The position numbers and the translations under genes were made by a program. 64,000 bases of DNA, taken from Phenylobacterium sp. GTDB taxonomy: Bacteria; Pseudomonadota; Alphaproteobacteria; Caulobacterales; Caulobacteraceae. The stretch is from assembly GCA_020402585.1 (NCBI GenBank), contig JADBZH010000031.1:1-64000 (forward strand), in the 5' to 3' direction. This document shows positions 1 through 64,000 of this stretch, piece after piece. Positions within the stretch are counted from its first letter, which is position 1. Every line of letters begins with the position of its first letter. The notes beneath the pieces are model-generated. The model searched no databases and was not told the DNA's origin. It was given only the letters and a program-made list of their open reading frames with translations.

Positions 1-185
1 CAATTGGTGCTCTCATTCCTCCCCCAAGGGGGAGGTGGACCGCGCAGCGGGCCGGAGGGGGTCAGCTGAGCCGCCATTGACCCCCTCACCGGCCTCCGGC
101 CGGAGCTCCCCCTTGGGGGAGCAATTGGTGCTCTCATTCCTCCCCCAAGGGGGAGGTGGACCGCGCAGCGGGCCGGAGGGGGTCA
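1..185. repeat. Intergenic palindromic repeat, copy R1 (1.5 units)
   Basis: This copy consists of two kinds of half-unit facing each other. Type A (15-64 and 136-185) has a CCTCCCCC/GGGGGAGG palindrome followed by a GC-rich arm ending GGAGGGGGTCA. Type B (77-127) starts TGACCCCCTC and ends in GCTCCCCC/GGGGGAGC. Bases 1-64 recur exactly at 122-185, a tandem duplication with a 121-bp period. Facing halves can pair over their whole length. The same family occurs at six other loci in this window. Confidence 0.85.
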
Positions 186-220
186 AAGGCCTCTCAGCCG
201 CCGCCCTCACCCGGCCCCAC

Positions 221-1096
221 CTACTCCGCCGCCAGCGCCTCCACCCCCCGCCGCGAGCGGTGGTACGGCCGGTCGCCCAGTATCGTCGCCCGCACCATCA
301 CCCGCCGCGCCGGCAGGTAGTCGTTCACCGCATAGTGCTGGGTCACCCGGTTGTCCCAGAAGGCGATGGCGTTCTCGCTCCAGCGCCACCGGACCAGGAA
401 TTCCGGCTTCTGGATGTGCTCGAACAGCATGCCCAGGATGGCGTCGCTCTCCTTGCGGGTCAGGCCGACGATACGGTCGGTGAAGGTGTAGTTCACGAAC
501 AGGCCGTCCTCGCCCGTCTCCGGGTGGGTCCGCACCACCGGATGCGTCACCGGCGGGTTGGCGGCCACGGCCCGGGCGTGCGCCTCGGCGCCGGCATTGC
601 CCGCCACCAGGCCGCTCGCGGGAAAGCCGCGGGCGAAGTCGTGCACCGCGTCCAGGGTGGTCAGGTAGTCGCGGAAGGAGGGCGACAGGGCCTCGAAAGC
701 CGCCTTCATGTTCGACCAGATCGTGTCCCCGCCCGAAGCCGGCAGGAGGTGGGCGTGAAGGATGGCGGCCTTGGGCGGCGTCTCGATGAAGGTGACGTCG
801 GTGTGCCAGCTGTCGTTGTCGGTGGGGTTGGCCTGATGGTTGTCCAGGGTGAACAGCTCCGGCGCCTCGGGCACGCCGGGATAGAGCGGATGGGTGTGCA
901 GGGCGCCGAACCGGGCGGCGAAATCCCGGTGCTGCACTGGCGTCAGGCGCTGGTTCTCGAAGAAGATGACCTGGTGCCGAAGCAGGGCCGCCTGGATGTC
1001 CGCGAACTGCTCGTCATCCAGAGGCCCGGCCAGGTCGACATTCTCCACCAGGGCGCCGATGGCGGGCGTCAGGGGGCGGGTCGTGATCCTGGGCAT
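221..1096 (-). CDS. TauD/TfdA-family Fe(II)/2-oxoglutarate dioxygenase
   Basis: Cytoplasmic non-haem iron dioxygenase of 291 residues, the normal length for TauD/TfdA enzymes, which oxidise a small substrate while decarboxylating 2-oxoglutarate. The iron ligands are visible as WHTDVTF (His98, Asp100) and TQHYAVNDY (His254). The basic motif RRVMVRATI (Arg264-Arg269) should hold 2-oxoglutarate. The ATG follows an AGGGGAT ribosome-binding site. The gene stands alone with a repeat element beyond its 3' end. No sulfonate transporter or desulfonation gene lies nearby, so taurine is only the nominal substrate; alkylsulfonates, aryloxyacids or other acids are equally possible. Confidence 0.88.
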   Translation of the reverse strand: MPRITTRPLTPAIGALVENVDLAGPLDDEQFADIQAALLRHQVIFFENQRLTPVQHRDFAARFGALHTHPLYPGVPEAPELFTLDNHQANPTDNDSWHTDVTFIETPPKAAILHAHLLPASGGDTIWSNMKAAFEALSPSFRDYLTTLDAVHDFARGFPASGLVAGNAGAEAHARAVAANPPVTHPVVRTHPETGEDGLFVNYTFTDRIVGLTRKESDAILGMLFEHIQKPEFLVRWRWSENAIAFWDNRVTQHYAVNDYLPARRVMVRATILGDRPYHRSRRGVEALAAE

Positions 1097-1285
1097 GTGG
1101 GCGATCCCCTGTGGTTAGGGGCCGGCTCGGGGCCGGCGGCGAGGGGGACTGCTAACCCGGCGGCGGGGGTGGGGCGGAGCGAGATTTTCTGAGGGGGTTG
1201 TGAGGTGGGGGGCTGGAGGGTGCCGGGCCTGTCAACGAACAGAGGCTGCGGCTCGCAAACTTGCGACGCGGAAACCATTCGACTA

Positions 1286-1311
1286 AATTCGTCCCTAATC
1301 AGGAGCGAATT
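1286..1311 (+). promoter_or_regulatory. Inverted repeat around the RBS of the DUF433/DUF5615 operon
   Basis: AATTCG (1286-1291) and CGAATT (1306-1311) form a 6-bp inverted repeat that encloses the AGGAG ribosome-binding site (1301-1305) just before the ATG at 1314. Many toxin-antitoxin operons are autoregulated by the antitoxin binding such a repeat, so this is a candidate operator. The arms are short and the role is inferred. Confidence 0.35.
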
Positions 1312-1313
1312 CG

Positions 1314-1895
1314 ATGCAAGCTCAGTTTACACCCCGCGAGGTCGCCGAACTTTCCGGAACTCCAAAGCGTACGGTGGAGAAGGCGATCGAAGAGAAGGTC
1401 TTCACAACGAAGATGGTGAAGCGGGGGCGTCGCCAGCGACGCATGTTGCCGGCCCATGCGGTCGCCTACGCCTTGATCGTGCGGCGCGTGAAATACCGTA
1501 TGGACGCGGCGATGAAGCGCAGGCTGGCGACGGCGCTTTCGCGCCTCGATAACGCGGAGCTCAGGACATGGCGGTTTGAGCTGGAACATGCCGTCGAGAT
1601 GGATGTCGGGCGGCTGGTGGGCGACTCGATGGAACGCGCCGAGGCCTACGGTTTCGCCCGTGACAAGCTGATCGTAGAGGACGACGACATCCTTGGCGGG
1701 ACGCCTGTGATCCGAGGCACCCGGATCAGCGTCTATTCGATCCTGGGTCGGCTTACACACGGAGACACAGTCGCGGACATACTCTCCGACTACCCGGACT
1801 TGACTGCGGAGGCCGTCGAGGCTGCGGCGATTTTTGCGCGCAGCCATCCGTTGGTCGGGCGGCCCGGCGGTCGTCCCTGGCTGGCGGCTGCGTGA
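1314..1895 (+). CDS. DUF433-domain antitoxin with N-terminal HTH-like region
   Basis: Predicted antitoxin, 193 residues. The C-terminal part (about residues 115-180; motifs DDDILGGTPVIRGTRISVYSI and ILSDYPDLTAEAVEAA) is a DUF433 domain, a helix-turn-helix fold found in VapB-like antitoxins. The N-terminal half (residues 5-60, QFTPREVAELSGTPKRTVEKAIEE) looks like a second, MerR/AlpA-like DNA-binding helix-turn-helix. Single-domain DUF433 antitoxins are usually only 70-110 residues, so this is a longer two-domain form. AGGAG lies 8 bases before the ATG. The stop overlaps the start of the next gene (GTGA), indicating translational coupling with the PIN-like partner. Confidence 0.8.
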   Translation: MQAQFTPREVAELSGTPKRTVEKAIEEKVFTTKMVKRGRRQRRMLPAHAVAYALIVRRVKYRMDAAMKRRLATALSRLDNAELRTWRFELEHAVEMDVGRLVGDSMERAEAYGFARDKLIVEDDDILGGTPVIRGTRISVYSILGRLTHGDTVADILSDYPDLTAEAVEAAAIFARSHPLVGRPGGRPWLAAA

Positions 1896-2272
1896 GGCTC
1901 TTTATCGATGAATGCCTCTCGCCGGTCCTGGCGCAACGCCTGAACGACTCAGGTCTGCACAACGCCCTTCATCCCCGCGACTATGGGCGGCTGGGCGAGC
2001 CCGATCATGTCGTGCTGCGACGCTGTGTCGACGAGAGCCGCACGATCGTCACTGAGAACGCCCGCGACTTTCGAAAGCTTGTCGGTGCAACAGAGATCCA
2101 CCCAGGCCTGATCGTCCTTCCCGCGGTAGGTCGGGAGCAATCATGGGACCTGTTGCAGGCCGCGATCGCCGCAATAGAGGCGCCGGGCGATCCGGGCCGA
2201 ACCCTGATCAACCAAGTCGTCGAAGTTACCCTCTCGGGCGAGGTCAGCTTCTACACCCTCCCGGCGCATTGA
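1892..2272 (+). CDS. DUF5615 PIN-like toxin
   Basis: Predicted toxin nuclease of 126 residues. It has the DUF5615 (Mut7-C/PIN-like) pattern: RLFIDECLSP at the N-terminus with the first acidic residues, SRTIVTENARDF near residue 50 with the second acidic site, and a HPGLIVLP strand. These proteins pair with DUF433 antitoxins in type II toxin-antitoxin modules and are presumed to cut RNA. The GTG start overlaps the antitoxin stop by four bases. RNase activity is inferred from the family; the pairing is supported by gene order. Confidence 0.8.
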   Translation: MRLFIDECLSPVLAQRLNDSGLHNALHPRDYGRLGEPDHVVLRRCVDESRTIVTENARDFRKLVGATEIHPGLIVLPAVGREQSWDLLQAAIAAIEAPGDPGRTLINQVVEVTLSGEVSFYTLPAH

Positions 2273-2382
2273 CCGCCTGCAATCGCCTTCCCGCCATCGG
2301 GGCAGGTGGCGGGCGGGAGACGTTCGGGGGCGTGTGACTCGCTGTCCGCACTACCGATGGAGCGCTGCAGCGAACACGAAAT

Positions 2383-2397
2383 GTTCTACTTTTGTTC
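2383..2397 (+). promoter_or_regulatory. LexA (SOS) box upstream of the nuclease-toxin operon
   Basis: GTTCTACTTTTGTTC matches the alphaproteobacterial LexA operator GTTC-N7-GTTC perfectly. It lies 107 bases before the chosen ATG of the downstream toxin gene, within the only plausible promoter region, and 39 bases before an alternative GTG. It is the same form of box as the one before imuA in this window (31938-31952). It suggests that the toxin-immunity pair is induced by DNA damage. Confidence 0.7.
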
Positions 2398-2504
2398 GAT
2401 TCGATCGCCCCGCCTGAGTTAAGGTCGCTCCAGAGGTGAGAGCGTGCACGTGGCGGCGGCGAGCGACCAGACCAAACGTTAGACACTTTGAGAAGGGCTC
2501 AGGC

Positions 2505-3377
2505 ATGGCTGTATCCCAGCCGGCGCGCGATGACATGCGCGTCGAAGGAATTGCGGAATGGATGGAGCGGAGGCGTCGCGAGGTGGCGACGCGAAGGCGT
2601 GAGGTCGAACTCGCTGGCCGAGCTGAATGGGTGGCGGCCGGACCGGGCCAGGCGAGTTGGCCCACTGCCCGAACCCAGGTCCGGCCTGTGGCGTATCAAC
2701 CCACTCAGGGTGCAGGGAGCGCGACGCCGGCACCGACTGCAAGGCCGCGCACGGTCCAAGAAGATGAGATGACAAGGCTCAGGCGCGAACAAGCGGCCTT
2801 CAAGGAGATCGTTCGCGAGGAGTCTAGTCGCAACATCTGGATGGCGATTCCGGCCCTCGCTCCGCTCGCCGTCCCATTGCTCTCGGAAGGGGCCGCCCTG
2901 CTCGCTGGCCGGCTTGCCGCGCCCCAGATCCGTCGCTCGTCAATGAACTTCCTGCAGCAAGAAGCCGGCTTGGCGCTGAAGTCCCCACTCGCTCGACCGG
3001 GTCCGGTGGTGAGACCCTCACCCAAGCCTCGGGCAGATGCGGAAGAGAATGCAATACGCAGAGTGGCTCGCGAACGGTACGCCCGCGCTTACGGCGGTCG
3101 AGCGAGCGACTGGGCCGGGCAGGTACACCATCGCGTAGCGCTACGGTTCCGAAAACAGTTTCCGAACGCCGACCCCAACCGGCTGGCGAACCTCCAGGCA
3201 CTGGAGGAAGAGGCTCACCTCGCCGTAACACAGGCGACCGAGGCCTGGGTGAGAGGCCTGGGTCGAGCCCCTACGCAGGCCGAGGTGATGGCCCACACCT
3301 TGAGGATGGACAAACTCATCGAGCCATACATTCTGCGGGCGGGCGTTCCCCGGCCGCCGCCCGTCCCAAAACGGTAG
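2505..3377 (+). CDS. Putative HNH-type nuclease toxin (SOS-regulated bacteriocin-like)
   Basis: Protein of 290 residues that I read as a small toxin. Residues 1-110 are charged, then Pro/Ala-rich, with no cleavable signal. Residues 111-138 are a hydrophobic stretch (IWMAIPALAPLAVP onwards) that could insert into or cross a membrane. The C-terminal domain (about 185-290) has the layout of HNH/endonuclease VII-type toxin domains: QVHHRVAL (His208-His209), FPNADPNRLANLQAL with conserved Asn/Leu, then His238. The ATG at 2505 follows AGAAGGG at 7 bases; a GTG at 2436 would add 23 residues but has no good ribosome-binding site. Five bases downstream is a SUKH-type immunity gene, and a LexA box lies upstream. 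The subfamily and the delivery route are unknown. Confidence 0.6.
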   Translation: MAVSQPARDDMRVEGIAEWMERRRREVATRRREVELAGRAEWVAAGPGQASWPTARTQVRPVAYQPTQGAGSATPAPTARPRTVQEDEMTRLRREQAAFKEIVREESSRNIWMAIPALAPLAVPLLSEGAALLAGRLAAPQIRRSSMNFLQQEAGLALKSPLARPGPVVRPSPKPRADAEENAIRRVARERYARAYGGRASDWAGQVHHRVALRFRKQFPNADPNRLANLQALEEEAHLAVTQATEAWVRGLGRAPTQAEVMAHTLRMDKLIEPYILRAGVPRPPPVPKR

Positions 3378-3382
3378 CCTCG

Positions 3383-3907
3383 ATGGACATCACGGTTTCG
3401 GAAGCTTGCCGGTCACTTCAAGCGCGGGGTGCGCTTCGACGTTCAAGCAGAGACGAGGCGGAAGGCGTAATCCAGCAGGTCCGCGAACGGCTGGGCGGGA
3501 GGATGCCGGCTGACCTGGAGGCCCTGTATCGGGAACAGGTCGCCAGCATCGGCGACTTTGCAGCGATACTGCCGGAGTGGCGCGAGCGCCCGGAGTGGCG
3601 TCGCGAGGGATCGGTGGGGCTTCTTCTGCATGCAGACGCCGTGCCGATCTTCTCCGATGGATGCGGAAACTTCTATGGTCTTGATCTCGCTTCCGGAGAT
3701 CAAAGACCGGCAGTCTACTTTTTCGATTCCGAGGACATGTTCGAGCGTCCGCACTGGGCGGCGGGATCGTCGCTCGCAAGATTCTTGCTCTTGCTCGCGG
3801 AGCACGACCAGGCCCTCGATGAGGGGAGGCCGCCCGGGTGGGAGCTTTCGATCGATCCGGACATCGACAAGTGTCCCAGGGCGCCGGCTATCTGGCACGC
3901 CGGATAG
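3383..3907 (+). CDS. SMI1/KNR4 (SUKH) family immunity protein
   Basis: Predicted cytoplasmic immunity protein, 174 residues, the usual size for SUKH proteins. The hallmark pattern is present: LPADLEALY-like helix near residue 40 (MPADLEALYREQ), the GLLLHADAVPIFSDGCGNFYGLDL strand pair, a VYFFDSEDMFERPHWAAGSSLARFLLLL core, then a C-terminal helix. SUKH proteins typically neutralise nuclease toxins encoded immediately upstream, which matches the position here, 5 bases after the toxin stop. No separate ribosome-binding site is obvious, so translation is probably coupled. Confidence 0.75.
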   Translation: MDITVSEACRSLQARGALRRSSRDEAEGVIQQVRERLGGRMPADLEALYREQVASIGDFAAILPEWRERPEWRREGSVGLLLHADAVPIFSDGCGNFYGLDLASGDQRPAVYFFDSEDMFERPHWAAGSSLARFLLLLAEHDQALDEGRPPGWELSIDPDIDKCPRAPAIWHAG

Positions 3908-3945
3908 ACCCGCAGAAGGGTCCTCAGGGCGTCAGGGTTCGCAAA

Positions 3946-3966
3946 TGTCCCGAAGACGTCGGGACA
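3946..3966 (+). terminator. Hairpin after the toxin-immunity operon
   Basis: TGTCCCGA (3946-3953) and TCGGGACA (3959-3966) form a perfect 8-bp stem with a 5-base loop, followed by ATTTC. It lies 38 bases after the immunity gene stop. The short T-tract makes it a weak intrinsic terminator candidate. The rest of 3908-4117 shows no gene. Confidence 0.45.
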
Positions 3967-4117
3967 ATTTCTGGATGCACTCTTCAAGGCTAGCAACACG
4001 ATATCGATGGCGGAGACGGGAAAACCGGGGGAAGAAAGTCGTACGCATCCCCAACTGTTAGAGGATTCCCACGCTCAGCGCCCCCGGGAGCGCCCCCTGA
4101 TGCCCGGGCAATCCACC

Positions 4118-5440
4118 CTATCTCCGCTTCAGGGACGCGATCTGCCTGGCGACGCTCCGGCCCGATCGGTAGGCGCCATAGACCGTCACGGCGTAGGGGG
4201 TCGGCGCGGCGTCGCCAGCGAAGTGAACGAGGTCAGACAAAGGCTCCGCGAAGACGTTTCGTGCGTCGGCTGCGCCGGACGGCAGGACACTGTAGCTCCC
4301 CATCGAGAATGGGTCCGACGCCCAGTCGTAGGACGTCGCGGCGGCGACGCTGCTGGCGACATTTGACCCGAGGAGAGCCGATACCCGTTCAATGGCGTAG
4401 GCTCTTCGTGCGCCCAGAGCCTGGCCTGCAAGGTCGCGAGCGGTATCACCTGATGCGATCAGCGTCAGCAGCGGATTGAATCTGTCGGCAATCAGGACTT
4501 CACGTCGTCCGCCGGCCAGATCCTCAATATCGGCGTGATACTCCGGAAGGCCGTCGGCGGGCTGACCTAGGCGCATGCCAACCTTCAGAAACTGCCCCTT
4601 GTGGAACGACGCCAACGCCTGCTGCTTTGAGAGCGGCAGGGCGGGCGTGAAGCTGATCGAGCCGCTGGCAAGCACCGTCGGCGGAACAGCGACGATCACC
4701 CTTCGGGCGGAAATCGCGCCCCAGTCACCCGACACCTTCACCCGGCCGGATTGCGACCAGTCCAGCGCCTTAACGCGATGCCCGAGCCTGACCGGAACAT
4801 CGGCGAAAACGCGCGCGACCAAGGCGCCGTATCCCCCCTTTACGGCCAGATCGCCGCCCCCGGCCATTGTCGCCAAATCCACGCATGAGATCTGCTCCGG
4901 ATTGGCCGCCAGCGAGAATGCGGAGATGCCAATAACGCCGTTCTGCCAAGGATCATCACTTTGGAATTCGGCAATGGCGACATCATTTCCGGAGGAGATC
5001 TGCACGCTCATCCGGCGCTCAAGCTGATCTTCCGCCCGGGTCAACGCTCGAATTGACGACGTCCGATCCAGGGGCGAGCCCTTACGATAGAGTTGCAGGT
5101 TGCTTGTGCTCGCATCAGCAAGTTGTAGACTAAGGGCTCGAGCCTTGGATTTGAAGCTGTTCACTTCGGCGTTGTGCAACCAATGCGCGCCCTGGTCGAA
5201 AGGCAGGGCAAGCGTCTCGCTATCGGTCCAGGCGCGCCCGCCGATACGGTTCCGGGCCTCTAGAACAATGACCTTCAGGCCCTTGCGGATCAGCTCGTCG
5301 GCGGCGCTCAGCCCGGCGGTTCCGGCTCCGATGACGACGACGTCTGTTTCGGCGTCGACGCCAGCGCGCAAGGCTGTCGGCGCCGATAGGGCGGTCGCCA
5401 CGCCAGCCAGAACCGTGCGACGAGCAAGACGTAAAGACAT
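4118..5440 (-). CDS. FAD-dependent amine oxidase (monoamine oxidase family), Tat-exported
   Basis: Flavin amine oxidase of 440 residues. The N-terminus MSLRLARRTVLAGVATALSAP carries a twin-arginine-like signal, so the enzyme probably acts in the periplasm. A dinucleotide-binding motif follows (VIGAGTAGLSAADELIRKG, then VLEARNRIGGRAWT with the GG-R-A sequence typical of this family). The C-terminal HFAGDAAPTPYAVTVYGAYRSGR closes the FAD site. It likely oxidises an amine to an aldehyde plus H2O2; the substrate is unknown. It is divergently transcribed from a TetR regulator across a shared palindromic operator and is probably repressed by it until its substrate appears. Confidence 0.85.
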   Translation of the reverse strand: MSLRLARRTVLAGVATALSAPTALRAGVDAETDVVVIGAGTAGLSAADELIRKGLKVIVLEARNRIGGRAWTDSETLALPFDQGAHWLHNAEVNSFKSKARALSLQLADASTSNLQLYRKGSPLDRTSSIRALTRAEDQLERRMSVQISSGNDVAIAEFQSDDPWQNGVIGISAFSLAANPEQISCVDLATMAGGGDLAVKGGYGALVARVFADVPVRLGHRVKALDWSQSGRVKVSGDWGAISARRVIVAVPPTVLASGSISFTPALPLSKQQALASFHKGQFLKVGMRLGQPADGLPEYHADIEDLAGGRREVLIADRFNPLLTLIASGDTARDLAGQALGARRAYAIERVSALLGSNVASSVAAATSYDWASDPFSMGSYSVLPSGAADARNVFAEPLSDLVHFAGDAAPTPYAVTVYGAYRSGRSVARQIASLKRR

Positions 5441-5460
5441 GGTCGAAGGCCTCCATTATA

Positions 5461-5497
5461 CGACAATATCGTCACCTTAAATATGACGATATTGTCG
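5461..5497. promoter_or_regulatory. Perfect 14-bp-arm palindromic operator between amine oxidase and TetR genes
   Basis: CGACAATATCGTCA (5461-5474) and TGACGATATTGTCG (5484-5497) are exact inverted repeats separated by 9 AT-rich bases. Each arm contains a nearly self-palindromic GACAATATCGTC. The element lies between the two divergent starts (5440 and 5536), where TetR-family repressors commonly bind. It probably controls both genes. Confidence 0.75.
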
Positions 5498-5535
5498 CGT
5501 TTGCAATTCCCTGGATGTGAAGAGCCGCACCTGTC

Positions 5536-6180
5536 GTGACGGAAGCCCAGAAAACAATCGCCCCGCCCGCGCACCAGAAGCGCGGCCGTTACCGCCAGCA
5601 ATCCTTGCTGGACGCTGCTGAAGCCCTGATCGTGGAAAGGGGTCTGGAAGGGTTCGCCATGGCGGACGTCGCCAAGCGGGCCAAGGCCGCGCATGGCTCG
5701 CTCTACCAGTTCTTTGCGTCGCGGACCGCCATCCTAGTGACGCTCCATGCACGTCACATGGAGCGGCTGAAGGCTGCTGTGGCTGGCGCCAGCGCCACGC
5801 TCAAGGCTCGCTCCGCACACCCTTTGCCCAAAGTGTTCCTGGATGCCTATCTTGCCCCGTTACAGGCGTTCATGGAGGCGAACCCTTCCTATCGGATCCT
5901 GCGGCTCGGCATGCCGGAAGACTGGGAAGGCGCGGGTCAGGAAGCGGCCCTCGATTCCGGCGTTGTCACGGAGTTGACCGACATGCTGGCCTGGCTTGCG
6001 CCAGAGGCGCCGGCGGCGACGCGAAATCTCTCGGCCCAGCTCCTGCTGCAGTTGGTCGATGCGCTGTTTGTCCTGAATGGCTCCGACGATTTGAAGGCGG
6101 AAGCCGTGAGGTTGCTGGAGATGTATCTCGGCGACTTGACCAGCAGGTACGCGGGGGGAGCCTCCGGGGAGATCGCATAA
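5536..6180 (+). CDS. TetR/AcrR-family transcriptional regulator
   Basis: DNA-binding regulator of 214 residues, starting at GTG. The N-terminal HTH (about residues 16-62) reads RGRYRQQSLLDAAEALIVERG, then FAMADVAKRAKAAHGSLYQFFASRTAIL, the standard TetR pattern. The C-terminal helices (65-205) form a ligand-binding and dimerisation domain without recognisable identity. It is divergent from the amine oxidase, with a perfect inverted repeat in the 95-base gap, so it most likely represses that gene and itself. The inducer is probably the oxidase substrate or a related amine (inference). Confidence 0.88.
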   Translation: MTEAQKTIAPPAHQKRGRYRQQSLLDAAEALIVERGLEGFAMADVAKRAKAAHGSLYQFFASRTAILVTLHARHMERLKAAVAGASATLKARSAHPLPKVFLDAYLAPLQAFMEANPSYRILRLGMPEDWEGAGQEAALDSGVVTELTDMLAWLAPEAPAATRNLSAQLLLQLVDALFVLNGSDDLKAEAVRLLEMYLGDLTSRYAGGASGEIA

Positions 6181-6489
6181 CTCAGATTGGCCAGGTGCGC
6201 CCGGAACGACGCGCCAACACCTCCACTTTGGGTTTTCTGACTTCGCATTCGAAGGCGTTTCGATGACGAACCGCCTAGCCGGCTTTTCGGTCAAACGACT
6301 GTAAACCCTGGCTATCTGGCTTCTGAACGACTGGAGGCGAGGTTCCGATGACCATAGACAAAATGTGTTCAGAGGCCGCTTTCGCCGTTGCCCCGGTTCC
6401 CGGGGTACAGACGGCATCCGGAAGATGGCGCGGCAACTGGAGGCTTTGCGACCCTGCGGTGGCCCAATTGCGGGTTCGCGACAGGGGGC

Positions 6490-6503
6490 TGGCGGAGAGG
6501 GTG
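6490..6503. other. Left attachment site core
   Basis: TGGCGGAGAGGGTG is identical to the 3' end of tRNA-Ser at 12751-12764. The sequence after it (TCCGCC...) diverges from the tRNA, so this copy is the displaced 3' end left by integration. Confidence 0.75.
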
Positions 6504-6610
6504 TCCGCCTCACATGCAATCTATCTCAGCCCATGATGTCTCTTAGAGATAGCAAATCCGGGACTTTTTACCCGGTCTGCGCTCGCAACCTGTCCCGTCG
6601 CGTTCCATTG

Positions 6611-6657
6611 CGTTCCCCTAAAGGCCGCCTATCTTAAGGGGGACGTTCAGGGGAACG
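6611..6657. promoter_or_regulatory. Inverted repeat upstream of the integrase gene
   Basis: CGTTCCCCT (6611-6619) and AGGGGAACG (6649-6657) are exact 9-bp inverted arms 29 bases apart, ending 12 bases before the integrase ATG. A related AGGGGAAC occurs near the other end of the element at 12700-12707. These could be integrase or AlpA arm-binding sites, or an operator for the integrase promoter. Confidence 0.4.
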
Positions 6658-6669
6658 GGAACCCAAACC

Positions 6670-7923
6670 ATGCCGCGCAAGGTCGAGAACCAACTTACCG
6701 CCCTTCAGGTCAAGAACCTGGCCCCGGGGAGCTACATCGACGGCGGCGGCCTTCGGCTCTTGGTAAAGCCCACCGGCGCGCGGTCTTGGGTCTTCCGCTA
6801 CTCCCTGCGGGGGAAGACACGGGACCTGGGGCTAGGCGATGCTGGGGCGGACGGCGTCAAGTTGGGCGAAGCCCGCGATCTGGCGGCGGCCCTGCGGCTC
6901 AAGGTCAAAGCCGGCGTTGACCCTCTGGAGGAACGCGAGAGGGAGGCCGCTGAGGCCCTTGCGAGGGCTCAGGCGGACAAGATAGCCGCCATCACCTTCC
7001 GGGCCGCTGCTGAGGCCCATATCGCGGCTAACGGCGAGAGCTGGCGGAACCCGAAGCATCGCAAGCAATGGGCGACCACGCTTGAGCGCTACGTCTATCC
7101 GCACATGGGGGACATTCCGGTTTCCGAGGTCACCACAACGCATGTTCTCGCGGCCCTAGAGCCGATCTGGAAAGACCTACCGGAGACGGCGAACAGGGTG
7201 CGAGGCCGGGTTGAGGCGGTCCTGAACGCGGCCAAGGCCAAGGGACAGCGCTCCGGCGAGAACCCGGCGGCATGGCGCGGCCACCTTCAATTGATCCTCC
7301 CCGCCCGGTCCAAGTTGTCCAGGGGCCACCATGGCGCCATGCCCTACGCCAAAGTTCCGGCCTTTATGGCGCGTCTCAGGGCGGCGCGGTCGATTGGCGC
7401 ACGGGCGCTTGAGTTTGCGATCCTGACCGCCGCCCGGACTGGAGAGGTCCTTGGCATGACCTGGCGGGAGGTCGATCTGAAGGAGAGTGTCTGGACCGTC
7501 CCGGCGGTGCGCATGAAGGCGGGGAGGGTCCACCGGGTTCCGCTTTCGCCCCGGGCGGTGGCGATCCTGGAAGAAATGCGCCAGGCCAGCGCCGAGCCCA
7601 ACGCCCCCGTCTTCCCGGCTACCAAGGGCGGCCCCCTGTCAAACATGGTCATGGCCATGGCGCTGCGGCGCATGGGCCATGCCGAAACCGTCCATGGGTT
7701 CCGATCGGCTTTCCGGGACTGGGGCTCCGAACAGACGGGATACTCCGCCGAAGCGTTGGAAATGTCGCTGGCCCATACCATCAAGGACAAGGTCGAGGCC
7801 GCCTATCGGCGCGGCGATCTGCTGGAGCGGCGGACCCGCCTAATGGCGGACTGGGCGGCCTATTGCGAGGGCCAGGCGGTGGCCGGCGGCGACAATGTGA
7901 CGCCGCTCAGGCAACCGGCCTGA
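6670..7923 (+). CDS. P4-type tyrosine recombinase (integrase)
   Basis: Site-specific integrase of 417 residues, full length for the P4/CP4-57 family. The N-terminal DUF4102-type arm-binding domain (about 10-95; GSYIDGGGLRLLVKPTGARSW) is followed by a SAM-like core-binding domain (about 110-205) and the catalytic domain. All catalytic residues are present: Arg256 (ARTGE), His342 and Arg345 (HGFR), His369 (LAHT) and Tyr379 (AAYRRGD). It should catalyse integration into and excision from the tRNA-Ser gene. It lies at the end of the element opposite the intact tRNA. The AlpA-like gene nearby is the likely directionality factor. Confidence 0.95.
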   Translation: MPRKVENQLTALQVKNLAPGSYIDGGGLRLLVKPTGARSWVFRYSLRGKTRDLGLGDAGADGVKLGEARDLAAALRLKVKAGVDPLEEREREAAEALARAQADKIAAITFRAAAEAHIAANGESWRNPKHRKQWATTLERYVYPHMGDIPVSEVTTTHVLAALEPIWKDLPETANRVRGRVEAVLNAAKAKGQRSGENPAAWRGHLQLILPARSKLSRGHHGAMPYAKVPAFMARLRAARSIGARALEFAILTAARTGEVLGMTWREVDLKESVWTVPAVRMKAGRVHRVPLSPRAVAILEEMRQASAEPNAPVFPATKGGPLSNMVMAMALRRMGHAETVHGFRSAFRDWGSEQTGYSAEALEMSLAHTIKDKVEAAYRRGDLLERRTRLMADWAAYCEGQAVAGGDNVTPLRQPA

Positions 7924-8129
7924 GGGATAGAGGCTGAGGCCGAGGCCGCGCGCCGATCCTAGCGGTTTGCCGTTCCCAAACCCGGAGGGAACAAGGCCGG
8001 AACATCTGCGTTGACCGAACCACACCGGCGCCCCCACCATGGGCGCGAGGGGATAGGCCGGCCAGCCGATAAGCGCGTTTCCCGGCGCGCTTCCCCGCCA
8101 CGTCCGGGACCGCTGCGGGAGGCGGGAAA

Positions 8130-8810
8130 ATGGCATTGTTTGGCGGTTCTGGCCGGCGGCGCGCCTCGCCCGGCGCAATGAGCGAGGAAGGCTCCGTGAA
8201 CTTGCCGGAGCCCGATCTGCGGTTCGAGCTGCAGAAGCTTCAAATCCGCTTCGGGCGCGCGGCGCTCATTGCTGAGCTCGAAAGAATGACGAAGCCGCCC
8301 ATGGGGCGACCCCGCCTGAATGATCGTGAGCGCCTAACTCCGCAGTTTGAGCAAGATGCTCGGATCCTCCTAGCGGGCGGGGACCCCTACAAACAGACGG
8401 ATTACAAGATAGCGAAGGCACACTCAGAAGCGGACCCAGGCCATAGCCAGGAGTCCACTGCACGGCGTTTAAGGGACTACCTCAAAGCCCATCGAGCGGA
8501 GGCGGTTCTCTTTCGGGTCATAGTGGCAAGGCCAGAGGACTATCCCCACGCCGCATACATCCGGGCGCTTCGGTGGCCGATCCCGACAAAATACACTGTC
8601 CCGGATGCGCTCCGGGCTGCGGCGGCGAAACTCGCCTCCGATGCGGAAGGAGCAATCTCAGGTTATCGGGAGAAGCTGGGCGAACCGCCGGCGGCCATGA
8701 CGCTAGCTGAGATCAGGCGGGAATTGAGGGCATGGTCCCCACCGCCCGCAAGGCCTGATCCGAATAGCCCGCTTGGCGTTCTTTGGGATTTGGCCGACCG
8801 CTCGAATTGA
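8130..8810 (+). CDS. Element-encoded hypothetical protein
   Basis: Protein of 226 residues that I do not recognise. The start at 8130 is supported by GGGAGG seven bases upstream; an internal ATG at 8178 is also possible. It is soluble, charged and mostly helical, with a MGRPRLNDRERL segment (residues 52-64) resembling the GRP/GRPR motifs of proteins that touch DNA, and a basic stretch STARRLRDYLKAHR (residues 111-124). It lies between the integrase and the AlpA-like gene, where small islands often carry regulators. A DNA-binding role is only a guess. The preceding 7924-8129 gap holds no visible gene. Confidence 0.55.
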   Translation: MALFGGSGRRRASPGAMSEEGSVNLPEPDLRFELQKLQIRFGRAALIAELERMTKPPMGRPRLNDRERLTPQFEQDARILLAGGDPYKQTDYKIAKAHSEADPGHSQESTARRLRDYLKAHRAEAVLFRVIVARPEDYPHAAYIRALRWPIPTKYTVPDALRAAAAKLASDAEGAISGYREKLGEPPAAMTLAEIRRELRAWSPPPARPDPNSPLGVLWDLADRSN

Positions 8811-8935
8811 TGCGGAAGTTGGCCATGGGGAGAAAAGTCCGCCTGACTTAAGTCCGTGTGTTCGGGCTTCGTTCCTGAGCTATCCAACCCATGCGAGCCC
8901 GGCGCGATCCCCACCGGGCCATATGGGTAAATCCA

Positions 8936-9124
8936 ATGTCCAAGCAATCACGCGAGCCGGAACGGCTCGCCTATTCGATCAATGAGGCGGTCCGGGTATC
9001 GAGCCTGGCAAGGTCAACGATCTACCGGCACATTCGGGCAAAGCGCCTGGAGCTAGTCCGCGTCGGCGGGCGGAGCCTGATCCCCGCCGCCGCCCTTCAC
9101 CGCCTAGTCAGGGGGGAGGGTTGA
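8936..9124 (+). CDS. AlpA/excisionase-like HTH protein
   Basis: Small DNA-binding protein of 62 residues from the ATG at 8936; a start at 8891 would add 15 residues. The whole protein is a MerR/excisionase-type winged helix: YSINEAVRVSSLARSTIYRHIRAKRLELVRVGGRSLIPAAALHRLV. This is the HTH_17 pattern of AlpA and Xis proteins, which activate integrase expression or bend att DNA during excision. Its position downstream of a P4-type integrase supports a role in mobilising this element. Confidence 0.8.
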   Translation: MSKQSREPERLAYSINEAVRVSSLARSTIYRHIRAKRLELVRVGGRSLIPAAALHRLVRGEG

Positions 9125-9128
9125 ACAC

Positions 9129-9314
9129 ATGCCCCAAAAAGTAACCCCCCGCCGAGGCGAGGGGCTGCGGAATGATTTGGCGATCAACTTCCGCAACCCT
9201 TCTACCTCGCGGGCTCGCCAGGCGCAAATCCTGCGGTGTCGCTATGGCGTCCGTCCGATCCTGGCCGGCGTCCTGGCGGCGCTGATCTTTGGGGAGGCCG
9301 CCGACAATGGATGA
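9129..9314 (+). CDS. Small element protein, unknown function
   Basis: Open frame of 61 residues starting 5 bases after the AlpA-like gene, with GGGAGG about 10 bases before the ATG. The basic N-terminus (PRRGEGLRNDLAINFRNPSTSRARQAQ) is followed by a hydrophobic C-terminal stretch (RPILAGVLAALIFGEA). Its end overlaps the start of the next gene by 8 bases, which fits a tight operon. I do not recognise it, and it could be a chance frame. Confidence 0.4.
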   Translation: MPQKVTPRRGEGLRNDLAINFRNPSTSRARQAQILRCRYGVRPILAGVLAALIFGEAADNG

Positions 9315-9642
9315 CCGCTACCCCACCCATCCCGGGAGCAAAGGCCTGGACGGCACAAGCCAAGCCGCTGCGGTGGCTATGGCGCGCCCCGCGCAACGTC
9401 TCCGGCGGCTCGCCCTGGCGACCATGGCCCGGATCGGACCGGCCACCGCCTTGGAGGTGTGTGAGGCCGCCCAGGTTCCCAGGGAGGCGCTGCAACCCCG
9501 GCTTTCGGAGCTGCGGCGGCTTGGCCAAATCGAGGCCACCGGCGAGCGCCGCCGGAACCCCTCCGGTAAGTCGGCGGCGGTCCTTCGGCTGACTGACTTG
9601 GGCCTGGCCTATTTGGGAAAGGAGGTTGCGCTGGCGTCCTAG
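9307..9642 (+). CDS. Winged helix-turn-helix protein
   Basis: Protein of 111 residues starting at the ATG at 9307, with GGGGAGG upstream. Residues about 33-105 form a winged helix of the MarR/ArsR kind: RRLALATMARIGPATALEVCEAAQVPREALQPRLSELRRLGQIEATGERRRNPSGKSAAVLRLTDLGLAYL. This resembles the HTH modules used in mobile elements to control replication or to sense host signals. It sits in a compact run of small genes upstream of the replication-type gene and is probably a regulator of the element. Confidence 0.6.
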   Translation: MDDRYPTHPGSKGLDGTSQAAAVAMARPAQRLRRLALATMARIGPATALEVCEAAQVPREALQPRLSELRRLGQIEATGERRRNPSGKSAAVLRLTDLGLAYLGKEVALAS

Positions 9643-9724
9643 GGCGCTTCGGCAGTCGGTGGCCTGTTGTCCCCGGACGGCGGCCACCGGCCCGCCTGGA
9701 GCCCCTGAGAGCCCTGCAGTTCCC

Positions 9725-10294
9725 ATGGGAAACAAGAAACGCCGCCTAGGCGAAACTTTGAGCCACGGCCCGCCAGAGGGCGAACCTTGGTATTGGCAGA
9801 CCAAAGCCATGTTGGGCGCAATCACCTATCGGGCTTTGGGGATCAGTGCACGGCGCATCCTCGATTTTGCGCTGTATGAGCACATGAGCCACGGAGGCAA
9901 GGAAAACGGAAACCTCGCCTTGCCTTATGAAGCCCTTGGCCGTTGGGGGGTCACCGGTGCGGATACCCGAAAGGGATTTGCCGAGGTGTTCGCTACGGGT
10001 TTTCTGGTGCGGACCCGTGAAGGCTTTTTCACGCTTGGGGGGCGGACCCCGGCCCGTTACCGCCTGACTTGGCTTCCTACTGGCGTCTGGCCAGGCGGCG
10101 GCCCTGCAACCCATGAATGGATCGAGGTCCTTGATCGGCTGGGTAAGGCGGGCGTCGGCTCAGTCGCCCAGGCCAAGTGTTGGCTGAGGGCTGAGGTTGA
10201 GACCTTCAACCGCTCGAAACCTACCGGCCAAAAACAGAAGCTAGCCCCTCATTTGAAAGTCGTCCGCACCTCAAATGAGGGCCGGAACAGATGA
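9725..10294 (+). CDS. Replication-initiator-like HTH protein of the element
   Basis: Protein of 189 residues from the ATG at 9725; a TTG 33 codons upstream directly abuts an AGGAGG, so the start is uncertain. The core GAITYRALGISARRILDFALYEHMSHGGKENGNLALPYEALGRWGV (residues about 30-75), then VFATGFLVRTREGFF and PARYRLTWLP, matches a family of small island proteins in alphaproteobacteria that resemble phage replication or initiation HTH domains. The 3' end of the gene lies inside an iteron-like repeat cluster (10243-10350), as expected for an initiator next to its origin. Function is inferred. Confidence 0.6.
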   Translation: MGNKKRRLGETLSHGPPEGEPWYWQTKAMLGAITYRALGISARRILDFALYEHMSHGGKENGNLALPYEALGRWGVTGADTRKGFAEVFATGFLVRTREGFFTLGGRTPARYRLTWLPTGVWPGGGPATHEWIEVLDRLGKAGVGSVAQAKCWLRAEVETFNRSKPTGQKQKLAPHLKVVRTSNEGRNR

Positions 10295-10350
10295 AAGCCC
10301 ACGCTCTCCGCCCCTCATTTGAAACCTCCGCCGGCACCTCATTTGAGGGG
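10243..10350. repeat. Iteron-like repeats (candidate origin) at the 3' end of the HTH gene
   Basis: Four copies of CCTCATTTGA or its inverted/complete form CCTCAAATGAGG occur at 10247-10256, 10269-10280, 10313-10322 and 10337-10348. Start-to-start distances are 22, 44 and 24 bases, close to multiples of two helical turns. Two copies are full near-palindromes (CCTCA-NN-TGAGG). Clustered, helically phased repeats beside an initiator-like gene are typical of an iteron origin or autoregulatory site. Confidence 0.6.
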
Positions 10351-10471
10351 TCCCTTCTATATCTTGGGAGGAAAGGCACGGCGGAGCGGACGGGGGAGGG
10401 AGCGCGCGCCCCAATGGGCGCCGAAGCGACCAGACCCGGAAGCGGGCAACCACATTCAAGGATGACCATCC

Positions 10472-11104
10472 ATGACTAAGCGCCGCCGCGCGAGCCCAAC
10501 GCCACCGCAAGGCCCGGATACCGCCCTGCGGGTTCCAACCGGAGCCGATGAAGCCCCCGCGCGAGCCCTCGCCCGAACGCTGATTGATCCGGGCGCCCGT
10601 CATGCCCTGGCGGCGGCGGAGTTTGCCGTAAAGCCCTTGGGAGATTTGACCGCCCCCGGAGTTGGCGACTTTCAGAGGGCGATGGACCTTGCACTTGACC
10701 GCGCCGGCGACCGCGCCGCCGCACGGAAGATGCTGGCCGCCCAGGCGGTGGCGCTGGATAGCGTCTTTTGCGAGCTGACCCGGCGCGCGGGAGCGAACCT
10801 GGGCACCTATCCTGAGGCGGTGGACCGTTACCTTCGGCTGGCCATGAAGGCCCAGGCGAACGCGCGGGCGACACTGGAGGCTATCCACCGGCTCAGCGAG
10901 CCACCGCCGGCCCCGCCCCGCTACGTTTCCGTCAGGGACGGCGGCCAAGCGGTGATAGCGGACCAATTCCACCATCACGCCAGCGCGCCTGTTTTAGAGG
11001 ATCAATCCCATGCACCCAGAACGATTGTCCAAGGCCCCGCGATGCCTAGCGAAGACAAGGAAGGGCTCACCCTGCCAAGCCCCAGCGGTGAGGGGCCGGG
11101 CTAG
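10472..11104 (+). CDS. Conserved island protein (MLAAQ / GGQA motif type), unknown function
   Basis: Protein of 210 residues. The middle contains KMLAAQAVALDSVFCELTRRA and helical repeats to EAIHRL; the C-terminal part has RYVSVRDGGQAVIADQF. This combination (a MLAAQ-type helix, then a V-x-V-x-x-GGQA motif) recurs in small integrative elements of alphaproteobacteria, usually followed by an HGG-motif gene, exactly as here. The function is not known to me. The last 30 or so residues overlap the next gene in another frame. AAGGA lies upstream of the ATG. Confidence 0.6.
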   Translation: MTKRRRASPTPPQGPDTALRVPTGADEAPARALARTLIDPGARHALAAAEFAVKPLGDLTAPGVGDFQRAMDLALDRAGDRAAARKMLAAQAVALDSVFCELTRRAGANLGTYPEAVDRYLRLAMKAQANARATLEAIHRLSEPPPAPPRYVSVRDGGQAVIADQFHHHASAPVLEDQSHAPRTIVQGPAMPSEDKEGLTLPSPSGEGPG

Positions 11105-11246
11105 ATGCCGGATGCACGGCGGAACCAATCCGGGGCCGCCGGCTGGCAACCGCAATGCGCTCCGGCATGGCTGGTACGCTGAGGTAGCAGTGGGCTTAAG
11201 AGGGGTTCTGAGAGAGATTCTGAGGGGAGTTAACACGCGCTCATAA
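11010..11246 (+). CDS. HGG-motif small basic protein, apparently shortened
   Basis: Protein of 78 residues, overlapping the previous gene by 95 bases in another frame. It contains the conserved island motif RCLAKTRKGSPCQAPAVRGRARCRMHGGTNPGPPAGNRNALRHG: a paired Cys/Cys-His pattern, possibly metal-binding, then HGG...G-N-x-NALRHG. Relatives usually run 20-40 residues further in a helical tail. Here the frame ends soon afterwards in VAVGLRGVLREILRGVNTRS, which suggests a truncated or frameshifted tail. Function is unknown; it is often found beside phage or island replication genes. Confidence 0.65.
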   Translation: MHPERLSKAPRCLAKTRKGSPCQAPAVRGRARCRMHGGTNPGPPAGNRNALRHGWYAEVAVGLRGVLREILRGVNTRS

Positions 11247-11391
11247 GTGGGTGAGCGGGCTCAAGCTTGAACGCGGTCGCTCATGGGACATTGACGCCAA
11301 GGTCTAGACCTTAATATGAAGGGATCCGGGCGGGGGTTAACCCGGGGTTAGTGGCCTAGGGTCGTTAATCGCGCGGTACCAGGAGGAAGAC

Positions 11392-11562
11392 ATGGCAGCT
11401 CAATCAAAGGTCCCAGCGGACGAAACATACCCTGTCGCAAGGACGACGAAAGAGGGATTAGACCTTCTATGGGCTATGGCCAACAGTACAACGCGCGCCA
11501 AACCCACCCCAGCGCTAAAGGCGTTGATGAGCGGCCAACCGGTCACTACCAAGAAGCGATAG
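11392..11562 (+). CDS. Short protein upstream of the GNAT toxin, putative antitoxin
   Basis: Open frame of 56 residues with a near-ideal AGGAGG ribosome-binding site (11381-11386) before the ATG, ending 13 bases before the acetyltransferase gene. The sequence (MAAQSKVPADETYPVARTTKEG, then LDLLWAMANSTTRAKPTP, tail QPVTTKKR) has one amphipathic helix and a basic tail. It lacks the ribbon-helix-helix pattern of the DUF1778 antitoxins that normally accompany GNAT toxins. Antitoxin function is inferred only from position and translational design. Confidence 0.5.
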   Translation: MAAQSKVPADETYPVARTTKEGLDLLWAMANSTTRAKPTPALKALMSGQPVTTKKR

Positions 11563-11575
11563 GTTAACCTACCGA

Positions 11576-12079
11576 ATGTCGGTTAGTATTCGACTACTCG
11601 ATAAAAATCATAAGCGCGAAAAGTTCGAGTGTGGCGAGTCAAGAATCGATAATTGGTTCCTCCTAAATTCTTGGAAAGAGCAGAAGCAGGGAAGATCGCG
11701 GGTATATTGTCTAGCGGATAATGAAACGAATTTTGTGATCGGATTTTATAATCTCACGTTCATCGCGTGGGACTATGACAACGCCAATAATGTAGTTGGC
11801 ACGAAGAGCGAGAGTAAAGGGTCTCCACTTCCTTCCGTATATTTGCCTCGTATCGGAGTTAGAACAGAGTGTGCGAGACAAGGATATGGGGGCGATTTAA
11901 TTAGAGATGCGCTTAAAAAGTCTGTTGAAATTTCACGCATAGCTTCAATTCGTACATTGTCATTACACGCAATCAACGAAGAGAAAGCTCAGTGGTACAC
12001 AAAGTTCGGTTTTCAGCGCATACCGCCTAATGAGGATTTTGGTATGGCCCTCCCACTTTCTGTGGTTCCTGTTTCCTAG
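11576..12079 (+). CDS. GNAT-family acetyltransferase toxin (TacT/AtaT-like)
   Basis: GNAT acetyltransferase of 167 residues resembling tRNA-acetylating toxins (TacT, AtaT), which block translation by acetylating charged tRNA. Matching features: N-terminal F-x-CGESRIDNW, the GFYNLTF strand, LPRIGVR followed by the acetyl-CoA loop RQGYGGDL (R/Q-x-x-G-x-G/A), and the C-terminal WYTKFGFQRIP with the likely catalytic Tyr. Base composition is strikingly AT-rich compared with the rest of the window, a sign of recent acquisition. The usual DUF1778 antitoxin is absent; a 56-residue ORF with a strong ribosome-binding site takes its place. Confidence 0.8.
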   Translation: MSVSIRLLDKNHKREKFECGESRIDNWFLLNSWKEQKQGRSRVYCLADNETNFVIGFYNLTFIAWDYDNANNVVGTKSESKGSPLPSVYLPRIGVRTECARQGYGGDLIRDALKKSVEISRIASIRTLSLHAINEEKAQWYTKFGFQRIPPNEDFGMALPLSVVPVS

Positions 12080-12081
12080 GG

Positions 12082-12094
12082 ACACTTAAAGTGT
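12082..12094. promoter_or_regulatory. Small palindrome after the GNAT gene
   Basis: ACACTT and AAGTGT form a 6-bp inverted repeat with a single-base spacer directly after the GNAT stop. It may be a weak terminator or a protein-binding site. The stretch to 12163 shows no gene. Confidence 0.25.
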
Positions 12095-12243
12095 ATTGAT
12101 CGGAAAATGTTGTATTCTCGGGCGTAAATATGCGGCGCTCTATCAGGCTGCGACTGATCTAGGATTATGGAAATTGGAGCTTTAGCGTCTCGCGCTACTT
12201 TCTGGATCACAAAGGATTCTGCGCAGCAGCGGTTTCGGCATTT

Positions 12244-12630
12244 TTGCTGCCAGGCCCAGCCTTAGCCGATCCCTGCGACCTGATCCCCGAACGCGGACCA
12301 ATGCCGATCGAGGTCAGGTCCGGCGAGGCCTTCTCTGGTTCAGTGGCCTATGTCGGGGAGGGGGATAGCCTATGCGTAGCCCTGGGGCCTTCACACGCCC
12401 AATGGGCCGAGGTCCGCCTAGCCGATTTTTACGCGCCGGAGCTGCATGACGCTGGGGGGCCGGAGGCTAAGGCTACTCTGAGGCGCCTGGTCGAGGGCAA
12501 GCGGGTTGATTGCGTCGCAGAACATCGGAGCTATGACCGGGTGGCGGCGGTCTGCCGGCTGAGGGGCCGGAGTGTCGGGGATTTGATGCGGTCTTCTGGC
12601 GTCGGTGAAGGAGGACGGGGGAAGCGCTGA
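12244..12630 (+). CDS. Secreted SNase-like (thermonuclease-fold) protein
   Basis: Staphylococcal-nuclease-like OB-fold protein, about 128 residues from a TTG at 12244. Core motifs are GDSLCVALG, WAEVRLADFYAPEL, AKATLRRLVEGKRVDCVAEHRSYDRVAAVC and GDLMRSSGVGEGGRG; the Arg/Glu/Arg triad of true nuclease is only partly recognisable. The frame is open upstream to 12163 and encodes a hydrophobic signal-like run (CAAAVSAFLLPGPALA followed by DPC) with no ATG, GTG or TTG at its head. A CTG at 12202 would give a complete signal peptide, whereas TTG 12244 cuts it. The start is therefore unclear and may be mutated. It is the last gene of the element. Confidence 0.65.
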   Translation: MLPGPALADPCDLIPERGPMPIEVRSGEAFSGSVAYVGEGDSLCVALGPSHAQWAEVRLADFYAPELHDAGGPEAKATLRRLVEGKRVDCVAEHRSYDRVAAVCRLRGRSVGDLMRSSGVGEGGRGKR

Positions 12631-12750
12631 AAAGGTCACGCTCCCACCGGGACACCCTAGGATAGCATGGCCTAGCGAGGCTCCTATTAGGGAACCTTGA
12701 GGGGAACAAATCCCCATCCTGCCGAATTATTTAATAGAAACAATAGGCGT

Positions 12751-12840
<90 letters not shown>

Positions 12841-12956
12841 GACGAGGAACGGCGCCTGAAAAGGGGCCGGTGAGTGCGAGGCGCGGAAACTAGCGAGGGC
12901 GCCGGGCGGAGGCAAGCCTTGCCGGAGCGGGCGGGGCGGTGCGGGTGGGCGGGGCC

Positions 12957-13439
12957 TCAGCCCTCGTCGTCCTCCACCGGCAGCACGGCCAGGCCGTCGG
13001 CGTCGGCGTGGAGGAGGTCGCCGGGTACGAAGACCACGCCGCCGAAGGCGACGGGGGCGTCGCGCAGGCCCTCGCCGCGCTTGACCGTGCGCATGGGGCA
13101 GGTTCCCAGGGCCTTGATCCCCAGCTTCATTCGGCCGAGGGCGGCCGTGTCGCGCACGGCGCCGAACACCACCACTCCGGCCCAGCCGTTGCGCACCGCG
13201 TCCGTCGCCAGGTTGTCGCCCAGGAGGGACCGGCGCAGGGAGCCGCCGCCGTCCACCACCAGCACCGCGCCCTCGCCGGGCTCGGACAGGGCCTGCTTGA
13301 CCAGGGCGTTGTCCTCAAAACAGCGCACCGTGCGGATCGGGCCGGAAAAGGCCGTGCGGCCGCCAAAGTCGCGGAAGGGGACGTGGCAGACCTCGATCAC
13401 GTCCTCATGGGCGTCGCACAGGTCGGCGAGGGTGGTCAT
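12957..13439 (-). CDS. RraA-family protein (RNase E inhibitor-like / HMG aldolase fold)
   Basis: Protein of 160 residues, the RraA length, starting at the ATG at 13437-13439. Family features: TLADLCDAHEDVIEV at the N-terminus, FGGRTAFSGPIRTVRCFEDNALVK, VLVVDGGGSLRRSLLGDNLA with the G-x-G-S and R/D motif that binds substrate or metal in the aldolase relatives, and the C-terminal PGDLLHADADGLAVLP. In E. coli RraA inhibits RNase E; in many other bacteria the same fold is a 4-hydroxy-4-methyl-2-oxoglutarate aldolase or oxaloacetate decarboxylase. The two roles cannot be separated here. It ends a probable two-gene unit with the upstream PPOX-like gene. Confidence 0.85.
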   Translation of the reverse strand: MTTLADLCDAHEDVIEVCHVPFRDFGGRTAFSGPIRTVRCFEDNALVKQALSEPGEGAVLVVDGGGSLRRSLLGDNLATDAVRNGWAGVVVFGAVRDTAALGRMKLGIKALGTCPMRTVKRGEGLRDAPVAFGGVVFVPGDLLHADADGLAVLPVEDDEG

Positions 13440-13450
13440 GGGGCGGGTCC

Positions 13451-14017
13451 TTACTCGGTCGGACCGGCGATGTAGCGGTCGGTGGCCCGGGTGGGAAGCC
13501 CGTCCAGGCTGCGGGTCCGCCCGGCCTGTTTCTTCACCCAGGCCTGTGGGTCCTGGGCGGCGTGATAGCGGGGCAGGGTTTCGCGGTGATGGTCCAGGCT
13601 CATGACCGGCACGCCCCAGCCGCAGCTGGTCTGCACGCCCTCCACGGTGATGTCGAAGATCTGGCGCACGCCGGGCTGCAGGGTGAAGCGGGCGGCCAGG
13701 CCCTCCCACTCCGGGTCGGCGGGCAGGACGGGCCGGCCGCGGCCATAGATCCGCAGGATCAGGGCCGGCGCCTCGAAGTTGCACATCATCAGGGTGATGC
13801 GCCCGTCCGCCGCCAGGTGGGCGTGGGTCTCATTGCCCGACCCGGCCAGGTCCAGATAGGCGACGCGGTTGGGGGAGAGGACCTGGAAGGTCCCGGCCAG
13901 CCCCTTGGGCGACAGGTTGATCCGCCCGTCCGCCGCAGCGGTGGCGACAAAGAAGACCGGCTGGCGGGCGATCATCGCCACATGGTCTTCCGTCAGACTG
14001 TCGAAGAACTCGGCCAT
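13451..14017 (-). CDS. Pyridoxamine 5'-phosphate oxidase-family (FMN split-barrel) protein
   Basis: Protein of 188 residues with the FMN-binding split-barrel pattern: FFVATAAADGRINLSPKGLAGTFQVLSPNRVAYLDLAGSGNETHAHLAADGRITLMMCNF, followed by a family-typical RIYGRGRPV strand and an R-x-I-F-D-I strand. It is a PPOX-like flavoprotein, not PdxH, because the PLP-binding residues are not recognisable. The physiological substrate is unknown. It is 11 bases upstream of the rraA-like gene and probably cotranscribed with it. Confidence 0.8.
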   Translation of the reverse strand: MAEFFDSLTEDHVAMIARQPVFFVATAAADGRINLSPKGLAGTFQVLSPNRVAYLDLAGSGNETHAHLAADGRITLMMCNFEAPALILRIYGRGRPVLPADPEWEGLAARFTLQPGVRQIFDITVEGVQTSCGWGVPVMSLDHHRETLPRYHAAQDPQAWVKKQAGRTRSLDGLPTRATDRYIAGPTE

Positions 14018-14068
14018 GAGGAAACGCTAGTCCATCCCGGGCGAGGCGAACAGGGCCCGTCTCGGGGT

Positions 14069-14203
14069 GAAGGGGGTCAACGGCGTCTCAGCTGACCCCC
14101 TCAGTCAGCTTCGCTGACAGCTCCCCCTAATGGGGAGCAATTGAGTGCTCTCATTCCTCCCCCCAGGGGGAGGTGGACCGCAAAGCGGGCCGGAGGGGGT
14201 CAA
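14069..14203. repeat. Intergenic palindromic repeat, copy R2
   Basis: An A-type arm fragment (GGGGGTCAACGG) is followed by a B half (CTGACCCCCTCAG to GGGGAGCAAT) and an A half (ATTCCTCCCC to GGAGGGGGTCA). Here the B half has its own stem, GTCAGCTTCGCTGAC. It lies between the divergent PPOX-like and thiolase genes, so it may sit within their promoter region. Confidence 0.8.
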
Positions 14204-14308
14204 CGAAATCGCCGAACCAACCCTCACCCCCTCGGGGCTTTCCCTGCCTGCGGGAGCGCGTTAAGCCCTCTGCATCAACCGGCTGAAACGCACCGGAGGG
14301 GGAGGACG

Positions 14309-15493
14309 ATGAGCCTGAAAGGCAAGGCCTACATCATGGGGGCGTGGGAGCATCCCACCCGCGACGCCCCCGACAAGACCAGCGCCCAGCTGCACGCCGA
14401 GAGCGCCAGGGGCGCCCTGGCCGACGCCGGCCTCTCCTTCGATGACGTGGACGGATACTTCTGCGCCGGAGATGCGCCGGGCTTCGGCGGCATGTCCATG
14501 GTCGACTATATGGGCCTCAGGAACGTCCGCCACCTGGACTCCACCGAGACCGGCGGCTCCTCCTACATCCTGCACGTCGGCCACGCGGTCCAAGCCATCG
14601 CCGCCGGCAAGTGCCAGGTGGCCCTGATCACCCTGGCCGGGCGTCCGCGCCAGGGCCAGGGCGGCCGTCCCGGCGGCGGCGCGCGCCCGGGCCAGCTGTC
14701 CGACGGCGCCCCCGAAGCCGGTTTCGAGAACATCTACGGCGGCTCGACCCACAACACCTACGGCATGTGCGCCATGCGCCACATGCACGAGTACGGCACC
14801 ACCTCCGAGCAGCTGGCCTGGATCAAGGTGGCCGCCAGCCATCACGCCCAGTGGAACGAACACGCCTTCCTGAAGGACGTGGTCACGGTGGAGGACGTGG
14901 TCAATTCGCGGATGATCGCCGACCCGCTGCACCTTCTGGACTGCTGCGTCGTCACCGACGGCGGCGGCGCCCTGATCGTCACCTCGCCCGAGGTGGCCCG
15001 CAGCCTGAACCGGCCCAGGGTCAAGGTGATCGGCTCCGGCGAGGCGCCCAAGGGCCCCAGCGGCGGCCAGGGCCTGGACCTGACCACCTCCGGCGCCGTC
15101 TGGTCCGGCCCCCGGGCCTTTGCAGAGGCCGGCGTCACCCCCGCCGACATCAAGTACGCCTCCATCTACGACAGCTTCACCATCACCGTGCTGATGCAGC
15201 TGGAGGACCTCGGCTTCTGCGCCAAGGGCCAGGGCGGCCGCTTCGTGGCCGACGGCAACCTGATCTCGGGCGTCGGCAAGCTGCCCTTCAACACGGACGG
15301 CGGCGGCCTGTGCAACAACCACCCCACCAACCGGGGCGGGATCACCAAGGTCATCGAGGCGGTGCGCCAGCTCCGCGGCGAGGCCCATCCCAAGGTCCAG
15401 GTGGCCAACTGCGACCTGGCCCTGGCCCACGGCACGGGCGGATCCCTGGGCACGCGCCATGGCGCGGCCACGGTCATCCTCGAGCGGGAGTAG
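14309..15493 (+). CDS. Thiolase-like protein (SCP2-thiolase type, non-canonical)
   Basis: Thiolase-fold protein of 394 residues, starting at the ATG at 14309 after GGAGG. It matches the acetyl-CoA acetyltransferase-like group that is normally encoded with a DUF35 partner. The segment at the usual nucleophile position reads STETGGSSYILHVGHA and contains no cysteine, so classical Claisen chemistry via a Cys thioester is doubtful. The later catalytic His/Gly motifs are kept (NNHPTNRGG and AHGTGGSLGTRHGAATVI). The protein probably works as a complex with the next gene in fatty acid or steroid side-chain catabolism, for example as part of a retro-aldol enzyme (inference). Confidence 0.8.
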   Translation: MSLKGKAYIMGAWEHPTRDAPDKTSAQLHAESARGALADAGLSFDDVDGYFCAGDAPGFGGMSMVDYMGLRNVRHLDSTETGGSSYILHVGHAVQAIAAGKCQVALITLAGRPRQGQGGRPGGGARPGQLSDGAPEAGFENIYGGSTHNTYGMCAMRHMHEYGTTSEQLAWIKVAASHHAQWNEHAFLKDVVTVEDVVNSRMIADPLHLLDCCVVTDGGGALIVTSPEVARSLNRPRVKVIGSGEAPKGPSGGQGLDLTTSGAVWSGPRAFAEAGVTPADIKYASIYDSFTITVLMQLEDLGFCAKGQGGRFVADGNLISGVGKLPFNTDGGGLCNNHPTNRGGITKVIEAVRQLRGEAHPKVQVANCDLALAHGTGGSLGTRHGAATVILERE

Positions 15494-15497
15494 GAAG

Positions 15498-15908
15498 ATG
15501 AGCGAAGCTGAAGCCAAGCCCGCCGGCCGGGCCATCCCTGCGCCCGCGGTCACCGTCGAGAGCCAGCCCTTCTGGGACGCCGCCGCTGAGGGCCGGTTCC
15601 TGATCAAGCGCTGCACCGCCTGCGGCAAGGCGCACTGGTACCCCCGCGCCATCTGCCCCTTCTGCGCCTCGGACGACACGGTCTGGGAAGAGAGCCCCGG
15701 CGAGGGCGAGATCTACACCTTCTCCATCATGCGCCGCTCGCCCACGGGCCCCTACGTCATCGGCTACGTCACCCTCGACGAGGGCCCGGCGGTGCTGACC
15801 AACTTCGTGGACTGCGACCCGGACTCCCTGCGGATCGGCCAGAGGGTGAAGGTGCGCTTCCAGCCCACCGAAGGCGGCCCCCCGGCCCCGGTCTTCCGGC
15901 CGGCGTAA
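15498..15908 (+). CDS. DUF35 zinc-ribbon/OB-fold protein
   Basis: Acyl-CoA-associated OB-fold protein of 136 residues. The zinc ribbon CTACGKAHWYPRAICPFCASDD has four cysteines in C-x2-C...C-x2-C order, and an OB-fold follows (GEIYTFSIMRR, YVIGYVTLDEGPAVLTNFVD, GQRVKVRFQ). Such proteins pair with SCP2-type thiolases and form mixed complexes, acting as hydratases or aldolase partners. The start is 4 bases after the thiolase stop, so the two form an operon. Confidence 0.85.
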   Translation: MSEAEAKPAGRAIPAPAVTVESQPFWDAAAEGRFLIKRCTACGKAHWYPRAICPFCASDDTVWEESPGEGEIYTFSIMRRSPTGPYVIGYVTLDEGPAVLTNFVDCDPDSLRIGQRVKVRFQPTEGGPPAPVFRPA

Positions 15909-15913
15909 AGCGC

Positions 15914-16072
15914 CATTGCTCCCCCAAGGGGGAGCTGTCAGCGAAGCTGACTGAGGGGGTCAACGGCGCCTCAGCTGACCCCCTCCGGCCCGCTGCGCAG
16001 TCCACCTCCCCCTGGGGGGAGGAATTGGGGAGGCAAGGGGAAGCTCCCGGCGAAGCCCGGTGAGGGGGTCTG
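15914..16072. repeat. Intergenic palindromic repeat, copy R3
   Basis: A complete B-A arrangement in inverted orientation (GCTCCCCCAAGGGGGAGC ... CTGAGGGGGTCA, then CTGACCCCCTCCGG ... CTCCCCCTGGGGGGAG) is followed by a further B-type arm (CTCCCGGCGAAGCCCGGTGAGGGGGTC). It separates the DUF35 gene from the entericidin gene. Confidence 0.8.
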
Positions 16073-16152
16073 CGGCGTCGCCGCATCCCGTTCAGCATCT
16101 GTTAACCAAAGCGGGAGCCTAAGAGACGATAGTTTCCAGGCTCAGGCAAAGG

Positions 16153-16311
16153 ATGGCCGACATGCGCAAGATCCTCATCCTCGCGGCCGCCGCGGCGACC
16201 CTCGCCGTGGCCGGTTGCAACACCATCGCGGGCGTCGGCAAGGACGTCCAGGCCGCCGGCAGCGCCGTCACCAAGACGGCCGACCAGGCCAAGGAAGGCG
16301 TCAAGGAGTAA
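16153..16311 (+). CDS. Entericidin-family small lipoprotein
   Basis: Protein of 52 residues. The N-terminus MADMRKILILAAAAATLAVAGC is a lipoprotein signal peptide with lipobox LAVAGC. The mature peptide NTIAGVGKDVQAAGSAVTKTADQAKEG is the entericidin EcnA/EcnB pattern. Entericidins are small cell-envelope lipopeptides linked to stationary-phase lysis or stress in enterobacteria; their role in Caulobacterales is unknown. The start could also be the second Met (16162). A strong intrinsic terminator follows. Confidence 0.85.
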   Translation: MADMRKILILAAAAATLAVAGCNTIAGVGKDVQAAGSAVTKTADQAKEGVKE

Positions 16312-16336
16312 CCCTCGCGACGCCGCCGCAGGAATC

Positions 16337-16369
16337 GCCCGGCCGCCCCTCGGGGCCGCCGGGCTTTTT
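16337..16369 (+). terminator. Rho-independent terminator of the entericidin gene
   Basis: A 13-bp GC stem with one mismatch (16337-16349 with 16352-16364), a 2-base loop and five T residues (16365-16369). It sits 25 bases after the entericidin stop and touches the stop codon of the convergent kinase-like gene. Confidence 0.85.
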
Positions 16370-16917
16370 CATGCCCGGGCGTCGGCCGCCATCTGCTCCA
16401 GCAGGGCTTCGGCCTCCCGGGGCGACCTCACCCGGTGAAGGCGCAGGCCCGCCCATTTCGGGTCCGCGAACCGCTCCGCGCGCTTGGCGTTCGCCCGGGT
16501 GCGGTGGCGCAGGGTGAACCAGACCGGGTGGTCCTTGCCGAACCAGCGGATGAAGTGTTCCCGGTTGCCCGTTCCCGCCCACAGCTCGCGCCCGGTGACC
16601 GCCCGGTTCAGCGTGCGCCTCAAGAGGCGCGGCATGCTGACCGAGAGGGGATAGTCCAGCCAGATGACGTCGGTGGCCCGGCTCCAGATGAGGTCCTGGC
16701 AGACGGTGTAGTTGCCGTCGGTGACCCACTTCTCGCCCCGGGTGGCGGCCTCGACCCGGTCGACGAAGGCCTGCGGGTCCTCGGCATGCAGGTCGCGCCA
16801 GCCCGGCAGCCAGTTCAGGGCGTCCAGCTCCACCCGCTCCAGGCCGAACCGCGCCGCCAGACCCGCCGCCAGGGTCGACTTTCCCGCCCCGGAAACCCCC
16901 ATGATGGAGATGCGCAT
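16369..16917 (-). CDS. P-loop nucleoside/adenylate kinase-like protein
   Basis: P-loop ATPase of 182 residues. Walker A is GVSGAGKST (residues 7-15); a lid-like and substrate region follows with DALNWLPGWRD, WVTDGNYTVCQDLIWSRATDVIWLDYPLSV and an Arg-rich segment MPRLLRRTLNRA. This pattern is typical of small AAA/adenylate-kinase-like proteins such as the FlaR-type topology modulation group, whose substrates are not established. The start overlaps the stop of the upstream phosphotransferase gene by one base, so the two are coupled. Confidence 0.75.
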   Translation of the reverse strand: MRISIMGVSGAGKSTLAAGLAARFGLERVELDALNWLPGWRDLHAEDPQAFVDRVEAATRGEKWVTDGNYTVCQDLIWSRATDVIWLDYPLSVSMPRLLRRTLNRAVTGRELWAGTGNREHFIRWFGKDHPVWFTLRHRTRANAKRAERFADPKWAGLRLHRVRSPREAEALLEQMAADARA

Positions 16918-17801
16918 CAGGCGTCCTTTCCCACGACGGCCTCAATCACCTGCATGGCCAGCCTGTCCTCGCCAACGTTTCCCGCCAGAGTGATCAACGC
17001 CTTCCACAGGGCCCAGCCGCGCGCCCGGGTCCATACATCCCGATCCATCGCCATGGCGTCAACGAAGACCGCACGAGCCTCGCCCTCAAGGAAGGTCCAT
17101 GCGATGACCAGATCACAGGCGGGATCGCCGACCCCCATGATGCCGAAATCGATCACGGCGCTGAGGCGGCCCTCGCTCACCAGAAGATTTCCGGGAGAGA
17201 CATCTCCATGGATCCAGACCGGCGCGCCGGTCCATCGGGTCGCCAGGGCGCTCTCCCAGAGGGCTGCCGCTCCGACCTGATCCACCCCTGACCCCAGCTT
17301 GCGCAGGGCCCAGCTGACCTGCCGCGTGTAGGTGGACAGAAGGCCGCCCCGGAAAAAGTTGTGGGCGCCCGCCGCGGGTCCGCCGGAGGCGTCCAGTTGC
17401 TGGAGCGCCTTCAGAAAGCCCGCCAGGTCGCGGGCGAAGGTCACGGGGTCAGGGATGGCCGCGCTGCTGGCGCTCTCTCCCGGCAGCCATTGATTGACGG
17501 ACCAGGCCCAGGGAAAGTCGTCACCCGGCGCGCCGAGGGCGAGGGGTGTCTGGATGGCCAGCGGCAGATGCGGCGCGAGCTTCGGGAGCCAAAGCGCCTC
17601 CTTCTCGACCTGATGCGCGTGGGCCTCATCCCGGGGCAGTCGCAGGCTCAGCTCTTTCCCGAGATGAAAGGTCACATTGTCCTGGCCTCCCATGGCGACA
17701 GGCGTGACGGTCAGGTGCGCCCAATGCGGAAACTGCGCCGCGACCAGCCGGACGGCCAGGGCCGCGTCGATCGCAAAGCGTGCAGTCCCACCCGCGGACA
17801 T
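16917..17801 (-). CDS. Aminoglycoside phosphotransferase (APH)-family kinase
   Basis: Small-molecule kinase of 294 residues with the APH/choline kinase fold. Visible: the glycine-rich nucleotide region GGQDNVTFHLG, the catalytic loop WIHGDVSPGNLLV (HGD-x-x-x-x-N) and the metal-binding VIDFGIMGVGDPACDLVIAW (DFG-like plus D-P-A-x-D). The order of these motifs resembles macrolide and homoserine kinase-like APH proteins. A resistance role cannot be concluded from sequence alone. It lies 2 bases after the CoA-transferase stop and overlaps the next gene, forming a three-gene minus-strand unit. Confidence 0.85.
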   Translation of the reverse strand: MSAGGTARFAIDAALAVRLVAAQFPHWAHLTVTPVAMGGQDNVTFHLGKELSLRLPRDEAHAHQVEKEALWLPKLAPHLPLAIQTPLALGAPGDDFPWAWSVNQWLPGESASSAAIPDPVTFARDLAGFLKALQQLDASGGPAAGAHNFFRGGLLSTYTRQVSWALRKLGSGVDQVGAAALWESALATRWTGAPVWIHGDVSPGNLLVSEGRLSAVIDFGIMGVGDPACDLVIAWTFLEGEARAVFVDAMAMDRDVWTRARGWALWKALITLAGNVGEDRLAMQVIEAVVGKDA

Positions 17802-17803
17802 GG

Positions 17804-19021
17804 TCAGTTCCGTTTGAGGCCCAGCTCCGCCCAGACCTCGTCGGTGTGCTCGCCCAGGCGGGGCGGGTGGCGGCGGATGTTGCTGGGCGAGCCGGTGAAC
17901 TTCACCGGCGGCTTCATGGCCAGATAGGGCCCGGCGTGCGGGTGCTCGTGGCGCTCGAAGAAGCCCACGGCGGACAGGTGCGGGTCGTCGGGCAGGTCGT
18001 CCAGCCGGGCGGTGCGCACCACCGGGATGGACAGGGGCTTCAGGAGGTCCAGCCATTCCTGGGTGGTCTTGGTCTTGGTCACCTCGCCCACCAGACCATA
18101 GAGTTCCTGGATGTGCTTGCCGCGGGTGGCGTAGTCGGAAAAGCGCGGGTCCTTGCCGAAGCTCTCGGCCATGCCGGCGGCGGCGAAGAACTGGTCCCAC
18201 TGCTTGTCGGTGTAGGGCAACAGGCCGATGTGCCCGTCCTTGGTCTCGTAGGGGCGGCGGTTCGGATTGGCCACGCGCTGGTAGGCCCACTGGCCGATGG
18301 GCGGGTCGAAGGCGTGGTCGTAGAGGTGTTCGACCAGGGTGAAGCTGGTCATGCATTCCAGCATGGGCACCTCGATGAACTGGCCCTCGCCGGTGCGCTC
18401 GCGGTGCAGGAGGCCGGCGGTGATGGCCTGGCTCATGAACAGGCCCGAGACCTTGTCGGCCACCAGGGTGGGCAGGATGCGCGGCGTCGGGTTGCCGTCC
18501 GTGCGGGGCAGGAGGTCCGCCAGGCCCGAGGCCGACTGGATCAGGTCGTCATAGGCCGGCTCGCCGGCATAGGGCCCCTCCGAGCCGTAGCCCGCCGCGT
18601 GCACATAGACGACGTCGGGCCGCAGGGCGCGGACGTCCTCATAGGCAAGGCCCAGCCGCTTCAGGCCCTCGTAGCGGATGGAGGTGGCGAAGACCTCGCA
18701 GGAGGCGATCAGGGCCTCCATCAGGGGTCGGCTCGCCGGGTCCTTCATGTCCACCACCACCGAGCGCTTGTTGCGGTTGATGGTCAGGAAGATGGGGCCC
18801 AGGTCCCGGGGCGCGCCCTGCGGCACATGGCCGGCCCAGCGCATGATGTCGCCTCCGTCGCCCCGCCCCGAGCCGGGGTCTTCGATCTTGATCACCTCGG
18901 CGCCCTGGTCGCCCAGGATCTGGGTGGCGTAGGAGCCGAAGACCACGCTGGTCAGGTCCAGGATGCGCACGCCCGCCAGGGGGCCCGTCGCCTTTGTCGC
19001 AAGTTCCCGGGTTTCCGCCAC
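17804..19021 (-). CDS. CaiB/BaiF family III CoA-transferase
   Basis: Family III CoA-transferase of 405 residues, which moves CoA between acyl-CoA and a free acid. Hallmarks: GPLAGVRILDLTSVVFGSYATQILGDQGAEVIKIEDPGSGRGD at the N-terminus, NRNKRSVVVDMKD, YGSEGPYAGEPAYDDLIQSASGL with the catalytic Asp region, and VADKVSGLFMSQAITAGLLHRERTGEGQFIEVPMLE. The GTG start at 19021 follows GGGGAGA. It is divergent from an acyl-CoA dehydrogenase gene 75 bases away, so the pair probably serves one acid-degradation route; the acid itself is unknown. Confidence 0.9.
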   Translation of the reverse strand: MAETRELATKATGPLAGVRILDLTSVVFGSYATQILGDQGAEVIKIEDPGSGRGDGGDIMRWAGHVPQGAPRDLGPIFLTINRNKRSVVVDMKDPASRPLMEALIASCEVFATSIRYEGLKRLGLAYEDVRALRPDVVYVHAAGYGSEGPYAGEPAYDDLIQSASGLADLLPRTDGNPTPRILPTLVADKVSGLFMSQAITAGLLHRERTGEGQFIEVPMLECMTSFTLVEHLYDHAFDPPIGQWAYQRVANPNRRPYETKDGHIGLLPYTDKQWDQFFAAAGMAESFGKDPRFSDYATRGKHIQELYGLVGEVTKTKTTQEWLDLLKPLSIPVVRTARLDDLPDDPHLSAVGFFERHEHPHAGPYLAMKPPVKFTGSPSNIRRHPPRLGEHTDEVWAELGLKRN

Positions 19022-19096
19022 GTCGTGTCTCCCCTTGGCCGTTTCCGTCGTTATGATCCCCCCAGCGGAGGGCGCAAGCCGCGAGGAGGCCGTCGC

Positions 19097-20263
19097 ATGG
19101 ACTTTCAGCTTTCCGATGAGCACCGGATGCTCAGGGACCTCGCCGAACGCTTCGTGCGCGAGGAGCTCATCCCCCTTGAGGGGGCCGTGCTGGCGCGGGA
19201 CGCGGCCGGGCAGGGGATCTGGCTCTCGCCGGAGGAGCGCGCCCGCATCGACGACGTGTCGCAAAAGCTGGGTCTCTGGGGCCTGGACGCGCCTGAGGAT
19301 GTCGGTGGATTCGACCTGCCCCAGGTGGCCCTGGTCGGCGTCAATGAGGCCATGGGTTCGACCATCACGCCCTACACCCTGCCGCCGGACTCGCCGAACC
19401 TGCGCATGCTGATGGCCACGGTGACCGAGCGCCAGCGCGAGGCCTACCTGGCCCCCTATGCGGCCGGAAAGACCATCAGCGCCATCGGCATCTCCGAGCC
19501 GGGCGCCGGCGCCGATCCGGCGGGCATGATCACCCGGGCCGTCCGCGACGGCGACGACTGGATCCTCAACGGCCGGAAGATCTGGACCAGCCGGGCCGAG
19601 CAGGCCGACTTCACCATCGTCATGGCCGTTACCGACAAGGAGAAGGGCTCGCGCGGCGGCATGAGCGCCTTCCTGGTCGACCGCGACACCCCCGGCTTCA
19701 ACATTCTGCGCCGCATTCCCATGCTGGCCGGCGCCTTCACCTACGAGATCGCCCTCGACGACGTCCGGGTGCCGGGCTGGAAGCTGCTGGGCGAGGAGGG
19801 GCAGGGCTTCGCCCCCATGCAGGTACGCCTCGGCACCCGCCGCATCGAGATGGCCGCCTGGTGCATCGGCCTCGCCCAGCGGGCCCTGGACATGATGATC
19901 GAGTTCGCGCCCCAGCGGGTGACCTTCGGCCAGCCCCTGTCCCAGCGCCAGGCCGTCCAGTGGTGGGCCGCCGACGCCGCGACCAGGATCCACGCCGCCC
20001 GCCTGATGACCTATCACTGCGCCTGGAAGCTGGATCAGGGTCAGGACGTGAAGAACGAGATCTCGATGATCAAGGTCTTCGCCACCGAGATGGCCTGGGA
20101 GGTCCTGGACAATGTCATGCAGTGCTTCGGCGCCATGGGCATGACCAAGGAACTGCCCCTGCACCTGATGGCGGCCAGCGTCCGCAACATGCGAATCTAC
20201 GACGGGCCTTCCGAAGTCCACCGCATGGTGGTCGCCCGCAACCTCCTGGGAGTGAAGAGATGA
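19097..20263 (+). CDS. Acyl-CoA dehydrogenase
   Basis: Flavin acyl-CoA dehydrogenase of 388 residues, the usual length. Visible: N-terminal helical domain (MDFQLSDEHRMLRDLAERFVREEL), the central IGISEPGAGADPAGM and KIWTSRAEQADF segments that bind FAD and substrate, and the C-terminal motifs RVTFGQPLSQRQAVQWWAADAA, CFGAMGMTKELPL and YDGPSEVHRMVVARNLL. It oxidises an acyl-CoA to the enoyl-CoA and passes electrons to ETF. The substrate range is not evident. Its stop overlaps the crotonase gene start by 4 bases, indicating a shared operon. Confidence 0.92.
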   Translation: MDFQLSDEHRMLRDLAERFVREELIPLEGAVLARDAAGQGIWLSPEERARIDDVSQKLGLWGLDAPEDVGGFDLPQVALVGVNEAMGSTITPYTLPPDSPNLRMLMATVTERQREAYLAPYAAGKTISAIGISEPGAGADPAGMITRAVRDGDDWILNGRKIWTSRAEQADFTIVMAVTDKEKGSRGGMSAFLVDRDTPGFNILRRIPMLAGAFTYEIALDDVRVPGWKLLGEEGQGFAPMQVRLGTRRIEMAAWCIGLAQRALDMMIEFAPQRVTFGQPLSQRQAVQWWAADAATRIHAARLMTYHCAWKLDQGQDVKNEISMIKVFATEMAWEVLDNVMQCFGAMGMTKELPLHLMAASVRNMRIYDGPSEVHRMVVARNLLGVKR

Positions 20264-21045
20264 CCACCACCACCGAGCGCCCCGAAATCACCGTCGAGAA
20301 GATTGGCCAGATCGCGGTGGTCACCCTCGACCGGCCGCCGAACAACCACGTCTCCGTGCCCCTGATGCGTGACCTGGCCGACCTCATGGAGAAGATCGAC
20401 CGGGACGATACGGTCCGCGCCGTCGTCCTGGCCTCGGCGGGCAAGGCCTTCTGCGCCGGCGCCGACCTCGTGGCCCCCGATGGGATCGGCGGCTCGGGCA
20501 TGAACGGGATCAACGACCTCTACACCCAGGCCGTGCGCCTCTTCTCCGTGGAGACCCCGATCGTCGCCGCCGTCCAGGGCGCGGCGGTGGGCGCGGGCCT
20601 GGGCCTGGCCCTCGTGGCGGACTTCCGCATCGCCTCCCCTGAGGCCCGCTTCACCGCCAACTTCGTCAAGCTGGGCTTCCATCCCGGCTTCGGCCTGACC
20701 CACACCCTGCCCCGACTGGTCGGCGAGCAGAGGGCCGCCCTGATGTTCCTGACCGGCCGCCGGGTGAAGCCCGAAGAGGCCCTGGCCTGGGGCCTGGTGG
20801 ACGAGGTGGTCCCGCAGGCTCAGCTGCTGGAGGCCGCCAAGGCCCTGGCCGGCGAGATCGCCGAGAACGCCCCCCTGGCGGTAGTCGCCACCCGCAAGAC
20901 CCTGCGCGCCGGCCTCGCCGCCGCCGTCCGGGCCCAGACCGACCACGAGCACGGCCAGCAGACCATCCTGCGCGCCACCGAGGACTTCGCCGAGGGCGTC
21001 CGCGCCGTGGCTGAGCGCCGGCCGGGCAACTTCCGGGGGCGGTAG
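20260..21045 (+). CDS. Crotonase (enoyl-CoA hydratase/isomerase) family protein lacking both hydratase glutamates
   Basis: Crotonase-fold protein of 261 residues. The oxyanion-hole segments are present (AGKAFCAGADLVA and QGAAVGAGLGLALVADFRIA), as is the LTGRRVKPEEALAWGLVDEVVP motif. Aligned with rat hydratase, Glu144 (GGGCELA) is replaced by Gly in GAGLGLA, and Glu164 (QPEILLG) by Phe in ANFVKLG. True hydratase chemistry is therefore unlikely; other crotonase activities (isomerase, thioesterase, lyase) are possible. It is translationally coupled to the acyl-CoA dehydrogenase gene. Confidence 0.85.
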   Translation: MTTTTERPEITVEKIGQIAVVTLDRPPNNHVSVPLMRDLADLMEKIDRDDTVRAVVLASAGKAFCAGADLVAPDGIGGSGMNGINDLYTQAVRLFSVETPIVAAVQGAAVGAGLGLALVADFRIASPEARFTANFVKLGFHPGFGLTHTLPRLVGEQRAALMFLTGRRVKPEEALAWGLVDEVVPQAQLLEAAKALAGEIAENAPLAVVATRKTLRAGLAAAVRAQTDHEHGQQTILRATEDFAEGVRAVAERRPGNFRGR

Positions 21046-21059
21046 GTTCGCCAAAGCCC

Positions 21060-21203
21060 AATTCCTCCCCCGAGGTGGAGGTGGCGCGCTCAGCAGACCC
21101 CCTCACCGACCTTCGCCGGGAGCTCCCCCTTGGGGGAGCAATGGCTCGGTAATTCCTCCCCCCAGGGGGAGGTGGACCGCGAAGCGGGCCGGAGGGGGTC
21201 TAC
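21060..21203. repeat. Intergenic palindromic repeat, copy R4
   Basis: An A-type half (ATTCCTCCCCC..., degraded), a B half (AGACCCCCTCACCG to GGGGGAGCAAT) and an A half (ATTCCTCCCCCCAGGGGGAGG to GGAGGGGGTC) lie between the convergent crotonase and glucokinase genes. Confidence 0.8.
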
Positions 21204-21226
21204 GGCGACTGACGGAAGGCCAGCGA

Positions 21227-22201
21227 TCAGCGCAGGCCGACGGCGGGGCGCTTCAGCGCCCGGGCGGCGCCCACCAGGGCGGCGTAAGGGTGCTGGATCA
21301 GGGTGGTCGGAATCGCGGCCATGAAGTCGCTCATCCGGCCCTTGGCCTCGAACCGGCGGCGGAACTCGCCGCTGGCCAGCCTGTCCGCCATCTTTGGCGC
21401 CATTCCACCTGAGATGAAGACCCCGCCGCGGGCGCCAAAGGTCAGGGCCAGGTCGCCTGCAACCGACCCCAGGATGGCGCAGAAGCGGTCCAGGGTCGCG
21501 CAGGCCAGGGTGTCTCCCGACTCCGCCGAAGCGGTGATGGTCGCCGCGTCCGGCAGGTCCGCCGGCCGTCCCTCAATCTCGGCCAGGGCCGAGTAAAGGT
21601 TGAACAGCCCCGGTCCCGAGAGAATCCTTTCGATCGAGGTGCGCCCGAACCTCCGGGTCAGGATCCTCAGGATCTCGATCTCCACGTCGTCCGTCGGGGC
21701 GAAGGCCGCATGGCCGCCCTCGCCGGCCACCTCCACGTCGCCCCGCTCGGATCGCGCCAGGCCCGCGACGCCGAATCCTGTGCCGGCGCCCATCACCACC
21801 AGCGGGGCGAAGTCCGCGCCCCGGACATCAGGGCCGATCCGCCTCAGGGTGTCGGCCGGCAGGAGCGGCGCGGCCAGGGCCTGGGCGGCGAAGTCGTTGA
21901 TCAGCCGGACGGACTCGAACTCAAAGGCGACGAAGAGCTCGCCCTCCGAGGCCCGCCAGCTGTTGTTGGTGAACTGGATCTCGCCATCCACCACCGGTCC
22001 GGCCACGGCCAGGACGGCGCGCTCGGGCCGCTTGCGGCCCAGGGTCTTCTCCAGATAGGTGGCGATCACCTCCGTCAGGGAGGGGTAGTTCCGCTCGTCA
22101 TAGGTGACGGGGTGGCGGATGTGCCCTTCCTCGTCGACCAGGGCCAGGCGCGCATGGGTGCCGCCGATGTCGCCGACAAGCCCGGTGTACACGTTTTTCA
22201 A
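21227..22201 (-). CDS. glk: Glucokinase
   Basis: ATP-dependent glucokinase of 324 residues when started at TTG (22201), the length of bacterial Glk. It phosphorylates glucose to glucose 6-phosphate. The phosphate 1 motif GDIGGTHARLAL is at the N-terminus, ESVRLINDFAAQA holds the catalytic Asp, VVMGAGTGFGVAGLA and GEGGHAAFAP follow, and GGVFISGGMAPKM is the adenosine motif. A longer frame runs upstream without family similarity, so the TTG is preferred. It lies downstream of pyruvate kinase on the same strand; the two may form a glycolytic unit, although the gap is 99 bases. Confidence 0.92.
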   Translation of the reverse strand: MKNVYTGLVGDIGGTHARLALVDEEGHIRHPVTYDERNYPSLTEVIATYLEKTLGRKRPERAVLAVAGPVVDGEIQFTNNSWRASEGELFVAFEFESVRLINDFAAQALAAPLLPADTLRRIGPDVRGADFAPLVVMGAGTGFGVAGLARSERGDVEVAGEGGHAAFAPTDDVEIEILRILTRRFGRTSIERILSGPGLFNLYSALAEIEGRPADLPDAATITASAESGDTLACATLDRFCAILGSVAGDLALTFGARGGVFISGGMAPKMADRLASGEFRRRFEAKGRMSDFMAAIPTTLIQHPYAALVGAARALKRPAVGLR

Positions 22202-22300
22202 GGTCTCACCCCGCAGGCGCAGGCGTGCGCCGGTCCGGGCGCGCGGCGAGGGATTAGCCCAATCCCGGGCGGCTTGCACCCCTTCGTTTGCGGCCGCGCC

Positions 22301-23722
22301 TCAGCGTCTCAGGGGCGCATGCGCAATGCGCAGGATGTTGGCCGCGCCGGGCGATCCCATGGGCAGGCCCGCCAGGATCAGCACCCGGTGCCCGGGGGGG
22401 CACAGTCCCGCCGCCAGGGCCTCATCCACGGCCACCCGGGCCAGGTCCTCGGGATCGGTGATGATGTCGACCACCCGGGCCTCCACCCCCCAGGCCAGGG
22501 CCAGGCGCCGGGCGGTGGCCAGGCGGGTGGTCAGGGCCAGGGTCGGCTGGAGGGGGCGTTCCCGCGACAGGCGAAGCGCGGTCTGGCCGGTGGTGGTGAA
22601 GGCGGCGAGGCAGCCGGTGGAGGCCGAGTCGGCGGCCCGGCGGGCGGCGGCCACCAGGGCGTCGGCGTCCGCGTCCTCCACCGGGTATTCGGCGGCCATC
22701 AGCTCGGGCCAGCGCGGATCGCGCTCCACCCGGGTCAGGATCCGATCCATCATGGTCACGGCTTCGAGGGGATACTCGCCTGCTGCGGTCTCAGCTGACA
22801 GCATGACGGCGTCTGCGCCCTCATAGACGGCGGCGGCCACGTCCGAGGCCTCGGCCCGGGTGGGCGTCGGCGAGTGGATCATGGATTCCAGCATCTGGGT
22901 CGCCACGATGACGGGGATGCCTCGCGTTCTCGCCGCGCGCACCAGGGTCTTCTGGACCACTGGCACGTCCTCCGGCGCCAGCTCCACGCCCAGGTCGCCC
23001 CGGGCCACCATGACGGCCTCGGACAGGTCCAGGATCTCGTCCAGGGCCTCCAGGGCGGCGGGCTTCTCGATCTTGGCCAGCACGCCGGCGCGGCCCAGGA
23101 CGATCTGCCTCAGCTCGGCCATGTCGGCGGCGCGCTGCACGAAGGACAGGGCCACCCAGTCCACCCCCTGGGCGAGGGCGAAGTCCAGGTCGATCCGGTC
23201 CTTCTCGGTCAGGGCGGGGATGGGGATGGCCAGGCCGGGCAGGTTCAGGCCCTTGTGGTCCGACAGGGCCTCGCCCCCGATCACCTCGGTCTCTGCGAAG
23301 TCCTCGCCATGGCGCACCACCTTCAGCCGGACCTTGCCGTCATCCAGCAGGACATCCGCGCCGGCCTTCAGGGCGGCGAAGATTTCGGGATGCGGCACGC
23401 AGACCCGCCGGGCATCGCCGGGGGTGGGATCCCGGTCCAGCCGGAAGGCCTGGCCACGCGTCAGCTCGACCCGCCGGTCCTTGAACTCGCCCAGCCGGAT
23501 CTTGGGGCCCTGCAGGTCGGCCAGGACGGCCAGGGGCCGCCCCACCTCGGCCTCGGCGGCCCGGACCCGGGCGATCGCCGTCGCGTGGTCAGCATGCTCG
23601 CCATGGCTGAAATTGACCCGGAAAACGTCCGCCCCGGCCCGAGCCAGGGCGACGATCTGCTCCGGCTTGCGGCTCGCCGGTCCCAGGGTGGCGACAATGC
23701 GGGCTCTGCGGGCGCGAATCAT
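22301..23722 (-). CDS. pyk: Pyruvate kinase
   Basis: Pyruvate kinase of 473 residues converting phosphoenolpyruvate and ADP to pyruvate and ATP. Motifs: RRARIVATLGPASR, FRVNFSHGEH, LQGPKIRLGEF, the active-site KIEKPAALEALDEIL (catalytic Lys) and MVARGDLGVELAPEDVPVVQK, then TQMLESMIHSPTPTRAEASDVAAAVYEGADAVMLSAETAAGEYP. The C-terminal allosteric domain is present. It is probably cotranscribed with glk. Confidence 0.96.
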   Translation of the reverse strand: MIRARRARIVATLGPASRKPEQIVALARAGADVFRVNFSHGEHADHATAIARVRAAEAEVGRPLAVLADLQGPKIRLGEFKDRRVELTRGQAFRLDRDPTPGDARRVCVPHPEIFAALKAGADVLLDDGKVRLKVVRHGEDFAETEVIGGEALSDHKGLNLPGLAIPIPALTEKDRIDLDFALAQGVDWVALSFVQRAADMAELRQIVLGRAGVLAKIEKPAALEALDEILDLSEAVMVARGDLGVELAPEDVPVVQKTLVRAARTRGIPVIVATQMLESMIHSPTPTRAEASDVAAAVYEGADAVMLSAETAAGEYPLEAVTMMDRILTRVERDPRWPELMAAEYPVEDADADALVAAARRAADSASTGCLAAFTTTGQTALRLSRERPLQPTLALTTRLATARRLALAWGVEARVVDIITDPEDLARVAVDEALAAGLCPPGHRVLILAGLPMGSPGAANILRIAHAPLRR

Positions 23723-23792
23723 GAGGGGTCCTGCTGCGGGTTGGGCACACCCTTGGCCCTAAACTTTGAAAGGGGTTTAACAGTGGCGCCCT

Positions 23793-24024
23793 AATTCCTC
23801 CCCCCAGGGGGAGGTGGACCGCGCAGCGGGCCGGAGGGGGTCAACGGCGGCTCAGTTGACCCCCTCTCCCGCCTCCGGCGGGAGCTCCCCCTTGGGGGAG
23901 CAATGGGCCCTTTAGTTCCTCCCCCCAGGGGGAGGTGGCGCGCGCCAGCGCGATGGAGGGGGTCAACGGCGTCTCAACAGACCCCCTCAACAGACTTCGC
24001 CGCGAGCCCCCCTGGGGCAGCAAT
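23793..24024. repeat. Intergenic palindromic repeat, copy R5 (two full units)
   Basis: Two A-B pairs lie in tandem (A 23793-23841, B from about 23857, then A with a TGGCGCGCGCCAGCGCGATGGA stem variant, then B). The long arms and outer GCTCCCCC/GGGGGAGC palindromes match the other copies. The array fills most of the 307-base gap between pyk and the carboxylesterase gene, where no gene is visible. Confidence 0.8.
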
Positions 24025-24029
24025 GGGCT

Positions 24030-25532
24030 CTACCGCAACCCAAGACCCGGCAGGGTCCGGCCCTCCTGAAAATCCAGGCGGCCGGACTGGAAGCCCGTCC
24101 TCAGGCCGCTCTCGCGGCCGAACTCCAGCAGGGTGTCCGCCGTCCGGGAATAGGCGGGCCAGGCCTGGCCTCCGGGGCAGTCCGGGCGCCCGGTCTTCGC
24201 GAAGGCCGCCCAGCAGCCGTTCATCAGGACGGCCATGGCCCGGTCCTCTTCCGACACCGCCGACATGGGCGTGCGCCGGCCCCAGTACTGGAAGACGTAC
24301 TGGATCTCCGCGGCGTGGGCGGCCCGGTCGGTGAGGGGCCGGAAGCGGGTGCCCACATAGGAGAAGTGGTAGAGCCAGGCGGGCGCGCCCGAGGCCGCCT
24401 GACGGGCGATCCAGCGGGCCGGGGCGCCCATGGCCCGGTCGGTGAAGACGGCGCGGGCCAGGGCCTCGTCGCCCTTGGCGGCCTCGACGGGATAGGCCTC
24501 TCGGGCGCCGTCGGGCACGGCGCGGATCATCTCCGGTCGCCAGGGGCCCATCAGCGAATCCTCGCCGGAATTCCAGCCGATGATCAGCGGCACATCGGCG
24601 GCCCGGCCGGCGGCGAAGGCCTGGGTGGGGGTCTCCTTCAGCAGGCGTCCGTCCGGGATCGGGCCGAAGCTTCCGCCGACGCCCTTGACCAGGCTCTCGG
24701 CCGGGAGGGCGCGCAGGTCGGCGGCGGAGGCCCTGGCGTGGCCCAGGGCCGCCAGGGCCTTTTCCCCCGCCTCGGCCTTGGCGGCCAGGGTCGTCGGCGG
24801 GACCCAGCCGCCCCCCGACTGGACGATGGCGCGGGCGTAGAGGCCCTTGGCCGAGGGCGTCGCCAGCAGGGCCAGGGTGCTCATGCCCCCGGCGCTCTCG
24901 CCGAACACCGTCACCTGCCGGGGATCGCCTCCGAAGGCTGAGATGTTGCGCTTCACCCACTGGAGGGCGGCGACCTGGTCCATCAGGCCGTAGTTGGCCA
25001 GGGGTTCGTCCTTGCGCGCCGCTGCGGCCAGGGCCGGGTGGGCGAAATAGCCCAGCGGGCCCAGCCGGTAGTTGATCGTCACCACCACGATCCCCTGCCG
25101 GGCGAAGGCCGAGCCGTCGTAGATCCAGCCCGCCCCTTCCCGGTGGCTGCCGCCGTGGATCCAGACCATGACCGGCGCCTTGCGGGCGCCAATCGGCGCG
25201 AAGACGTTGAGCTGCAGACAGTCTTCGCTCATCGGCCCGTTGGCGCCGCCGCCGTTGGGCGTCCCGTCGGCGTTCATCTTCTGGACGCAGGAGGGGCCGT
25301 TCTTCGTCGCGTCGCGCTCGCCCTTCCAGGCGGCGGCCCGGGCCGGCGGCGTCCAACGGCGCTCGCCCACGGGCGGGGCGGCGTAGGGGATGGCGCGCCA
25401 GACGCCCAAGCCGTCCTTCGCCTCTCCGGCCAGGACGCCCGTCTCGACCTTCACCCGTGCGGGTTCGGCAGCGGCGGCCCCTGCCAGCAGGGGAAGGGCG
25501 AGGGCGGCGGCCCGGGCGAGCATCTTGAGCAT
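24030..25532 (-). CDS. Secreted type B carboxylesterase
   Basis: Carboxylesterase of 500 residues with an N-terminal signal peptide (MLKMLARAAALALPLLAGAAAAEP). Family motifs in order: VWRAIPYAAPPVGERRWTPPA, MSEDCLQLNVFAP, VMVWIHGGSHREGAG (oxyanion hole), VTVFGESAGGMS (nucleophilic Ser), GWNSGEDSL (acidic residue) and a histidine in AAHAAEIQYVF. It hydrolyses ester bonds, probably in the periplasm or outside the cell; the substrate cannot be deduced. The start at MLKML is preferred over a long upstream open frame because it yields the signal peptide directly. Confidence 0.9.
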   Translation of the reverse strand: MLKMLARAAALALPLLAGAAAAEPARVKVETGVLAGEAKDGLGVWRAIPYAAPPVGERRWTPPARAAAWKGERDATKNGPSCVQKMNADGTPNGGGANGPMSEDCLQLNVFAPIGARKAPVMVWIHGGSHREGAGWIYDGSAFARQGIVVVTINYRLGPLGYFAHPALAAAARKDEPLANYGLMDQVAALQWVKRNISAFGGDPRQVTVFGESAGGMSTLALLATPSAKGLYARAIVQSGGGWVPPTTLAAKAEAGEKALAALGHARASAADLRALPAESLVKGVGGSFGPIPDGRLLKETPTQAFAAGRAADVPLIIGWNSGEDSLMGPWRPEMIRAVPDGAREAYPVEAAKGDEALARAVFTDRAMGAPARWIARQAASGAPAWLYHFSYVGTRFRPLTDRAAHAAEIQYVFQYWGRRTPMSAVSEEDRAMAVLMNGCWAAFAKTGRPDCPGGQAWPAYSRTADTLLEFGRESGLRTGFQSGRLDFQEGRTLPGLGLR

Positions 25533-25615
25533 GGCGTGTCTCCCTGTCGCCCCGACTTCGCCGGAGGGGCGGACGGGCGTCAAGGGCGGGGCCTTCCGGG
25601 CCTGAAGTCCGTGCG

Positions 25616-26260
25616 TCAGCCCGCCCGGAAGACTTCGGGGAAGCGGCTTGTGAGCATGGCCCAGTCTGCCGTGTCCGCAGACATCCAACGGATCGCCTCG
25701 ATCACTTCGGCATGGTCGGTCTCGAGATCGCGGTGGAAGATCGGTTCGTGGTGCGCAATTCGATTCCTGAGCCGGCGCAGGGCGTTCAAGCGCCGATGAA
25801 CCCGATCCCGCCTCATGTTCCTGCCCGTCTCGCGAAAGGCGCTGAAGAGGCTCCTTCTCCAAAGGGTGGCGTCGTATCGCGGCCCCAACAGGCTGACCCA
25901 GGAGCCGAAGTTGAGTTCAGCGACAACACGTCCTGTCGTTATGAGCTTTCGGGATTGCAGGATGGCGGCCTTGGCGCGCTCGATATCCCGGCGGACATCT
26001 GATTGCAGGGGAACTGAATTCGCCTCGAACCACCTGGAACCGAAAGCGAGGGATAAGTTTCGATGAATCCTGTTTCGGAGACAGATCTCCAAAGTCTGCA
26101 GCGGGGTGTAGAAGGCTTCGGCGATCCGGGAATTTCGCTCGTAGAGGGAGAGTGCGCGATCCAGATCGCCTGAGGCGGCCTCCAGGTATTTCTCAAGGCG
26201 ATCGCGCGTCAGGACCTCTTCCAGGCTCGCGTTGATCGCTGGGTTACGCAAAGAGTTCAC
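25616..26260 (-). CDS. Abi-like HEPN protein (putative abortive infection)
   Basis: Protein of 214 residues with an Abi family pattern: SGDLDRALSLYERNSRIAEAFYTPLQTLEICLRNRIHRNLSLAFGSRWF, then AELNFGSWVSLLGPRYDATLW, and the HEPN RNase motif RNRIAHHE (R-x4-H, Arg165 and His170). HEPN domains cleave RNA in many defence and toxin systems; Abi relatives stop phage growth by killing the infected cell. No antitoxin partner is adjacent. Base composition is less G+C-rich than the neighbouring carboxylesterase and dnaE2 genes, which fits horizontal acquisition. Phage defence is inferred. Confidence 0.65.
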   Translation of the reverse strand: MNSLRNPAINASLEEVLTRDRLEKYLEAASGDLDRALSLYERNSRIAEAFYTPLQTLEICLRNRIHRNLSLAFGSRWFEANSVPLQSDVRRDIERAKAAILQSRKLITTGRVVAELNFGSWVSLLGPRYDATLWRRSLFSAFRETGRNMRRDRVHRRLNALRRLRNRIAHHEPIFHRDLETDHAEVIEAIRWMSADTADWAMLTSRFPEVFRAG

Positions 26261-26432
26261 TTGGCGTTCCCGTCCAGGCGGCCTAAACTCCCGCTGTACA
26301 CCCCGGGTCGGCCTCTGCCGTTTGGCATGCTCCCGGGGTCAGTCATTTCTGGGCTGGCCCTTCTCCGTCCCGGCGGGTGCATCGGCCTTGTCTTTCGATC
26401 CGGATTCCGGGTCATGGGCTGGCGACATTCGT

Positions 26433-29400
26433 TCAATGGAAGTCCCGGCTGGCCACCAGCCGTCCGCCGCCGGCGGGCGGGGCTTCGCCGGATTCGTCCG
26501 TCCTCAGGGCGGCGGCCAGGAAGGACAGGTCGGTGATCCGCTCGGCCACCAGGTGGACGATCTGGCCGGCCACCTGCAGCCGGCCCTCCACCAGCACCAG
26601 GCCCGAGCGCATGACTGCCGGGCGATGGGCTTCGAAGACGTCCTTCCAGACGATGATGTTGGCCGCGCCGGTCTCGTCCTCCAGGGTCATGAAGACCACG
26701 CCCTTGGCCGTGCCCGGCCTCTGGCGCACCAGGACCAGGCCCGCCACGGCGGTGCGCCGGCCGTCGCGCATCCGCCCCAGCTCCGCCGCCGGCTTCGCGC
26801 CCCGCGCCGCCAGCTCGCCGCGCAGGAAGGCGCAGGGGTGGGCCTTCAGGGACAGGCGCAAGGTCCGGTAGTCCTCGGCGGTCTCGCGGGCGGCGGTCAT
26901 GATCGGCAGGGCGGCCTCCGGCTCGGGCAGGTCGGCCCCGGCCGCCAGGGGCGCCTCGCGGTCGGCCCGGTCGGCGCCGGTCAGGCCCTTCACCGCCCAC
27001 AGGGCCTGGCGCCGGCTCACCCCCAGCCCGGCGAAGGCGTCGGCCTCGGCCAGCAGCTCCATCCCCCGGCCGCTCACCTCCCGGGCGAAGTCGGCGACGG
27101 CGCGGGCGCCCCGGTCGCGGGCCCGGAGCAGGCGGGCGGCGTCCTCCCGGGCCAGGCCCCGGACCTGCCGCAGGCCCAGCCGCATCGCCCTCAGCCGCCG
27201 GCCGGGAACCGGCTCCAGGGTGCAGTCCCAGTCGCTGGCCAGGACGTCGGCGGGGCGCACCTCCACCCCGTGCGCCTGGGCGTCCCGCACCAGCTGGGCC
27301 GGCTGGTAGAAGCCCATGGGCTGGGAGTTGATCAGGGCTGCGCAGAAGGCGTCGGGCCAGCGCCACTTCACCCAGGCCGAGGCGTAGACCAGGAGGGCGA
27401 AGCTGATGGCGTGGCTCTCGGGGAAGCCGTAGGAGCCGAACCCCTCGATCTGGCGGAAGCAGCGTTCGGCGAAGTCCGGATCGTAGCCCCGCCCGGTCAT
27501 GCCCTCCAGGAAGCGGCGGCGGTATTCGCTGACGCTCCCCAGGTTGCGGAAGGTGGCCATGGCCCGGCGCAGGCCGTCGGCGTCGTTCTCGCTGAACCGG
27601 GCCGCCTCGATGGCCAGGCGCATGGCCTGCTCCTGGAACAGGGGCACCCCCAGGGTCTTGCCCAGCACCCGGTGCAGCTCGTCCGGCGGGCCATGCTCCG
27701 GCGCGGGGGCGGGGAACTCCACCGGGTCGGTCCCGTCGCGCCGGCGCAGGTAGGGGTGGACCATGTCGCCCTGGATGGGGCCGGGCCGGACGATCGCCAC
27801 CTCGATCACCAGGTCGTAGAACCGTCGGGGCTTCAGGCGCGGCAGCATGGACATCTGCGCCCGGCTCTCCACCTGGAAGACGCCCACGGAATCCGCCCGG
27901 CACAGCATGTCGTAGACCTGCGGGACCTCCTGCGGGACCTGGGCGATGTCGGTCAGCCGGGTCCCGTCGGCCCTCGGCGGGATCATGGCGAAGCTCTTGC
28001 GCAGGGCGCTCAGCATGCCCAGGGCCAGGATGTCCACCTTCATTAGCCCCAGGGCGTCGATGTCGTCCTTGTCCCACTCGATGAAGGTGCGGTCGGGCAT
28101 GGCGGCGTTGCCGATGGGGACCATCTCGTCCAGCCGGCCCCGGGTCAGGACATAGCCGCCCACGTGCTGCGACAGGTGGCGGGGAAAGCCCAGCAGCTCA
28201 CTGGCAAGGGTGGTGGCGCGGCGGATCTCCGGGGCGTCCGGGTCCAGGCCCGCCTGGCGGATGTAGGGGTCCGGGCTCATGCCGCCCCAGGGCCCCCAGA
28301 CCGTGCCGGCCAGGGCGGCGGTGACGTCCTCGGTCAGGCCCAGGGCCTTGCCCACCTGGCGGATGGCCATGCGCGGCCGGAAGTGAATCACCGTGGCGGC
28401 GATGGCCGCCCGCTCGCGGCCATAGCGGCGGAACAGGTACTGCATGACCTCCTCGCGCCGCTCATGCTCGAAGTCGACGTCGATGTCCGGCGGCTCGCCC
28501 CGCGCCTCGGAGATGAAGCGCGAGAACAGCAGGTCCTGGTCCTTCTTGGTCGGGTCGACGGCGGTGATGCCCAGGCAGAAGCAGACCACGGAGTTGGCCG
28601 CCGACCCGCGCCCCTGGCAGAGGATGCCCTGCTCCCGCGCCCAGCGGACAATGTCGTGGACGGTCAGGAAGTAGTTGGGAAAGCCCAGCTTCTCGATCAG
28701 GCCCAGCTCATGCTCCAGGGTCCGACGCTCGCGCTCGCCCAGCCCGCCCTCGAAGCGCCAGGCCGCCCCCTCCCAGGTCAGGTCGCGCAGGTGCTGGATG
28801 GGGGTCTTGCCCGGCGGGACGGGCTCGTCGGGGTACTCGTAGCGCAGTTCCGACAGGTCGAAGCCGACCCGGGCGGCGATCTCCAGGCTCCGCTCGACGG
28901 CGCCGGGGAAGCGGGCGAACAGGCGGGCCATCTCGGCGGGGGACTTCAGCCGCCGCTCGGCGTTGGCCTCCAGCCTCAGGCCGGCCTCATGGATTGTGCA
29001 GCCCTCGCGGATGCAGGTCAGGACGTCCTGCAGGGGTCGCCGGCGGGCGTCGTGGTAGAGCACCTCGCCCACCGCGACCAGGGGCGCTCCCGCCGCCGCG
29101 CCCAGGGCCTCCAGCCGGGCCAGCTCCGCCAGGTCGCGGGGGCCGTAGCAGCGCACGCCTCCCAGCCAGACCGACCCCCGCCGGGCCCGGGCCAGGGCCT
29201 CCAGCCGCCGGGGGAAGTCCGCGCCGGCGGCCTCTCCCGGCGCCGGGGGCAGGACGATGCCCAGCAGGCCCTTCGCATGGTCCAGGAAGTCGCCGAGGGC
29301 GAGGTCGCACCCGCCCTTGCGCGCCCGCCGCTTGCCCAGGGTCAACAGGCGGGTCAGCCGTCCCCATGCGGCCCGGTCCTGCGGATAGCAGATCAGGTCC

Positions 29401-29630
29401 GGCGTCCCGTCGGCGAAGACCAGCCGCGTCCCCGCCAGCACGCGGGGCCCCGCCTCCAGCTTCCGCCCCGCCGCCCAGGCCCGCACCACGCCGGCGACGC
29501 TGTTGCGGTCGGCGATGCCGAGGGCCTCCAGCCCCAGGGCGGCGGCGGTCTGCACCAGCTCCTCGGGGTGCGAGGCGGCGCGCAGGAAGGAGAAGTTGCT
29601 GGCCGCCGCCAGCTCGGCGTAGCGGTTCAT
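26433..29630 (-). CDS. dnaE2: Error-prone DNA polymerase DnaE2 (ImuC)
   Basis: C-family DNA polymerase of 1065 residues that performs translesion synthesis together with ImuA and ImuB after DNA damage. An N-terminal PHP domain ([23 protein letters not shown]... LGIADRNS) is followed by the polymerase core with the acidic catalytic pattern [12 protein letters not shown], the QGRGSAANS phosphate-binding loop and the [12 protein letters not shown] region, then an OB-fold near the C-terminus. The start at 29630 overlaps the imuB stop (ATGA). The operon has a LexA box upstream of imuA, so expression is SOS-induced. Confidence 0.96.
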
Positions 29631-31207
29631 CCGAACAGGCCGTGCAGCCACCAGCGCACAGGCCGGTCATGGTCGTGCAGCCCCGAGCGGAAGACCCAGA
29701 AGCGCGCACCGTCCTGGTCCTCCACCCGGTAATAGTCCCGCACCTGGTCGGTCCGGACCGCCTCGATCCCGCTCCGCCACCACTCCGCGCCGATGCGCTC
29801 GGGGCCCTCGGCCAGGCGGATGCGGTGCACGCGCCGGCGCCAGCGGAACTGCCGGGGCGGCTCGTCGGGGGTCAGGGCGATCACCGCCTCCAGGGCCTCG
29901 GGGCGGGGCAGGAGGCGTAAGGGGCGGGGGCGCCAGGCGGGCCAGCTCACGGCCGGGCCGTCTCTGGCGGGACCGGCCTCCGCCCCCAGGGCGGCGGTCC
30001 GGCGCACCGAGCGTTCGGGGACATGGCTGGCCCGGGGCCGGCTGCGCCAGACCCGCCCGGGGCCCAGCCGGGCGTTCAGCCGGTCGATCAGGGGCGCCAG
30101 GGCCTCGGGTCCCTCGACGGGCTCCAGCAGGCTGGCCAGGTCGGCCTGGCCCGGGGACAGGACCTCGACCTCCGCCGCCTGCAGGCTCACCGCCTCGATC
30201 CCGAAGCCGGGGTCCAGGGTCTCCAGCCGGGGCAGGAAGAGGCGGGCGATGCGGTCCGGGTCCCGGGCGGGGCGGGACAGGCCCAGTTCCAGGCCCACGG
30301 GGGCGCCGTCAACCCGGTGGAAATCCAGGCGCAGGCGCCGGGCCCCGCGTCCGGCCGTCTCCAGCCGCGCGCAGAGGCGCAGGGCGACGTCCCGGCACAG
30401 GCGGGCCAGGTCGTCCGGCGCGCTCACCGGCTCGGCCAGGTCCAGCCGGGCGAACCAGGGGGTGGGCGGACGGCGGAAGGCCAGGGCCTCGGGCGCCCGG
30501 CCCAGGGTCTGGTCCAGGCGCAGCAGGACCCTGCCGCCGAAGCGCCTGGCCAGAGGGCCGCGGGGCAGGGCGGCCAGCTGGCCGATCCGCCTCAGGCCCA
30601 GCCGGGAGAGCTGCGCCGCCGCCGCGGGCTCCAGCCGCAGGGCTGTCAGCGGCAGTCCGGCCAGCTCCGGCGGCGGGGGCGACGCCTCCCGCCCGTCAGG
30701 ATCCCAGGGGGCCAGGACCTGCGGTCCCGCCTCCGCCGCCGGGCTCCGCGCCAGGGCCCAGGCCGCTCCGGCCGCGTCGGCCACGGCGATCCGGGCGGTC
30801 AGGCCGTCCCTCGCCAGGCGGGCGGCCAGGTCAGCGGCCATCTCCGCCTCGCCGCCCCACAGGTGGGCGACCCCGCCGATGTCGAGGAACAGGCCGTCCG
30901 GCGGGTCGGGGGCGACGGCGGGGGAAAAGCGCACGCACCAGTCGGCCAGGGCCTCCAGGGCCCGGGCGTCGGCTTCCGGCTCGGCCTCGGCCAGGACCAG
31001 GTCAGGCCGCAGGGCCTGGGCGTCGGTCACCCTCTGGCCGGAGAAGAGGCCCGCGGCGGCGGCCTGCGGGCTGACGGCGGTCAGCACCCTCAGTCCGCGA
31101 TCCGGTCCGACCAGGGCGAAGGGTTCAACCTGCGGCGCTGAGGGCCGCCGGCGCCGCCAGGTCTCGATCGCCCAGTTCGGCGACCAGACGCAGAGGATGC
31201 GCGACAT
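29627..31207 (-). CDS. imuB: ImuB, inactive Y-family polymerase-like protein
   Basis: Y-family-like protein of 526 residues that bridges DnaE2 to the beta clamp. It starts [17 protein letters not shown] where true Y-polymerases have the catalytic acidic motif, so the polymerase site is degenerate, as known for ImuB. The palm/finger region (residues about 5-230) contains [16 protein letters not shown]; the little-finger and C-terminal parts follow, ending [19 protein letters not shown]... [17 protein letters not shown]. It overlaps imuA by 83 bases and dnaE2 by 4. Confidence 0.94.
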
Positions 31208-31925
31208 CGGCTTCTCCCTCGTCTCCGCGTGCGCCGGCCTCCACGCTCCAGGCGCCGGTCCGGCCGCCCCGGCCGCGGGTCAGGCGCAGGCGCCAGCGGG
31301 GCGGTCCCAGGCCCAGTTCACCCGGATTGGGCGCGCTGGCCGCCGGCGACACCCGCCAGCAGGTGGCCGCCGCCGTGCCGCCCGACGTCCCCGCCGCCGC
31401 CCCGCCGAAGGGCCGCCGCAGGATCACCAGCCCCGTGCCGCCCCGCGCCTCGCAGGCCAGCTGCAGGCGCCGCCCGGCAGTCAGGTCCACGGCGCCGACC
31501 TCGGCCAGCACCACCCCGACGCCGGGAGAGGCCAGGGCGTCCTCGGCGACGGCCAGGGCCTCGGCCTCGTCCCGGGCGCAGACCCCCACCAGCCGGTCCG
31601 CCGGCAGGCCCAGCTCCGCCAGGCCGGGGGGGAAGAGGTCGTCGCGGCGCAGGATCCAGACGGCCGAGCGGCCGCGCTGGTCCGGCCGGGCCAGCAGGGC
31701 GGCGGCCAGCCGGGCGGCGAAGGCGGCGGGGGCGGCGCAGGTCTCGGCCTCGATGCCCTCGCCGCCGATCTCGTGCCACTGGCCCAGGGCCAGGCCCCCG
31801 CCCAGGGCCGAATCCAGGCGCAGATCGCCCAGGGACAGCCGCCCCCGCGCCGGTCCCGTCCACCGCTCCAGCCGCCGGATGTCCGCCCGCAGCGTCGCCA
31901 GCCTGTTCCGCCTGTCCCCGTCCAT
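31125..31925 (-). CDS. imuA: ImuA, RecA-like accessory protein of mutasome
   Basis: RecA-fold relative of 266 residues acting with ImuB and DnaE2 in damage-induced mutagenesis. It contains LDSALGGGLALGQWHEIGGEG, WILRRDDLFPPGLAELGLPADRLVGVCARDEAEALAVAEDAL, and RRLQLACEARGGTGLVILRRPF; a strict Walker A is absent, as usual for ImuA. The ATG at 31925 lies just downstream of a perfect LexA box (31938-31952). The 3' end overlaps imuB by 83 bases. Confidence 0.9.
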   Translation of the reverse strand: MDGDRRNRLATLRADIRRLERWTGPARGRLSLGDLRLDSALGGGLALGQWHEIGGEGIEAETCAAPAAFAARLAAALLARPDQRGRSAVWILRRDDLFPPGLAELGLPADRLVGVCARDEAEALAVAEDALASPGVGVVLAEVGAVDLTAGRRLQLACEARGGTGLVILRRPFGGAAAGTSGGTAAATCWRVSPAASAPNPGELGLGPPRWRLRLTRGRGGRTGAWSVEAGARGDEGEADVAHPLRLVAELGDRDLAAPAALSAAG

Positions 31926-31937
31926 GCCCGACCTCGT

Positions 31938-31952
31938 GTTCGCTTTTTGTTC
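31938..31952 (-). promoter_or_regulatory. LexA (SOS) box of imuA-imuB-dnaE2
   Basis: GTTCGCTTTTTGTTC on the plus strand is a perfect GTTC-N7-GTTC operator, 12 bases before the imuA ATG. LexA bound there would block imuA transcription or initiation. Promoters of this operon are known SOS targets in Caulobacter. Confidence 0.88.
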
Positions 31953-32001
31953 TAGTCCAGGCGAACAGGGAGTCAATGGCCTCCCGGGAGGGGGTGAAGG
32001 A

Positions 32002-32400
32002 TCAGTCGCCGGCGACCTGCCGCGCCAGGCGGCGAGGGGCGACAGCCAGGTAGCTTTGCCGCATCCAGGCCTTCAGGGTCTCCATCTCGGCCAGGACGTC
32101 GTCCTCCGGCCCGAAGCGGGCGGTGACCCAGTTGTGGCGCTTGTGCCAGCCCGAGCTCTCCTGAACAAAGGGCAGGCCCGCCACCATCTCTGCAGAGATG
32201 GGCAGTTTCACCGTCAGGATCAGCTCGTCCGGGTGCTCGTCCCGCCCGCCGAACCAGGCGAAGCCCTTGCCCGCCACCCGCAGGTAGCGGAAGGGGTCGG
32301 CGTCCCGGCGCGGCGGCGCCAGGTCCGTCTCAGGCAGGCTGAGGCCGTAGGCCAGCAGCTCGGCCTCGGCTTGGCCGTAGGGGGTCAGGGGCGCGCTCAC
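32002..32400 (-). CDS. MmcQ/YjbR-family protein
   Basis: Protein of 132 residues with a CyaY-like (MmcQ/YjbR) fold: YLRVAGKGFAWFGGRDEHPDELILTVKLPISAEM, then SSGWHKRHNWVTARFGPEDDV and a C-terminal helix with SYLAVAPRRLA. Members of this group bind double-stranded DNA in some studies, but no cellular role is settled. It is transcribed alone on the minus strand between imuA and serA, with repeat R6 downstream. Confidence 0.8.
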   Translation of the reverse strand: MSAPLTPYGQAEAELLAYGLSLPETDLAPPRRDADPFRYLRVAGKGFAWFGGRDEHPDELILTVKLPISAEMVAGLPFVQESSGWHKRHNWVTARFGPEDDVLAEMETLKAWMRQSYLAVAPRRLARQVAGD

Positions 32401-32429
32401 GCCCCATCTTCCTTCCGGCCCGGGGCCGG

Positions 32430-32584
32430 GGTCAACGGCGCTCAGCAGACCCCCTCCGGCCCGGGACTGGCGTCCCGGTCCACCTCCCCCTTGGGGGAGG
32501 AATTAGAACGCCAATTGCTCCCCCAAGGGGGAGCTCCCGGCGAAGCCGGGTGAGGGGGTCAACGACCTCTCGGCTGACCCTCTC
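32430..32584. repeat. Intergenic palindromic repeat, copy R6
   Basis: GGGGTCAACGGCGCTCAGCAGACCCCCTCCGG opens an inverted A half that ends GGGGGAGGAATT. This is followed by an inverted B half (GCTCCCCCAAGGGGGAGCTCCCGGCGAAGCCGGGTGAGGGGGTCA) and a short TGACCCTCTC arm. It lies between the mmcQ-like gene and the 3' end of serA. Confidence 0.8.
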
Positions 32585-32595
32585 TACGCCCCGCC

Positions 32596-34170
32596 TCAGA
32601 ACCGCAGGATGCGGGCTTCCTTCACGTGGGGCAGGGCGCGGATGCGGCCCACCAGGCCGTCGTCGGGCTCCTGGTCCACGCCGATCAGGCAGATGGCGTC
32701 CTCGCCGGCGGCCACCCGGCCCAGGTTGAAGGTGGCGATGTTCACCTGCGCCTCGGACAGAAGGGCGCCGACCGCGCCGATGAAGCCCGGCTTGTCCTGG
32801 TTGTTCACGTACAGCATGGTCGGGCTGAAGGGGGCGTCCAGCTCCATACCCTTGACCTCGACGATGCGCGGGGTCCCGGCCACCACCGTCCCGGCGAAGG
32901 AGCGCTTGCCCATGGTCGTGGTCACGGTGATCCGCACCAGGCTCTCGAAGACCGGCGAGTCGTCCTGCTTGGACTCGGTCACGGTCACGCCCCGCTCGCG
33001 CGCGGCGGCGGGGGCCGAGACCACGTTGATCTCGGCCAGCACGGGCCGCATCACCCCGGCCAGGGCCGCGGCGGTCAGGGGCCGGGTGTTCAGCTGCGCC
33101 ACCTCGCCCTCGTAGGCCAGCTCCACCGCCTTGATCTCCACGTCGATCATCTGGCCGGCGAAGGCGCCCAGGCGCTCGGCCAGGGCGACGAAGGGCTTCA
33201 GCTTGGGGGCTTCCTCGGCGCTCACCGAGGGGCTGTTCAGGGCGTTGGTCACGGCCCCGGTCAGAAGGTAGTCGCTCATCTGCTCGGCCACCTGCAGGGC
33301 GACGTTCTCCTGCGCCTCCAGGGTTGAGGCGCCCAGGTGGGGCGTGGCGATGAAGTTGGGGGCGCCGAACAGGACGTTGGCCGTCGCCGGCTCCTCGACA
33401 AAGACGTCGAAGGCCGCCCCGCCCACATGTCCGGAGTCCAGCAGGGCGCGAAGGGCCGCCTCGTCCACCAGCCCGCCGCGGGCGCAGTTGACGATCAGCA
33501 CGCCCTTCTTCGCCTTGGCCAGGCTCTCGGCCGACAGGATGTTGCGGGTCTTGTCGGTCAGGGGGGTGTGCAGGGTGATGATGTCGGCCCGGGCCAGCAG
33601 CTCGTCCAGCTCGACCTTCTCCACGCCGATCTCCACGGCCCGCTCGGCGGACAGGAAGGGATCGTAGGCCACCACCTTCATCTTCAGGCCGTTGGCCCGG
33701 TCGGCGACGATGGAGCCGATATTGCCCGCCCCGATCAGGCCCAGGGTCTTGGCGTAGAGCTCGATCCCCATGAACCGGTTCTTCTCCCACTTGCCGGCCT
33801 GGGTGGAGGCGTCGGCGGCGGGGATCTGGCGGGCCAGGGCGAACATCATGGCCACGGCGTGCTCGGCGGTGGTGATGGAGTTCCCGAAGGGGGTGTTCAT
33901 CACCACGATGCCCTTGGAGGTGGCGGCGGGGATATCGACATTGTCGACCCCGATCCCGGCCCGGCCGATCACCTTCAGCTGGCCGGCGGCGGCGATCACG
34001 TCCTTGTCGGCCTTGGTGGCGGAGCGGACGGCCAGGCCGTCGTACTCGCCGATGATCTTCAGGAGTTCGTCCTTGGAAAGGCCGGTCTTGACGTCGGCCT
34101 CGACCCCCCTCTGGCGGAAGATGTCGACGGCGGCGGGGGAGAGTTTGTCAGCGATGAGCACGCGGGGCAT
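32596..34170 (-). CDS. serA: D-3-phosphoglycerate dehydrogenase
   Basis: First enzyme of serine biosynthesis, 524 residues, the long form with an intervening (ASB) domain and C-terminal ACT domain. Motifs: VIGRAGIGVDNVDIPAATSKGIVVMNTP, the NAD-binding GLIGAGNIGSIVADRANG, VNCARGGLVDEAALRALL, VEEPATANVLFGAPNFIATPHLGAST (catalytic Glu and His), and an ACT-type tail NNQDKPGFIGAVGALLSEAQVNIATFNLGR that probably senses serine. The ATG at 34170 is chosen; a GTG six codons upstream is possible. It follows serC on the same strand after 61 bases, as a serC-serA operon. Confidence 0.97.
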   Translation of the reverse strand: MPRVLIADKLSPAAVDIFRQRGVEADVKTGLSKDELLKIIGEYDGLAVRSATKADKDVIAAAGQLKVIGRAGIGVDNVDIPAATSKGIVVMNTPFGNSITTAEHAVAMMFALARQIPAADASTQAGKWEKNRFMGIELYAKTLGLIGAGNIGSIVADRANGLKMKVVAYDPFLSAERAVEIGVEKVELDELLARADIITLHTPLTDKTRNILSAESLAKAKKGVLIVNCARGGLVDEAALRALLDSGHVGGAAFDVFVEEPATANVLFGAPNFIATPHLGASTLEAQENVALQVAEQMSDYLLTGAVTNALNSPSVSAEEAPKLKPFVALAERLGAFAGQMIDVEIKAVELAYEGEVAQLNTRPLTAAALAGVMRPVLAEINVVSAPAAARERGVTVTESKQDDSPVFESLVRITVTTTMGKRSFAGTVVAGTPRIVEVKGMELDAPFSPTMLYVNNQDKPGFIGAVGALLSEAQVNIATFNLGRVAAGEDAICLIGVDQEPDDGLVGRIRALPHVKEARILRF

Positions 34171-34231
34171 GGCGGTGTCTTTCTTCACGGGGAAGGCGAG
34201 GGAAGTGTCGGAGGCGAGACGGCGTCCGGGC

Positions 34232-35392
34232 TCAGAGCCCGGCGGCGGCCGTCTCGAAGGCCCAGTCGAGCCAGGGGATCAGGGCTTCAAGGTCCGCTGT
34301 CTCCACCGTGGCGCCGCACCAGATACGCAGGCCGGGCGGGGCGTCGCGATAGCCGCCCACGTCCAGGGCCGCGCCTTCCTTTTCGAGCAGGGAGGCCAGG
34401 GTCTTGGCGAAGTCGGCCTGGGCGTCGGCGGACAGGGCCGCCACCCGTGCATCGACCACCTTCAGGCAGACCGAGGTGTTGGACCGGGTCGCCGGGTCGG
34501 CGGCCAGGAAGTCCACCCAGGGGGTCCGGCCCACCCAGCCGGCCAGGACGGCCAGGTTGGCGTCGGCCCGGGCGCGCATGGCCGCCAGGCCGCCGATCGC
34601 CTCGCCCCAGGCCAGGGCGTCGATCACGTCCTCGACGCACAGCATGGAGGGGGTGTTGATGGTCGCGCCTTCGAACAGGTCCAGGGTCACCTTGCCGTTC
34701 TTGGTCATGCGGAACAGCTTGGGCATGGGCCAGGCCGGGGTGTGGCTCTCCAGCCGGGCCACGGCGCGGGGGGACAGGACCAGCACGCCGTGCGCGCCCT
34801 CGCCGCCCAGGGCCTTCTGCCAGGAAAAGGTCACCACATCGAGCTTGGCCCAGTCCAGGTCCTGGGCGAAGGCGGCCGAGGTGGCGTCGCAGATCGTCAG
34901 CCCCTCGCGGTCCGCCGAAATGAAACCGGCGTCCGGCACGCGCACCCCCGAGGTGGTGCCGTTCCAGGTGAAGACCAGGTCGGCGGCGGGATCGACCCGC
35001 GACAGGTCGGGCAGTTCGCCGTAGGGGGCCTCCAGCACCTCGGCGGGCAGCTTCAGCTGCTTGACCACGTCGGTGACCCAGTCCTTGCCAAAGCTCTCGA
35101 AGGCCAGCAGCTGCACCTTGCGCGGGCCCAGCAGGGACCACAGGGCCATCTCCACCGCCCCGGTGTCCGAGCCGGGGACGATGCCGATCAGGTGGCTGTC
35201 GGGAACCTCCAGCACCCGGCGGGTGCGGGTGATGGCCTCCTGCAGGCGCGCCTTGCCCGGCTTCGACCGGTGCGAGCGGCCGAGGACGGCGTCTTTCAGG
35301 GCTTCGGGGGTCCATCCGGGGCGCTTGGCGCACGGGCCGGAGGAAAATTCAGGGCGCGCCGGGCGCACGGCCGGCCGCGGGGTCGTAGTCAT
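34232..35392 (-). CDS. serC: Phosphoserine aminotransferase
   Basis: PLP-dependent transaminase of 386 residues converting 3-phosphohydroxypyruvate to phosphoserine. Key motifs are [14 protein letters not shown] at the N-terminus, [47 protein letters not shown], and the Schiff-base segment [15 protein letters not shown] with the PLP lysine. The ATG at 35392 has GGGAGAC upstream. It begins a serC-serA operon and is preceded by a structured leader. Confidence 0.96.
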
Positions 35393-35495
35393 TGCGATGT
35401 CTCCCATCCTTGCAGATGGACTGCGCCCCGTTGGGGGGGCGTGGCCCGCCGCGCACAAACGCCGGTTTGGGCCGGAAGGCAAGGGAGAAGTGAGG
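35393..35495 (-). promoter_or_regulatory. serC leader-like structured 5' region
   Basis: Read on the minus strand, the leader ends with hairpin CCATC-TGCAAG-GATGG (35419 down to 35404), directly followed by GGGAGAC, the serC ribosome-binding site. A second GC stem CGCCCC/GGGGCG (35441-35424) lies just upstream. This arrangement resembles the serC leader RNA described upstream of serC-serA in alphaproteobacteria. The match is by eye and the boundaries are approximate. Confidence 0.5.
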
Positions 35496-35496
35496 C

Positions 35497-35925
35497 TCAG
35501 GTCCCCTGGGCCGTACGGCGCCGGGAGGTCCAGACGCCGAGGGCGAGGCTGGCCAGGAGGACGACGGTGGCCAGGTTGCTCAACAGGGCGAAGGTGGGAT
35601 CGAGGTCGCGCCCGGTCATCTCGTAGTAGGCGTGGATCGAGAAGACCCCCGCCATGGTGAACATCATCAGGGCGATCCAGAGATGATTATAGATCAAGGC
35701 GAGGACCAGGAAGCCCAGGGCCATGACGCCGTCGATGGTCAGGAAAATTGTACCAGCATGACGGGGTTCAATGAACAAGGGAACAAGCTTAGAGATTATT
35801 GTCGCTGACGCGAAGATTAGCGCTGAGGCGCGCTCGGCCTTGCCGCCCCAAAAAACGGCCCATAATGGCACAGCAACTGCGATTATGACGAGTAGAGCTT
35901 CAAGAATGAAGAGACTTTGAGGCAT
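35497..35925 (-). CDS. Four-helix integral membrane protein, unknown function
   Basis: Protein of 142 residues from the ATG at 35925; a TTG at 35961 would add 12 residues but lies inside a hairpin. Four hydrophobic helices are clear: [62 protein letters not shown] and [21 protein letters not shown]. The tail is basic (TSRRRT), consistent with a cytoplasmic C-terminus. I do not recognise the family. The start lies only a few bases downstream of a terminator-like hairpin, so how it is expressed is unclear. Confidence 0.7.
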
Positions 35926-35931
35926 AAAGAA

Positions 35932-35959
35932 GGGGCTCCCCTCAGCCGAGAAGAGCCCC
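35932..35959 (-). terminator. Terminator-like hairpin after the 111-residue gene
   Basis: GGGGCTC (35932-35938) and GAGCCCC (35953-35959) form a perfect 7-bp stem; on the minus strand it is followed by TTCTTT. It would end transcription coming from the 35986-36321 gene, directly in front of the membrane-protein gene. Confidence 0.6.
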
Positions 35960-35985
35960 AAAACCTTAACGGAGAGTGACAGGGA

Positions 35986-36321
35986 TCAGGCGACAGCCCG
36001 GTCGCTCTTCTTCTCCTGCAGGCGGAAGTCATTCGAGTAGTACGGCCCAATCATCACCGACCGCATTCCCAGCCGGAGGGCGGCGTCGGCCAGGCCGGCG
36101 TGGGCGCCAACCATGGCGGTGCGGGCCGAGCTGAGGGCGGCGACCGCCTCGGTCAGCTTGATCTGGACGTCGTCGGCGAAGTTGACCGGAGCGCCGACTT
36201 CGGCGCGGGCCTTGAGCAGGTCGGCGAGCAGTTGGGTGGTCTCGATCAGGGCCGCGTCGATGGCCGCTTCGGTGGCGACGAGCTTTTCCTGAGAGCGCTT
36301 GGCGATGAAGGCTTTGTCCAT
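35986..36321 (-). CDS. Small helical conserved protein, unknown, behind a CtrA box
   Basis: Protein of 111 residues that is almost wholly helical (KLVATEAAIDAALIETTQLLADLLKARAEV, then LTEAVAALSSARTAMVGAHAGLADAALRLGMR), ending GPYYSNDFRLQEKKSDRAVA. I do not know its function; it looks like a compact cytoplasmic helical bundle. Its ATG is 72 bases from a perfect CtrA box, suggesting cell-cycle control. A terminator-like hairpin lies 27 bases past its stop. Confidence 0.7.
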   Translation of the reverse strand: MDKAFIAKRSQEKLVATEAAIDAALIETTQLLADLLKARAEVGAPVNFADDVQIKLTEAVAALSSARTAMVGAHAGLADAALRLGMRSVMIGPYYSNDFRLQEKKSDRAVA

Positions 36322-36392
36322 GGGAACCCCCTTGACCCGGCGGTATAGCCGTAGCGTTAAGGTAAACCAGAGGTTAACGGGCGTCTCTCATG

Positions 36393-36408
36393 TTAACACT
36401 TCATTAAC
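36393..36408. promoter_or_regulatory. CtrA-binding box
   Basis: TTAACACTTCATTAAC fits the CtrA consensus TTAA-N7-TTAAC exactly. It lies between the divergent small helical gene and the hybrid histidine kinase gene (distances 72 and about 106 bases). Further TTAA half-sites occur in the same gap. CtrA is the master cell-cycle regulator in Caulobacterales. Confidence 0.7.
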
Positions 36409-36513
36409 CGTGGCATTTTGCCGCAGAGAAGGCGATTCGGCGATTTTTCAATCCCAAATATAGTTAACTGACCGTTACTCCTAAGGTTAATTCAAGGAAA
36501 CTTTAGGATTCCT

Positions 36514-38442
36514 GTGGAAGTCTCGGCCCTCGACTCCGCCGGGACCTTCATGAAGCCGCCCGAATTCAGAACCCTGACGCCGACCACGACGGGCTTCCAC
36601 GCCCGCATCATGGCGGCCGCCCTGGTCACGGCCCTCAGCGTCCTCATGCTGGCGAGCCTGGCCTTCATGGGTCAGCAGTGGGCCATGGTCCACGCCCAGA
36701 ACCGGAACCTGCAGGCCACCCTGGGCGGCATGGCGGCCATCAGCATCGCCGACGCCATCCAGGCGGACGACGCCGATGCGGTGGACTCGGCTGTCCGTTC
36801 CCTGGGCCTGTCGCCGGTCTTCCTGTCCGCCGAATACGTGGACGTCGCCGGACGCCGGGTCGCCGGCTTCCAGAGGGAGGGCGCGGAAACCGGGGCCTCC
36901 ATCGTGGTGATCCGCACCCCTGTGACTCAGGATGGCGAGCGCTTCGGCGAGGTGGTCACCACCGGCCGGCCCGCGGGCCTCTCGGATGTGGCGCCCCAGC
37001 TCCTGGCCCTGGCCGGGGCCCTCCTCTTCGCCGGAATCGGCGCCGCCATGCTGATGGCCCGGGCGCAGGCTGACCGTGTCATCGCCCCGGTGGTCGAGCT
37101 TGCCGCCGCCATGCAGCGGATTTCCGAGAGCGCCAGCTATGAGCCCCTGTTGCTGAAGACCCGCGACGGGCTGTTCAGGGGCCTCAGCGCCTCCTTCAAC
37201 CACCTCCTTCACCGGTTGTCTGTCCGTGAGGCCCAGCAGCAGGCCATGATGTCCGAACTGCAGGACGCCCGGGATCGGGCCGACGACGCCAACCTGATGA
37301 AGACGCAGTTCCTGGCCAATATGAGCCATGAAATCCGCACGCCCCTGAATGGCGTCCTGACCATGGCCGAGATCATGGCCATGGGCGACCTGCCCGACGA
37401 GCAGAGGAAACGCCTGGACGTTGTCCGCAAGTCCGGCGGCCTTCTCCTGGGCATCCTCAATGATGTCCTCGACCTGTCCAAGATCGAGGCCGGCCGCATG
37501 ACCCTGACCGACGAGGTCTTTGACCTGGAGACGGCGCTCAGCCCGGTGCGGGACCTCTTCGGACCCTCCGCAACCGGCAAGGGCCTGGACTTCGGGATGC
37601 GGGTCACGCCCGAGGCCGCCGGCGCCTGGCGGGGCGACCCGGGCCGCCTGCGCCAGATCCTGGGCAACCTGGTGTCCAACGCGGTCAAGTTCACCCACGC
37701 CGGCTCCATCCACATCCTGCTTGATCAGGTCGGGGACCAGCTGGTCATGACTGTCCGGGACACCGGCGTCGGCATTCCGGCCGCAAAGCACGCCGTCCTC
37801 TTTGACAAGTTCATGCAGGTCGACAATTCGGCCACCCGCCGCTTCGGCGGCACCGGCCTTGGCCTCGCCATCTCCGCAGAGCTCGCGCAGATGATGGGCG
37901 GGCGCATCAGCTTCGACAGCACAGAGGGGCTCGGCTCCACCTTCCGCTTCGCGGCCCCTGTTCCCCGGGCCGAAGGTGCGGAGACCCCCGTCGCGGATGT
38001 GGATCTCTTCGCCGACGACGAAGACTGGCCTCCCCTTCGCGTCCTCGCCGCCGAGGACAATCCCACCAACCAGCGGGTGCTGTCAGCCGTCATGGCTGCG
38101 ACGGGATGCGCCCTGGAGGTGGTGTCCGACGGCGCCGCCGCCGTATCCGCCTGGAAGACCGGTCGCTTCGACGTGATCCTGATGGACATCCACATGCCTG
38201 TCATGGGCGGCGTCGAGGCCGCCCAGGCCATCCGGGCCCTCGAGCGCAACCGGGGCCTGCCCCGGACGCCGATCATCGCCCTGACCGCCGACGCCATGAC
38301 CCACCAGGTGGCCGAGTACCTGGCGGCGGGTATGGACGCGCACCTGGCCAAACCCATTGAGATCAAGCGTCTGGTCGAGACCCTGGGCAGGGTCGCCTCC
38401 GTGCCGGACTTCGGCCATCCGCCGAGGATCGCCCGGGCCTGA
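36514..38442 (+). CDS. Hybrid sensor histidine kinase with receiver domain
   Basis: Membrane-bound hybrid kinase of 642 residues from a GTG at 36514 (or 630 from the ATG at 36550). Two transmembrane helices (about 32-55 and 163-185) flank a periplasmic sensor region of about 105 residues. A linker leads to the phosphoacceptor MSHEIRTPLNG (His272), then the ATPase boxes NLVSNAVKFT (N), DTGVGIP (G1) and GGTGLGLAIS (G2), and a receiver domain with VILMDIHMP (Asp558). It senses an external signal and relays phosphate, presumably to a separate phosphotransfer protein. A CtrA box in its upstream region suggests cell-cycle timing. Confidence 0.92.
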   Translation: MEVSALDSAGTFMKPPEFRTLTPTTTGFHARIMAAALVTALSVLMLASLAFMGQQWAMVHAQNRNLQATLGGMAAISIADAIQADDADAVDSAVRSLGLSPVFLSAEYVDVAGRRVAGFQREGAETGASIVVIRTPVTQDGERFGEVVTTGRPAGLSDVAPQLLALAGALLFAGIGAAMLMARAQADRVIAPVVELAAAMQRISESASYEPLLLKTRDGLFRGLSASFNHLLHRLSVREAQQQAMMSELQDARDRADDANLMKTQFLANMSHEIRTPLNGVLTMAEIMAMGDLPDEQRKRLDVVRKSGGLLLGILNDVLDLSKIEAGRMTLTDEVFDLETALSPVRDLFGPSATGKGLDFGMRVTPEAAGAWRGDPGRLRQILGNLVSNAVKFTHAGSIHILLDQVGDQLVMTVRDTGVGIPAAKHAVLFDKFMQVDNSATRRFGGTGLGLAISAELAQMMGGRISFDSTEGLGSTFRFAAPVPRAEGAETPVADVDLFADDEDWPPLRVLAAEDNPTNQRVLSAVMAATGCALEVVSDGAAAVSAWKTGRFDVILMDIHMPVMGGVEAAQAIRALERNRGLPRTPIIALTADAMTHQVAEYLAAGMDAHLAKPIEIKRLVETLGRVASVPDFGHPPRIARA

Positions 38443-38449
38443 AGCCCCG

Positions 38450-39025
38450 TCAGGCCAGGCCATCCTCCACCTTCAGCTCAGGCCAGCGGGCCAGGACGCC
38501 CGACACCTTGCGGCGGAAGTCCTCCACAGGGCGGTTCGGATTGGGGCGCAGGCGCAGGCTGAACAGGTCCTCCAGGCCGAACGGAGCGGCGATGGTCAAC
38601 CGGTCGTCGGCCTCCAGGCGTACGCCCACGGCGTTGGTCGTGCTGACGAATCGATCGAGGGCCTCGGTGCTGCAGGACAACTGATCGTAAGGCTCGCCGA
38701 AACGACCCTCGAACCACAGGTGGACCCGGGCCTGGTTGCGCACCTCCACAAGCTGGTCCAGGGGCGGCGGCAGCTCCGCGGCGGCCCGGCGGATGACCTG
38801 GTCCTCCGCGTCCCAGCTCAGGTCCGAGGCATCGAAATAGGCCAGGTCATAATCCTTCAGCCCATAGTCCTCAGGTCGCCCGGTCAGGTGATTCAGGACC
38901 TTCTGGTAGACCGCGCCGGAGAAGATCAGCCAGTCCGGCAGGTCCAGCTCCCGGGCCGCCCGCAATACGGTCATAAGGCTGTCCGACTGGCGCACCAGGG
39001 TCTCGAGGGTCTCCGCGTGCTTCAT
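38450..39025 (-). CDS. Nucleotidyltransferase-family protein (NTP_transf_6)
   Basis: Protein of 191 residues with the DUF925/NTP_transf_6 pattern: LPDWLIFSGAVYQKVLNHLTGRP, then KDYDLAYFDASDLSWDAED (paired acidic residues), VEVRNQARVHLWFEGRFGEPYDQL and DLFSLRLRPNPNR. The fold is that of nucleotidyltransferases, but substrates are not established for this group. The stop is 8 bases past the convergent kinase gene, and the start overlaps thiD by 4 bases, so it is translated with thiD. Confidence 0.82.
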   Translation of the reverse strand: MKHAETLETLVRQSDSLMTVLRAARELDLPDWLIFSGAVYQKVLNHLTGRPEDYGLKDYDLAYFDASDLSWDAEDQVIRRAAAELPPPLDQLVEVRNQARVHLWFEGRFGEPYDQLSCSTEALDRFVSTTNAVGVRLEADDRLTIAAPFGLEDLFSLRLRPNPNRPVEDFRRKVSGVLARWPELKVEDGLA

Positions 39026-39828
39026 GCCCGGCCCCGCAGCGGCCAGGCATGGTCGAGGGGGCCGTGGCCGCCGCCCAGGCCAGGCGCCCGGGCGATGGCT
39101 TCCTGGACATAGGCCCAGGCCCGCGCCACGGCGGCTTCAAGGGGAAGGCCCTGCGCCAGGCCCGCGGCGCAGGCTGAGGCCAGGGTGCAGCCCGTGCCGT
39201 GGGTGTGGCGGGTGTCGATGCGGCCAGCCTCGAACAGGGTCTCGCCGGAGGGGGTGATCAGCAGGTCCACCACCCGGCCCCCGTCCAGGTGCCCGCCCTT
39301 CATCAGCACCGCCCGGGCGCCCAGGGCCAGCAGGGCCTCTCCGGCCCGCCTCTGGTCGTCCGGCGTCCGGACCTCCAGGCCGGTCAGGGCCTCGGCCTCC
39401 GGGGCGTTGGGCGTCAGCAGCCAGGCCCGGGGGATCATCAGGCGGCGGACGGCGTCCATGGCCTCTGCGGCCAGCAGGGCCGCGCCGCCCTTGGCGGTCA
39501 TCACCGGATCGACCACGGCGGGGATGTCGGGAACCGTATCCAGGATGGCCGCCACGGTCTCGACCATGGTCACATCGCCCAGCATGCCGGTCTTGAGGGC
39601 GTCGGCGCCGATGTCGTCCAGGACGGCCCGGGCCTGGGCCGTCACCATCTCCGCCGGCACCGGCAGGACCCCGCTGACCCCCAGGGTGTTCTGCACCGTG
39701 ATGGCCGTCACCGCCGTCGCCGCAAAGCCGCCCAGGGCGGTGACCGTCTTCAGGTCGGCCTGCAGGCCGGCGCCGCCCCCGGAATCGGAACCGGCGATGA
39801 TCAGGACTCTTCCCTGGGCGTTCGACAT
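39022..39828 (-). CDS. thiD: Hydroxymethylpyrimidine/phosphomethylpyrimidine kinase
   Basis: ThiD of 268 residues, phosphorylating HMP and HMP-P for thiamine synthesis. Motifs: VLIIAGSDSGGGAGLQADLKT at the N-terminus, LGDVTMVETVAAIL, DPVMTAKGGAALL (substrate site) and DTRHTHGTGCTLASACAAGLA, the anion hole with catalytic residues. It heads a minus-strand pair with the nucleotidyltransferase-like gene. No thi-box riboswitch is obvious in the 65-base gap to the divergent reductase gene. Confidence 0.95.
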   Translation of the reverse strand: MSNAQGRVLIIAGSDSGGGAGLQADLKTVTALGGFAATAVTAITVQNTLGVSGVLPVPAEMVTAQARAVLDDIGADALKTGMLGDVTMVETVAAILDTVPDIPAVVDPVMTAKGGAALLAAEAMDAVRRLMIPRAWLLTPNAPEAEALTGLEVRTPDDQRRAGEALLALGARAVLMKGGHLDGGRVVDLLITPSGETLFEAGRIDTRHTHGTGCTLASACAAGLAQGLPLEAAVARAWAYVQEAIARAPGLGGGHGPLDHAWPLRGRA

Positions 39829-39893
39829 GCTGACCTCCTAACCCGCCCCGCCGGGAATTGCACGGGCCCCGCTGGCGGGGATAGGCTCGCCCC

Positions 39894-40661
39894 ATGTCCG
39901 CCACACCTTCCTTCCCGCCCGGGGTCGCCGTCGTCACCGGCGCCGGGTCCGGCATCGGCCGCGCCGCAGCCCTCGCCCTCGCCGACCGGGGCTGGTCGGT
40001 CGTCCTCGCCGGCCGCCGCGCCGACGCCCTGGAGGCGACCCGCGACTTCGGCTCCGATCCCTCCCGCTTTCTTGTTCAGCCGACGGACGTGTCCGACCGC
40101 GACCAGGTGGAGGCCCTCTTCGACTCCGCCGTGGAGGTCTTCGGTCGCGTGGACCTGTTGTTCAACAACGCCGGGACAGGGGCGCCGCCGGTTCCCCTTG
40201 AGGACCTGTCCCTCCAGGACTGGCGCCGGGTGGTCGACGTCAACCTGACGGGCGCCTTCCTGTGCCTGCAGGCCGCCTTCCGCCGCATGAAGGCCCAGGA
40301 CCCCCAGGGCGGGCGCATCATCAACAATGGCTCGATCTCGGCCCAGGTCCCGCGTCCGCGGTCGGTCGCCTACACGGCCACCAAGCATGCCATGACCGGC
40401 CTGACCCGCCAGGCCAGCCTGGACGGGCGCGCCTACAACATCGCCTGCGGACAGATCGACATTGGCAACGCCGCCACCGAGATGACCGCGCGGATGTCCC
40501 GGGGCGTCCTGCAGGCCGATGGAAGCGTCGCGCCCGAGCCCACCATGGATGTCGGGGCCGTCGCCGAGGCGGTGGCCTACATGGCCGGCCTGCCCCTGGG
40601 CGCCAATGTCCAGTTCATGACGGTCATGGCCACCGCCATGCCCTTCATCGGGCGGGGCTGA
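39894..40661 (+). CDS. Short-chain dehydrogenase/reductase
   Basis: SDR of 255 residues. The NAD(P)-binding motif [21 protein letters not shown], the NNAGTG segment, the catalytic Ser in [27 protein letters not shown] with Tyr/Lys as Y-x-x-x-K, and the C-terminal tail are all present. It reduces or oxidises an alcohol/carbonyl that cannot be identified. The 3' end overlaps the convergent folP gene by 17 bases. In Caulobacter relatives folP is usually followed by glmM; here this gene occupies that side. Confidence 0.88.
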
Positions 40662-41483
40662 AGCCGCCGCCGGCCGCGATCGCCGCCTGGACCTCAAGGG
40701 CCTGGACGGTCTCGGCCACGTCGTGGACGCGCACCGCCGCCACGCCCGCCCGCGCTCCGGCCAGGGCCGCCGCCAGCGAGCCGCCCAGCCGGTCCGACGC
40801 CAGCATCCCGCCCGCGCCGACGGCGGAGATGAACCGCTTGCGGCTGGCTCCCAGCAGGACCGGGAAGCCGAGGGCGACGATCCGCTCCAGCCCCGCCAGC
40901 AGGGCCAGGTTGTGGGCCACGGTCTTGCCGAAGCCGATGCCGGGATCCAGCCAGATCTTCTCCCGCGCCACGCCCGCCGCAAGGGCGGTCGCGGCCCGGG
41001 CCTCCAGGAACTCGCAGACCTCGGCCAGGACGTCCTCGTACTGCGGGGCGGCCTGCATGGTGCGCGGCTCACCCTGCATGTGCATCAGCATGACCTCGCA
41101 GCCGAGTTCCGCCGCCAGGTCCGCCGCGCCGGGGGCGCCCAGGGCGGTGACGTCGTTCCAGATGTCCGCTCCCGCCTCCACCGCCGCCCGGGCCACCTCG
41201 GGCTTGCAGGTGTCGACCGAGATGCGGCGAGGGGTCAGGGGACGCAGGGTGTGCAGGACGGGCAGGACACGCCCAAGCTCGGCCTCCGCGCTGACCGGGG
41301 CGGCGCCGGGGCGGGTGGACTCGCCGCCAATGTCGAGGATGTCCGCTCCCGCCCGGTCCAGGGCCAGGGCGTAGGAAACCGCCCCCTCGATCCCCTGCAG
41401 CCGCCCGCCGTCCGAGAAGCTGTCCGGGGTGACGTTCACCACCCCCATGACAAGGGGGCGGCGGCCGGCGGCCGGGGCCCCGC

Positions 41484-41487
<4 letters not shown>
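40645..41487 (-). CDS. folP: Dihydropteroate synthase
   Basis: Folate enzyme of 280 residues joining p-aminobenzoate to dihydropterin pyrophosphate. Motifs: [76 protein letters not shown] and [10 protein letters not shown]. The start overlaps the ftsH stop by 4 bases, giving the ftsH-folP order also found in other alphaproteobacteria. Confidence 0.95.
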
Positions 41488-43370
<1,883 letters not shown>

Positions 43371-43471
43371 TGGCGTCCGATCCGAAAGGTTGAATGCCGG
43401 TACGCGCCCAAGATAGGCGCCAGAATGAGGAATCTCCAGCGGACAAGCCGTAATCCGGGGCCCGGACGCCG

Positions 43472-43498
43472 AAAAGGCCGTGCGACGTGCGCACGGCC
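43472..43498 (-). terminator. Rho-independent terminator of rpsU
   Basis: GGCCGTGCG (43476-43484) pairs perfectly with CGCACGGCC (43490-43498) around a 5-base loop; on the minus strand it is followed by TTTT (43475-43472). It lies 53 bases past the rpsU stop. Confidence 0.88.
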
Positions 43499-43551
43499 CT
43501 TCAAAACGCTTCGAAAAGACCCGGTCCGGCGACCCGGCCTGGACCCGCCGG

Positions 43552-43785
43552 TCAGCGGGCGGGTTTCTTCGGTGCGGCGATCAGGCCTTCGCGCTGCGCG
43601 CGCTTGCGGGCCAGCTTGCGGGCGCGGCGCACGGCCTCGGCCTGTTGGCGGGCGCGCTTCTCCGAGGGCTTCTCGTAGTGCACGTGGCGCTTCATCTCGC
43701 GGAACGAACCCTCGCGCTGCATCTTCTTCTTCAGCGCCTTGAGGGCCTGGTCGACGTTGTTGTCGCGGACGAAAATCTGAACCAG
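43552..43785 (-). CDS. rpsU: 30S ribosomal protein S21, apparent CTG start
   Basis: Ribosomal protein S21, 77 residues from the position of the conserved start: [66 protein letters not shown]. In relatives the first residues are MVQIFVRDN. Here the codon before VQIF is CTG (43783-43785), seven bases after a strong AGGAGAGA ribosome-binding site (43791-43798). The only in-frame GTG (43803) lies upstream of that site and would place it inside the gene. CTG initiation is therefore likely. COQ9 is divergently transcribed next to it. Confidence 0.92.
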
Positions 43786-43955
43786 AGGTCTCTCTCCTGT
43801 CACCCGTTCCCGCTCGGCGTCGCCTCCAGCGAGGGCTCAGCGGCGAACGGACAATAGTCTTTCGTTCCCGACGGTCTCCCGTCCGGACAGGCCGCGGGCA
43901 ATAGCAGACCGGAAAACGCCTGTCCACGGCGGACACGCAAGGGCTTTGGCCCTAT

Positions 43956-44627
43956 ATGGGGCCCATGGACATGCAGGAAGATCCCGAGGCTTGGCTGCAG
44001 CGCGCTGAACAGGCCGTGCTGGACGCCGCCCTCGTCCGGGCGCCCGCCATGGGCTGGACCCCGGCCATGGCCGCCGCTGCAGGCGCGGACGCGGGTTTTT
44101 CCGTCGGCGAGACGGAGCTGATCCTGCCGTACGGTCCGGCGGATCTCGCCGCCCTCCTGTCCCGCCGGCATGACGCCGCCGCCCTCGCCGCCCTCCCGGA
44201 TCCGTCGGGCCTGAAGATCCGCCAGCGAATCCGCGCCGCCGTCCTCGCCCGCCTGGAGGCCGCCGCCGCAGACGCTCCCGCCGTTCGCCGCTGGTCGGGC
44301 TGGCTGGCCCTGCCGCCGAATGCGCCGCAGGGCCTGTCCCTCGCCTGGGAGAGCGCCGACGCCCTCTGGCGCTGGGCCGGCGACGTCGCGGCGGACGAGA
44401 ACCACTATTCCAAGCGCGTCATCCTGGCGGGCATCCTGGTCACGGCCCTGGCCGTTCGCCTTCAGCAGGGCGCTGCGGAGGCCGAGGCCTATGTCGACGC
44501 ACGCATCGCCAACGTGATGGCCTTCGAGGCCTGGAAGGCGAAGCAAAAACCGGGCGAGCCCCTGCGCCGGCTGGCCGAGGGCCTGGGCCGGCTGCGCTAC
44601 GGCGCCCGGGTCAGCCCGCGGGCCTGA
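43956..44627 (+). CDS. COQ9-family ubiquinone biosynthesis protein
   Basis: COQ9-like protein of 223 residues (a shorter start at 43965 or 43971 is possible). The N-terminal TetR-like helices are followed by the characteristic ALWRWAGDVAADENHYSKRVILAGILVTALAVRL and a helical tail. COQ9 binds lipids and presents ubiquinone precursors to the COQ7 hydroxylase in mitochondria; the alphaproteobacterial version is thought to act likewise. The stop overlaps the convergent peptidase gene by 17 bases. Confidence 0.85.
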   Translation: MGPMDMQEDPEAWLQRAEQAVLDAALVRAPAMGWTPAMAAAAGADAGFSVGETELILPYGPADLAALLSRRHDAAALAALPDPSGLKIRQRIRAAVLARLEAAAADAPAVRRWSGWLALPPNAPQGLSLAWESADALWRWAGDVAADENHYSKRVILAGILVTALAVRLQQGAAEAEAYVDARIANVMAFEAWKAKQKPGEPLRRLAEGLGRLRYGARVSPRA

Positions 44628-45885
44628 AGGTCTTTGGCGGCCGGGCGGCGACGTCCTGGATCATGCGCATCAGCAGGTAGGTGCGCGGCGTGATCGTGGT
44701 CAGGTCGATCCACTCCTTGTCGGTGTGGAAGTTCCCGCCCACGGGTCCCAGGCCATCCAGGGCGGGCGTGCCCGCCTCGTGCGCCAGGGCCGATTCCGAC
44801 GCCCCGCCATTGCCGCCCGTCCCCAACTCGCGGCCCAGCTCGGCGTAGATGGCCTTCGCCCGCGCCGCCAGGGCCTCGGTGTGCGGGTTTTCAGGAAGAG
44901 GCGGGAAGGAGTTCTCGCGGCTCACCGTGACCTTGGTGTCCGGCACCTTGGTGTTGCGGGCGCTCTCCTCAAGGGTCGCCTGCACGCGCTCCAGGTCGGC
45001 CTTGTCGCGGACCCGCACATTGACCTGGGCCCGGGCGTTCTCGGGGATGATGTTGTAGCGGCTGCCGGCCTGGATGATGGTCAGGTTGGCGGTCAGGCCG
45101 TCCCCCGACTTCGGCAGGGTCTCCAGGGTCGCCAGCTGGTGGACCAGCTCGGTGGCGGCGTTGCGGCCCTCCTGCGGGGCGACCCCGGCATGGGCGGGCC
45201 GGCCCTTGACGTCGATGTTGAAGGTCGAGCTGCCCTTGCGCCAGACGGTGATCTTGTCCGGGGCGTCGCCCGGCTCGAGGTTCAGCTCCACCTCGTGGCT
45301 CTTGACCAGCCGATCGATCAGGGCGCGCGTTCCCGGCGAGCCGCGCTCCTCGCTGGTCTCCAGCAGCAGGGTCAGGGTGTCGTAGTTGCGAAAGCCCCTG
45401 GCTGTCAGGATCTCCAGGGCGACGACGGCCTGGATGACCCCGCCCTTCTCGTCGCTCACTCCTGGCCCGGTGGCGCGGTCGCCCGTCGCCGAATAGGGCC
45501 ACTTCGCCGCCGTGCCGGGCTCGAAGACGGTGTCGATGTGGCCGATCATCAGGATCTTCGCCTTGCCCTTGCCCTTCAGGGTGGCGACCAGATTGTCCGG
45601 CAGGCCGGGAATCTCGGCGGGCACGCGCTCGACCCGGGCCCCCAGGGCCTCCAGCCGGGGCGCCAGGACGTCCAGCACCCGCTTGCCGCCCTCGATATCG
45701 CCCGTGCCAGAGTCGATGTTGACCAGGGTCTCCAGCAGTTTCAGCTGCTCGGGGCGCGCCGCCTCGGCCGCCTTCCAGAGCGCCTCGTCCTTGCGGGGCG
45801 CGGCCAGGGCGGGCAGGGCGCTCGCCGCCGTGACGACGAGGGCGACTCCCAGCGGTATCCATCTCTGTCGTGAGGCGCGCATCAT
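44611..45885 (-). CDS. Secreted M20-family metallopeptidase (glutamate carboxypeptidase-like)
   Basis: Zinc peptidase of 424 residues with an N-terminal signal peptide (MMRASRQRWIPLGVALVVTAASALPALA). M20 features: LVNIDSGTGDIEGGKRVLD, the metal ligand ILMIGHIDTVFEPG, GPGVSDEKGGVIQAVVALEIL with the bridging Asp, and the catalytic ETSEERGSPG. A dimerisation domain (GRPAHAGVAPQEGRNAATEL) follows. The order resembles CPG2-type carboxypeptidases that release C-terminal glutamate; the exact substrate is unknown. The start overlaps the upstream glycosyltransferase stop. Confidence 0.88.
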   Translation of the reverse strand: MMRASRQRWIPLGVALVVTAASALPALAAPRKDEALWKAAEAARPEQLKLLETLVNIDSGTGDIEGGKRVLDVLAPRLEALGARVERVPAEIPGLPDNLVATLKGKGKAKILMIGHIDTVFEPGTAAKWPYSATGDRATGPGVSDEKGGVIQAVVALEILTARGFRNYDTLTLLLETSEERGSPGTRALIDRLVKSHEVELNLEPGDAPDKITVWRKGSSTFNIDVKGRPAHAGVAPQEGRNAATELVHQLATLETLPKSGDGLTANLTIIQAGSRYNIIPENARAQVNVRVRDKADLERVQATLEESARNTKVPDTKVTVSRENSFPPLPENPHTEALAARAKAIYAELGRELGTGGNGGASESALAHEAGTPALDGLGPVGGNFHTDKEWIDLTTITPRTYLLMRMIQDVAARPPKTFRPAG

Positions 45886-47867
45886 GTCGTTCCTTCCCGT
45901 CCCGAAGCCTCGACCATGGCCTCCCAGGTTTCCGGCGGCAAGGCCCAGGGGCATCGGCGCCGGGGCGGGTCGGCGGGCCGCCAGTCGCCGCCCGACAGGT
46001 CCATGTTCAGGCCATAGAAGGGGTCGGCGTCCAGCAGGGCGCCCCAGCGGGTGCGCATCCAGGCGGCCTCCCTGGCGAAGCGCTCGGCATGCCGCGCCTC
46101 CAGGTCCGAGCCCCGCGAGGCCGACTCCCGGTGGATCAGGTCCGCCTGCGGCGTCCAGATCACCTGCAGGCCCAGGGCCCGGATCTTCAGGCACAGGTCG
46201 ATGTCGTTGAAGGCCACGGGCAGGTGCTCGGCGTCAAAGCCCCCCGCCGCCGCGAACACCTCTCGTCGCAACGCCAGGCAGGCCGCCGTCACCGCCGAGA
46301 CGCCTCGCGCCGTGCGAAGCCGGTTCGAGGGGCCCGGGTCCTGCGGTCCGGCCCCGACCCCCAGGGCCCCCGCCACGCTCGCCGCGCCGATGCCCAGGGC
46401 CACGCCCGCATGCTGCACCCGCCCGTCCGGGAAGCGCAGCATCGCCCCCGCCGCGCCCACCCCCGGCCGCAGGGCCTGGGCGGCCAGGGCCTTCAGCCAG
46501 CCGGAGTCGCGGACCTCCACGTCGTTGTTCAGAAAGACCAGCAGCTCGCCCCTGGACTCCCGCACGGCGGCGTTGTTGATCGCCGAATAGTTGAAAGGCC
46601 CTGGCGCCGGCAGGATCCGCACCTTCGGGTCCGCCGCCAGGCGCGCGAACAGGGCCTTCGTCGCCGGTTCGACGCTGTCATTGTCGACGACCAGCAGCTC
46701 CAGGTCCGGCCAGTCGGTCCGCGACAGCACCCCCTCGGCGCAGGCGGCCAGCAGGTCCGCCCGGTCCCGCGTGGGCACGATGACCGAGACCAGCGGGGCC
46801 GGGCCGGGCAGGTCGCGGGTGATCTCCAGCCAGGCCGGCCCCTCCCTCGCCGCCCGGGCCCGCGCCGCCTCGCCCGTCGCCGCCAGGTGGTCGTTCACCG
46901 CCCGCTCCGCCGCCGCCCGGCAGCGCGCCATGGACGTCTCCGAGAACGAGGCCTGCCCCGCCTGGCGCCAGTGGTAGAGCACCGCCGGGATGTGCCGGAT
47001 CCGCTCCGGCCCCGCCGTCCGCGCCACCTGCAGAACGAGGTCCCAGTCCTGGGCGCCCTCCAACCCCTCGCGCAGGCCCCCGGCCTCGACCACCCGGCTG
47101 CGGCGGATCACGGTCAGGTGGCTGGCCATGTTCTGCGCCAGCATGAGCTCGGGGTCCCAGCCGGTCTTGAAGTGCGGCTCCACCCGCCGCCCGCGCCCGT
47201 CGATCTTGTCCTCGTCGGTATAGATCAGGTCCGTCTCCGGATGGCGCACCAGCTCGGCCGCCACCTCCAAGAGGGCGTGGGGCGGGATCAGGTCGTCCTG
47301 GTCCATGAAGGCGACGAAGTCCCCCTTCGCCAGGGCCAGGGCCGAATTGGTCGCCGCGCTGATGTGGCCGTTCATCGCCCGCCGGACGATCCGGATGCGC
47401 GGATCCGCCGCCGCCGCCGCCTCCAGCCGCGCCCAGGCCGCCCCGCCGGGAGAGGCGTCGTCCGCGAGGCACAGCTCCCACTTCGGCCAGACCTGGGCCT
47501 TCACCGAGGCGATGGCCGCCTCCAGGTGCGCCGGGTCCGGATCGAAGACCGGAATCACCACCGAGATCAGGGGTCCCGTCTCCGCCAGCCGCCCCGCCAG
47601 GTTCCGGGCCGCCGCCAGGTCGGCCTCGGTCAGGGTGTCGCACCGGGCGATCCAGCGGGCGTAGGCGGCCGGGTCCAGGGCGTGGGGCTCCAGCACGCTG
47701 CGGATCAGCCGCGCCCCCGCCGGATGCCGGGCGAGGCGCTCAGCCAGGGCGTGGACCGGCCGGTGCAGGGCCGGGACCGAGCGCACCCACCCCAGCCCCC
47801 GGGCCGCAAGCCGGCGCAGGGCCTCGGCGGGTCCTCGGGCGCGGTGTGGGGGCGGTGCGGCGGCCAT
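45882..47867 (-). CDS. Two-domain GT2 glycosyltransferase
   Basis: Glycosyltransferase of 661 residues with two GT-A (family 2) domains. The first (about 105-330) begins LISVVIPVFDPDPAHLEAAIASVKAQVW with DDASPGG and MDQDDLIPP. The second (about 335-590) begins LVSVIVPTRDRADLLAACAEGVLSRTDWPDLELLVVDNDS, and has the DXD-like FLNNDVEV. The layout matches bifunctional transferases that assemble polysaccharides such as rhamnan or galactan. The ATG at 47867 begins MAAAPPPHRARGP. It is the first gene of the surface-polysaccharide locus on this strand and is coupled to the peptidase gene. Confidence 0.88.
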   Translation of the reverse strand: MAAAPPPHRARGPAEALRRLAARGLGWVRSVPALHRPVHALAERLARHPAGARLIRSVLEPHALDPAAYARWIARCDTLTEADLAAARNLAGRLAETGPLISVVIPVFDPDPAHLEAAIASVKAQVWPKWELCLADDASPGGAAWARLEAAAAADPRIRIVRRAMNGHISAATNSALALAKGDFVAFMDQDDLIPPHALLEVAAELVRHPETDLIYTDEDKIDGRGRRVEPHFKTGWDPELMLAQNMASHLTVIRRSRVVEAGGLREGLEGAQDWDLVLQVARTAGPERIRHIPAVLYHWRQAGQASFSETSMARCRAAAERAVNDHLAATGEAARARAAREGPAWLEITRDLPGPAPLVSVIVPTRDRADLLAACAEGVLSRTDWPDLELLVVDNDSVEPATKALFARLAADPKVRILPAPGPFNYSAINNAAVRESRGELLVFLNNDVEVRDSGWLKALAAQALRPGVGAAGAMLRFPDGRVQHAGVALGIGAASVAGALGVGAGPQDPGPSNRLRTARGVSAVTAACLALRREVFAAAGGFDAEHLPVAFNDIDLCLKIRALGLQVIWTPQADLIHRESASRGSDLEARHAERFAREAAWMRTRWGALLDADPFYGLNMDLSGGDWRPADPPRRRCPWALPPETWEAMVEASGREGTT

Positions 47868-47952
47868 GTGCCCTTCTACAGCCCCCCGGCGCCCTCCGGC
47901 GACCCCTTCCCGTCCGCGGCGAAGGGTTCTAGGTCTGGCGGCGGAGACCGGC

Positions 47953-49608
47953 GTGACCAACAGCCCCTTGCAAGACCTTGCCCGATCCTTCGTCCGGCGC
48001 CTTCGCGGCCGCCTGCCGGGCCTGGCCGCGCGCGCCCGCTCGGTCGTCCGCAGCCCCGACGACGCCCTCGTCGCCGACGGCATGGACCCGGACTGGTACC
48101 GGGCGATGAACCCGGACGTCGCCGCCTCCGGCGCCGACCCGGCCGACCACTTCCTGCGCCACGGATGGCGAGAGGGCCGCGATCCCGTCCCGGGCTTCAG
48201 CGTCCGCGATTATCTGGAGCTCTACCCGGACATCGCCGACGCCGGGATCAACCCCTTCCTGCACTGGCTGAAGGCCGGCAAGGCCGAGGGCCGGCTCCCG
48301 CGCCGCGAGGTCGGCCGCACGGCCCGGGCCGCCGCCCTTCTCGAGCCCCTCCAGGTCCGCCTGGACCGCGCCGCCCGCCGCTGGCCCCAGGCGCGGCCCG
48401 CTGAGCGCCAGGCCCTGTCCCGCCGCCTGGCCGCCCTCGGCCCGGCCCTGTCCGACCTCCACCTGACGGTCAGCCACGACGACGCCTTCCGGAACGTCGG
48501 CGGCCTGCAGCTCTGCGTCCAGCGCGAGCACGCCGCCTTTGCCGCCCAGGGCGTGAGCGGCCTGCACCTGCACCCCGTCGACACCTGGCCCACCCTGCGC
48601 GAGGACGGCGGCGGCCTCCTCGGCGTCGCCCTCAATGGCGAGGCCCTCGGCGCCTGGACCGCCGCCGACATCGGCGCCGCCCTGGCGGAGGCCCTTCCCG
48701 CTGCGGGCCGCCGGACCTTCGCCCTGCACAGCCTGCTCGGCCATGACCCCGCCGCCATCGAGACCCTCCTGCGAGCCGCCGGCTTCGCCCGGGGCGTCTT
48801 CTGGCTGCACGACTTCGCCAGCCTCTGCGCCGGGGTCCACCTGATGCGCGATGACCTGGTGGATTGCGGCGCCCCTCCGGCCGGCAGCGCCGCCTGCGGG
48901 GTCTGCCTCTACGGCGCCCGACGGGCCCTCCACGCCGAGGGGCACCGCCGACTTATCGAGGGCTTCGGCCTGGAGGTCCTGGCCCCCTCCCAGATCGCCC
49001 TGGACCTCTGGCGGCGCGCCTCGGGCCTGGCCGGTGTTTCCGCCCGGGTCCTGCCCCTCGCCGCCCTGGGCGAGGTGACGGAGGCGCCGGCGCCTCCCGC
49101 TTCGGAGGGCGTCCTGCGCCTCGCCTTCCTCGGCGCCCCGGTCCCGCACAAGGGCTGGGAGGTCTTCCAGGACCTGGTCCGCCGCTTCTCGGGCGATCCC
49201 CGCTACGCCTTCGTCCAGCTGGGCGCCGAGGGCGCGGGCTATGCCGGCATGGATTTCGTCGAGGCCCGGGTCAGCGCAGACCAGCCCCACGCCATGCGCG
49301 ACGCCCTGGTCGGGGCCGGGGTGGATGTCGCTTTGACCTGGTCCCTCTGCGCCGAGACCTTCGGCTTTACCGCCCTTGAGGCCGCCGCGGCCGGCGCGGC
49401 CGTGCTGACCGGTCCCGACAGCGGGAATATCGCCGCACAGGTGAAGGCGGGGCTTGCCGGAAGGGTCCTGGCGGATGAGGCGGCCCTGTTCGCCGCCTTT
49501 GAGACCGGCGAGGTCCTGTCCCTGTCCCGGTCCGCCCGCGGCGCCCCGGTCCGCACCCTCGTCTTCAGCGGACTGACGGCCTCGCCAGGAGTTCGTCCAT
49601 GGCCTTGA
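47953..49608 (+). CDS. GT-B-like glycosyltransferase with two N-terminal PDV repeats (paralogue A)
   Basis: Protein of 551 residues from a GTG preceded by GGAGA. Residues 44-118 hold two repeats of the type (D/N)PDV-x-x-SG-x-DP-x-x-H-x-L-x-x-G-x-x-EGR. The catalytic part (about 165-551) looks like a GT-B (GT4-type) transferase: LHLTVSHDDAFRNVGGLQLC, VFWLHDFASLC, a cysteine cluster (Cys305, Cys315, Cys318 in DCGAPPAGSAACGVC), FLGAPVPHKGWEVF, and the donor-site ETFGFTALEAAAAGAAVLTGPDSGN. It is clearly paralogous to the 57036-58991 gene. It is convergent with the ABC ATPase gene, overlapping by 44 bases. Confidence 0.8.
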   Translation: MTNSPLQDLARSFVRRLRGRLPGLAARARSVVRSPDDALVADGMDPDWYRAMNPDVAASGADPADHFLRHGWREGRDPVPGFSVRDYLELYPDIADAGINPFLHWLKAGKAEGRLPRREVGRTARAAALLEPLQVRLDRAARRWPQARPAERQALSRRLAALGPALSDLHLTVSHDDAFRNVGGLQLCVQREHAAFAAQGVSGLHLHPVDTWPTLREDGGGLLGVALNGEALGAWTAADIGAALAEALPAAGRRTFALHSLLGHDPAAIETLLRAAGFARGVFWLHDFASLCAGVHLMRDDLVDCGAPPAGSAACGVCLYGARRALHAEGHRRLIEGFGLEVLAPSQIALDLWRRASGLAGVSARVLPLAALGEVTEAPAPPASEGVLRLAFLGAPVPHKGWEVFQDLVRRFSGDPRYAFVQLGAEGAGYAGMDFVEARVSADQPHAMRDALVGAGVDVALTWSLCAETFGFTALEAAAAGAAVLTGPDSGNIAAQVKAGLAGRVLADEAALFAAFETGEVLSLSRSARGAPVRTLVFSGLTASPGVRPWP

Positions 49609-50362
49609 TGGACACCACCTCCGAGCCCACGCCGGCATCCATTCGCATCACCTTGTTGCAGTAGAGCCGGATCAGGTCGAGATCGTGCGAGGCGAGCACG
49701 AGGATGCCCGCCCGCTCCACCAGGCCCAGCAGGCGCTGGTGGGCGATCTTCTGGAAGTCGGCGTCGCCCACGGCGATCCACTCGTCCATCAACAGGACGT
49801 CGGCCTCCACGGCCGTGGCCACGGCGAAGGCCAGCCGCGCCTGCATCCCCGCCGAATAGGTCTTCATCGGCATGGCGAGGAAGGGGCCGAGGCCGGTGAA
49901 GGCGGCGATCTCGTCCAGCTTGTCCTCCACCTGGCGGGCGGACAGGCCGGCGATCCGGCCGCGCAGGCGGATGTTCTCCAGGCCCGTGGCGGTGGGATCG
50001 ATGCCCAGGGACAGGTCCAGCAACGGGGCGATCTTGCCCCGCACCTCGATCTGCCCCTCGTCGGGCTCATAGGCGCCGGACAGGGCCCGCAGCAGGGTGG
50101 TCTTGCCCGAGCCGTTGTGGCCGATCAGGCCCAGCCGGTCGCCGGCTCTCAGCTCCAGGTCCAGGCCGGTGATGGCCGTCACCGTGGTTGAGCCGTGCCG
50201 CGCCTGGTCCAGCCGCCCGCCCACGGCCACCCGGGCCAGGTGCTTCTTCAGGGACTTGGCGTCGTAGCCATAGACCGGGAAGCGCAGGGTCAGGCCGCGC
50301 ACGCTGATGAAGGCCTGGTCCGGCCGGGGCGGCGCTGTCGGGGGCTTGGCGCTGCGGCTCAT
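49565..50362 (-). CDS. Polysaccharide ABC exporter ATPase (Wzt/KpsT type, short)
   Basis: ATPase of 265 residues that powers export of a lipid-linked glycan. Walker A is LIGHNGSGKTTLLR, the signature YSAGMQARLAFAVATAVEADVLLMDEW contains Walker B, and the H-loop is LASHDLD. It ends soon after the ATPase domain, so it lacks the C-terminal carbohydrate-binding domain found in some Wzt proteins. It overlaps the permease stop by 4 bases. Confidence 0.9.
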   Translation of the reverse strand: MSRSAKPPTAPPRPDQAFISVRGLTLRFPVYGYDAKSLKKHLARVAVGGRLDQARHGSTTVTAITGLDLELRAGDRLGLIGHNGSGKTTLLRALSGAYEPDEGQIEVRGKIAPLLDLSLGIDPTATGLENIRLRGRIAGLSARQVEDKLDEIAAFTGLGPFLAMPMKTYSAGMQARLAFAVATAVEADVLLMDEWIAVGDADFQKIAHQRLLGLVERAGILVLASHDLDLIRLYCNKVMRMDAGVGSEVVSIKAMDELLARPSVR

Positions 50363-51195
50363 AGGTAGTGCACGATCCGCCGGCGGGTGGCGGTGAAAAG
50401 GCCGAAGGCGACCACCCAGCCGGCCAGGGCCATGACGATCAGGACCGAGAAGGTCGAGGCCTCGGGCGCCACCCCCATCAGGGGCGCGCGGATGGCGTCC
50501 AGCATGTGGAAGAAGGGGTTCCAGGTCAGCACGACGTCCATCAGCCCGACCCGCTCGCCCGGCTGCCAGAACACCGGGGTCATGAACATCGAGAACTGCA
50601 TGATCGACATGACGATCTGCGGGATGTCCCGGAACCGGGCCGAGATGATGGCCGTCAGCAGGCACATCCACGAGACGTTGACCAGCACCAGCCCCACGCC
50701 CGCCAGGGCCAGGGGAAGGTCCATGGTGCGCCACAGGCCGAAGCCGGCGATCACCGCCACCACGATCACCAGATGATGCAGCAGGGCCGCCAGGTTCCGC
50801 AGCACCGTGCGCCAGACAAAGGTCAGCATGGGCAGGGAGGTCTGGCTCAGCATGCCCGAGGCCTGGACGAAGGACTCGCACCCCTCGATCACCGTCTGCG
50901 AGATCAGGCCCCAGAAGACGATGCCCAGGGCCACGAAGGGCAGGGTGGTCTCCAGCGGGATGTTCTGCAGCTCGGCGTAGAGGAAGCCGATGCCCAGCAC
51001 CATCACGGCCATGGACAGGGTGATCCAGAAGGGCCCCAGGATCGATCCGCGATAGCGCGAGACCACGTCATGCCAGGCCAGGGACCAGGACAGGCCCAGC
51101 CCGCGCACCGAGCGCCTCAGGTCGTCGACCGCCCGGGCCAGGTCGTCCCGGAACCCCCGGGAGCCCGTGCGCAGCATGTGTTCGGCGATGTCCAT
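50359..51195 (-). CDS. Polysaccharide ABC exporter permease (Wzm/KpsM type)
   Basis: Permease of 278 residues with about six transmembrane helices, for example WITLSMAVMVLGIGFLYAEL, TLPFVALGIVFWGLISQTVI, LHHLVIVVAVIAGFGLW, ALAGVGLVLVNVSWMCLLTAI, IVMSIMQFSMFMTPVFW and FSVLIVMALAGWVVAFGLFT. The amphipathic N-terminal helix and SRYRGSILGPFWITLSMAV segment are typical of ABC-2 polysaccharide exporters. With the ATPase downstream it should export an O-antigen or capsule-type glycan. Confidence 0.9.
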   Translation of the reverse strand: MDIAEHMLRTGSRGFRDDLARAVDDLRRSVRGLGLSWSLAWHDVVSRYRGSILGPFWITLSMAVMVLGIGFLYAELQNIPLETTLPFVALGIVFWGLISQTVIEGCESFVQASGMLSQTSLPMLTFVWRTVLRNLAALLHHLVIVVAVIAGFGLWRTMDLPLALAGVGLVLVNVSWMCLLTAIISARFRDIPQIVMSIMQFSMFMTPVFWQPGERVGLMDVVLTWNPFFHMLDAIRAPLMGVAPEASTFSVLIVMALAGWVVAFGLFTATRRRIVHYL

Positions 51196-51256
51196 CTGCG
51201 CTCCCGGGTCGGGGCCGAGGTAACAGGTCGGATTCCGCGGCGCAACCGCGGTGGGG

Positions 51257-51628
51257 TCAGGCCGCCGGCCGCATCACCAGCATGAAGCCGGCCAGCATGA
51301 CGGCGTAGCCCAGCCAGGCCTGTGGAGGGAGGGACTCCCGGAAAAGCAGGACCGCCAGGATGGGTGTCAGGGCCGCACCGAGGATGGAGAAGGGATAGAC
51401 CTGGCTCAGGGGCGCGCGGGTCAGGATGTACACCCACAGGAGCGAGGTCAGCCCATACCAGGCGAAGGCGCCCATCAGGGGCAGGTTCAGCGCCACCTTG
51501 GCGATCACCCCGCCATCGATCCGCCGGGTCTGCTCGGCCCCCAGCTTGAACAGCACCTGGCCCGCCGGCAACGCCAGGGCGAAGGCGAGACAGAGGGCGA
51601 GGTCCAGCCCCGAAAGCCCTCGCGTCAC
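51257..51628 (-). CDS. EamA/SMR-type 4-TM protein (ArnE-like)
   Basis: Membrane protein of 123 residues with four helices: LDLALCLAFALALPAGQVLFKLG, VALNLPLMGAFAWYGLTSLLWVYILT, SQVYPFSILGAALTPILAVLLF and LGYAVMLAGFMLVM. The size and pattern (a P-L-S-x-x-Y-P-F motif between helices) match ArnE/ArnF-like subunits that flip undecaprenyl-phosphate-aminoarabinose. Here it probably flips a polyprenyl-phosphate sugar made by the upstream GT2 gene. It overlaps the lipoprotein gene by 4 bases. Confidence 0.75.
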   Translation of the reverse strand: MTRGLSGLDLALCLAFALALPAGQVLFKLGAEQTRRIDGGVIAKVALNLPLMGAFAWYGLTSLLWVYILTRAPLSQVYPFSILGAALTPILAVLLFRESLPPQAWLGYAVMLAGFMLVMRPAA

Positions 51629-52347
51629 GGTGCGGCCGGCGCCTTGGCCGGAACAGCCGCGGCCTCTGGCGTCGCGGCCTCGGGCGTCGCCCCACCGGGA
51701 ATCGTGACGATCGCCACCTGCTGGAGGGTGAAGGCTCCGCCGGCCGAATCGTCCAGGTCCAGCCGGATGCCGGTGATCACTGATTTGAGCCAGTCGTCCC
51801 CGCCCTTCCGGGGCTTGGCGAGGTCGTAGACCATGATCGTCGTCTCGCCGACGGCCGGGTCCGCCCCGCGGATCGGCTTGGTGGCGAAGCCGGCGGCCTC
51901 GCCATGCGCAGCCGTAGTCCAGAAGAGCGACCCGTCCCAGCGTTCCGTATCCTTGTTCCGGGTGATCCGGACCAGGACCGCATTGGACTCCGCCCCCTTG
52001 ACCGACAGGTCCTTGGGCAGACGCACGATGGGGTCAAAGAGGTCGCCCTTCACGTCCAGTCCGCCGCCCGGACGGGCGGTCAGGGTCGAGCCGGCGCCCT
52101 CGAAGCCATCTACGCCTGTCTCGAAGGTCCAGAGGGCCGCGGCCTTGAGGGTCTTGCCCTCCAGGGTGAAGGCCTTGAGCGCAGGATCCCAGGTGATGGG
52201 CTCGGGGGCCCGTGGCGGCCGCACCTTGGCGGCCGGGGCTTCGACCTCGGATTTGGGCGACGGCTTGGGCTGGTCGCAGGCCGAGAGAGCCAGGGCGCCG
52301 GCCAGGAGGACCGCCGTCGGGCGGAGGAGCGGGAGTAGGGTCTTCAT
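51625..52347 (-). CDS. Lipoprotein of the polysaccharide locus, unknown function
   Basis: Lipoprotein of 240 residues. The signal peptide MKTLLPLLRPTAVLLAGALALSAC ends with lipobox LSAC. The mature protein begins with a Pro/Lys-rich linker and contains a beta-rich region (LWTFETGVDGFEGAGSTLTARPGGGLDVKG and DGSLFWTTAAHGEAAGFATKPI) that resembles carbohydrate-binding jelly-roll strands, then an Ala/Pro-rich tail. I cannot assign a family. Overlapping starts and stops on both sides place it firmly in the glycan operon. Confidence 0.75.
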   Translation of the reverse strand: MKTLLPLLRPTAVLLAGALALSACDQPKPSPKSEVEAPAAKVRPPRAPEPITWDPALKAFTLEGKTLKAAALWTFETGVDGFEGAGSTLTARPGGGLDVKGDLFDPIVRLPKDLSVKGAESNAVLVRITRNKDTERWDGSLFWTTAAHGEAAGFATKPIRGADPAVGETTIMVYDLAKPRKGGDDWLKSVITGIRLDLDDSAGGAFTLQQVAIVTIPGGATPEAATPEAAAVPAKAPAAP

Positions 52348-53729
52348 TTTCGGAACCGTCTGAGGATCGCCGTCCAGGGCGGGTCAAGGGCCAGGTGGAC
52401 CAGGCCGAACAGGGCGGCGAGGTCAAGGAAGTAGAGATAGCGGTAATCGCAGGCCAGGGCGATGACCAGGAAGCTGGCGGCGAAGGCGAGGGCGCAGGCC
52501 TGGAGACCGGCCAGGACCCAATCCGACGGCCGGCCCCTCAGGATGAGGACCACCATCACGCCCAGCGACACCAGGGCGAAGGACAGGTGCGAAAGGACGG
52601 GCGTGTCGAAGAACCAGGTGGCGTAGTTGTAGAGTTCGTGGTCGCGCCGGTCCTGCCGGGACGGCATCCCCAGTTCCTGCAGCACAGCCTCCGGCCCCTG
52701 GACGCCGGTCGTGACCGGCAGGCACGCCAGGATGTCGGGCGTCAGGAATGCTTGGCGGAATACCTCCAGCCGGTGGGCCGCATAGTCCGGGAACTCGGTG
52801 GTCGCCACATGGGCCCATGTCCGGGCCACTGCGCCCTCGGGCGTTCTCCAGAGGGCCTCGCCCAGGCCCGGGGCGTCGCTGATGTTGTCGACGCGCTCGG
52901 GATTGTAGCCCTGCGGCGCCAGCGACCGCAGGGTCGCCGCCGCCTGCGGATCCTCGGTCTCGAGCGGCGCCAGCGAGGCCTTCGGGTCTCGCGCCGCCAC
53001 GCCCACCAGGTCGAAATGCTGGATCACCCTCAGGCCTGCGCCCGCCGCCTGGGGCGAGGATGAGGGTATGACCTTCGACATGGCGAGGCCCGCGACAAGG
53101 AAGAGGACGAGTCCTGCCGCCAGGAGGCCCCCCGCTGCTGTGAAGCCCCGTCGCCAGCCGAGTTGTGATCCGGTCGCGACACCGTAGGCCAGGGCGCCGG
53201 CGCCCAGGGCCAGAATCCCGTTCTGTCGGACGAGGGCCGCCACCACCAACAGGGCGAGCCCCCCGGCCCAGGCGGCCCTTCCGGAAAGCGCGCTTCCCCG
53301 CCGCTCCGCCGCGAGGGCCAGGAGGACCGTGCCGGCGATGGCGGCGTTGGCGAAGAAGACGTCCTTCCAGACGGCGCCCTGGTAGATCAGAACCTGCGGC
53401 GACAGGACCACCGCCAGCAGGATGGGAGCGGCCAGCCAGTGCACTCGCCCCGCCAGTCGCGGCAGGGCGGCGAGGGCGCCGAAGAGCAGGGCGACGTTGA
53501 AGGCGACGAACAGCGAGGTCCCCGACAGCAGGCTGTCGAACCGCCCCAGAAGCCAGGACATGAAGGCCGGGTTGAACGAGCGCTGCTCCCCCGCACGGCC
53601 TTCCGCAAGCTGGATCACCGAGTCGGTGGTCATGTGGCCCGGCAGGTTGACCGCGAGGATGAGGACGAGGCCGGTCATGAGGGCGCCCCGGTAGAGGCCC
53701 CCGAAGTCGGACTTCCGGTGGTCCGTCAT
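52344..53729 (-). CDS. Polytopic membrane protein, probable GT-C glycosyltransferase
   Basis: Integral membrane protein of 461 residues with about nine to ten hydrophobic helices. An early periplasmic loop contains NLPGHMTTDSVIQLAEGRAGEQRSFNPAFMSWLLG, whose acidic residue after the first helix is typical for GT-C enzymes; a large soluble loop lies around residues 220-360. GT-C enzymes transfer sugars from polyprenyl-phosphate donors on the periplasmic side. The neighbouring GT2, DUF2304 and EamA-type genes fit that use. An O-antigen polymerase-like role is the alternative. Confidence 0.7.
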   Translation of the reverse strand: MTDHRKSDFGGLYRGALMTGLVLILAVNLPGHMTTDSVIQLAEGRAGEQRSFNPAFMSWLLGRFDSLLSGTSLFVAFNVALLFGALAALPRLAGRVHWLAAPILLAVVLSPQVLIYQGAVWKDVFFANAAIAGTVLLALAAERRGSALSGRAAWAGGLALLVVAALVRQNGILALGAGALAYGVATGSQLGWRRGFTAAGGLLAAGLVLFLVAGLAMSKVIPSSSPQAAGAGLRVIQHFDLVGVAARDPKASLAPLETEDPQAAATLRSLAPQGYNPERVDNISDAPGLGEALWRTPEGAVARTWAHVATTEFPDYAAHRLEVFRQAFLTPDILACLPVTTGVQGPEAVLQELGMPSRQDRRDHELYNYATWFFDTPVLSHLSFALVSLGVMVVLILRGRPSDWVLAGLQACALAFAASFLVIALACDYRYLYFLDLAALFGLVHLALDPPWTAILRRFRK

Positions 53730-54670
53730 GCATCCGTCTCCGAAAGAAGGCGCCGAAGACCGGAGTCGAGGTCTCCCGACGGGGTGAGGCCCAGCACCCC
53801 GGCCAGTCTTTGGGGGCTGCCCAGGGATCGCCGGATGTCGCCGGGTCGCTCGGCCCGGTGCAAGATCCGCGGCGTCGCCCCGTGGATTCCGGCCAGTCTC
53901 CGGGCGAGGTCGAGGATCGATGTCTCCTGTCCGGTGCAGACGTTCAGGGCCTCGAAAAGGTCACCAGTGGTGCGACCCGCCGCGGCCATCAGGGCGTCGA
54001 CCACATCGTCTACGAAGACGAAGTCCCGGGTCTGTCCACCGTCGCCAAAGATGGTGATCTCGGCCCCGTCCCGGGCCAGGCGTGCGAACCTTGAGATGAC
54101 GCCCGAATAGGGAGAGCCGGGATCCTGTCCAGGGCCATAGATGTTGAAAAGCCTCAGGCCGGTCGACTTCAGGCCGTACACCCGCGCCGCCGCCCGGGCG
54201 TGCAGTTCGCAGCCCAGCTTGTCCGCGCCATAGGGCGAAAGGGGCGCGGTCGCCGAGTCCTCACCCAGGGGGATGTCAGGAGTGTCGCCATACACGGCGG
54301 CGGAAGACGCGAAGACCAGGGCCGGCCGCAGGGGCTGTCGCAGGACGGTCTCGATGAGTGAGACGAAGCCGCCGAGATTCACCTGGTGGGAGGCGGCGAT
54401 ATCCTCATTGCACTTGGCCACCGACGCGATGGCGGCCAGGTGATAGACGGCGTCGACGCCGTTGACCGCCTCGGCCAGCGCTCCGGGATCGAGGATCGAG
54501 CCGATCCTCAGCTCCGCCTCGGGGTGAAGTCGGCTCGCATCGCCCGTGGAAAGGTCGTCCAGGACCCGGACCCGGGCTCCGGAGTTGACCAGTCGCGCTG
54601 TCAGTCGCCGGCCGATGAAGCCCGCGCCGCCGGTGACCAGGACCCGCCCGGCGGCGGCGGGCTCACCCAC
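53726..54670 (-). CDS. NAD-dependent nucleotide-sugar epimerase/dehydratase
   Basis: Extended SDR of 314 residues similar to UDP-glucose 4-epimerase. NAD site: VLVTGGAGFIGRRLTARLV; active site: Ser in FASSAAVYG and Y-x-x-x-K in PLSPYGADKLGCELHA; also LRLFNIYGPGQDP and DFVFVDDVVDAL. It should epimerise or otherwise modify an NDP-sugar that feeds the glycan pathway. It overlaps the DUF2304 gene by 8 bases. Confidence 0.9.
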   Translation of the reverse strand: MGEPAAAGRVLVTGGAGFIGRRLTARLVNSGARVRVLDDLSTGDASRLHPEAELRIGSILDPGALAEAVNGVDAVYHLAAIASVAKCNEDIAASHQVNLGGFVSLIETVLRQPLRPALVFASSAAVYGDTPDIPLGEDSATAPLSPYGADKLGCELHARAAARVYGLKSTGLRLFNIYGPGQDPGSPYSGVISRFARLARDGAEITIFGDGGQTRDFVFVDDVVDALMAAAGRTTGDLFEALNVCTGQETSILDLARRLAGIHGATPRILHRAERPGDIRRSLGSPQRLAGVLGLTPSGDLDSGLRRLLSETDA

Positions 54671-55004
54671 GACCGTCCTCCCCCTCCGGGAAACGGGCCT
54701 GTTGGATGGCCAGCCGCCGCACCAGCTGGGTGAGGACTTCGTTGGACCGCCGTTCGCGCATGATCGCCGCCACCACGGTCAGGAAGAGGATGAGGGTCGT
54801 CGCATAGGTGACCAGGTCCGCCCCGCGGCCGATGCCCACCATCTGGGCCAGCCGCGTCATCTGGTCGGGGTTCCAGACGAAATAGACGCCCGCCGCGGCG
54901 AACAGCATCACCGCCAGCTTGAGCCCCAGGAAGGTGAACTTGCGAACTGCAGCCAGGAACAGGACCGAGCCGAACAGGCCGGTGGCGACGACGGAGACGA
55001 TCAT
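54663..55004 (-). CDS. DUF2304 membrane protein
   Basis: Small membrane protein of 113 residues with three hydrophobic segments (VVATGLFGSVLFLAAV, LKLAVMLFAAAGVYFVW, LVTYATTLILFLTVVAAIM) and a charged tail RERRSNEVLTQLVRRLAIQQ, matching DUF2304. Genes of this family sit next to polyprenyl-phosphate glycosyltransferases, as here, and are thought to assist them. It overlaps the GT2 gene by 4 bases. Confidence 0.85.
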   Translation of the reverse strand: MIVSVVATGLFGSVLFLAAVRKFTFLGLKLAVMLFAAAGVYFVWNPDQMTRLAQMVGIGRGADLVTYATTLILFLTVVAAIMRERRSNEVLTQLVRRLAIQQARFPEGEDGRG

Positions 55005-55678
55005 GACCGTCCTCCGAACAGGATGTCCTCGAGGATGCGCACCGAGTTCGACAGCTTCTGGCCCTTGGCCAGGGAGTACTCCGAATAGGTGATGGTCACC
55101 GGATGCTCGCGCCAGTTCAGGCGCAGCCGGGCGATCTGGGACAGGATTTCCGAGGCGTGGGCCATGCGGTCCTGGCGAATGCGGAGCTTTCGCGCGGCGT
55201 CGCGGGACAGGACGCGCAGACCGTTGTGGGCGTCGGTCAGCCTCAGCCCCGTCGTCAGGCGGGTGAAGATCACCGCCGCCTTGATCACGATGCGGCGCAG
55301 GGCGGGCATGTTCACGGTCGTTCCGAGAAAGCGGGAGCCAAGGACGGCGTCCCGTCCCTCGCTCCGGCAGACGGAGACCATCTGCAGGGCTTCAGCGACG
55401 TCGTGCTGGCCGTCGGCGTCGAAGGTCACCAGGTGGGAGGCCCCCTGGGCAAGGGCGAAGTCGATCCCGGTCTGCAGGGCCGCGCCCTGCCCCCGGTTGA
55501 CCAGGTGGGTGGCGACGAAGGCGCCGCCGGCCAGGGCCTGGTCGCCGGTGTCATCCGAGGATCCGTCGTCCACCACCACGACCCGGGCGTGCGGCGTCAC
55601 GCCGCGCACCACTTCGGCGATCATGGGGCCCTCGTTGAAGGCCGCGATCACGAACCAGAGGGACTCGTCCCGGGACAT
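55001..55678 (-). CDS. GT2 polyprenyl-phosphate sugar synthase (DPM1-like)
   Basis: Glycosyltransferase of 225 residues of the dolichol/polyprenyl-phosphate mannosyltransferase type. Motifs: WFVIAAFNEGPMIAEVVRGV, VVVDDGSSDDTG, GQGAALQTGIDFAL, FDADGQHDVAEAL (DXD-like metal site) and LGSRFLGTTVNMPALRRIVIKA. It lacks a C-terminal membrane domain, which the DUF2304 protein next to it may supply. It likely loads a sugar onto polyprenyl phosphate in the cytoplasm. It is the first gene of the tightly overlapping operon running down to about 51257 and perhaps to the ABC exporter. Confidence 0.9.
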   Translation of the reverse strand: MSRDESLWFVIAAFNEGPMIAEVVRGVTPHARVVVVDDGSSDDTGDQALAGGAFVATHLVNRGQGAALQTGIDFALAQGASHLVTFDADGQHDVAEALQMVSVCRSEGRDAVLGSRFLGTTVNMPALRRIVIKAAVIFTRLTTGLRLTDAHNGLRVLSRDAARKLRIRQDRMAHASEILSQIARLRLNWREHPVTITYSEYSLAKGQKLSNSVRILEDILFGGRS

Positions 55679-55786
55679 GGCGTCGTCGTCGTTTCCTGGT
55701 GGCGGCGCGCAAAGGCGGCCCGCCCCGCCGGGTGTAAGCCGCGCCTCCCGCCTCGGGCAAGGGACTTCGCCCCCGGCCCTGACCCG

Positions 55787-56968
55787 TCAACCCGGCTCCA
55801 CCAGGCTTTCGAGCCGGCCGGCGGCCTCGCGCACCGCCGCCTGGGAGGCCTTGAGCCGGGTCTCAAGGCTGCGGGCGTGGCGGCGCAGGTCCTCGTTCGT
55901 GCGGGTCAGAGAGGCGATGTGGTCGCGCATCTCGCCCAGTTGGCCGTCGAGGGATCCGATCGTGTCGTAGAGGGCCTGGATCCGGCCCTCCAGGGTGGCG
56001 ACGATCTCGCGCGTCTCCGCCAGGGTCCGTTCCAGGAAGGCCGCCCGGCCCTCGGCGTCGGCCAGGGCGGTGCGGGCCGCCGCGCGGTCGGCTGAGACCG
56101 GCGAGACCAGGTCTCCGTAAAGGGTCTTCTGCGCCGCCAGCCAGGCCGCGGCGCGGTCCAGGTGCGCCCGGTCGGGCTCGGCCCCTCGGGCGGCGGCGCG
56201 CAGCCAGTCCAGGACCCCGGAGGCCATGGCGCCGGCCTCGCCCAGGGCCGACAGGTCGCCCTCGCCGGAATTGCGCCTCAACTCCGTCGACAGGAAGGCG
56301 TCGATCTTCCGCCCGGCGGCGGGGGTCAGGGCGGGCAGGGGCTCGCCCAGCCGCGCCTCGGCGCCGGCGACCTGCGGCCGCCAGTCCTCCAGCAGGGCGT
56401 CATAGTCCAGGAAGGCCCGGGGCAGGTCCCGGCTGCCGGCCTCGGCGGCCAGCATATAGGCGCACCACACCATCACCGACTTGCGCAGGGGAAAGCCGTC
56501 CCGCGCCGCCAGGGATCCGGCCACGGCCAGGGGGCTGCGGACCGGGACCAGCACCCGCAGGGCCAGGCCCTCGGCCTCCAGCACCGGGCGCCAGAGGTCC
56601 CACAGGACGGTGACCCGCGGGTCCTTCAGCAGGGGCCGGCGGCGACGGCCGAACTGGGCGCGGAACAGGCCTCGAGCCTCCTCCCGCCAGGTCGTCTCGT
56701 CGGCGGGCGGTGCGGCGAGGGCGGCGAAGGGGTCGTCCCAGGCCGTCCCGGCCGCCGCCAGGCGCCGGTCGTTGAAGACAGCGATCCGCCAGGGTTCGAA
56801 ATAGCCCCGGGCGTTGTGGTCGTCGGCGGGCATGACCTCGCGCGGCAGGTCGGCGCCGGCCAGGGCCAGGACATTGGCCAGGGCGCTGGTCCCCGACCGG
56901 TGCATGCCGAGGACGAGGTAGGCCGTCCTTTGCGGCGGCGGGGCGGCGGGGCTGGGCTTGTCGGTCAT
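55787..56968 (-). CDS. Sulfotransferase-family protein with C-terminal coiled coil
   Basis: Protein of 393 residues. The N-terminal domain is a PAPS-dependent sulfotransferase: the 5'-phosphosulfate loop LVLGMHRSGTSALANVLALAGADLP is at residues 18-42 and a 3'-phosphate-type segment LRVLVPVRSPLAVAGSLAARDGFPL near 140. The C-terminal 90 or so residues (AFLERTLAETREIVATLEGRIQALYDTIGSLDGQLGEMRDHIASLTRTNEDLRRH) form a heptad coiled coil. It may sulfate the exported glycan. It is divergent from the 57036 gene, 67 bases away. Confidence 0.82.
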   Translation of the reverse strand: MTDKPSPAAPPPQRTAYLVLGMHRSGTSALANVLALAGADLPREVMPADDHNARGYFEPWRIAVFNDRRLAAAGTAWDDPFAALAAPPADETTWREEARGLFRAQFGRRRRPLLKDPRVTVLWDLWRPVLEAEGLALRVLVPVRSPLAVAGSLAARDGFPLRKSVMVWCAYMLAAEAGSRDLPRAFLDYDALLEDWRPQVAGAEARLGEPLPALTPAAGRKIDAFLSTELRRNSGEGDLSALGEAGAMASGVLDWLRAAARGAEPDRAHLDRAAAWLAAQKTLYGDLVSPVSADRAAARTALADAEGRAAFLERTLAETREIVATLEGRIQALYDTIGSLDGQLGEMRDHIASLTRTNEDLRRHARSLETRLKASQAAVREAAGRLESLVEPG

Positions 56969-57035
56969 GGCGGATCAGTTGATCGTTAAGGCCTTCTGTT
57001 GCACACAGGCCCGCCACCGAACAGGAAATTTCCGC

Positions 57036-58991
57036 ATGGGCCAGGGCGACGCCCCGGAACGCACCCGCCGAGCCCTTGCGGCGGCCTTCGACCCGGTCTT
57101 CTACCGAACCGTCTACGACGACATCGCCCGGTCCGGCGCCGATCCCTTCCGGCACTATGCCGAGACCGGCTGGCGCGAGGGGCGCGACCCGGCGCCCTGG
57201 TTCTCCACCTCGGCCTACCTCGAGCGGCGGCCAGACGTTTCAGGTTCCGACCCCTTCTCCCACTACCTCGACCGCGGCTGGCGCGAGGGCGCCGAGCCGG
57301 CGCCGTCCCGTCACCGCGAGCGCTTCCTGGAGCGGAGCGGAGCCCCCTTGCGGGCGTCCGCGGTCGCGCTGGAAACTGGAGAGCCCCGGGCCCCGGCGGT
57401 CGCACCCGCCGATCCGGACCTGCCCGAGGGCCTGACCCGCGAGGCGGCCCGGGAGCGGGTCGCCGCCGCCTTCGACCGCGCGCACTACCTGTCAGCCTAT
57501 CCGGACATCGCCGCCGCCGGGGTCGACCCCCTCGACCACTACCTCACGGCGGGCCGGCGCGAGGGGCGCGACCCCCGACCGGACTTCAACGCCGCCGATT
57601 ACCTGGAGGTGAACCCCGACGTCGCCGCCTCGGGCCTGGATCCCTTCCTGCACTGGCTGGTGGCCGGCCAGGCCGAGGGGCGACCCCTGCGGTTCGAGCT
57701 GGGGTTCCGCGGGCGGATCGTCGCCGGCCTCACCCCCCTGTCCGAGCGCCAGGAGGCCGCCGCCCGGGCCGCCGCCGACCGGCCCGCCAGCTCCGCCCGG
57801 GGCCTCTCGCCCCTGTCGGCGCCGGGCCGGGGCGGGGGGCTGCACCTGACCTTCAGCCACGACGACTACACCGCCCGGGTCGGCGGGGTGCAGCTCTGCC
57901 TCCAGACCGAGGCGGCCGGGCTGGCCGGGCGGGGGATCGACCACCTGCATCTCTTCCCCGTTGCGCCCTGGCCCACCCTGCGGCCGGCTGGAAGCCAGGC
58001 CGCCGTCGGGGTGGTCTGGAACGGCAAGACCCTCGGGGGCTTTGCGGCCGCAGACATCCGCCGCGCCGTGAAGGCCCGGGCGGGGCGGGCGAAGGGGGCC
58101 GTGACCTTCGCCATCCACAGCCTGCTGGGCCACGAGATCGGCGAGACCCTCGACGTTCTGGCCGCCGCCGGCGCCCGGCGGGGCCTCTTCTGGATCCACG
58201 ACTTCGCCGGCCTGTGCGCCGGCTACCACCTGATGCGCGACGAGGCCCGGGACTGCGGTGCCCCGTCGGCCGGCAGCGCCGCCTGCCGGATCTGCGTCTT
58301 CGGTCCGGGCCGCGACCTGCACCTCTCCGCCCACCGGCGGCTGTTCGAGACCCTGGACCTGACCCTCGTCGCCCCGTCGCAGGCGGCCCTCGACACCTGG
58401 AACGCCGCCCCGGACGCGCCGCAGGCCCGCCGCCAGGTCGTCCATCCCCACGCCCGCCTGGCGCCCACGGGCCGCCGGGCCGGAGGCCAACCGGACGCCC
58501 CCCTCAAGGTCGCCTTCCTGGGCATGCCGTCGGCCTACAAGGGCTGGCCGGTCTTCACCGACCTGGCCCACCGGTTCGGCGAGGACCCGCGCTATCACTT
58601 CGTGCGCCTGGGCTCGGCCGCAGCCCCCGGACCCGCCGACCACATCGAGGTCTCGGTGACCGCCGACAATCCGCAGGCCATGCATCAGGCCCTGGAGACC
58701 GCGGGCGTGGACGTCGCCGTTCTCTGGTCCCTGTGCCGCGAGACCTTCTCCTTCGCCGCCTACGAGGCCGCCGCCGCTGGGGCGGCCATCCTGACCGGCC
58801 CGGACAGCGGCAATGTCGCCGCCTTCACCCTCGCCGGCGGCCATGGCCTGGTGCTTCCGGACGAGGCGACCCTGTTCGCCCAGTTCGAGTCCGGCGCCGT
58901 CCGGTACCTGTCCCGGGCGTCCCGGAACCCCGAAATCTGCGACATCGCCTACAGCGGAATGAGCGTCGATCTCCTGGAGGCCCTGTCGTGA
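57036..58991 (+). CDS. GT-B-like glycosyltransferase with four N-terminal PDV repeats (paralogue B)
   Basis: Protein of 651 residues from the ATG at 57036, with AGGAA upstream. Residues about 14-230 hold four of the repeats seen twice in the 47953 gene, for example HYLSAYPDIAAAGVDPLDHYL and YLEVNPDVAASGLDPFLHWL; the four look like a duplicated two-repeat module. The catalytic part matches paralogue A: LHLTFSHDDYTARVGGVQLC, LFWIHDFAGLC, the cysteine cluster Cys407, Cys417 and Cys420 in DCGAPSAGSAACRIC, and ETFSFAAYEAAAAGAAILTGPDSGN. It is followed by a glycosyltransferase gene in GTGA overlap. Confidence 0.82.
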   Translation: MGQGDAPERTRRALAAAFDPVFYRTVYDDIARSGADPFRHYAETGWREGRDPAPWFSTSAYLERRPDVSGSDPFSHYLDRGWREGAEPAPSRHRERFLERSGAPLRASAVALETGEPRAPAVAPADPDLPEGLTREAARERVAAAFDRAHYLSAYPDIAAAGVDPLDHYLTAGRREGRDPRPDFNAADYLEVNPDVAASGLDPFLHWLVAGQAEGRPLRFELGFRGRIVAGLTPLSERQEAAARAAADRPASSARGLSPLSAPGRGGGLHLTFSHDDYTARVGGVQLCLQTEAAGLAGRGIDHLHLFPVAPWPTLRPAGSQAAVGVVWNGKTLGGFAAADIRRAVKARAGRAKGAVTFAIHSLLGHEIGETLDVLAAAGARRGLFWIHDFAGLCAGYHLMRDEARDCGAPSAGSAACRICVFGPGRDLHLSAHRRLFETLDLTLVAPSQAALDTWNAAPDAPQARRQVVHPHARLAPTGRRAGGQPDAPLKVAFLGMPSAYKGWPVFTDLAHRFGEDPRYHFVRLGSAAAPGPADHIEVSVTADNPQAMHQALETAGVDVAVLWSLCRETFSFAAYEAAAAGAAILTGPDSGNVAAFTLAGGHGLVLPDEATLFAQFESGAVRYLSRASRNPEICDIAYSGMSVDLLEALS

Positions 58992-60019
58992 AGGTCCTAG
59001 TCTATTCGAGCTTCACCTTCTCCTACCTGAACCGGGCGCGGGTCCTCTACCAGACCCTGCGGCGCTTCCATCCCGACTGGGAGACCGTGGCCCTCATCAC
59101 CGACGAGCCGCCGCCGGGCTTTACCTTTGACCCCGCCTCCGAGCCCTTCGACCGGGTGGTCTGGGCGAAGGACCTGGGGATCGAGCCCTTCCGGGGCTGG
59201 CTCTTCCGGCACGACGTGGTCGAGGTCTGCACCGCCGTGAAGGGCCCCTTCCTGCACCAGGTCTGCGAGGCGGGCGAGGCGGACATTGCCATCTACCTCG
59301 ACCCGGACACCGCCCTCTTCGCCCCCCTGGACCCGCTGGTGGAGATGCTCCAGCAGGACGACATCCTGCTGACGCCGCACCTGATCGACCCCAATGACGA
59401 CCGGGCGGCGATCCTCGACAATGACCTCTCGGCCTCGCGCACGGGCATCTTCAACCTGGGCTTCGTGGCCATCCGCACCACCGGCGAGGGCGCGCGCTTC
59501 GCCCGCTGGTGGAACGACCGCCTGCTGGCCTTCTGCTATGACGACATCCCCAGCGGCCTCTTCGTCGACCAGAAGTGGTGCGACCACGTCCCGGCCCTGT
59601 TCGACCGGGTGAAGGTGGTCCGCGACCCCGGCTACAACGTCGCCAGCTGGAACCTCTCCACCCGCAAGGTGGCCATCGACAAGGCGGGCGAGATCCGGGT
59701 CAACGGCGCGACCCTGCGCTTCTGGCATTTCACCAAGCTGGGCCCGACGGGCGACGTCATGACCAAGCGCTACGCCGGGGACAACTTCGAGGTCTACGAG
59801 GTCTGGCGCTGGTACAAGGAGGCCGTCGCGGCGGCCACCGACCCAGCCATCCCCGAGCGCTGGTGGGCCCACGGCCAGTTCGACGACGGCGCGCCCATCG
59901 CCAAGCCGCAGCGGGTGCTCTACCGCGAGCGGGCCGACCTGCAGGCGGCCTTCCCGGATCCCTTCGCGGGCGGGTACCAGGCCTGGTGGAAGGCCGAGGG
60001 ACCAGGTCGGAATGGTTAG
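58988..60019 (+). CDS. DXD-type glycosyltransferase (GT-A fold)
   Basis: Protein of 343 residues starting at a GTG overlapping the previous stop. The N-terminus VKVLVYSSFTFSYLNRARVLYQTLRRFHPDW and the metal-binding IAIYLDPDTALFAPLDPLVEML (DXD as DPD) place it with GT-A enzymes near GT8. The C-terminal half has FNLGFVAIRT, WCDHVPALFD and LRFWHFTKLGPTGDVMTKRYA, likely acceptor-side elements. It probably works on the same glycan as paralogue B, with which it is cotranscribed. Confidence 0.82.
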   Translation: MKVLVYSSFTFSYLNRARVLYQTLRRFHPDWETVALITDEPPPGFTFDPASEPFDRVVWAKDLGIEPFRGWLFRHDVVEVCTAVKGPFLHQVCEAGEADIAIYLDPDTALFAPLDPLVEMLQQDDILLTPHLIDPNDDRAAILDNDLSASRTGIFNLGFVAIRTTGEGARFARWWNDRLLAFCYDDIPSGLFVDQKWCDHVPALFDRVKVVRDPGYNVASWNLSTRKVAIDKAGEIRVNGATLRFWHFTKLGPTGDVMTKRYAGDNFEVYEVWRWYKEAVAAATDPAIPERWWAHGQFDDGAPIAKPQRVLYRERADLQAAFPDPFAGGYQAWWKAEGPGRNG

Positions 60020-61100
60020 CCGTCGTCCCACGCCCGAGGCCGTCCGGCTGTCGGCGGCGGTGGACGCCGCGGCCCGGCGGCTGGACGTCCTGCGGGCCGA
60101 ATCCCAGCGGGCCGAGGCCGGCGAGGCCCTGGCGCGGCTGCGGCTGGGCGAGGCCCTGGCGGAGGCCCTCGGCGCCCGCGCCCTGGCCGAGGCCCGGCTT
60201 CGCGCCTCGCAGTTCGACCGCTACCGCGCGGCCGCCTTTGCGCACCGGCGGCCGGACCGGCGCAACCGGCTCCGGCGGCTGGCGGAAAAGGTCCTGGCCC
60301 GGCTCGGCGCGCCGGGGCGGTCCCTGGTCCGCGCCCGGGCCGCCCTGGGCGAAGGCGCGGTCCTCTTCGATGCCGACCACTACCGCAGGGCCGCCCCCGA
60401 GCCCGTCGGCCCCGACCCCCTGGCCCACTACCTGATCTGGGGCGGAGACGCCCGGATCTCGCCCCATCCCCTGTTCGATCCAGGGTTTTACGCCGCGCGC
60501 AACGCCGAAGGGCTGGCCCGCACCGGCCTGACGCCGCTGGACCACTTCCTGCGCCTCGGCGCCGCCGAGGGCCGCGATCCGCACCCCCTTTTCAGCCTGG
60601 AGGCCTACGTCTCCCAGGCCCCCGAACTGACCGCGACGGGCGAAAATCCGCTGCTGCACTACCTGCGGACCGGGGCGGCGCGGGGGCTGTCGCCCCACCC
60701 CCTGTTCGACCCGGACTGGGCCGGCGGCGACCTGGTCTGGTACCTGACCGAAGGCTGGCGGCAGGGCGCCTCGCCCCACCCCCTGTTCGACCCGGCCTGG
60801 CGGCGCGAATCCGGGCTGGACGACGGCGAGACCGAGCCCCTGACCCGTTTCATCCTGACCGCCCGGGACACCCTGGAAAGCCCAGGTCCCTATTTCAATT
60901 CAAGGACTTACGCCGAAGCCCGGGGCGCCGCGATGGACCCTTCGAAGGACCCCCTGAGCGACTACCTGGCCGGCGGCGCCTGGGCGGTCCTGGGCCCGGA
61001 GGGCCTGCACCCGGCCCTGGCCTTGATGGACGATCCGGAAGCGATCCGCTCTGGCATGACCCCCGCAGAGGCCCTGGCCCGCAGATCGAGACCGCACTGA
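60012..61100 (+). CDS. Stand-alone PDV/HPLFDP repeat protein
   Basis: Protein of 362 residues without a recognisable catalytic domain. Residues 1-105 are an Ala/Arg/Leu-rich helix, possibly a coiled coil. From about 115 on come roughly six repeats of 30-40 residues related to those at the N-termini of the two GT-B-like transferases, several joined by the phrase SPHPLFDP (VLFDADHYRRAAPE, FDPGFYAARNAEG, FSLEAYVSQAPEL, FDPDWAGGDLVWYL and others). It could be a scaffold that gathers the transferases. It overlaps the upstream gene by 8 bases. Confidence 0.7.
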   Translation: MVSRRPTPEAVRLSAAVDAAARRLDVLRAESQRAEAGEALARLRLGEALAEALGARALAEARLRASQFDRYRAAAFAHRRPDRRNRLRRLAEKVLARLGAPGRSLVRARAALGEGAVLFDADHYRRAAPEPVGPDPLAHYLIWGGDARISPHPLFDPGFYAARNAEGLARTGLTPLDHFLRLGAAEGRDPHPLFSLEAYVSQAPELTATGENPLLHYLRTGAARGLSPHPLFDPDWAGGDLVWYLTEGWRQGASPHPLFDPAWRRESGLDDGETEPLTRFILTARDTLESPGPYFNSRTYAEARGAAMDPSKDPLSDYLAGGAWAVLGPEGLHPALALMDDPEAIRSGMTPAEALARRSRPH

Positions 61101-61142
61101 TATCCGCCCTGATTAGCCAATGACCTAGCGAGAGATGATCAA

Positions 61143-62288
61143 ATGGCCCGACATGAAGTTGTCTTCATTTCCCTGGATCCACCCTATTTCCTGGACCTGG
61201 AAGATCAAGTTTATGTCTTTCGGGGTTGGGCTGAGGTCGATCAGATAGATTTGCCAGACATCCACCTGTCCATAAACGGTAAAGCCGTCAAGGTGGTTAC
61301 AACGGAACCTCCGAATTTTGAGGGTTATCTGGCCGGAAAGACAGGCATGAAATTCTACGCCAAGGTAGATTTCAGATCTCTATTCTCGAGGGAGACCTTT
61401 CCAGAGCCTTTTCTCCTTGAGGCCGAGGTCCGATCCGGAAGTCGGGTGCGCACCTTTGAGTATGCCGTGACCCGAGCCTGGGCTCGCGAGTGCCTGGGCG
61501 CATTCCAGTCGCTGAGAGCAATTCCCCCGGAACCCCTTCAGATTCGGGTGACGGGCGCCGCTGCAGGCGGCTATCACGCTGCAGGTCGGGAAGTCGCCAA
61601 AGAGATCACTGATCTCCTTCTAGATTTCTCGTCTCAGGGTGCAAAGCCAAGTGGACGGGTTCTAGATCTCGGCTGCGGTCCAGGGCGGGTGATCGACTGC
61701 TACGCGGACGTCTTTCCCAAATCCAAACTCTTTGGGTGCGATATCGATCCAGAAGCCATTGAATGGGCGTCAAAGAACCTCTCGGAACGGGCTAGCTTTG
61801 ATGTGAATCCAGCAGGTGGACGACTTCCCTACCCAGACGAGTACTTCGATACGATTTACTCGATCTCCATCTTCACACATCTCCCGGAAGAGATTCAGTT
61901 TCCCTTGCTAAGGGAGATCCGGCGGGTCCTGAAGCCCGGCGGCTATCTCATCACCACGAAGCTGAATCCGTTCTCCTTCGAATTGCCCGAGGATGTTTTG
62001 GATGAAGCAAGGATGGGCGGATTTGCGTATTGGGGTGAATCGTCGAAGACAGAAGGCCTGCCCGATTTCTATAGGCTGGCTTACCATAGTGACGACTACG
62101 TAAAGGAAAGATGGTCGCCGTTTTTTGAGATACTGAAGATCGGCAGACAGAACATAAACAACACACAGGATGCAGTTGTTGCCCGTCGGCCTAGGGAGTT
62201 TTACTCTTGGATTCCTAAGCAGGTTAGGGCGATTGGGCGCGGCCTCGTCAACCGTCTGGCCCTGGCCCGCCGCTCAGCGGCCGCCTAG
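61143..62288 (+). CDS. SAM-dependent methyltransferase with N-terminal beta domain (lower GC)
   Basis: Protein of 381 residues. Residues 1-120 form a beta-rich region (HEVVFISLDPPYFLDLEDQVYVFRGWAEVDQI onwards) of unclear origin, reminiscent of glycan-binding modules. Residues about 165-290 are a class I methyltransferase: GRVLDLGCGPGRVIDCYADVFP, FGCDIDPEAIEWASKNL, LPYPDEYFDTIYSISIFTHLPEE and EIRRVLKPGGYLITT. It probably methylates a sugar of the polysaccharide. Its base composition is visibly less G+C-rich than its neighbours, pointing to separate origin. The stop overlaps the convergent DUF6270 gene. Confidence 0.82.
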   Translation: MARHEVVFISLDPPYFLDLEDQVYVFRGWAEVDQIDLPDIHLSINGKAVKVVTTEPPNFEGYLAGKTGMKFYAKVDFRSLFSRETFPEPFLLEAEVRSGSRVRTFEYAVTRAWARECLGAFQSLRAIPPEPLQIRVTGAAAGGYHAAGREVAKEITDLLLDFSSQGAKPSGRVLDLGCGPGRVIDCYADVFPKSKLFGCDIDPEAIEWASKNLSERASFDVNPAGGRLPYPDEYFDTIYSISIFTHLPEEIQFPLLREIRRVLKPGGYLITTKLNPFSFELPEDVLDEARMGGFAYWGESSKTEGLPDFYRLAYHSDDYVKERWSPFFEILKIGRQNINNTQDAVVARRPREFYSWIPKQVRAIGRGLVNRLALARRSAAA

Positions 62289-63077
62289 CTGGCGCCAGAT
62301 CTCGGCGTAGTAGTCCCCGACATAGTGGAAGGGGCTGAGGCCCCAGACGTGGTCGGGATCTGAAAACTCCAGGGAATCCGGGGCCTTGACGACCTCCAGG
62401 CGCGGAATGGCCGCGCGGGCGAGGGCGTGCATGCGCAAGAGGCGGGCGTTGTGCGCCGCCCGCGGGGCGCGTCGGCCGGGGGTGATTTCGAGGTCCGGCT
62501 CAAGGGCCTCGGTCCGGCCGCGGGCGGTGCGCAGGGCGCCGGCCCAGGTCGCGGCGTGAAGCACGGGCCGGGCGCCCGACAGGGGGGCGCCGGGGGTGAA
62601 GAGGTGCGCCAGGGCGTCCAGCGACCGTCGCCACAGCGTCGCGTCCGCGTCGCCCAGGGCGTCCAGGCGCCGCAGGGGCATGAGGGGGGGCAGGGCGTCC
62701 CAGCCGGACGTCTCCAGCTCCCAGGAGGCGGTCACGACGGCTCCGGCGCCGGCCAGAAGGTCGAACCGCTCGTCGATGAAGTCGAGGATGACGACGTCCG
62801 GACGGAACCGGACGATCTCGTCCAGCCCGGTTTTTGACAGGTCGGTCCGGAGGGCCCGGGCGGGATTGGCCCTCAGGCCCGGCGCCGGCCCCTCGGGCAG
62901 GACCAGCCCCGCCGGCCGGGCGCCGAACAGGCTCGGCAGCCGGGTGCGGGATATATAGAGAAGGTCCTCCGTCGGCGCCCCGGCCATGCGCCACAGGTCG
63001 CGGCTCACGCAGCTGCCGAGGATGGCCACGCGGCCACCCCCGGCGAGGGGCGGCGGAAGACGGGACGGTCCGCTCAT
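62274..63077 (-). CDS. DUF6270 protein (SGNH-like)
   Basis: Protein of 267 residues of the DUF6270 type. The N-terminal block VAILGSCVSRDLWR carries a Gly-x-Ser/Cys motif resembling the nucleophile of SGNH hydrolases; later blocks are VVILDFIDERFDL and the C-terminal DPDHVWGLSPFHYVGDYYAEI with Asp/His residues. Such genes recur in surface-polysaccharide loci, where an esterase or acetyltransferase-related role on sugars is plausible but untested. Confidence 0.8.
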   Translation of the reverse strand: MSGPSRLPPPLAGGGRVAILGSCVSRDLWRMAGAPTEDLLYISRTRLPSLFGARPAGLVLPEGPAPGLRANPARALRTDLSKTGLDEIVRFRPDVVILDFIDERFDLLAGAGAVVTASWELETSGWDALPPLMPLRRLDALGDADATLWRRSLDALAHLFTPGAPLSGARPVLHAATWAGALRTARGRTEALEPDLEITPGRRAPRAAHNARLLRMHALARAAIPRLEVVKAPDSLEFSDPDHVWGLSPFHYVGDYYAEIWRQLGGR

Positions 63078-63134
63078 GGCGCCAGACTAGGACGAATCGA
63101 TCCGCCGCACATCCGGGAGGCGGCGGGGACGCCG

Positions 63135-63308
63135 TTGACCCCCTCCGGCCCGCTTCGCGGTCCACCTCCCCCTGGGGGGAGGAATGACTGAGCCAATTGC
63201 TCCGCCAAGGGGGAGCTGTCAGCGAAGCTGACTGAGGGGGTCTGCGGCGGCTCAGCTGACCCCCTCCGACGCGCTGGCGCGCGCCACCTCCCCCTGGGGG
63301 GAGGAATT
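63135..63308. repeat. Intergenic palindromic repeat, copy R7
   Basis: An inverted A half (TTGACCCCCTCCGG, CCCGCTTCGCGGT stem, GGGGGGAGGAAT), a B half with the GTCAGCGAAGCTGAC stem (GCTCCGCCAAGGGGGAGC ... CTGAGGGGGTC), and a second A-type half with the GCGCTGGCGCGC stem variant. It lies between the divergent DUF6270 and type I secretion genes, a 380-base gap without other genes. Confidence 0.8.
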
Positions 63309-63347
63309 TGAGAGGGTGCGGCGTGGCGCCGGGGACACGGGTGGGGA

Positions 63348-63365
63348 GGGGGTTCGCGAACCCCC
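63348..63365. promoter_or_regulatory. 18-bp palindrome upstream of the type I secretion gene
   Basis: GGGGGTTCGCGAACCCCC is a perfect palindrome 93 bases before the ATG at 63458, and imperfect pairing continues outward. It could be an operator or the end of a transcript from the left. The sequence after it, with TTTCCTTGCTTTTCGTAAACC, is the most AT-rich part of the gap and a possible promoter. Confidence 0.4.
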
Positions 63366-63457
63366 CTCGCGGAATTTCCTTGCTTTTCGTAAACCTTCCG
63401 GGGTGATGGTCGCCCCCCATGCGGGAGCCGGCGCGCCGGCCCGAGCCAGGACCCAGG

Positions 63458-64000
63458 ATGAAGATCTTCAATCCCTTCGCCTCCATGCCCGACAACCCCC
63501 TCACCCGCGCGGTGAAGGAGGGGCGCCGGCCGCTGATCTATGCGGGCGTGTTCAGCCTGGTTTCGAACCTGCTCTACTTCGCCATGCCGCTCTACACGAC
63601 GCACATCTATGGCGGCGTGCTGCCGAGCGGGAGCGTGCCGACCCTGCTGGTCCTGACCTTCGGCGTGCTGGCGGCCTTCGCCATGTCGTCCATCATCGAC
63701 CACTACCGGGCCAAGGTGCTGATCAGCTTCGGCGTCCTTTTGGACCAGCGCGTCTCGGCCCACGTCTTCGGGGCCCTGTTCGAGGGCGCCGCCCGCGGCA
63801 TGCCCCAGGCCCGCAGCCAGGCCCTGCGCGACCTCGACACCTTCCGGCAGATGCTGACCGGCCCGGCCTTCGGCGTGCTGTTCGACCTGCCCTGGATGCC
63901 GATCTTCATGCTGGTCCTGTTCGTGATCGACCCGGTGATCGGCGTCATCACCTTCCTGGGCGCCCTGGTCCTGCTGGGCGTGGCCCTTCTGCAGGACATC
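63458..64000 (+). CDS. Type I secretion ABC transporter, 5' part (PrtD/RsaD-like), cut by window end
   Basis: Only the first 181 codons are in the window, with no stop. The protein starts MKIFNPFASMPDNPLTRAVKEGRR and shows the first membrane helices of a type I secretion ABC exporter (LIYAGVFSLVSNLLYFAMPLYTTHIYGGVLPSGSVPTLLVLTFGVLAAFAM), then LLDQRVSAHVFGALFEGAARG, QALRDLDTFRQMLTGPAFGVLFDLPWMPIFMLVLFVI. These exporters move unfolded proteins such as S-layer proteins, proteases or RTX proteins straight to the outside. In Caulobacter the related RsaD exports the S-layer, but this copy cannot be assigned to a substrate. Confidence 0.85.
   Translation, partial: MKIFNPFASMPDNPLTRAVKEGRRPLIYAGVFSLVSNLLYFAMPLYTTHIYGGVLPSGSVPTLLVLTFGVLAAFAMSSIIDHYRAKVLISFGVLLDQRVSAHVFGALFEGAARGMPQARSQALRDLDTFRQMLTGPAFGVLFDLPWMPIFMLVLFVIDPVIGVITFLGALVLLGVALLQDI

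Follow-up and report, generated by a model that had tools for sequence, protein, structure and literature searches.

The window analysed here is the initial 64 kb of contig C66, which is 74,760 bases long and belongs to a 2.85-Mb Phenylobacterium genome. It contains, on the forward strand, a toxin gene and an immunity gene behind a LexA (SOS) box of the form GTTC-N7-GTTC (GTTCTACTTTTGTTC, 2383–2397). The toxin gene (2505–3377), identified as an open reading frame and by family alignment, encodes 290 residues; an alternative in-frame GTG at 2436 would give 313 residues, but the ATG at 2505 is preferred because close homologues of the window toxin have the start MAxxQxARDD in common. Three regions can be distinguished in the protein: an N-terminal helix motif (DMRVEGIAEWMERRRRE, residues 11–27, 2535–2585) that is like the C-terminal tail of P22-like scaffold proteins; a conserved middle domain (2757–2963), formed by a helix and a hydrophobic segment beginning WMAIPALAPLAV and common to the toxin types described below; and a putative HNH-like nuclease domain at the C-terminus (residues 175–278, 3027–3338), assigned from invariant residues and PHROG matches. 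The box, the length of the protein and the hydrophobic stretch at residues 111–138 (2835–2918), which lies within the middle domain, are read in the sequence as the initial annotation had described them.

The immunity gene (174 residues, 3383–3907) begins five bases past the toxin stop and matches Pfam SMI1_KNR4 (SUKH-1) with E 1.3e-7 and 32.7 bits against a cut-off of 25.4, so that both the spacing and the family proposed for it agree with our results. It is followed by a hairpin (TGTCCCGA-5-TCGGGACA, 3946–3966) and then by ATTTCT. The perfect 8-bp stem (3946–3953 with 3959–3966) bears out the earlier description of a terminator-like structure, but the hairpin is not a strong one, since the 86-nt fold of the region has a z of −1.55 and 15 of 200 shuffles folded equally well. 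The 290-residue toxin matched no Pfam family up to E 10 and no NCBIfam model, and its best hit among PDB sequences (E 0.85) carried no weight; PDB sequence searches with the two family alignments gave a best E of 0.38 in one case and no hit in the other. PADLOC gave no match of weight, and for the front part of the toxin no matching model was found in Pfam, NCBIfam or PADLOC.

The window contains five strict LexA boxes where 1.3 are expected, a count reached by 4 of 100 shuffles, and the single box ahead of the toxin is therefore weak by itself. Its conservation in related loci settles the matter: 27 of 39 family loci (38 fetched plus the window, several of them fragments; a match with a GC-rich spacer in L083 was dropped) have strict GTTCN7GTTC at a distance of 95–700 bases before the matched domain, against a background of 13 strict boxes in 258 kb of flanks on both strands, or about 0.025 per kb and strand. 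Three further loci have GTTCN7GTTT, L092 has a one-base variant of the box, and in L108 the boxes lie further upstream, ahead of a scaffold gene. No box was found at L079, L080, L084, L104, L110 and L114, some of which are fragments, and in 8/39 loci neither a box nor a near-box stands where expected. Twenty of the 27 strict boxes read TTTGTTCTTG and nine read GTTCTTGAC, so the box can run into a −35-like element; the window box reads TTTGTTCGATTC and does not have the TTG found 3′ of the box in those 20. The SOS-type promoter is retained across great sequence divergence of the family, and a lexA gene is present in the window's genome. The SOS control proposed in the initial annotation, together with the upstream box that it suggested looking for in homologues, is thus supported as a prediction from promoter conservation. 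Elsewhere in the window, an ImuA-like gene (NCBIfam E 7e-12, below the model cut-off) also has a box, at 31938–31952.

Toxin matches were found in 27 of 299 evenly drawn genomes of the taxonomic family, including the window's own genome and members of four other genera, many of these matches covering only about residues 50–158 of the window toxin. A profile built from 22 sequences of this region (profile A1) matched 30 of 101 genomes of the genus Phenylobacterium and 5 of 398 genomes of the order, all five in the window's genus. Behind the same middle domain lie different ends, namely an HNH-like end, a PD-(D/E)xK-like end (REase-type) and a third type seen once; judged from these alignments, the toxin belongs to a polymorphic toxin family in which the front is conserved and the C-terminal ends are exchanged. 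Phage records yielded one weak match only (77 residues, E 0.1), the toxin was not found in plasmid records, and no match to the middle domain was confirmed in IMG/VR. Neither a third conserved gene adjoining the toxin nor a common insertion site was seen in the loci compared. tRNA genes occur in 8 of 23 loci scanned, broken toxin copies occur among the loci, and one genome (G289) has tandem cassettes, each behind a copy of tRNA-Leu. Among the open-access papers returned by our searches, none describes this toxin family in its title or abstract.

The HNH-like residues noted at the C-terminus of the window protein (His208, His209, Pro224, Asn225, Asn229 and His238) are invariant in all 12 aligned family members, the window protein included. 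A PHROG HNH endonuclease family matches residues 183–272 of the window toxin with E 0.0019; the best member reaches E 2e-4, and 2 of 12 members match that family, so the similarity is weak. No Pfam HNH model matched any of the 12 HNH-type members. The structure model of the window toxin has a mean pLDDT of 57, and the fold search gave no clear match, VIA-align returning helical pieces of unrelated proteins with Z up to 6.3. Because this model is poor, the HNH assignment is drawn from the invariant residues and the weak PHROG matches, which agree with the nuclease end claimed for this protein. The REase-type sister end is modelled with a pLDDT of about 90 (whole-model mean 68.5). Its nearest folds are SSO0001, Card1, Cas4, TnsA and Exo5, which are PD-(D/E)xK nucleases, with Foldseek probabilities up to 1.00 and a best E of 0.005 (none ≤0.001), and its residues Pro232, Asp233, Glu251 and Lys253 (PD...ExK) are invariant in 14 sequences. 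The modelled sister end accordingly has both the predicted fold and the residues of a PD-(D/E)xK nuclease.

The immunity genes follow the toxin ends. Using SUKH and DUF4304 signatures chosen from the alignments, we found the SUKH signature in 17 of 19 HNH-type loci, the other two being L111, which has a SUKH-like reading frame by eye, and L112, which is cut by the contig end. The DUF4304 signature was present at 12 of 16 REase-type loci (a typical case matches Pfam with E 3e-10); L088 is DUF4304 by Pfam, and L102, L107 and L113 have no assigned immunity signature. Overall, 29 of these 35 loci show the expected signature and none has a mixed pair of toxin and immunity types. The immunity gene overlaps or adjoins the toxin gene in most loci. 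These type-matched pairs point to a toxin and its immunity protein, as had been proposed for the window.

The N-terminal helix of the toxin resembles the C-terminal tail of P22-like scaffold proteins. The closest toxins begin MAGxQxARDDxRxEGIAEWMERRRREV, and VRDELGTKEWMRRRNDQ is an example of the tails in which the scaffold proteins end. Thirteen toxin N-termini were combined into a profile, from which scaffold sequences and six N-termini of other types were left out, and this profile was searched against 10,806 frames of the fetched loci, of which 32 are scaffold frames. After removal of 42 toxin frames, scaffold C-termini took six of the ten best non-toxin places among some 10,760 frames, whereas 74 column-shuffled profiles placed at most two scaffold tails in the top ten and none had as good a first rank. 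For the window toxin, the scaffold-tail score of the core was reached by 0/1,016 controls and that of the full 17 residues by 7/1,016; 6 of 18 toxin N-termini tested did not match the scaffold tail even in the core (p above 0.06). Because the family members are not independent, this resemblance counts as a single observation about a short motif and is suggestive. Other proteins behind LexA boxes, in or to the left of the P22-like element of three genomes (G088, G615 and G619), have a like N-terminus joined to other ends; the profile scores E 0.14 for the G619 protein, whose C-terminal part is a serum amyloid A domain (Pfam E 4e-26), and 3.2 for one of those in G088, the rest being recognised by eye. 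In P22 itself, the basic C-terminal tail of the scaffold is described as binding coat and has been used to load foreign cargo (PMC9962691).

Two family loci are directly associated with such an element. In G607 (1/39 loci, inside the element) the toxin start overlaps the stop of the scaffold gene, and the coat gene comes after the next reading frame; the PHROG matches of these two phage genes are to head scaffolding protein (E 9e-27) and major head protein (E 3e-81), respectively. In G615 (1/39, at the edge) the toxin and SUKH genes stand at the left edge of the element, with TerL following 1.2 kb downstream, and in G128 a SUKH gene behind a LexA box occupies a place like that in G615. Of the 101 genus genomes, 43 have the scaffold and 46 have the coat, nearly always once, and the PHROG profile matches 45 of 101. 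The right-hand chromosomal neighbours (murA, hisD, infA, maf and rng, by eye) are the same in 10 of 12 regions, and the element therefore looks long inherited; by eye, no integrase was seen among gene clusters present in at least four of the compared genomes, which is no proof of absence. Scaffold and coat are separated by 47 to 1,869 bases, an interval in which some elements have toxin-like and membrane-protein reading frames. The element core was taken to run from 9 kb before the scaffold to 1 kb beyond the coat; in 21 elements (235 kb in all) it holds 50 strict LexA boxes in the sense orientation against 1 antisense, and 14 of the 21 elements have a box at most 450 bases from the scaffold match or at most 650 bases before the portal motif. 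The window's genome carries TerL, portal, scaffold and coat genes on another contig (C132), where a box precedes the scaffold match by 160 nt.

In the 101 genus genomes, toxin and element occur together no more often than chance would predict: 13 of the 30 genomes with a toxin have the scaffold, against 30 of the 71 others (Fisher p 1.0), which leaves the capsid cargo route discussed below unproven. On the same counts, the idea that the toxin strictly depends on the P22-like element is rejected, and four genomes with completeness 93–100 (G160, G172, G152 and G253) carry toxins and have no such coat. In four toxin carriers lacking the coat (G160, G172, G253 and G051), the motif GTTCN4TTTGTTCTTG occurs at 24 sites against one for the reversed control; by eye, four of these sites precede family toxins, five precede other toxin-like genes, some of them with like N-termini, seven precede small-terminase-like genes, and eight precede other genes or no gene. 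The one terminase-like gene that was checked is Sf6 TerS-like (Pfam E 1e-32). In G051 the usual site of the element still holds TerS, a truncated TerL and adjacent lysis genes, a remnant which indicates that element losses occur and which, as one case, fits a history in which the particle was lost and the toxin left behind.

As the sequence comparisons show, the operon has a promoter of LexA type, a toxin whose front is conserved and whose nuclease-like end is exchangeable, and an immunity gene of the matching type. We consider that it is probably an SOS-induced polymorphic toxin cassette (probability roughly 0.7), and an interbacterial effector is favoured over a suicide device because the ends exchange and no mixed immunity pairs were found. 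On DNA damage, cleavage of LexA would allow the toxin and the SUKH protein to be made together, with the SUKH protein keeping the producer alive; the toxin would then reach related cells, in which its HNH-like domain would cut nucleic acid unless the same immunity is carried. In the route that we prefer, the N-terminal helix would mimic the coat-binding scaffold tail of the LexA-controlled P22-like particle made in the same cells, such that the toxin would be loaded as capsid cargo, be freed by lysis and be ejected into another cell, with the hydrophobic segment perhaps assisting its passage through the inner membrane. Capsid cargo is preferred because of the scaffold-like helix, the presence of toxin genes in or at the element, and the presence of the element in the window's genome; as the single most likely route it is given about one chance in three. 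A broader proposal, which we put forward as a tentative possibility, is that Phenylobacterium keeps the long-inherited P22-like particle as a delivery platform onto which scattered cassettes are loaded in trans by their scaffold-tail tag. Each cassette would then have its own LexA promoter and immunity gene, the warheads would be exchangeable, and matching DNA packaging would come from the orphan small-terminase genes under LexA control.

Retention of toxins in genomes without the P22-like element would also be expected of a colicin-like bacteriocin, released when some SOS-induced cells lyse and able to enter related cells unaided, by means of its hydrophobic segment and a flexible N-terminus that would recruit Tol/Ton-type import. 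The LexA-type control of a nuclease with its immunity gene, the low-confidence, proline-rich N-terminal region and the hydrophobic segment are consistent with this. However, it leaves the scaffold-like helix and the copy inside the phage element unexplained, and no lysis-lipoprotein-like reading frame was found downstream, small frames with a lipobox-like motif occurring in 3/39 loci and always within the immunity gene region. No receptor-binding domain was matched in Pfam, NCBIfam or PDB sequences, which is weak evidence as such a domain could be novel. We regard this explanation as unlikely, though more probable than the other alternatives. A selfish mobile cassette, in which addiction maintains the pair, prophage spread has left the LexA promoter and the phage location behind as relics, and nothing is delivered to other cells, would account for the differing contexts (by eye mostly ordinary chromosomal genes, among those listed), the tandem cassettes behind tRNA-Leu copies and the broken copies. 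It is harder to reconcile with an SOS-type promoter that stays in place despite such divergence, and we know of no SUKH or DUF4304 protein that acts as a labile antitoxin; we therefore judge it improbable.

The initial annotation had also raised a self-killing device, naming Caulobacter BapE as a precedent; such a nuclease would cut the producer's own DNA under severe damage. The LexA-type control would suit such a function, and Caulobacter bapE is described as induced late and as promoting damage-induced apoptosis (PMC12700426). Against this, most loci have an immunity gene next to or overlapping the toxin, the ends change in step with the immunities, as is seen in interbacterial conflict, and a search of the locus that carries the bapE promoter gave no homologue (best tblastn E 0.95, with the frame of bapE itself not pinpointed there), so kinship with BapE finds no support at that locus. 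A simple self-killing device is not supported, because an immunity gene accompanies the toxin, and we give the suicide nuclease very little weight. Least probable of all, to the point of being negligible, is export as a type VI secretion effector, although SUKH-paired toxins are listed as cargo of that system among other routes (PMC3482391): VipA/TssB was detected in 1 of 101 genus genomes (G608) and, at the sensitivity of the search, in none of the 30 toxin carriers, which rules out this route for the carriers.

If the proposed capsid cargo route is correct, a short encapsulation tag would join three themes, namely SOS-controlled bacteriocins, polymorphic toxins and domesticated phage particles, and a toxin gene could use a phage particle without lying in a phage. 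Nuclease colicins and pyocins consist of a LexA-controlled nuclease and an adjoining immunity gene. The operon in the window is similar in its LexA-type control (predicted here from sequence), its nuclease-like toxin and its adjoining immunity gene, but differs in the small size of the toxin (290 residues), in having no matched receptor-binding domain and no lysis gene seen, and in its other immunity family. With BapE it has in common a putative SOS-induced nuclease in the same family of bacteria, no sequence kinship being found at the bapE-promoter locus. Exchangeable C-terminal toxin domains with an adjoining SUKH gene are also described for the SUKH-immunity polymorphic toxins (PMC3482391); in contrast to these known toxins, the present front matches no model and the SOS promoter is a family trait. 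The Bxa family likewise comprises prophage-encoded antibacterial toxins with immunity proteins and an N-terminal domain in common, but is set apart by its description as an ADP-ribosyltransferase of Bacteroides (PMC11699363). The C-terminus of the P22 scaffold is described as a short, helical and basic tail through which coat is bound and cargo fused to it is loaded (PMC9962691); in the present toxins, the helix that resembles this tail in sequence stands instead at the N-terminus.

The closest parallel for the proposed delivery is provided by the MuF polymorphic toxins, which are tied to phage head genes and for which packaging in the head, with subsequent delivery to bacteria, has been proposed (PMC5576092; PMC3482391). 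Both groups are polymorphic toxins linked to phage head genes. The present toxins contain no MuF domain, as no Pfam family was matched up to E 10; their common part is a short scaffold-tail-like helix with a hydrophobic domain, 37 of the 39 loci are not in or beside a P22-like element as far as they were fetched, and most have their own LexA-type promoter. The MuF toxins are reported mainly from Firmicutes, unlike this family (PMC5576092). Whereas delivery in the MuF head is proposed rather than demonstrated in the accounts cited (PMC5576092; PMC3482391), the candidate tag, coat and promoter can all be named for the present system.

The operon of HNH-like toxin and SUKH genes is not the sole candidate for SOS control in the window, where an ImuA-like gene on the reverse strand (31125–31976), with a LexA-type box at the gene start (31938–31952), is probably a second SOS gene. 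Just upstream of the operon, on the forward strand, sits a pair of genes with Pfam matches to DUF433 and DUF5615 (PIN-like; 1314–2272), probably a toxin-antitoxin module.

Other SOS toxin-like cassettes occur among the relatives. Genome G289 carries two in tandem (locus L089, 2176–3676), each immediately preceded by a tRNA-Leu(CAA) copy, as if inserted with tRNA duplication. A further SOS-controlled toxin-like family, found at the starts of L235 and L248 (both reverse strand) and L250, and in L089 from 2270 onward, begins with GQPRSVPDP or similar, an N-terminus common to some REase-type toxins (PD-(D/E)xK-like end), and has a histidine-rich end, with an HH motif in the L235 and L248 members.

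In G160, G172, and G253, toxin carriers without a P22-like coat gene, small-terminase-like genes each preceded by a LexA box were observed at L253 (267–986) and at the starts of L254, L255, L257, L258 (all reverse strand), and L256. The single gene tested is Sf6 TerS-like (PF20901, E = 1e-32), the remainder being assigned by eye, and apparently ordinary chromosomal genes follow each. Standing apart from other phage genes and under SOS control, such orphan TerS genes could direct packaging.

The P22-like, LexA-controlled prophage element (L116, L179–L198, and L203–L222) occupies an identical chromosomal site in 10 of 12 compared regions. On its left side in G619 (L185, about 2420–3000), a LexA-box gene encodes a protein whose N-terminus is toxin-like and whose C-terminal part is a serum amyloid A domain (PF00277, E = 4e-26). 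Also to the left of the element lie an S24-type repressor gene (Pfam Peptidase_S24) and two small genes, which are reminiscent of what the Caulobacter GTA has in RogA and GafYZ.
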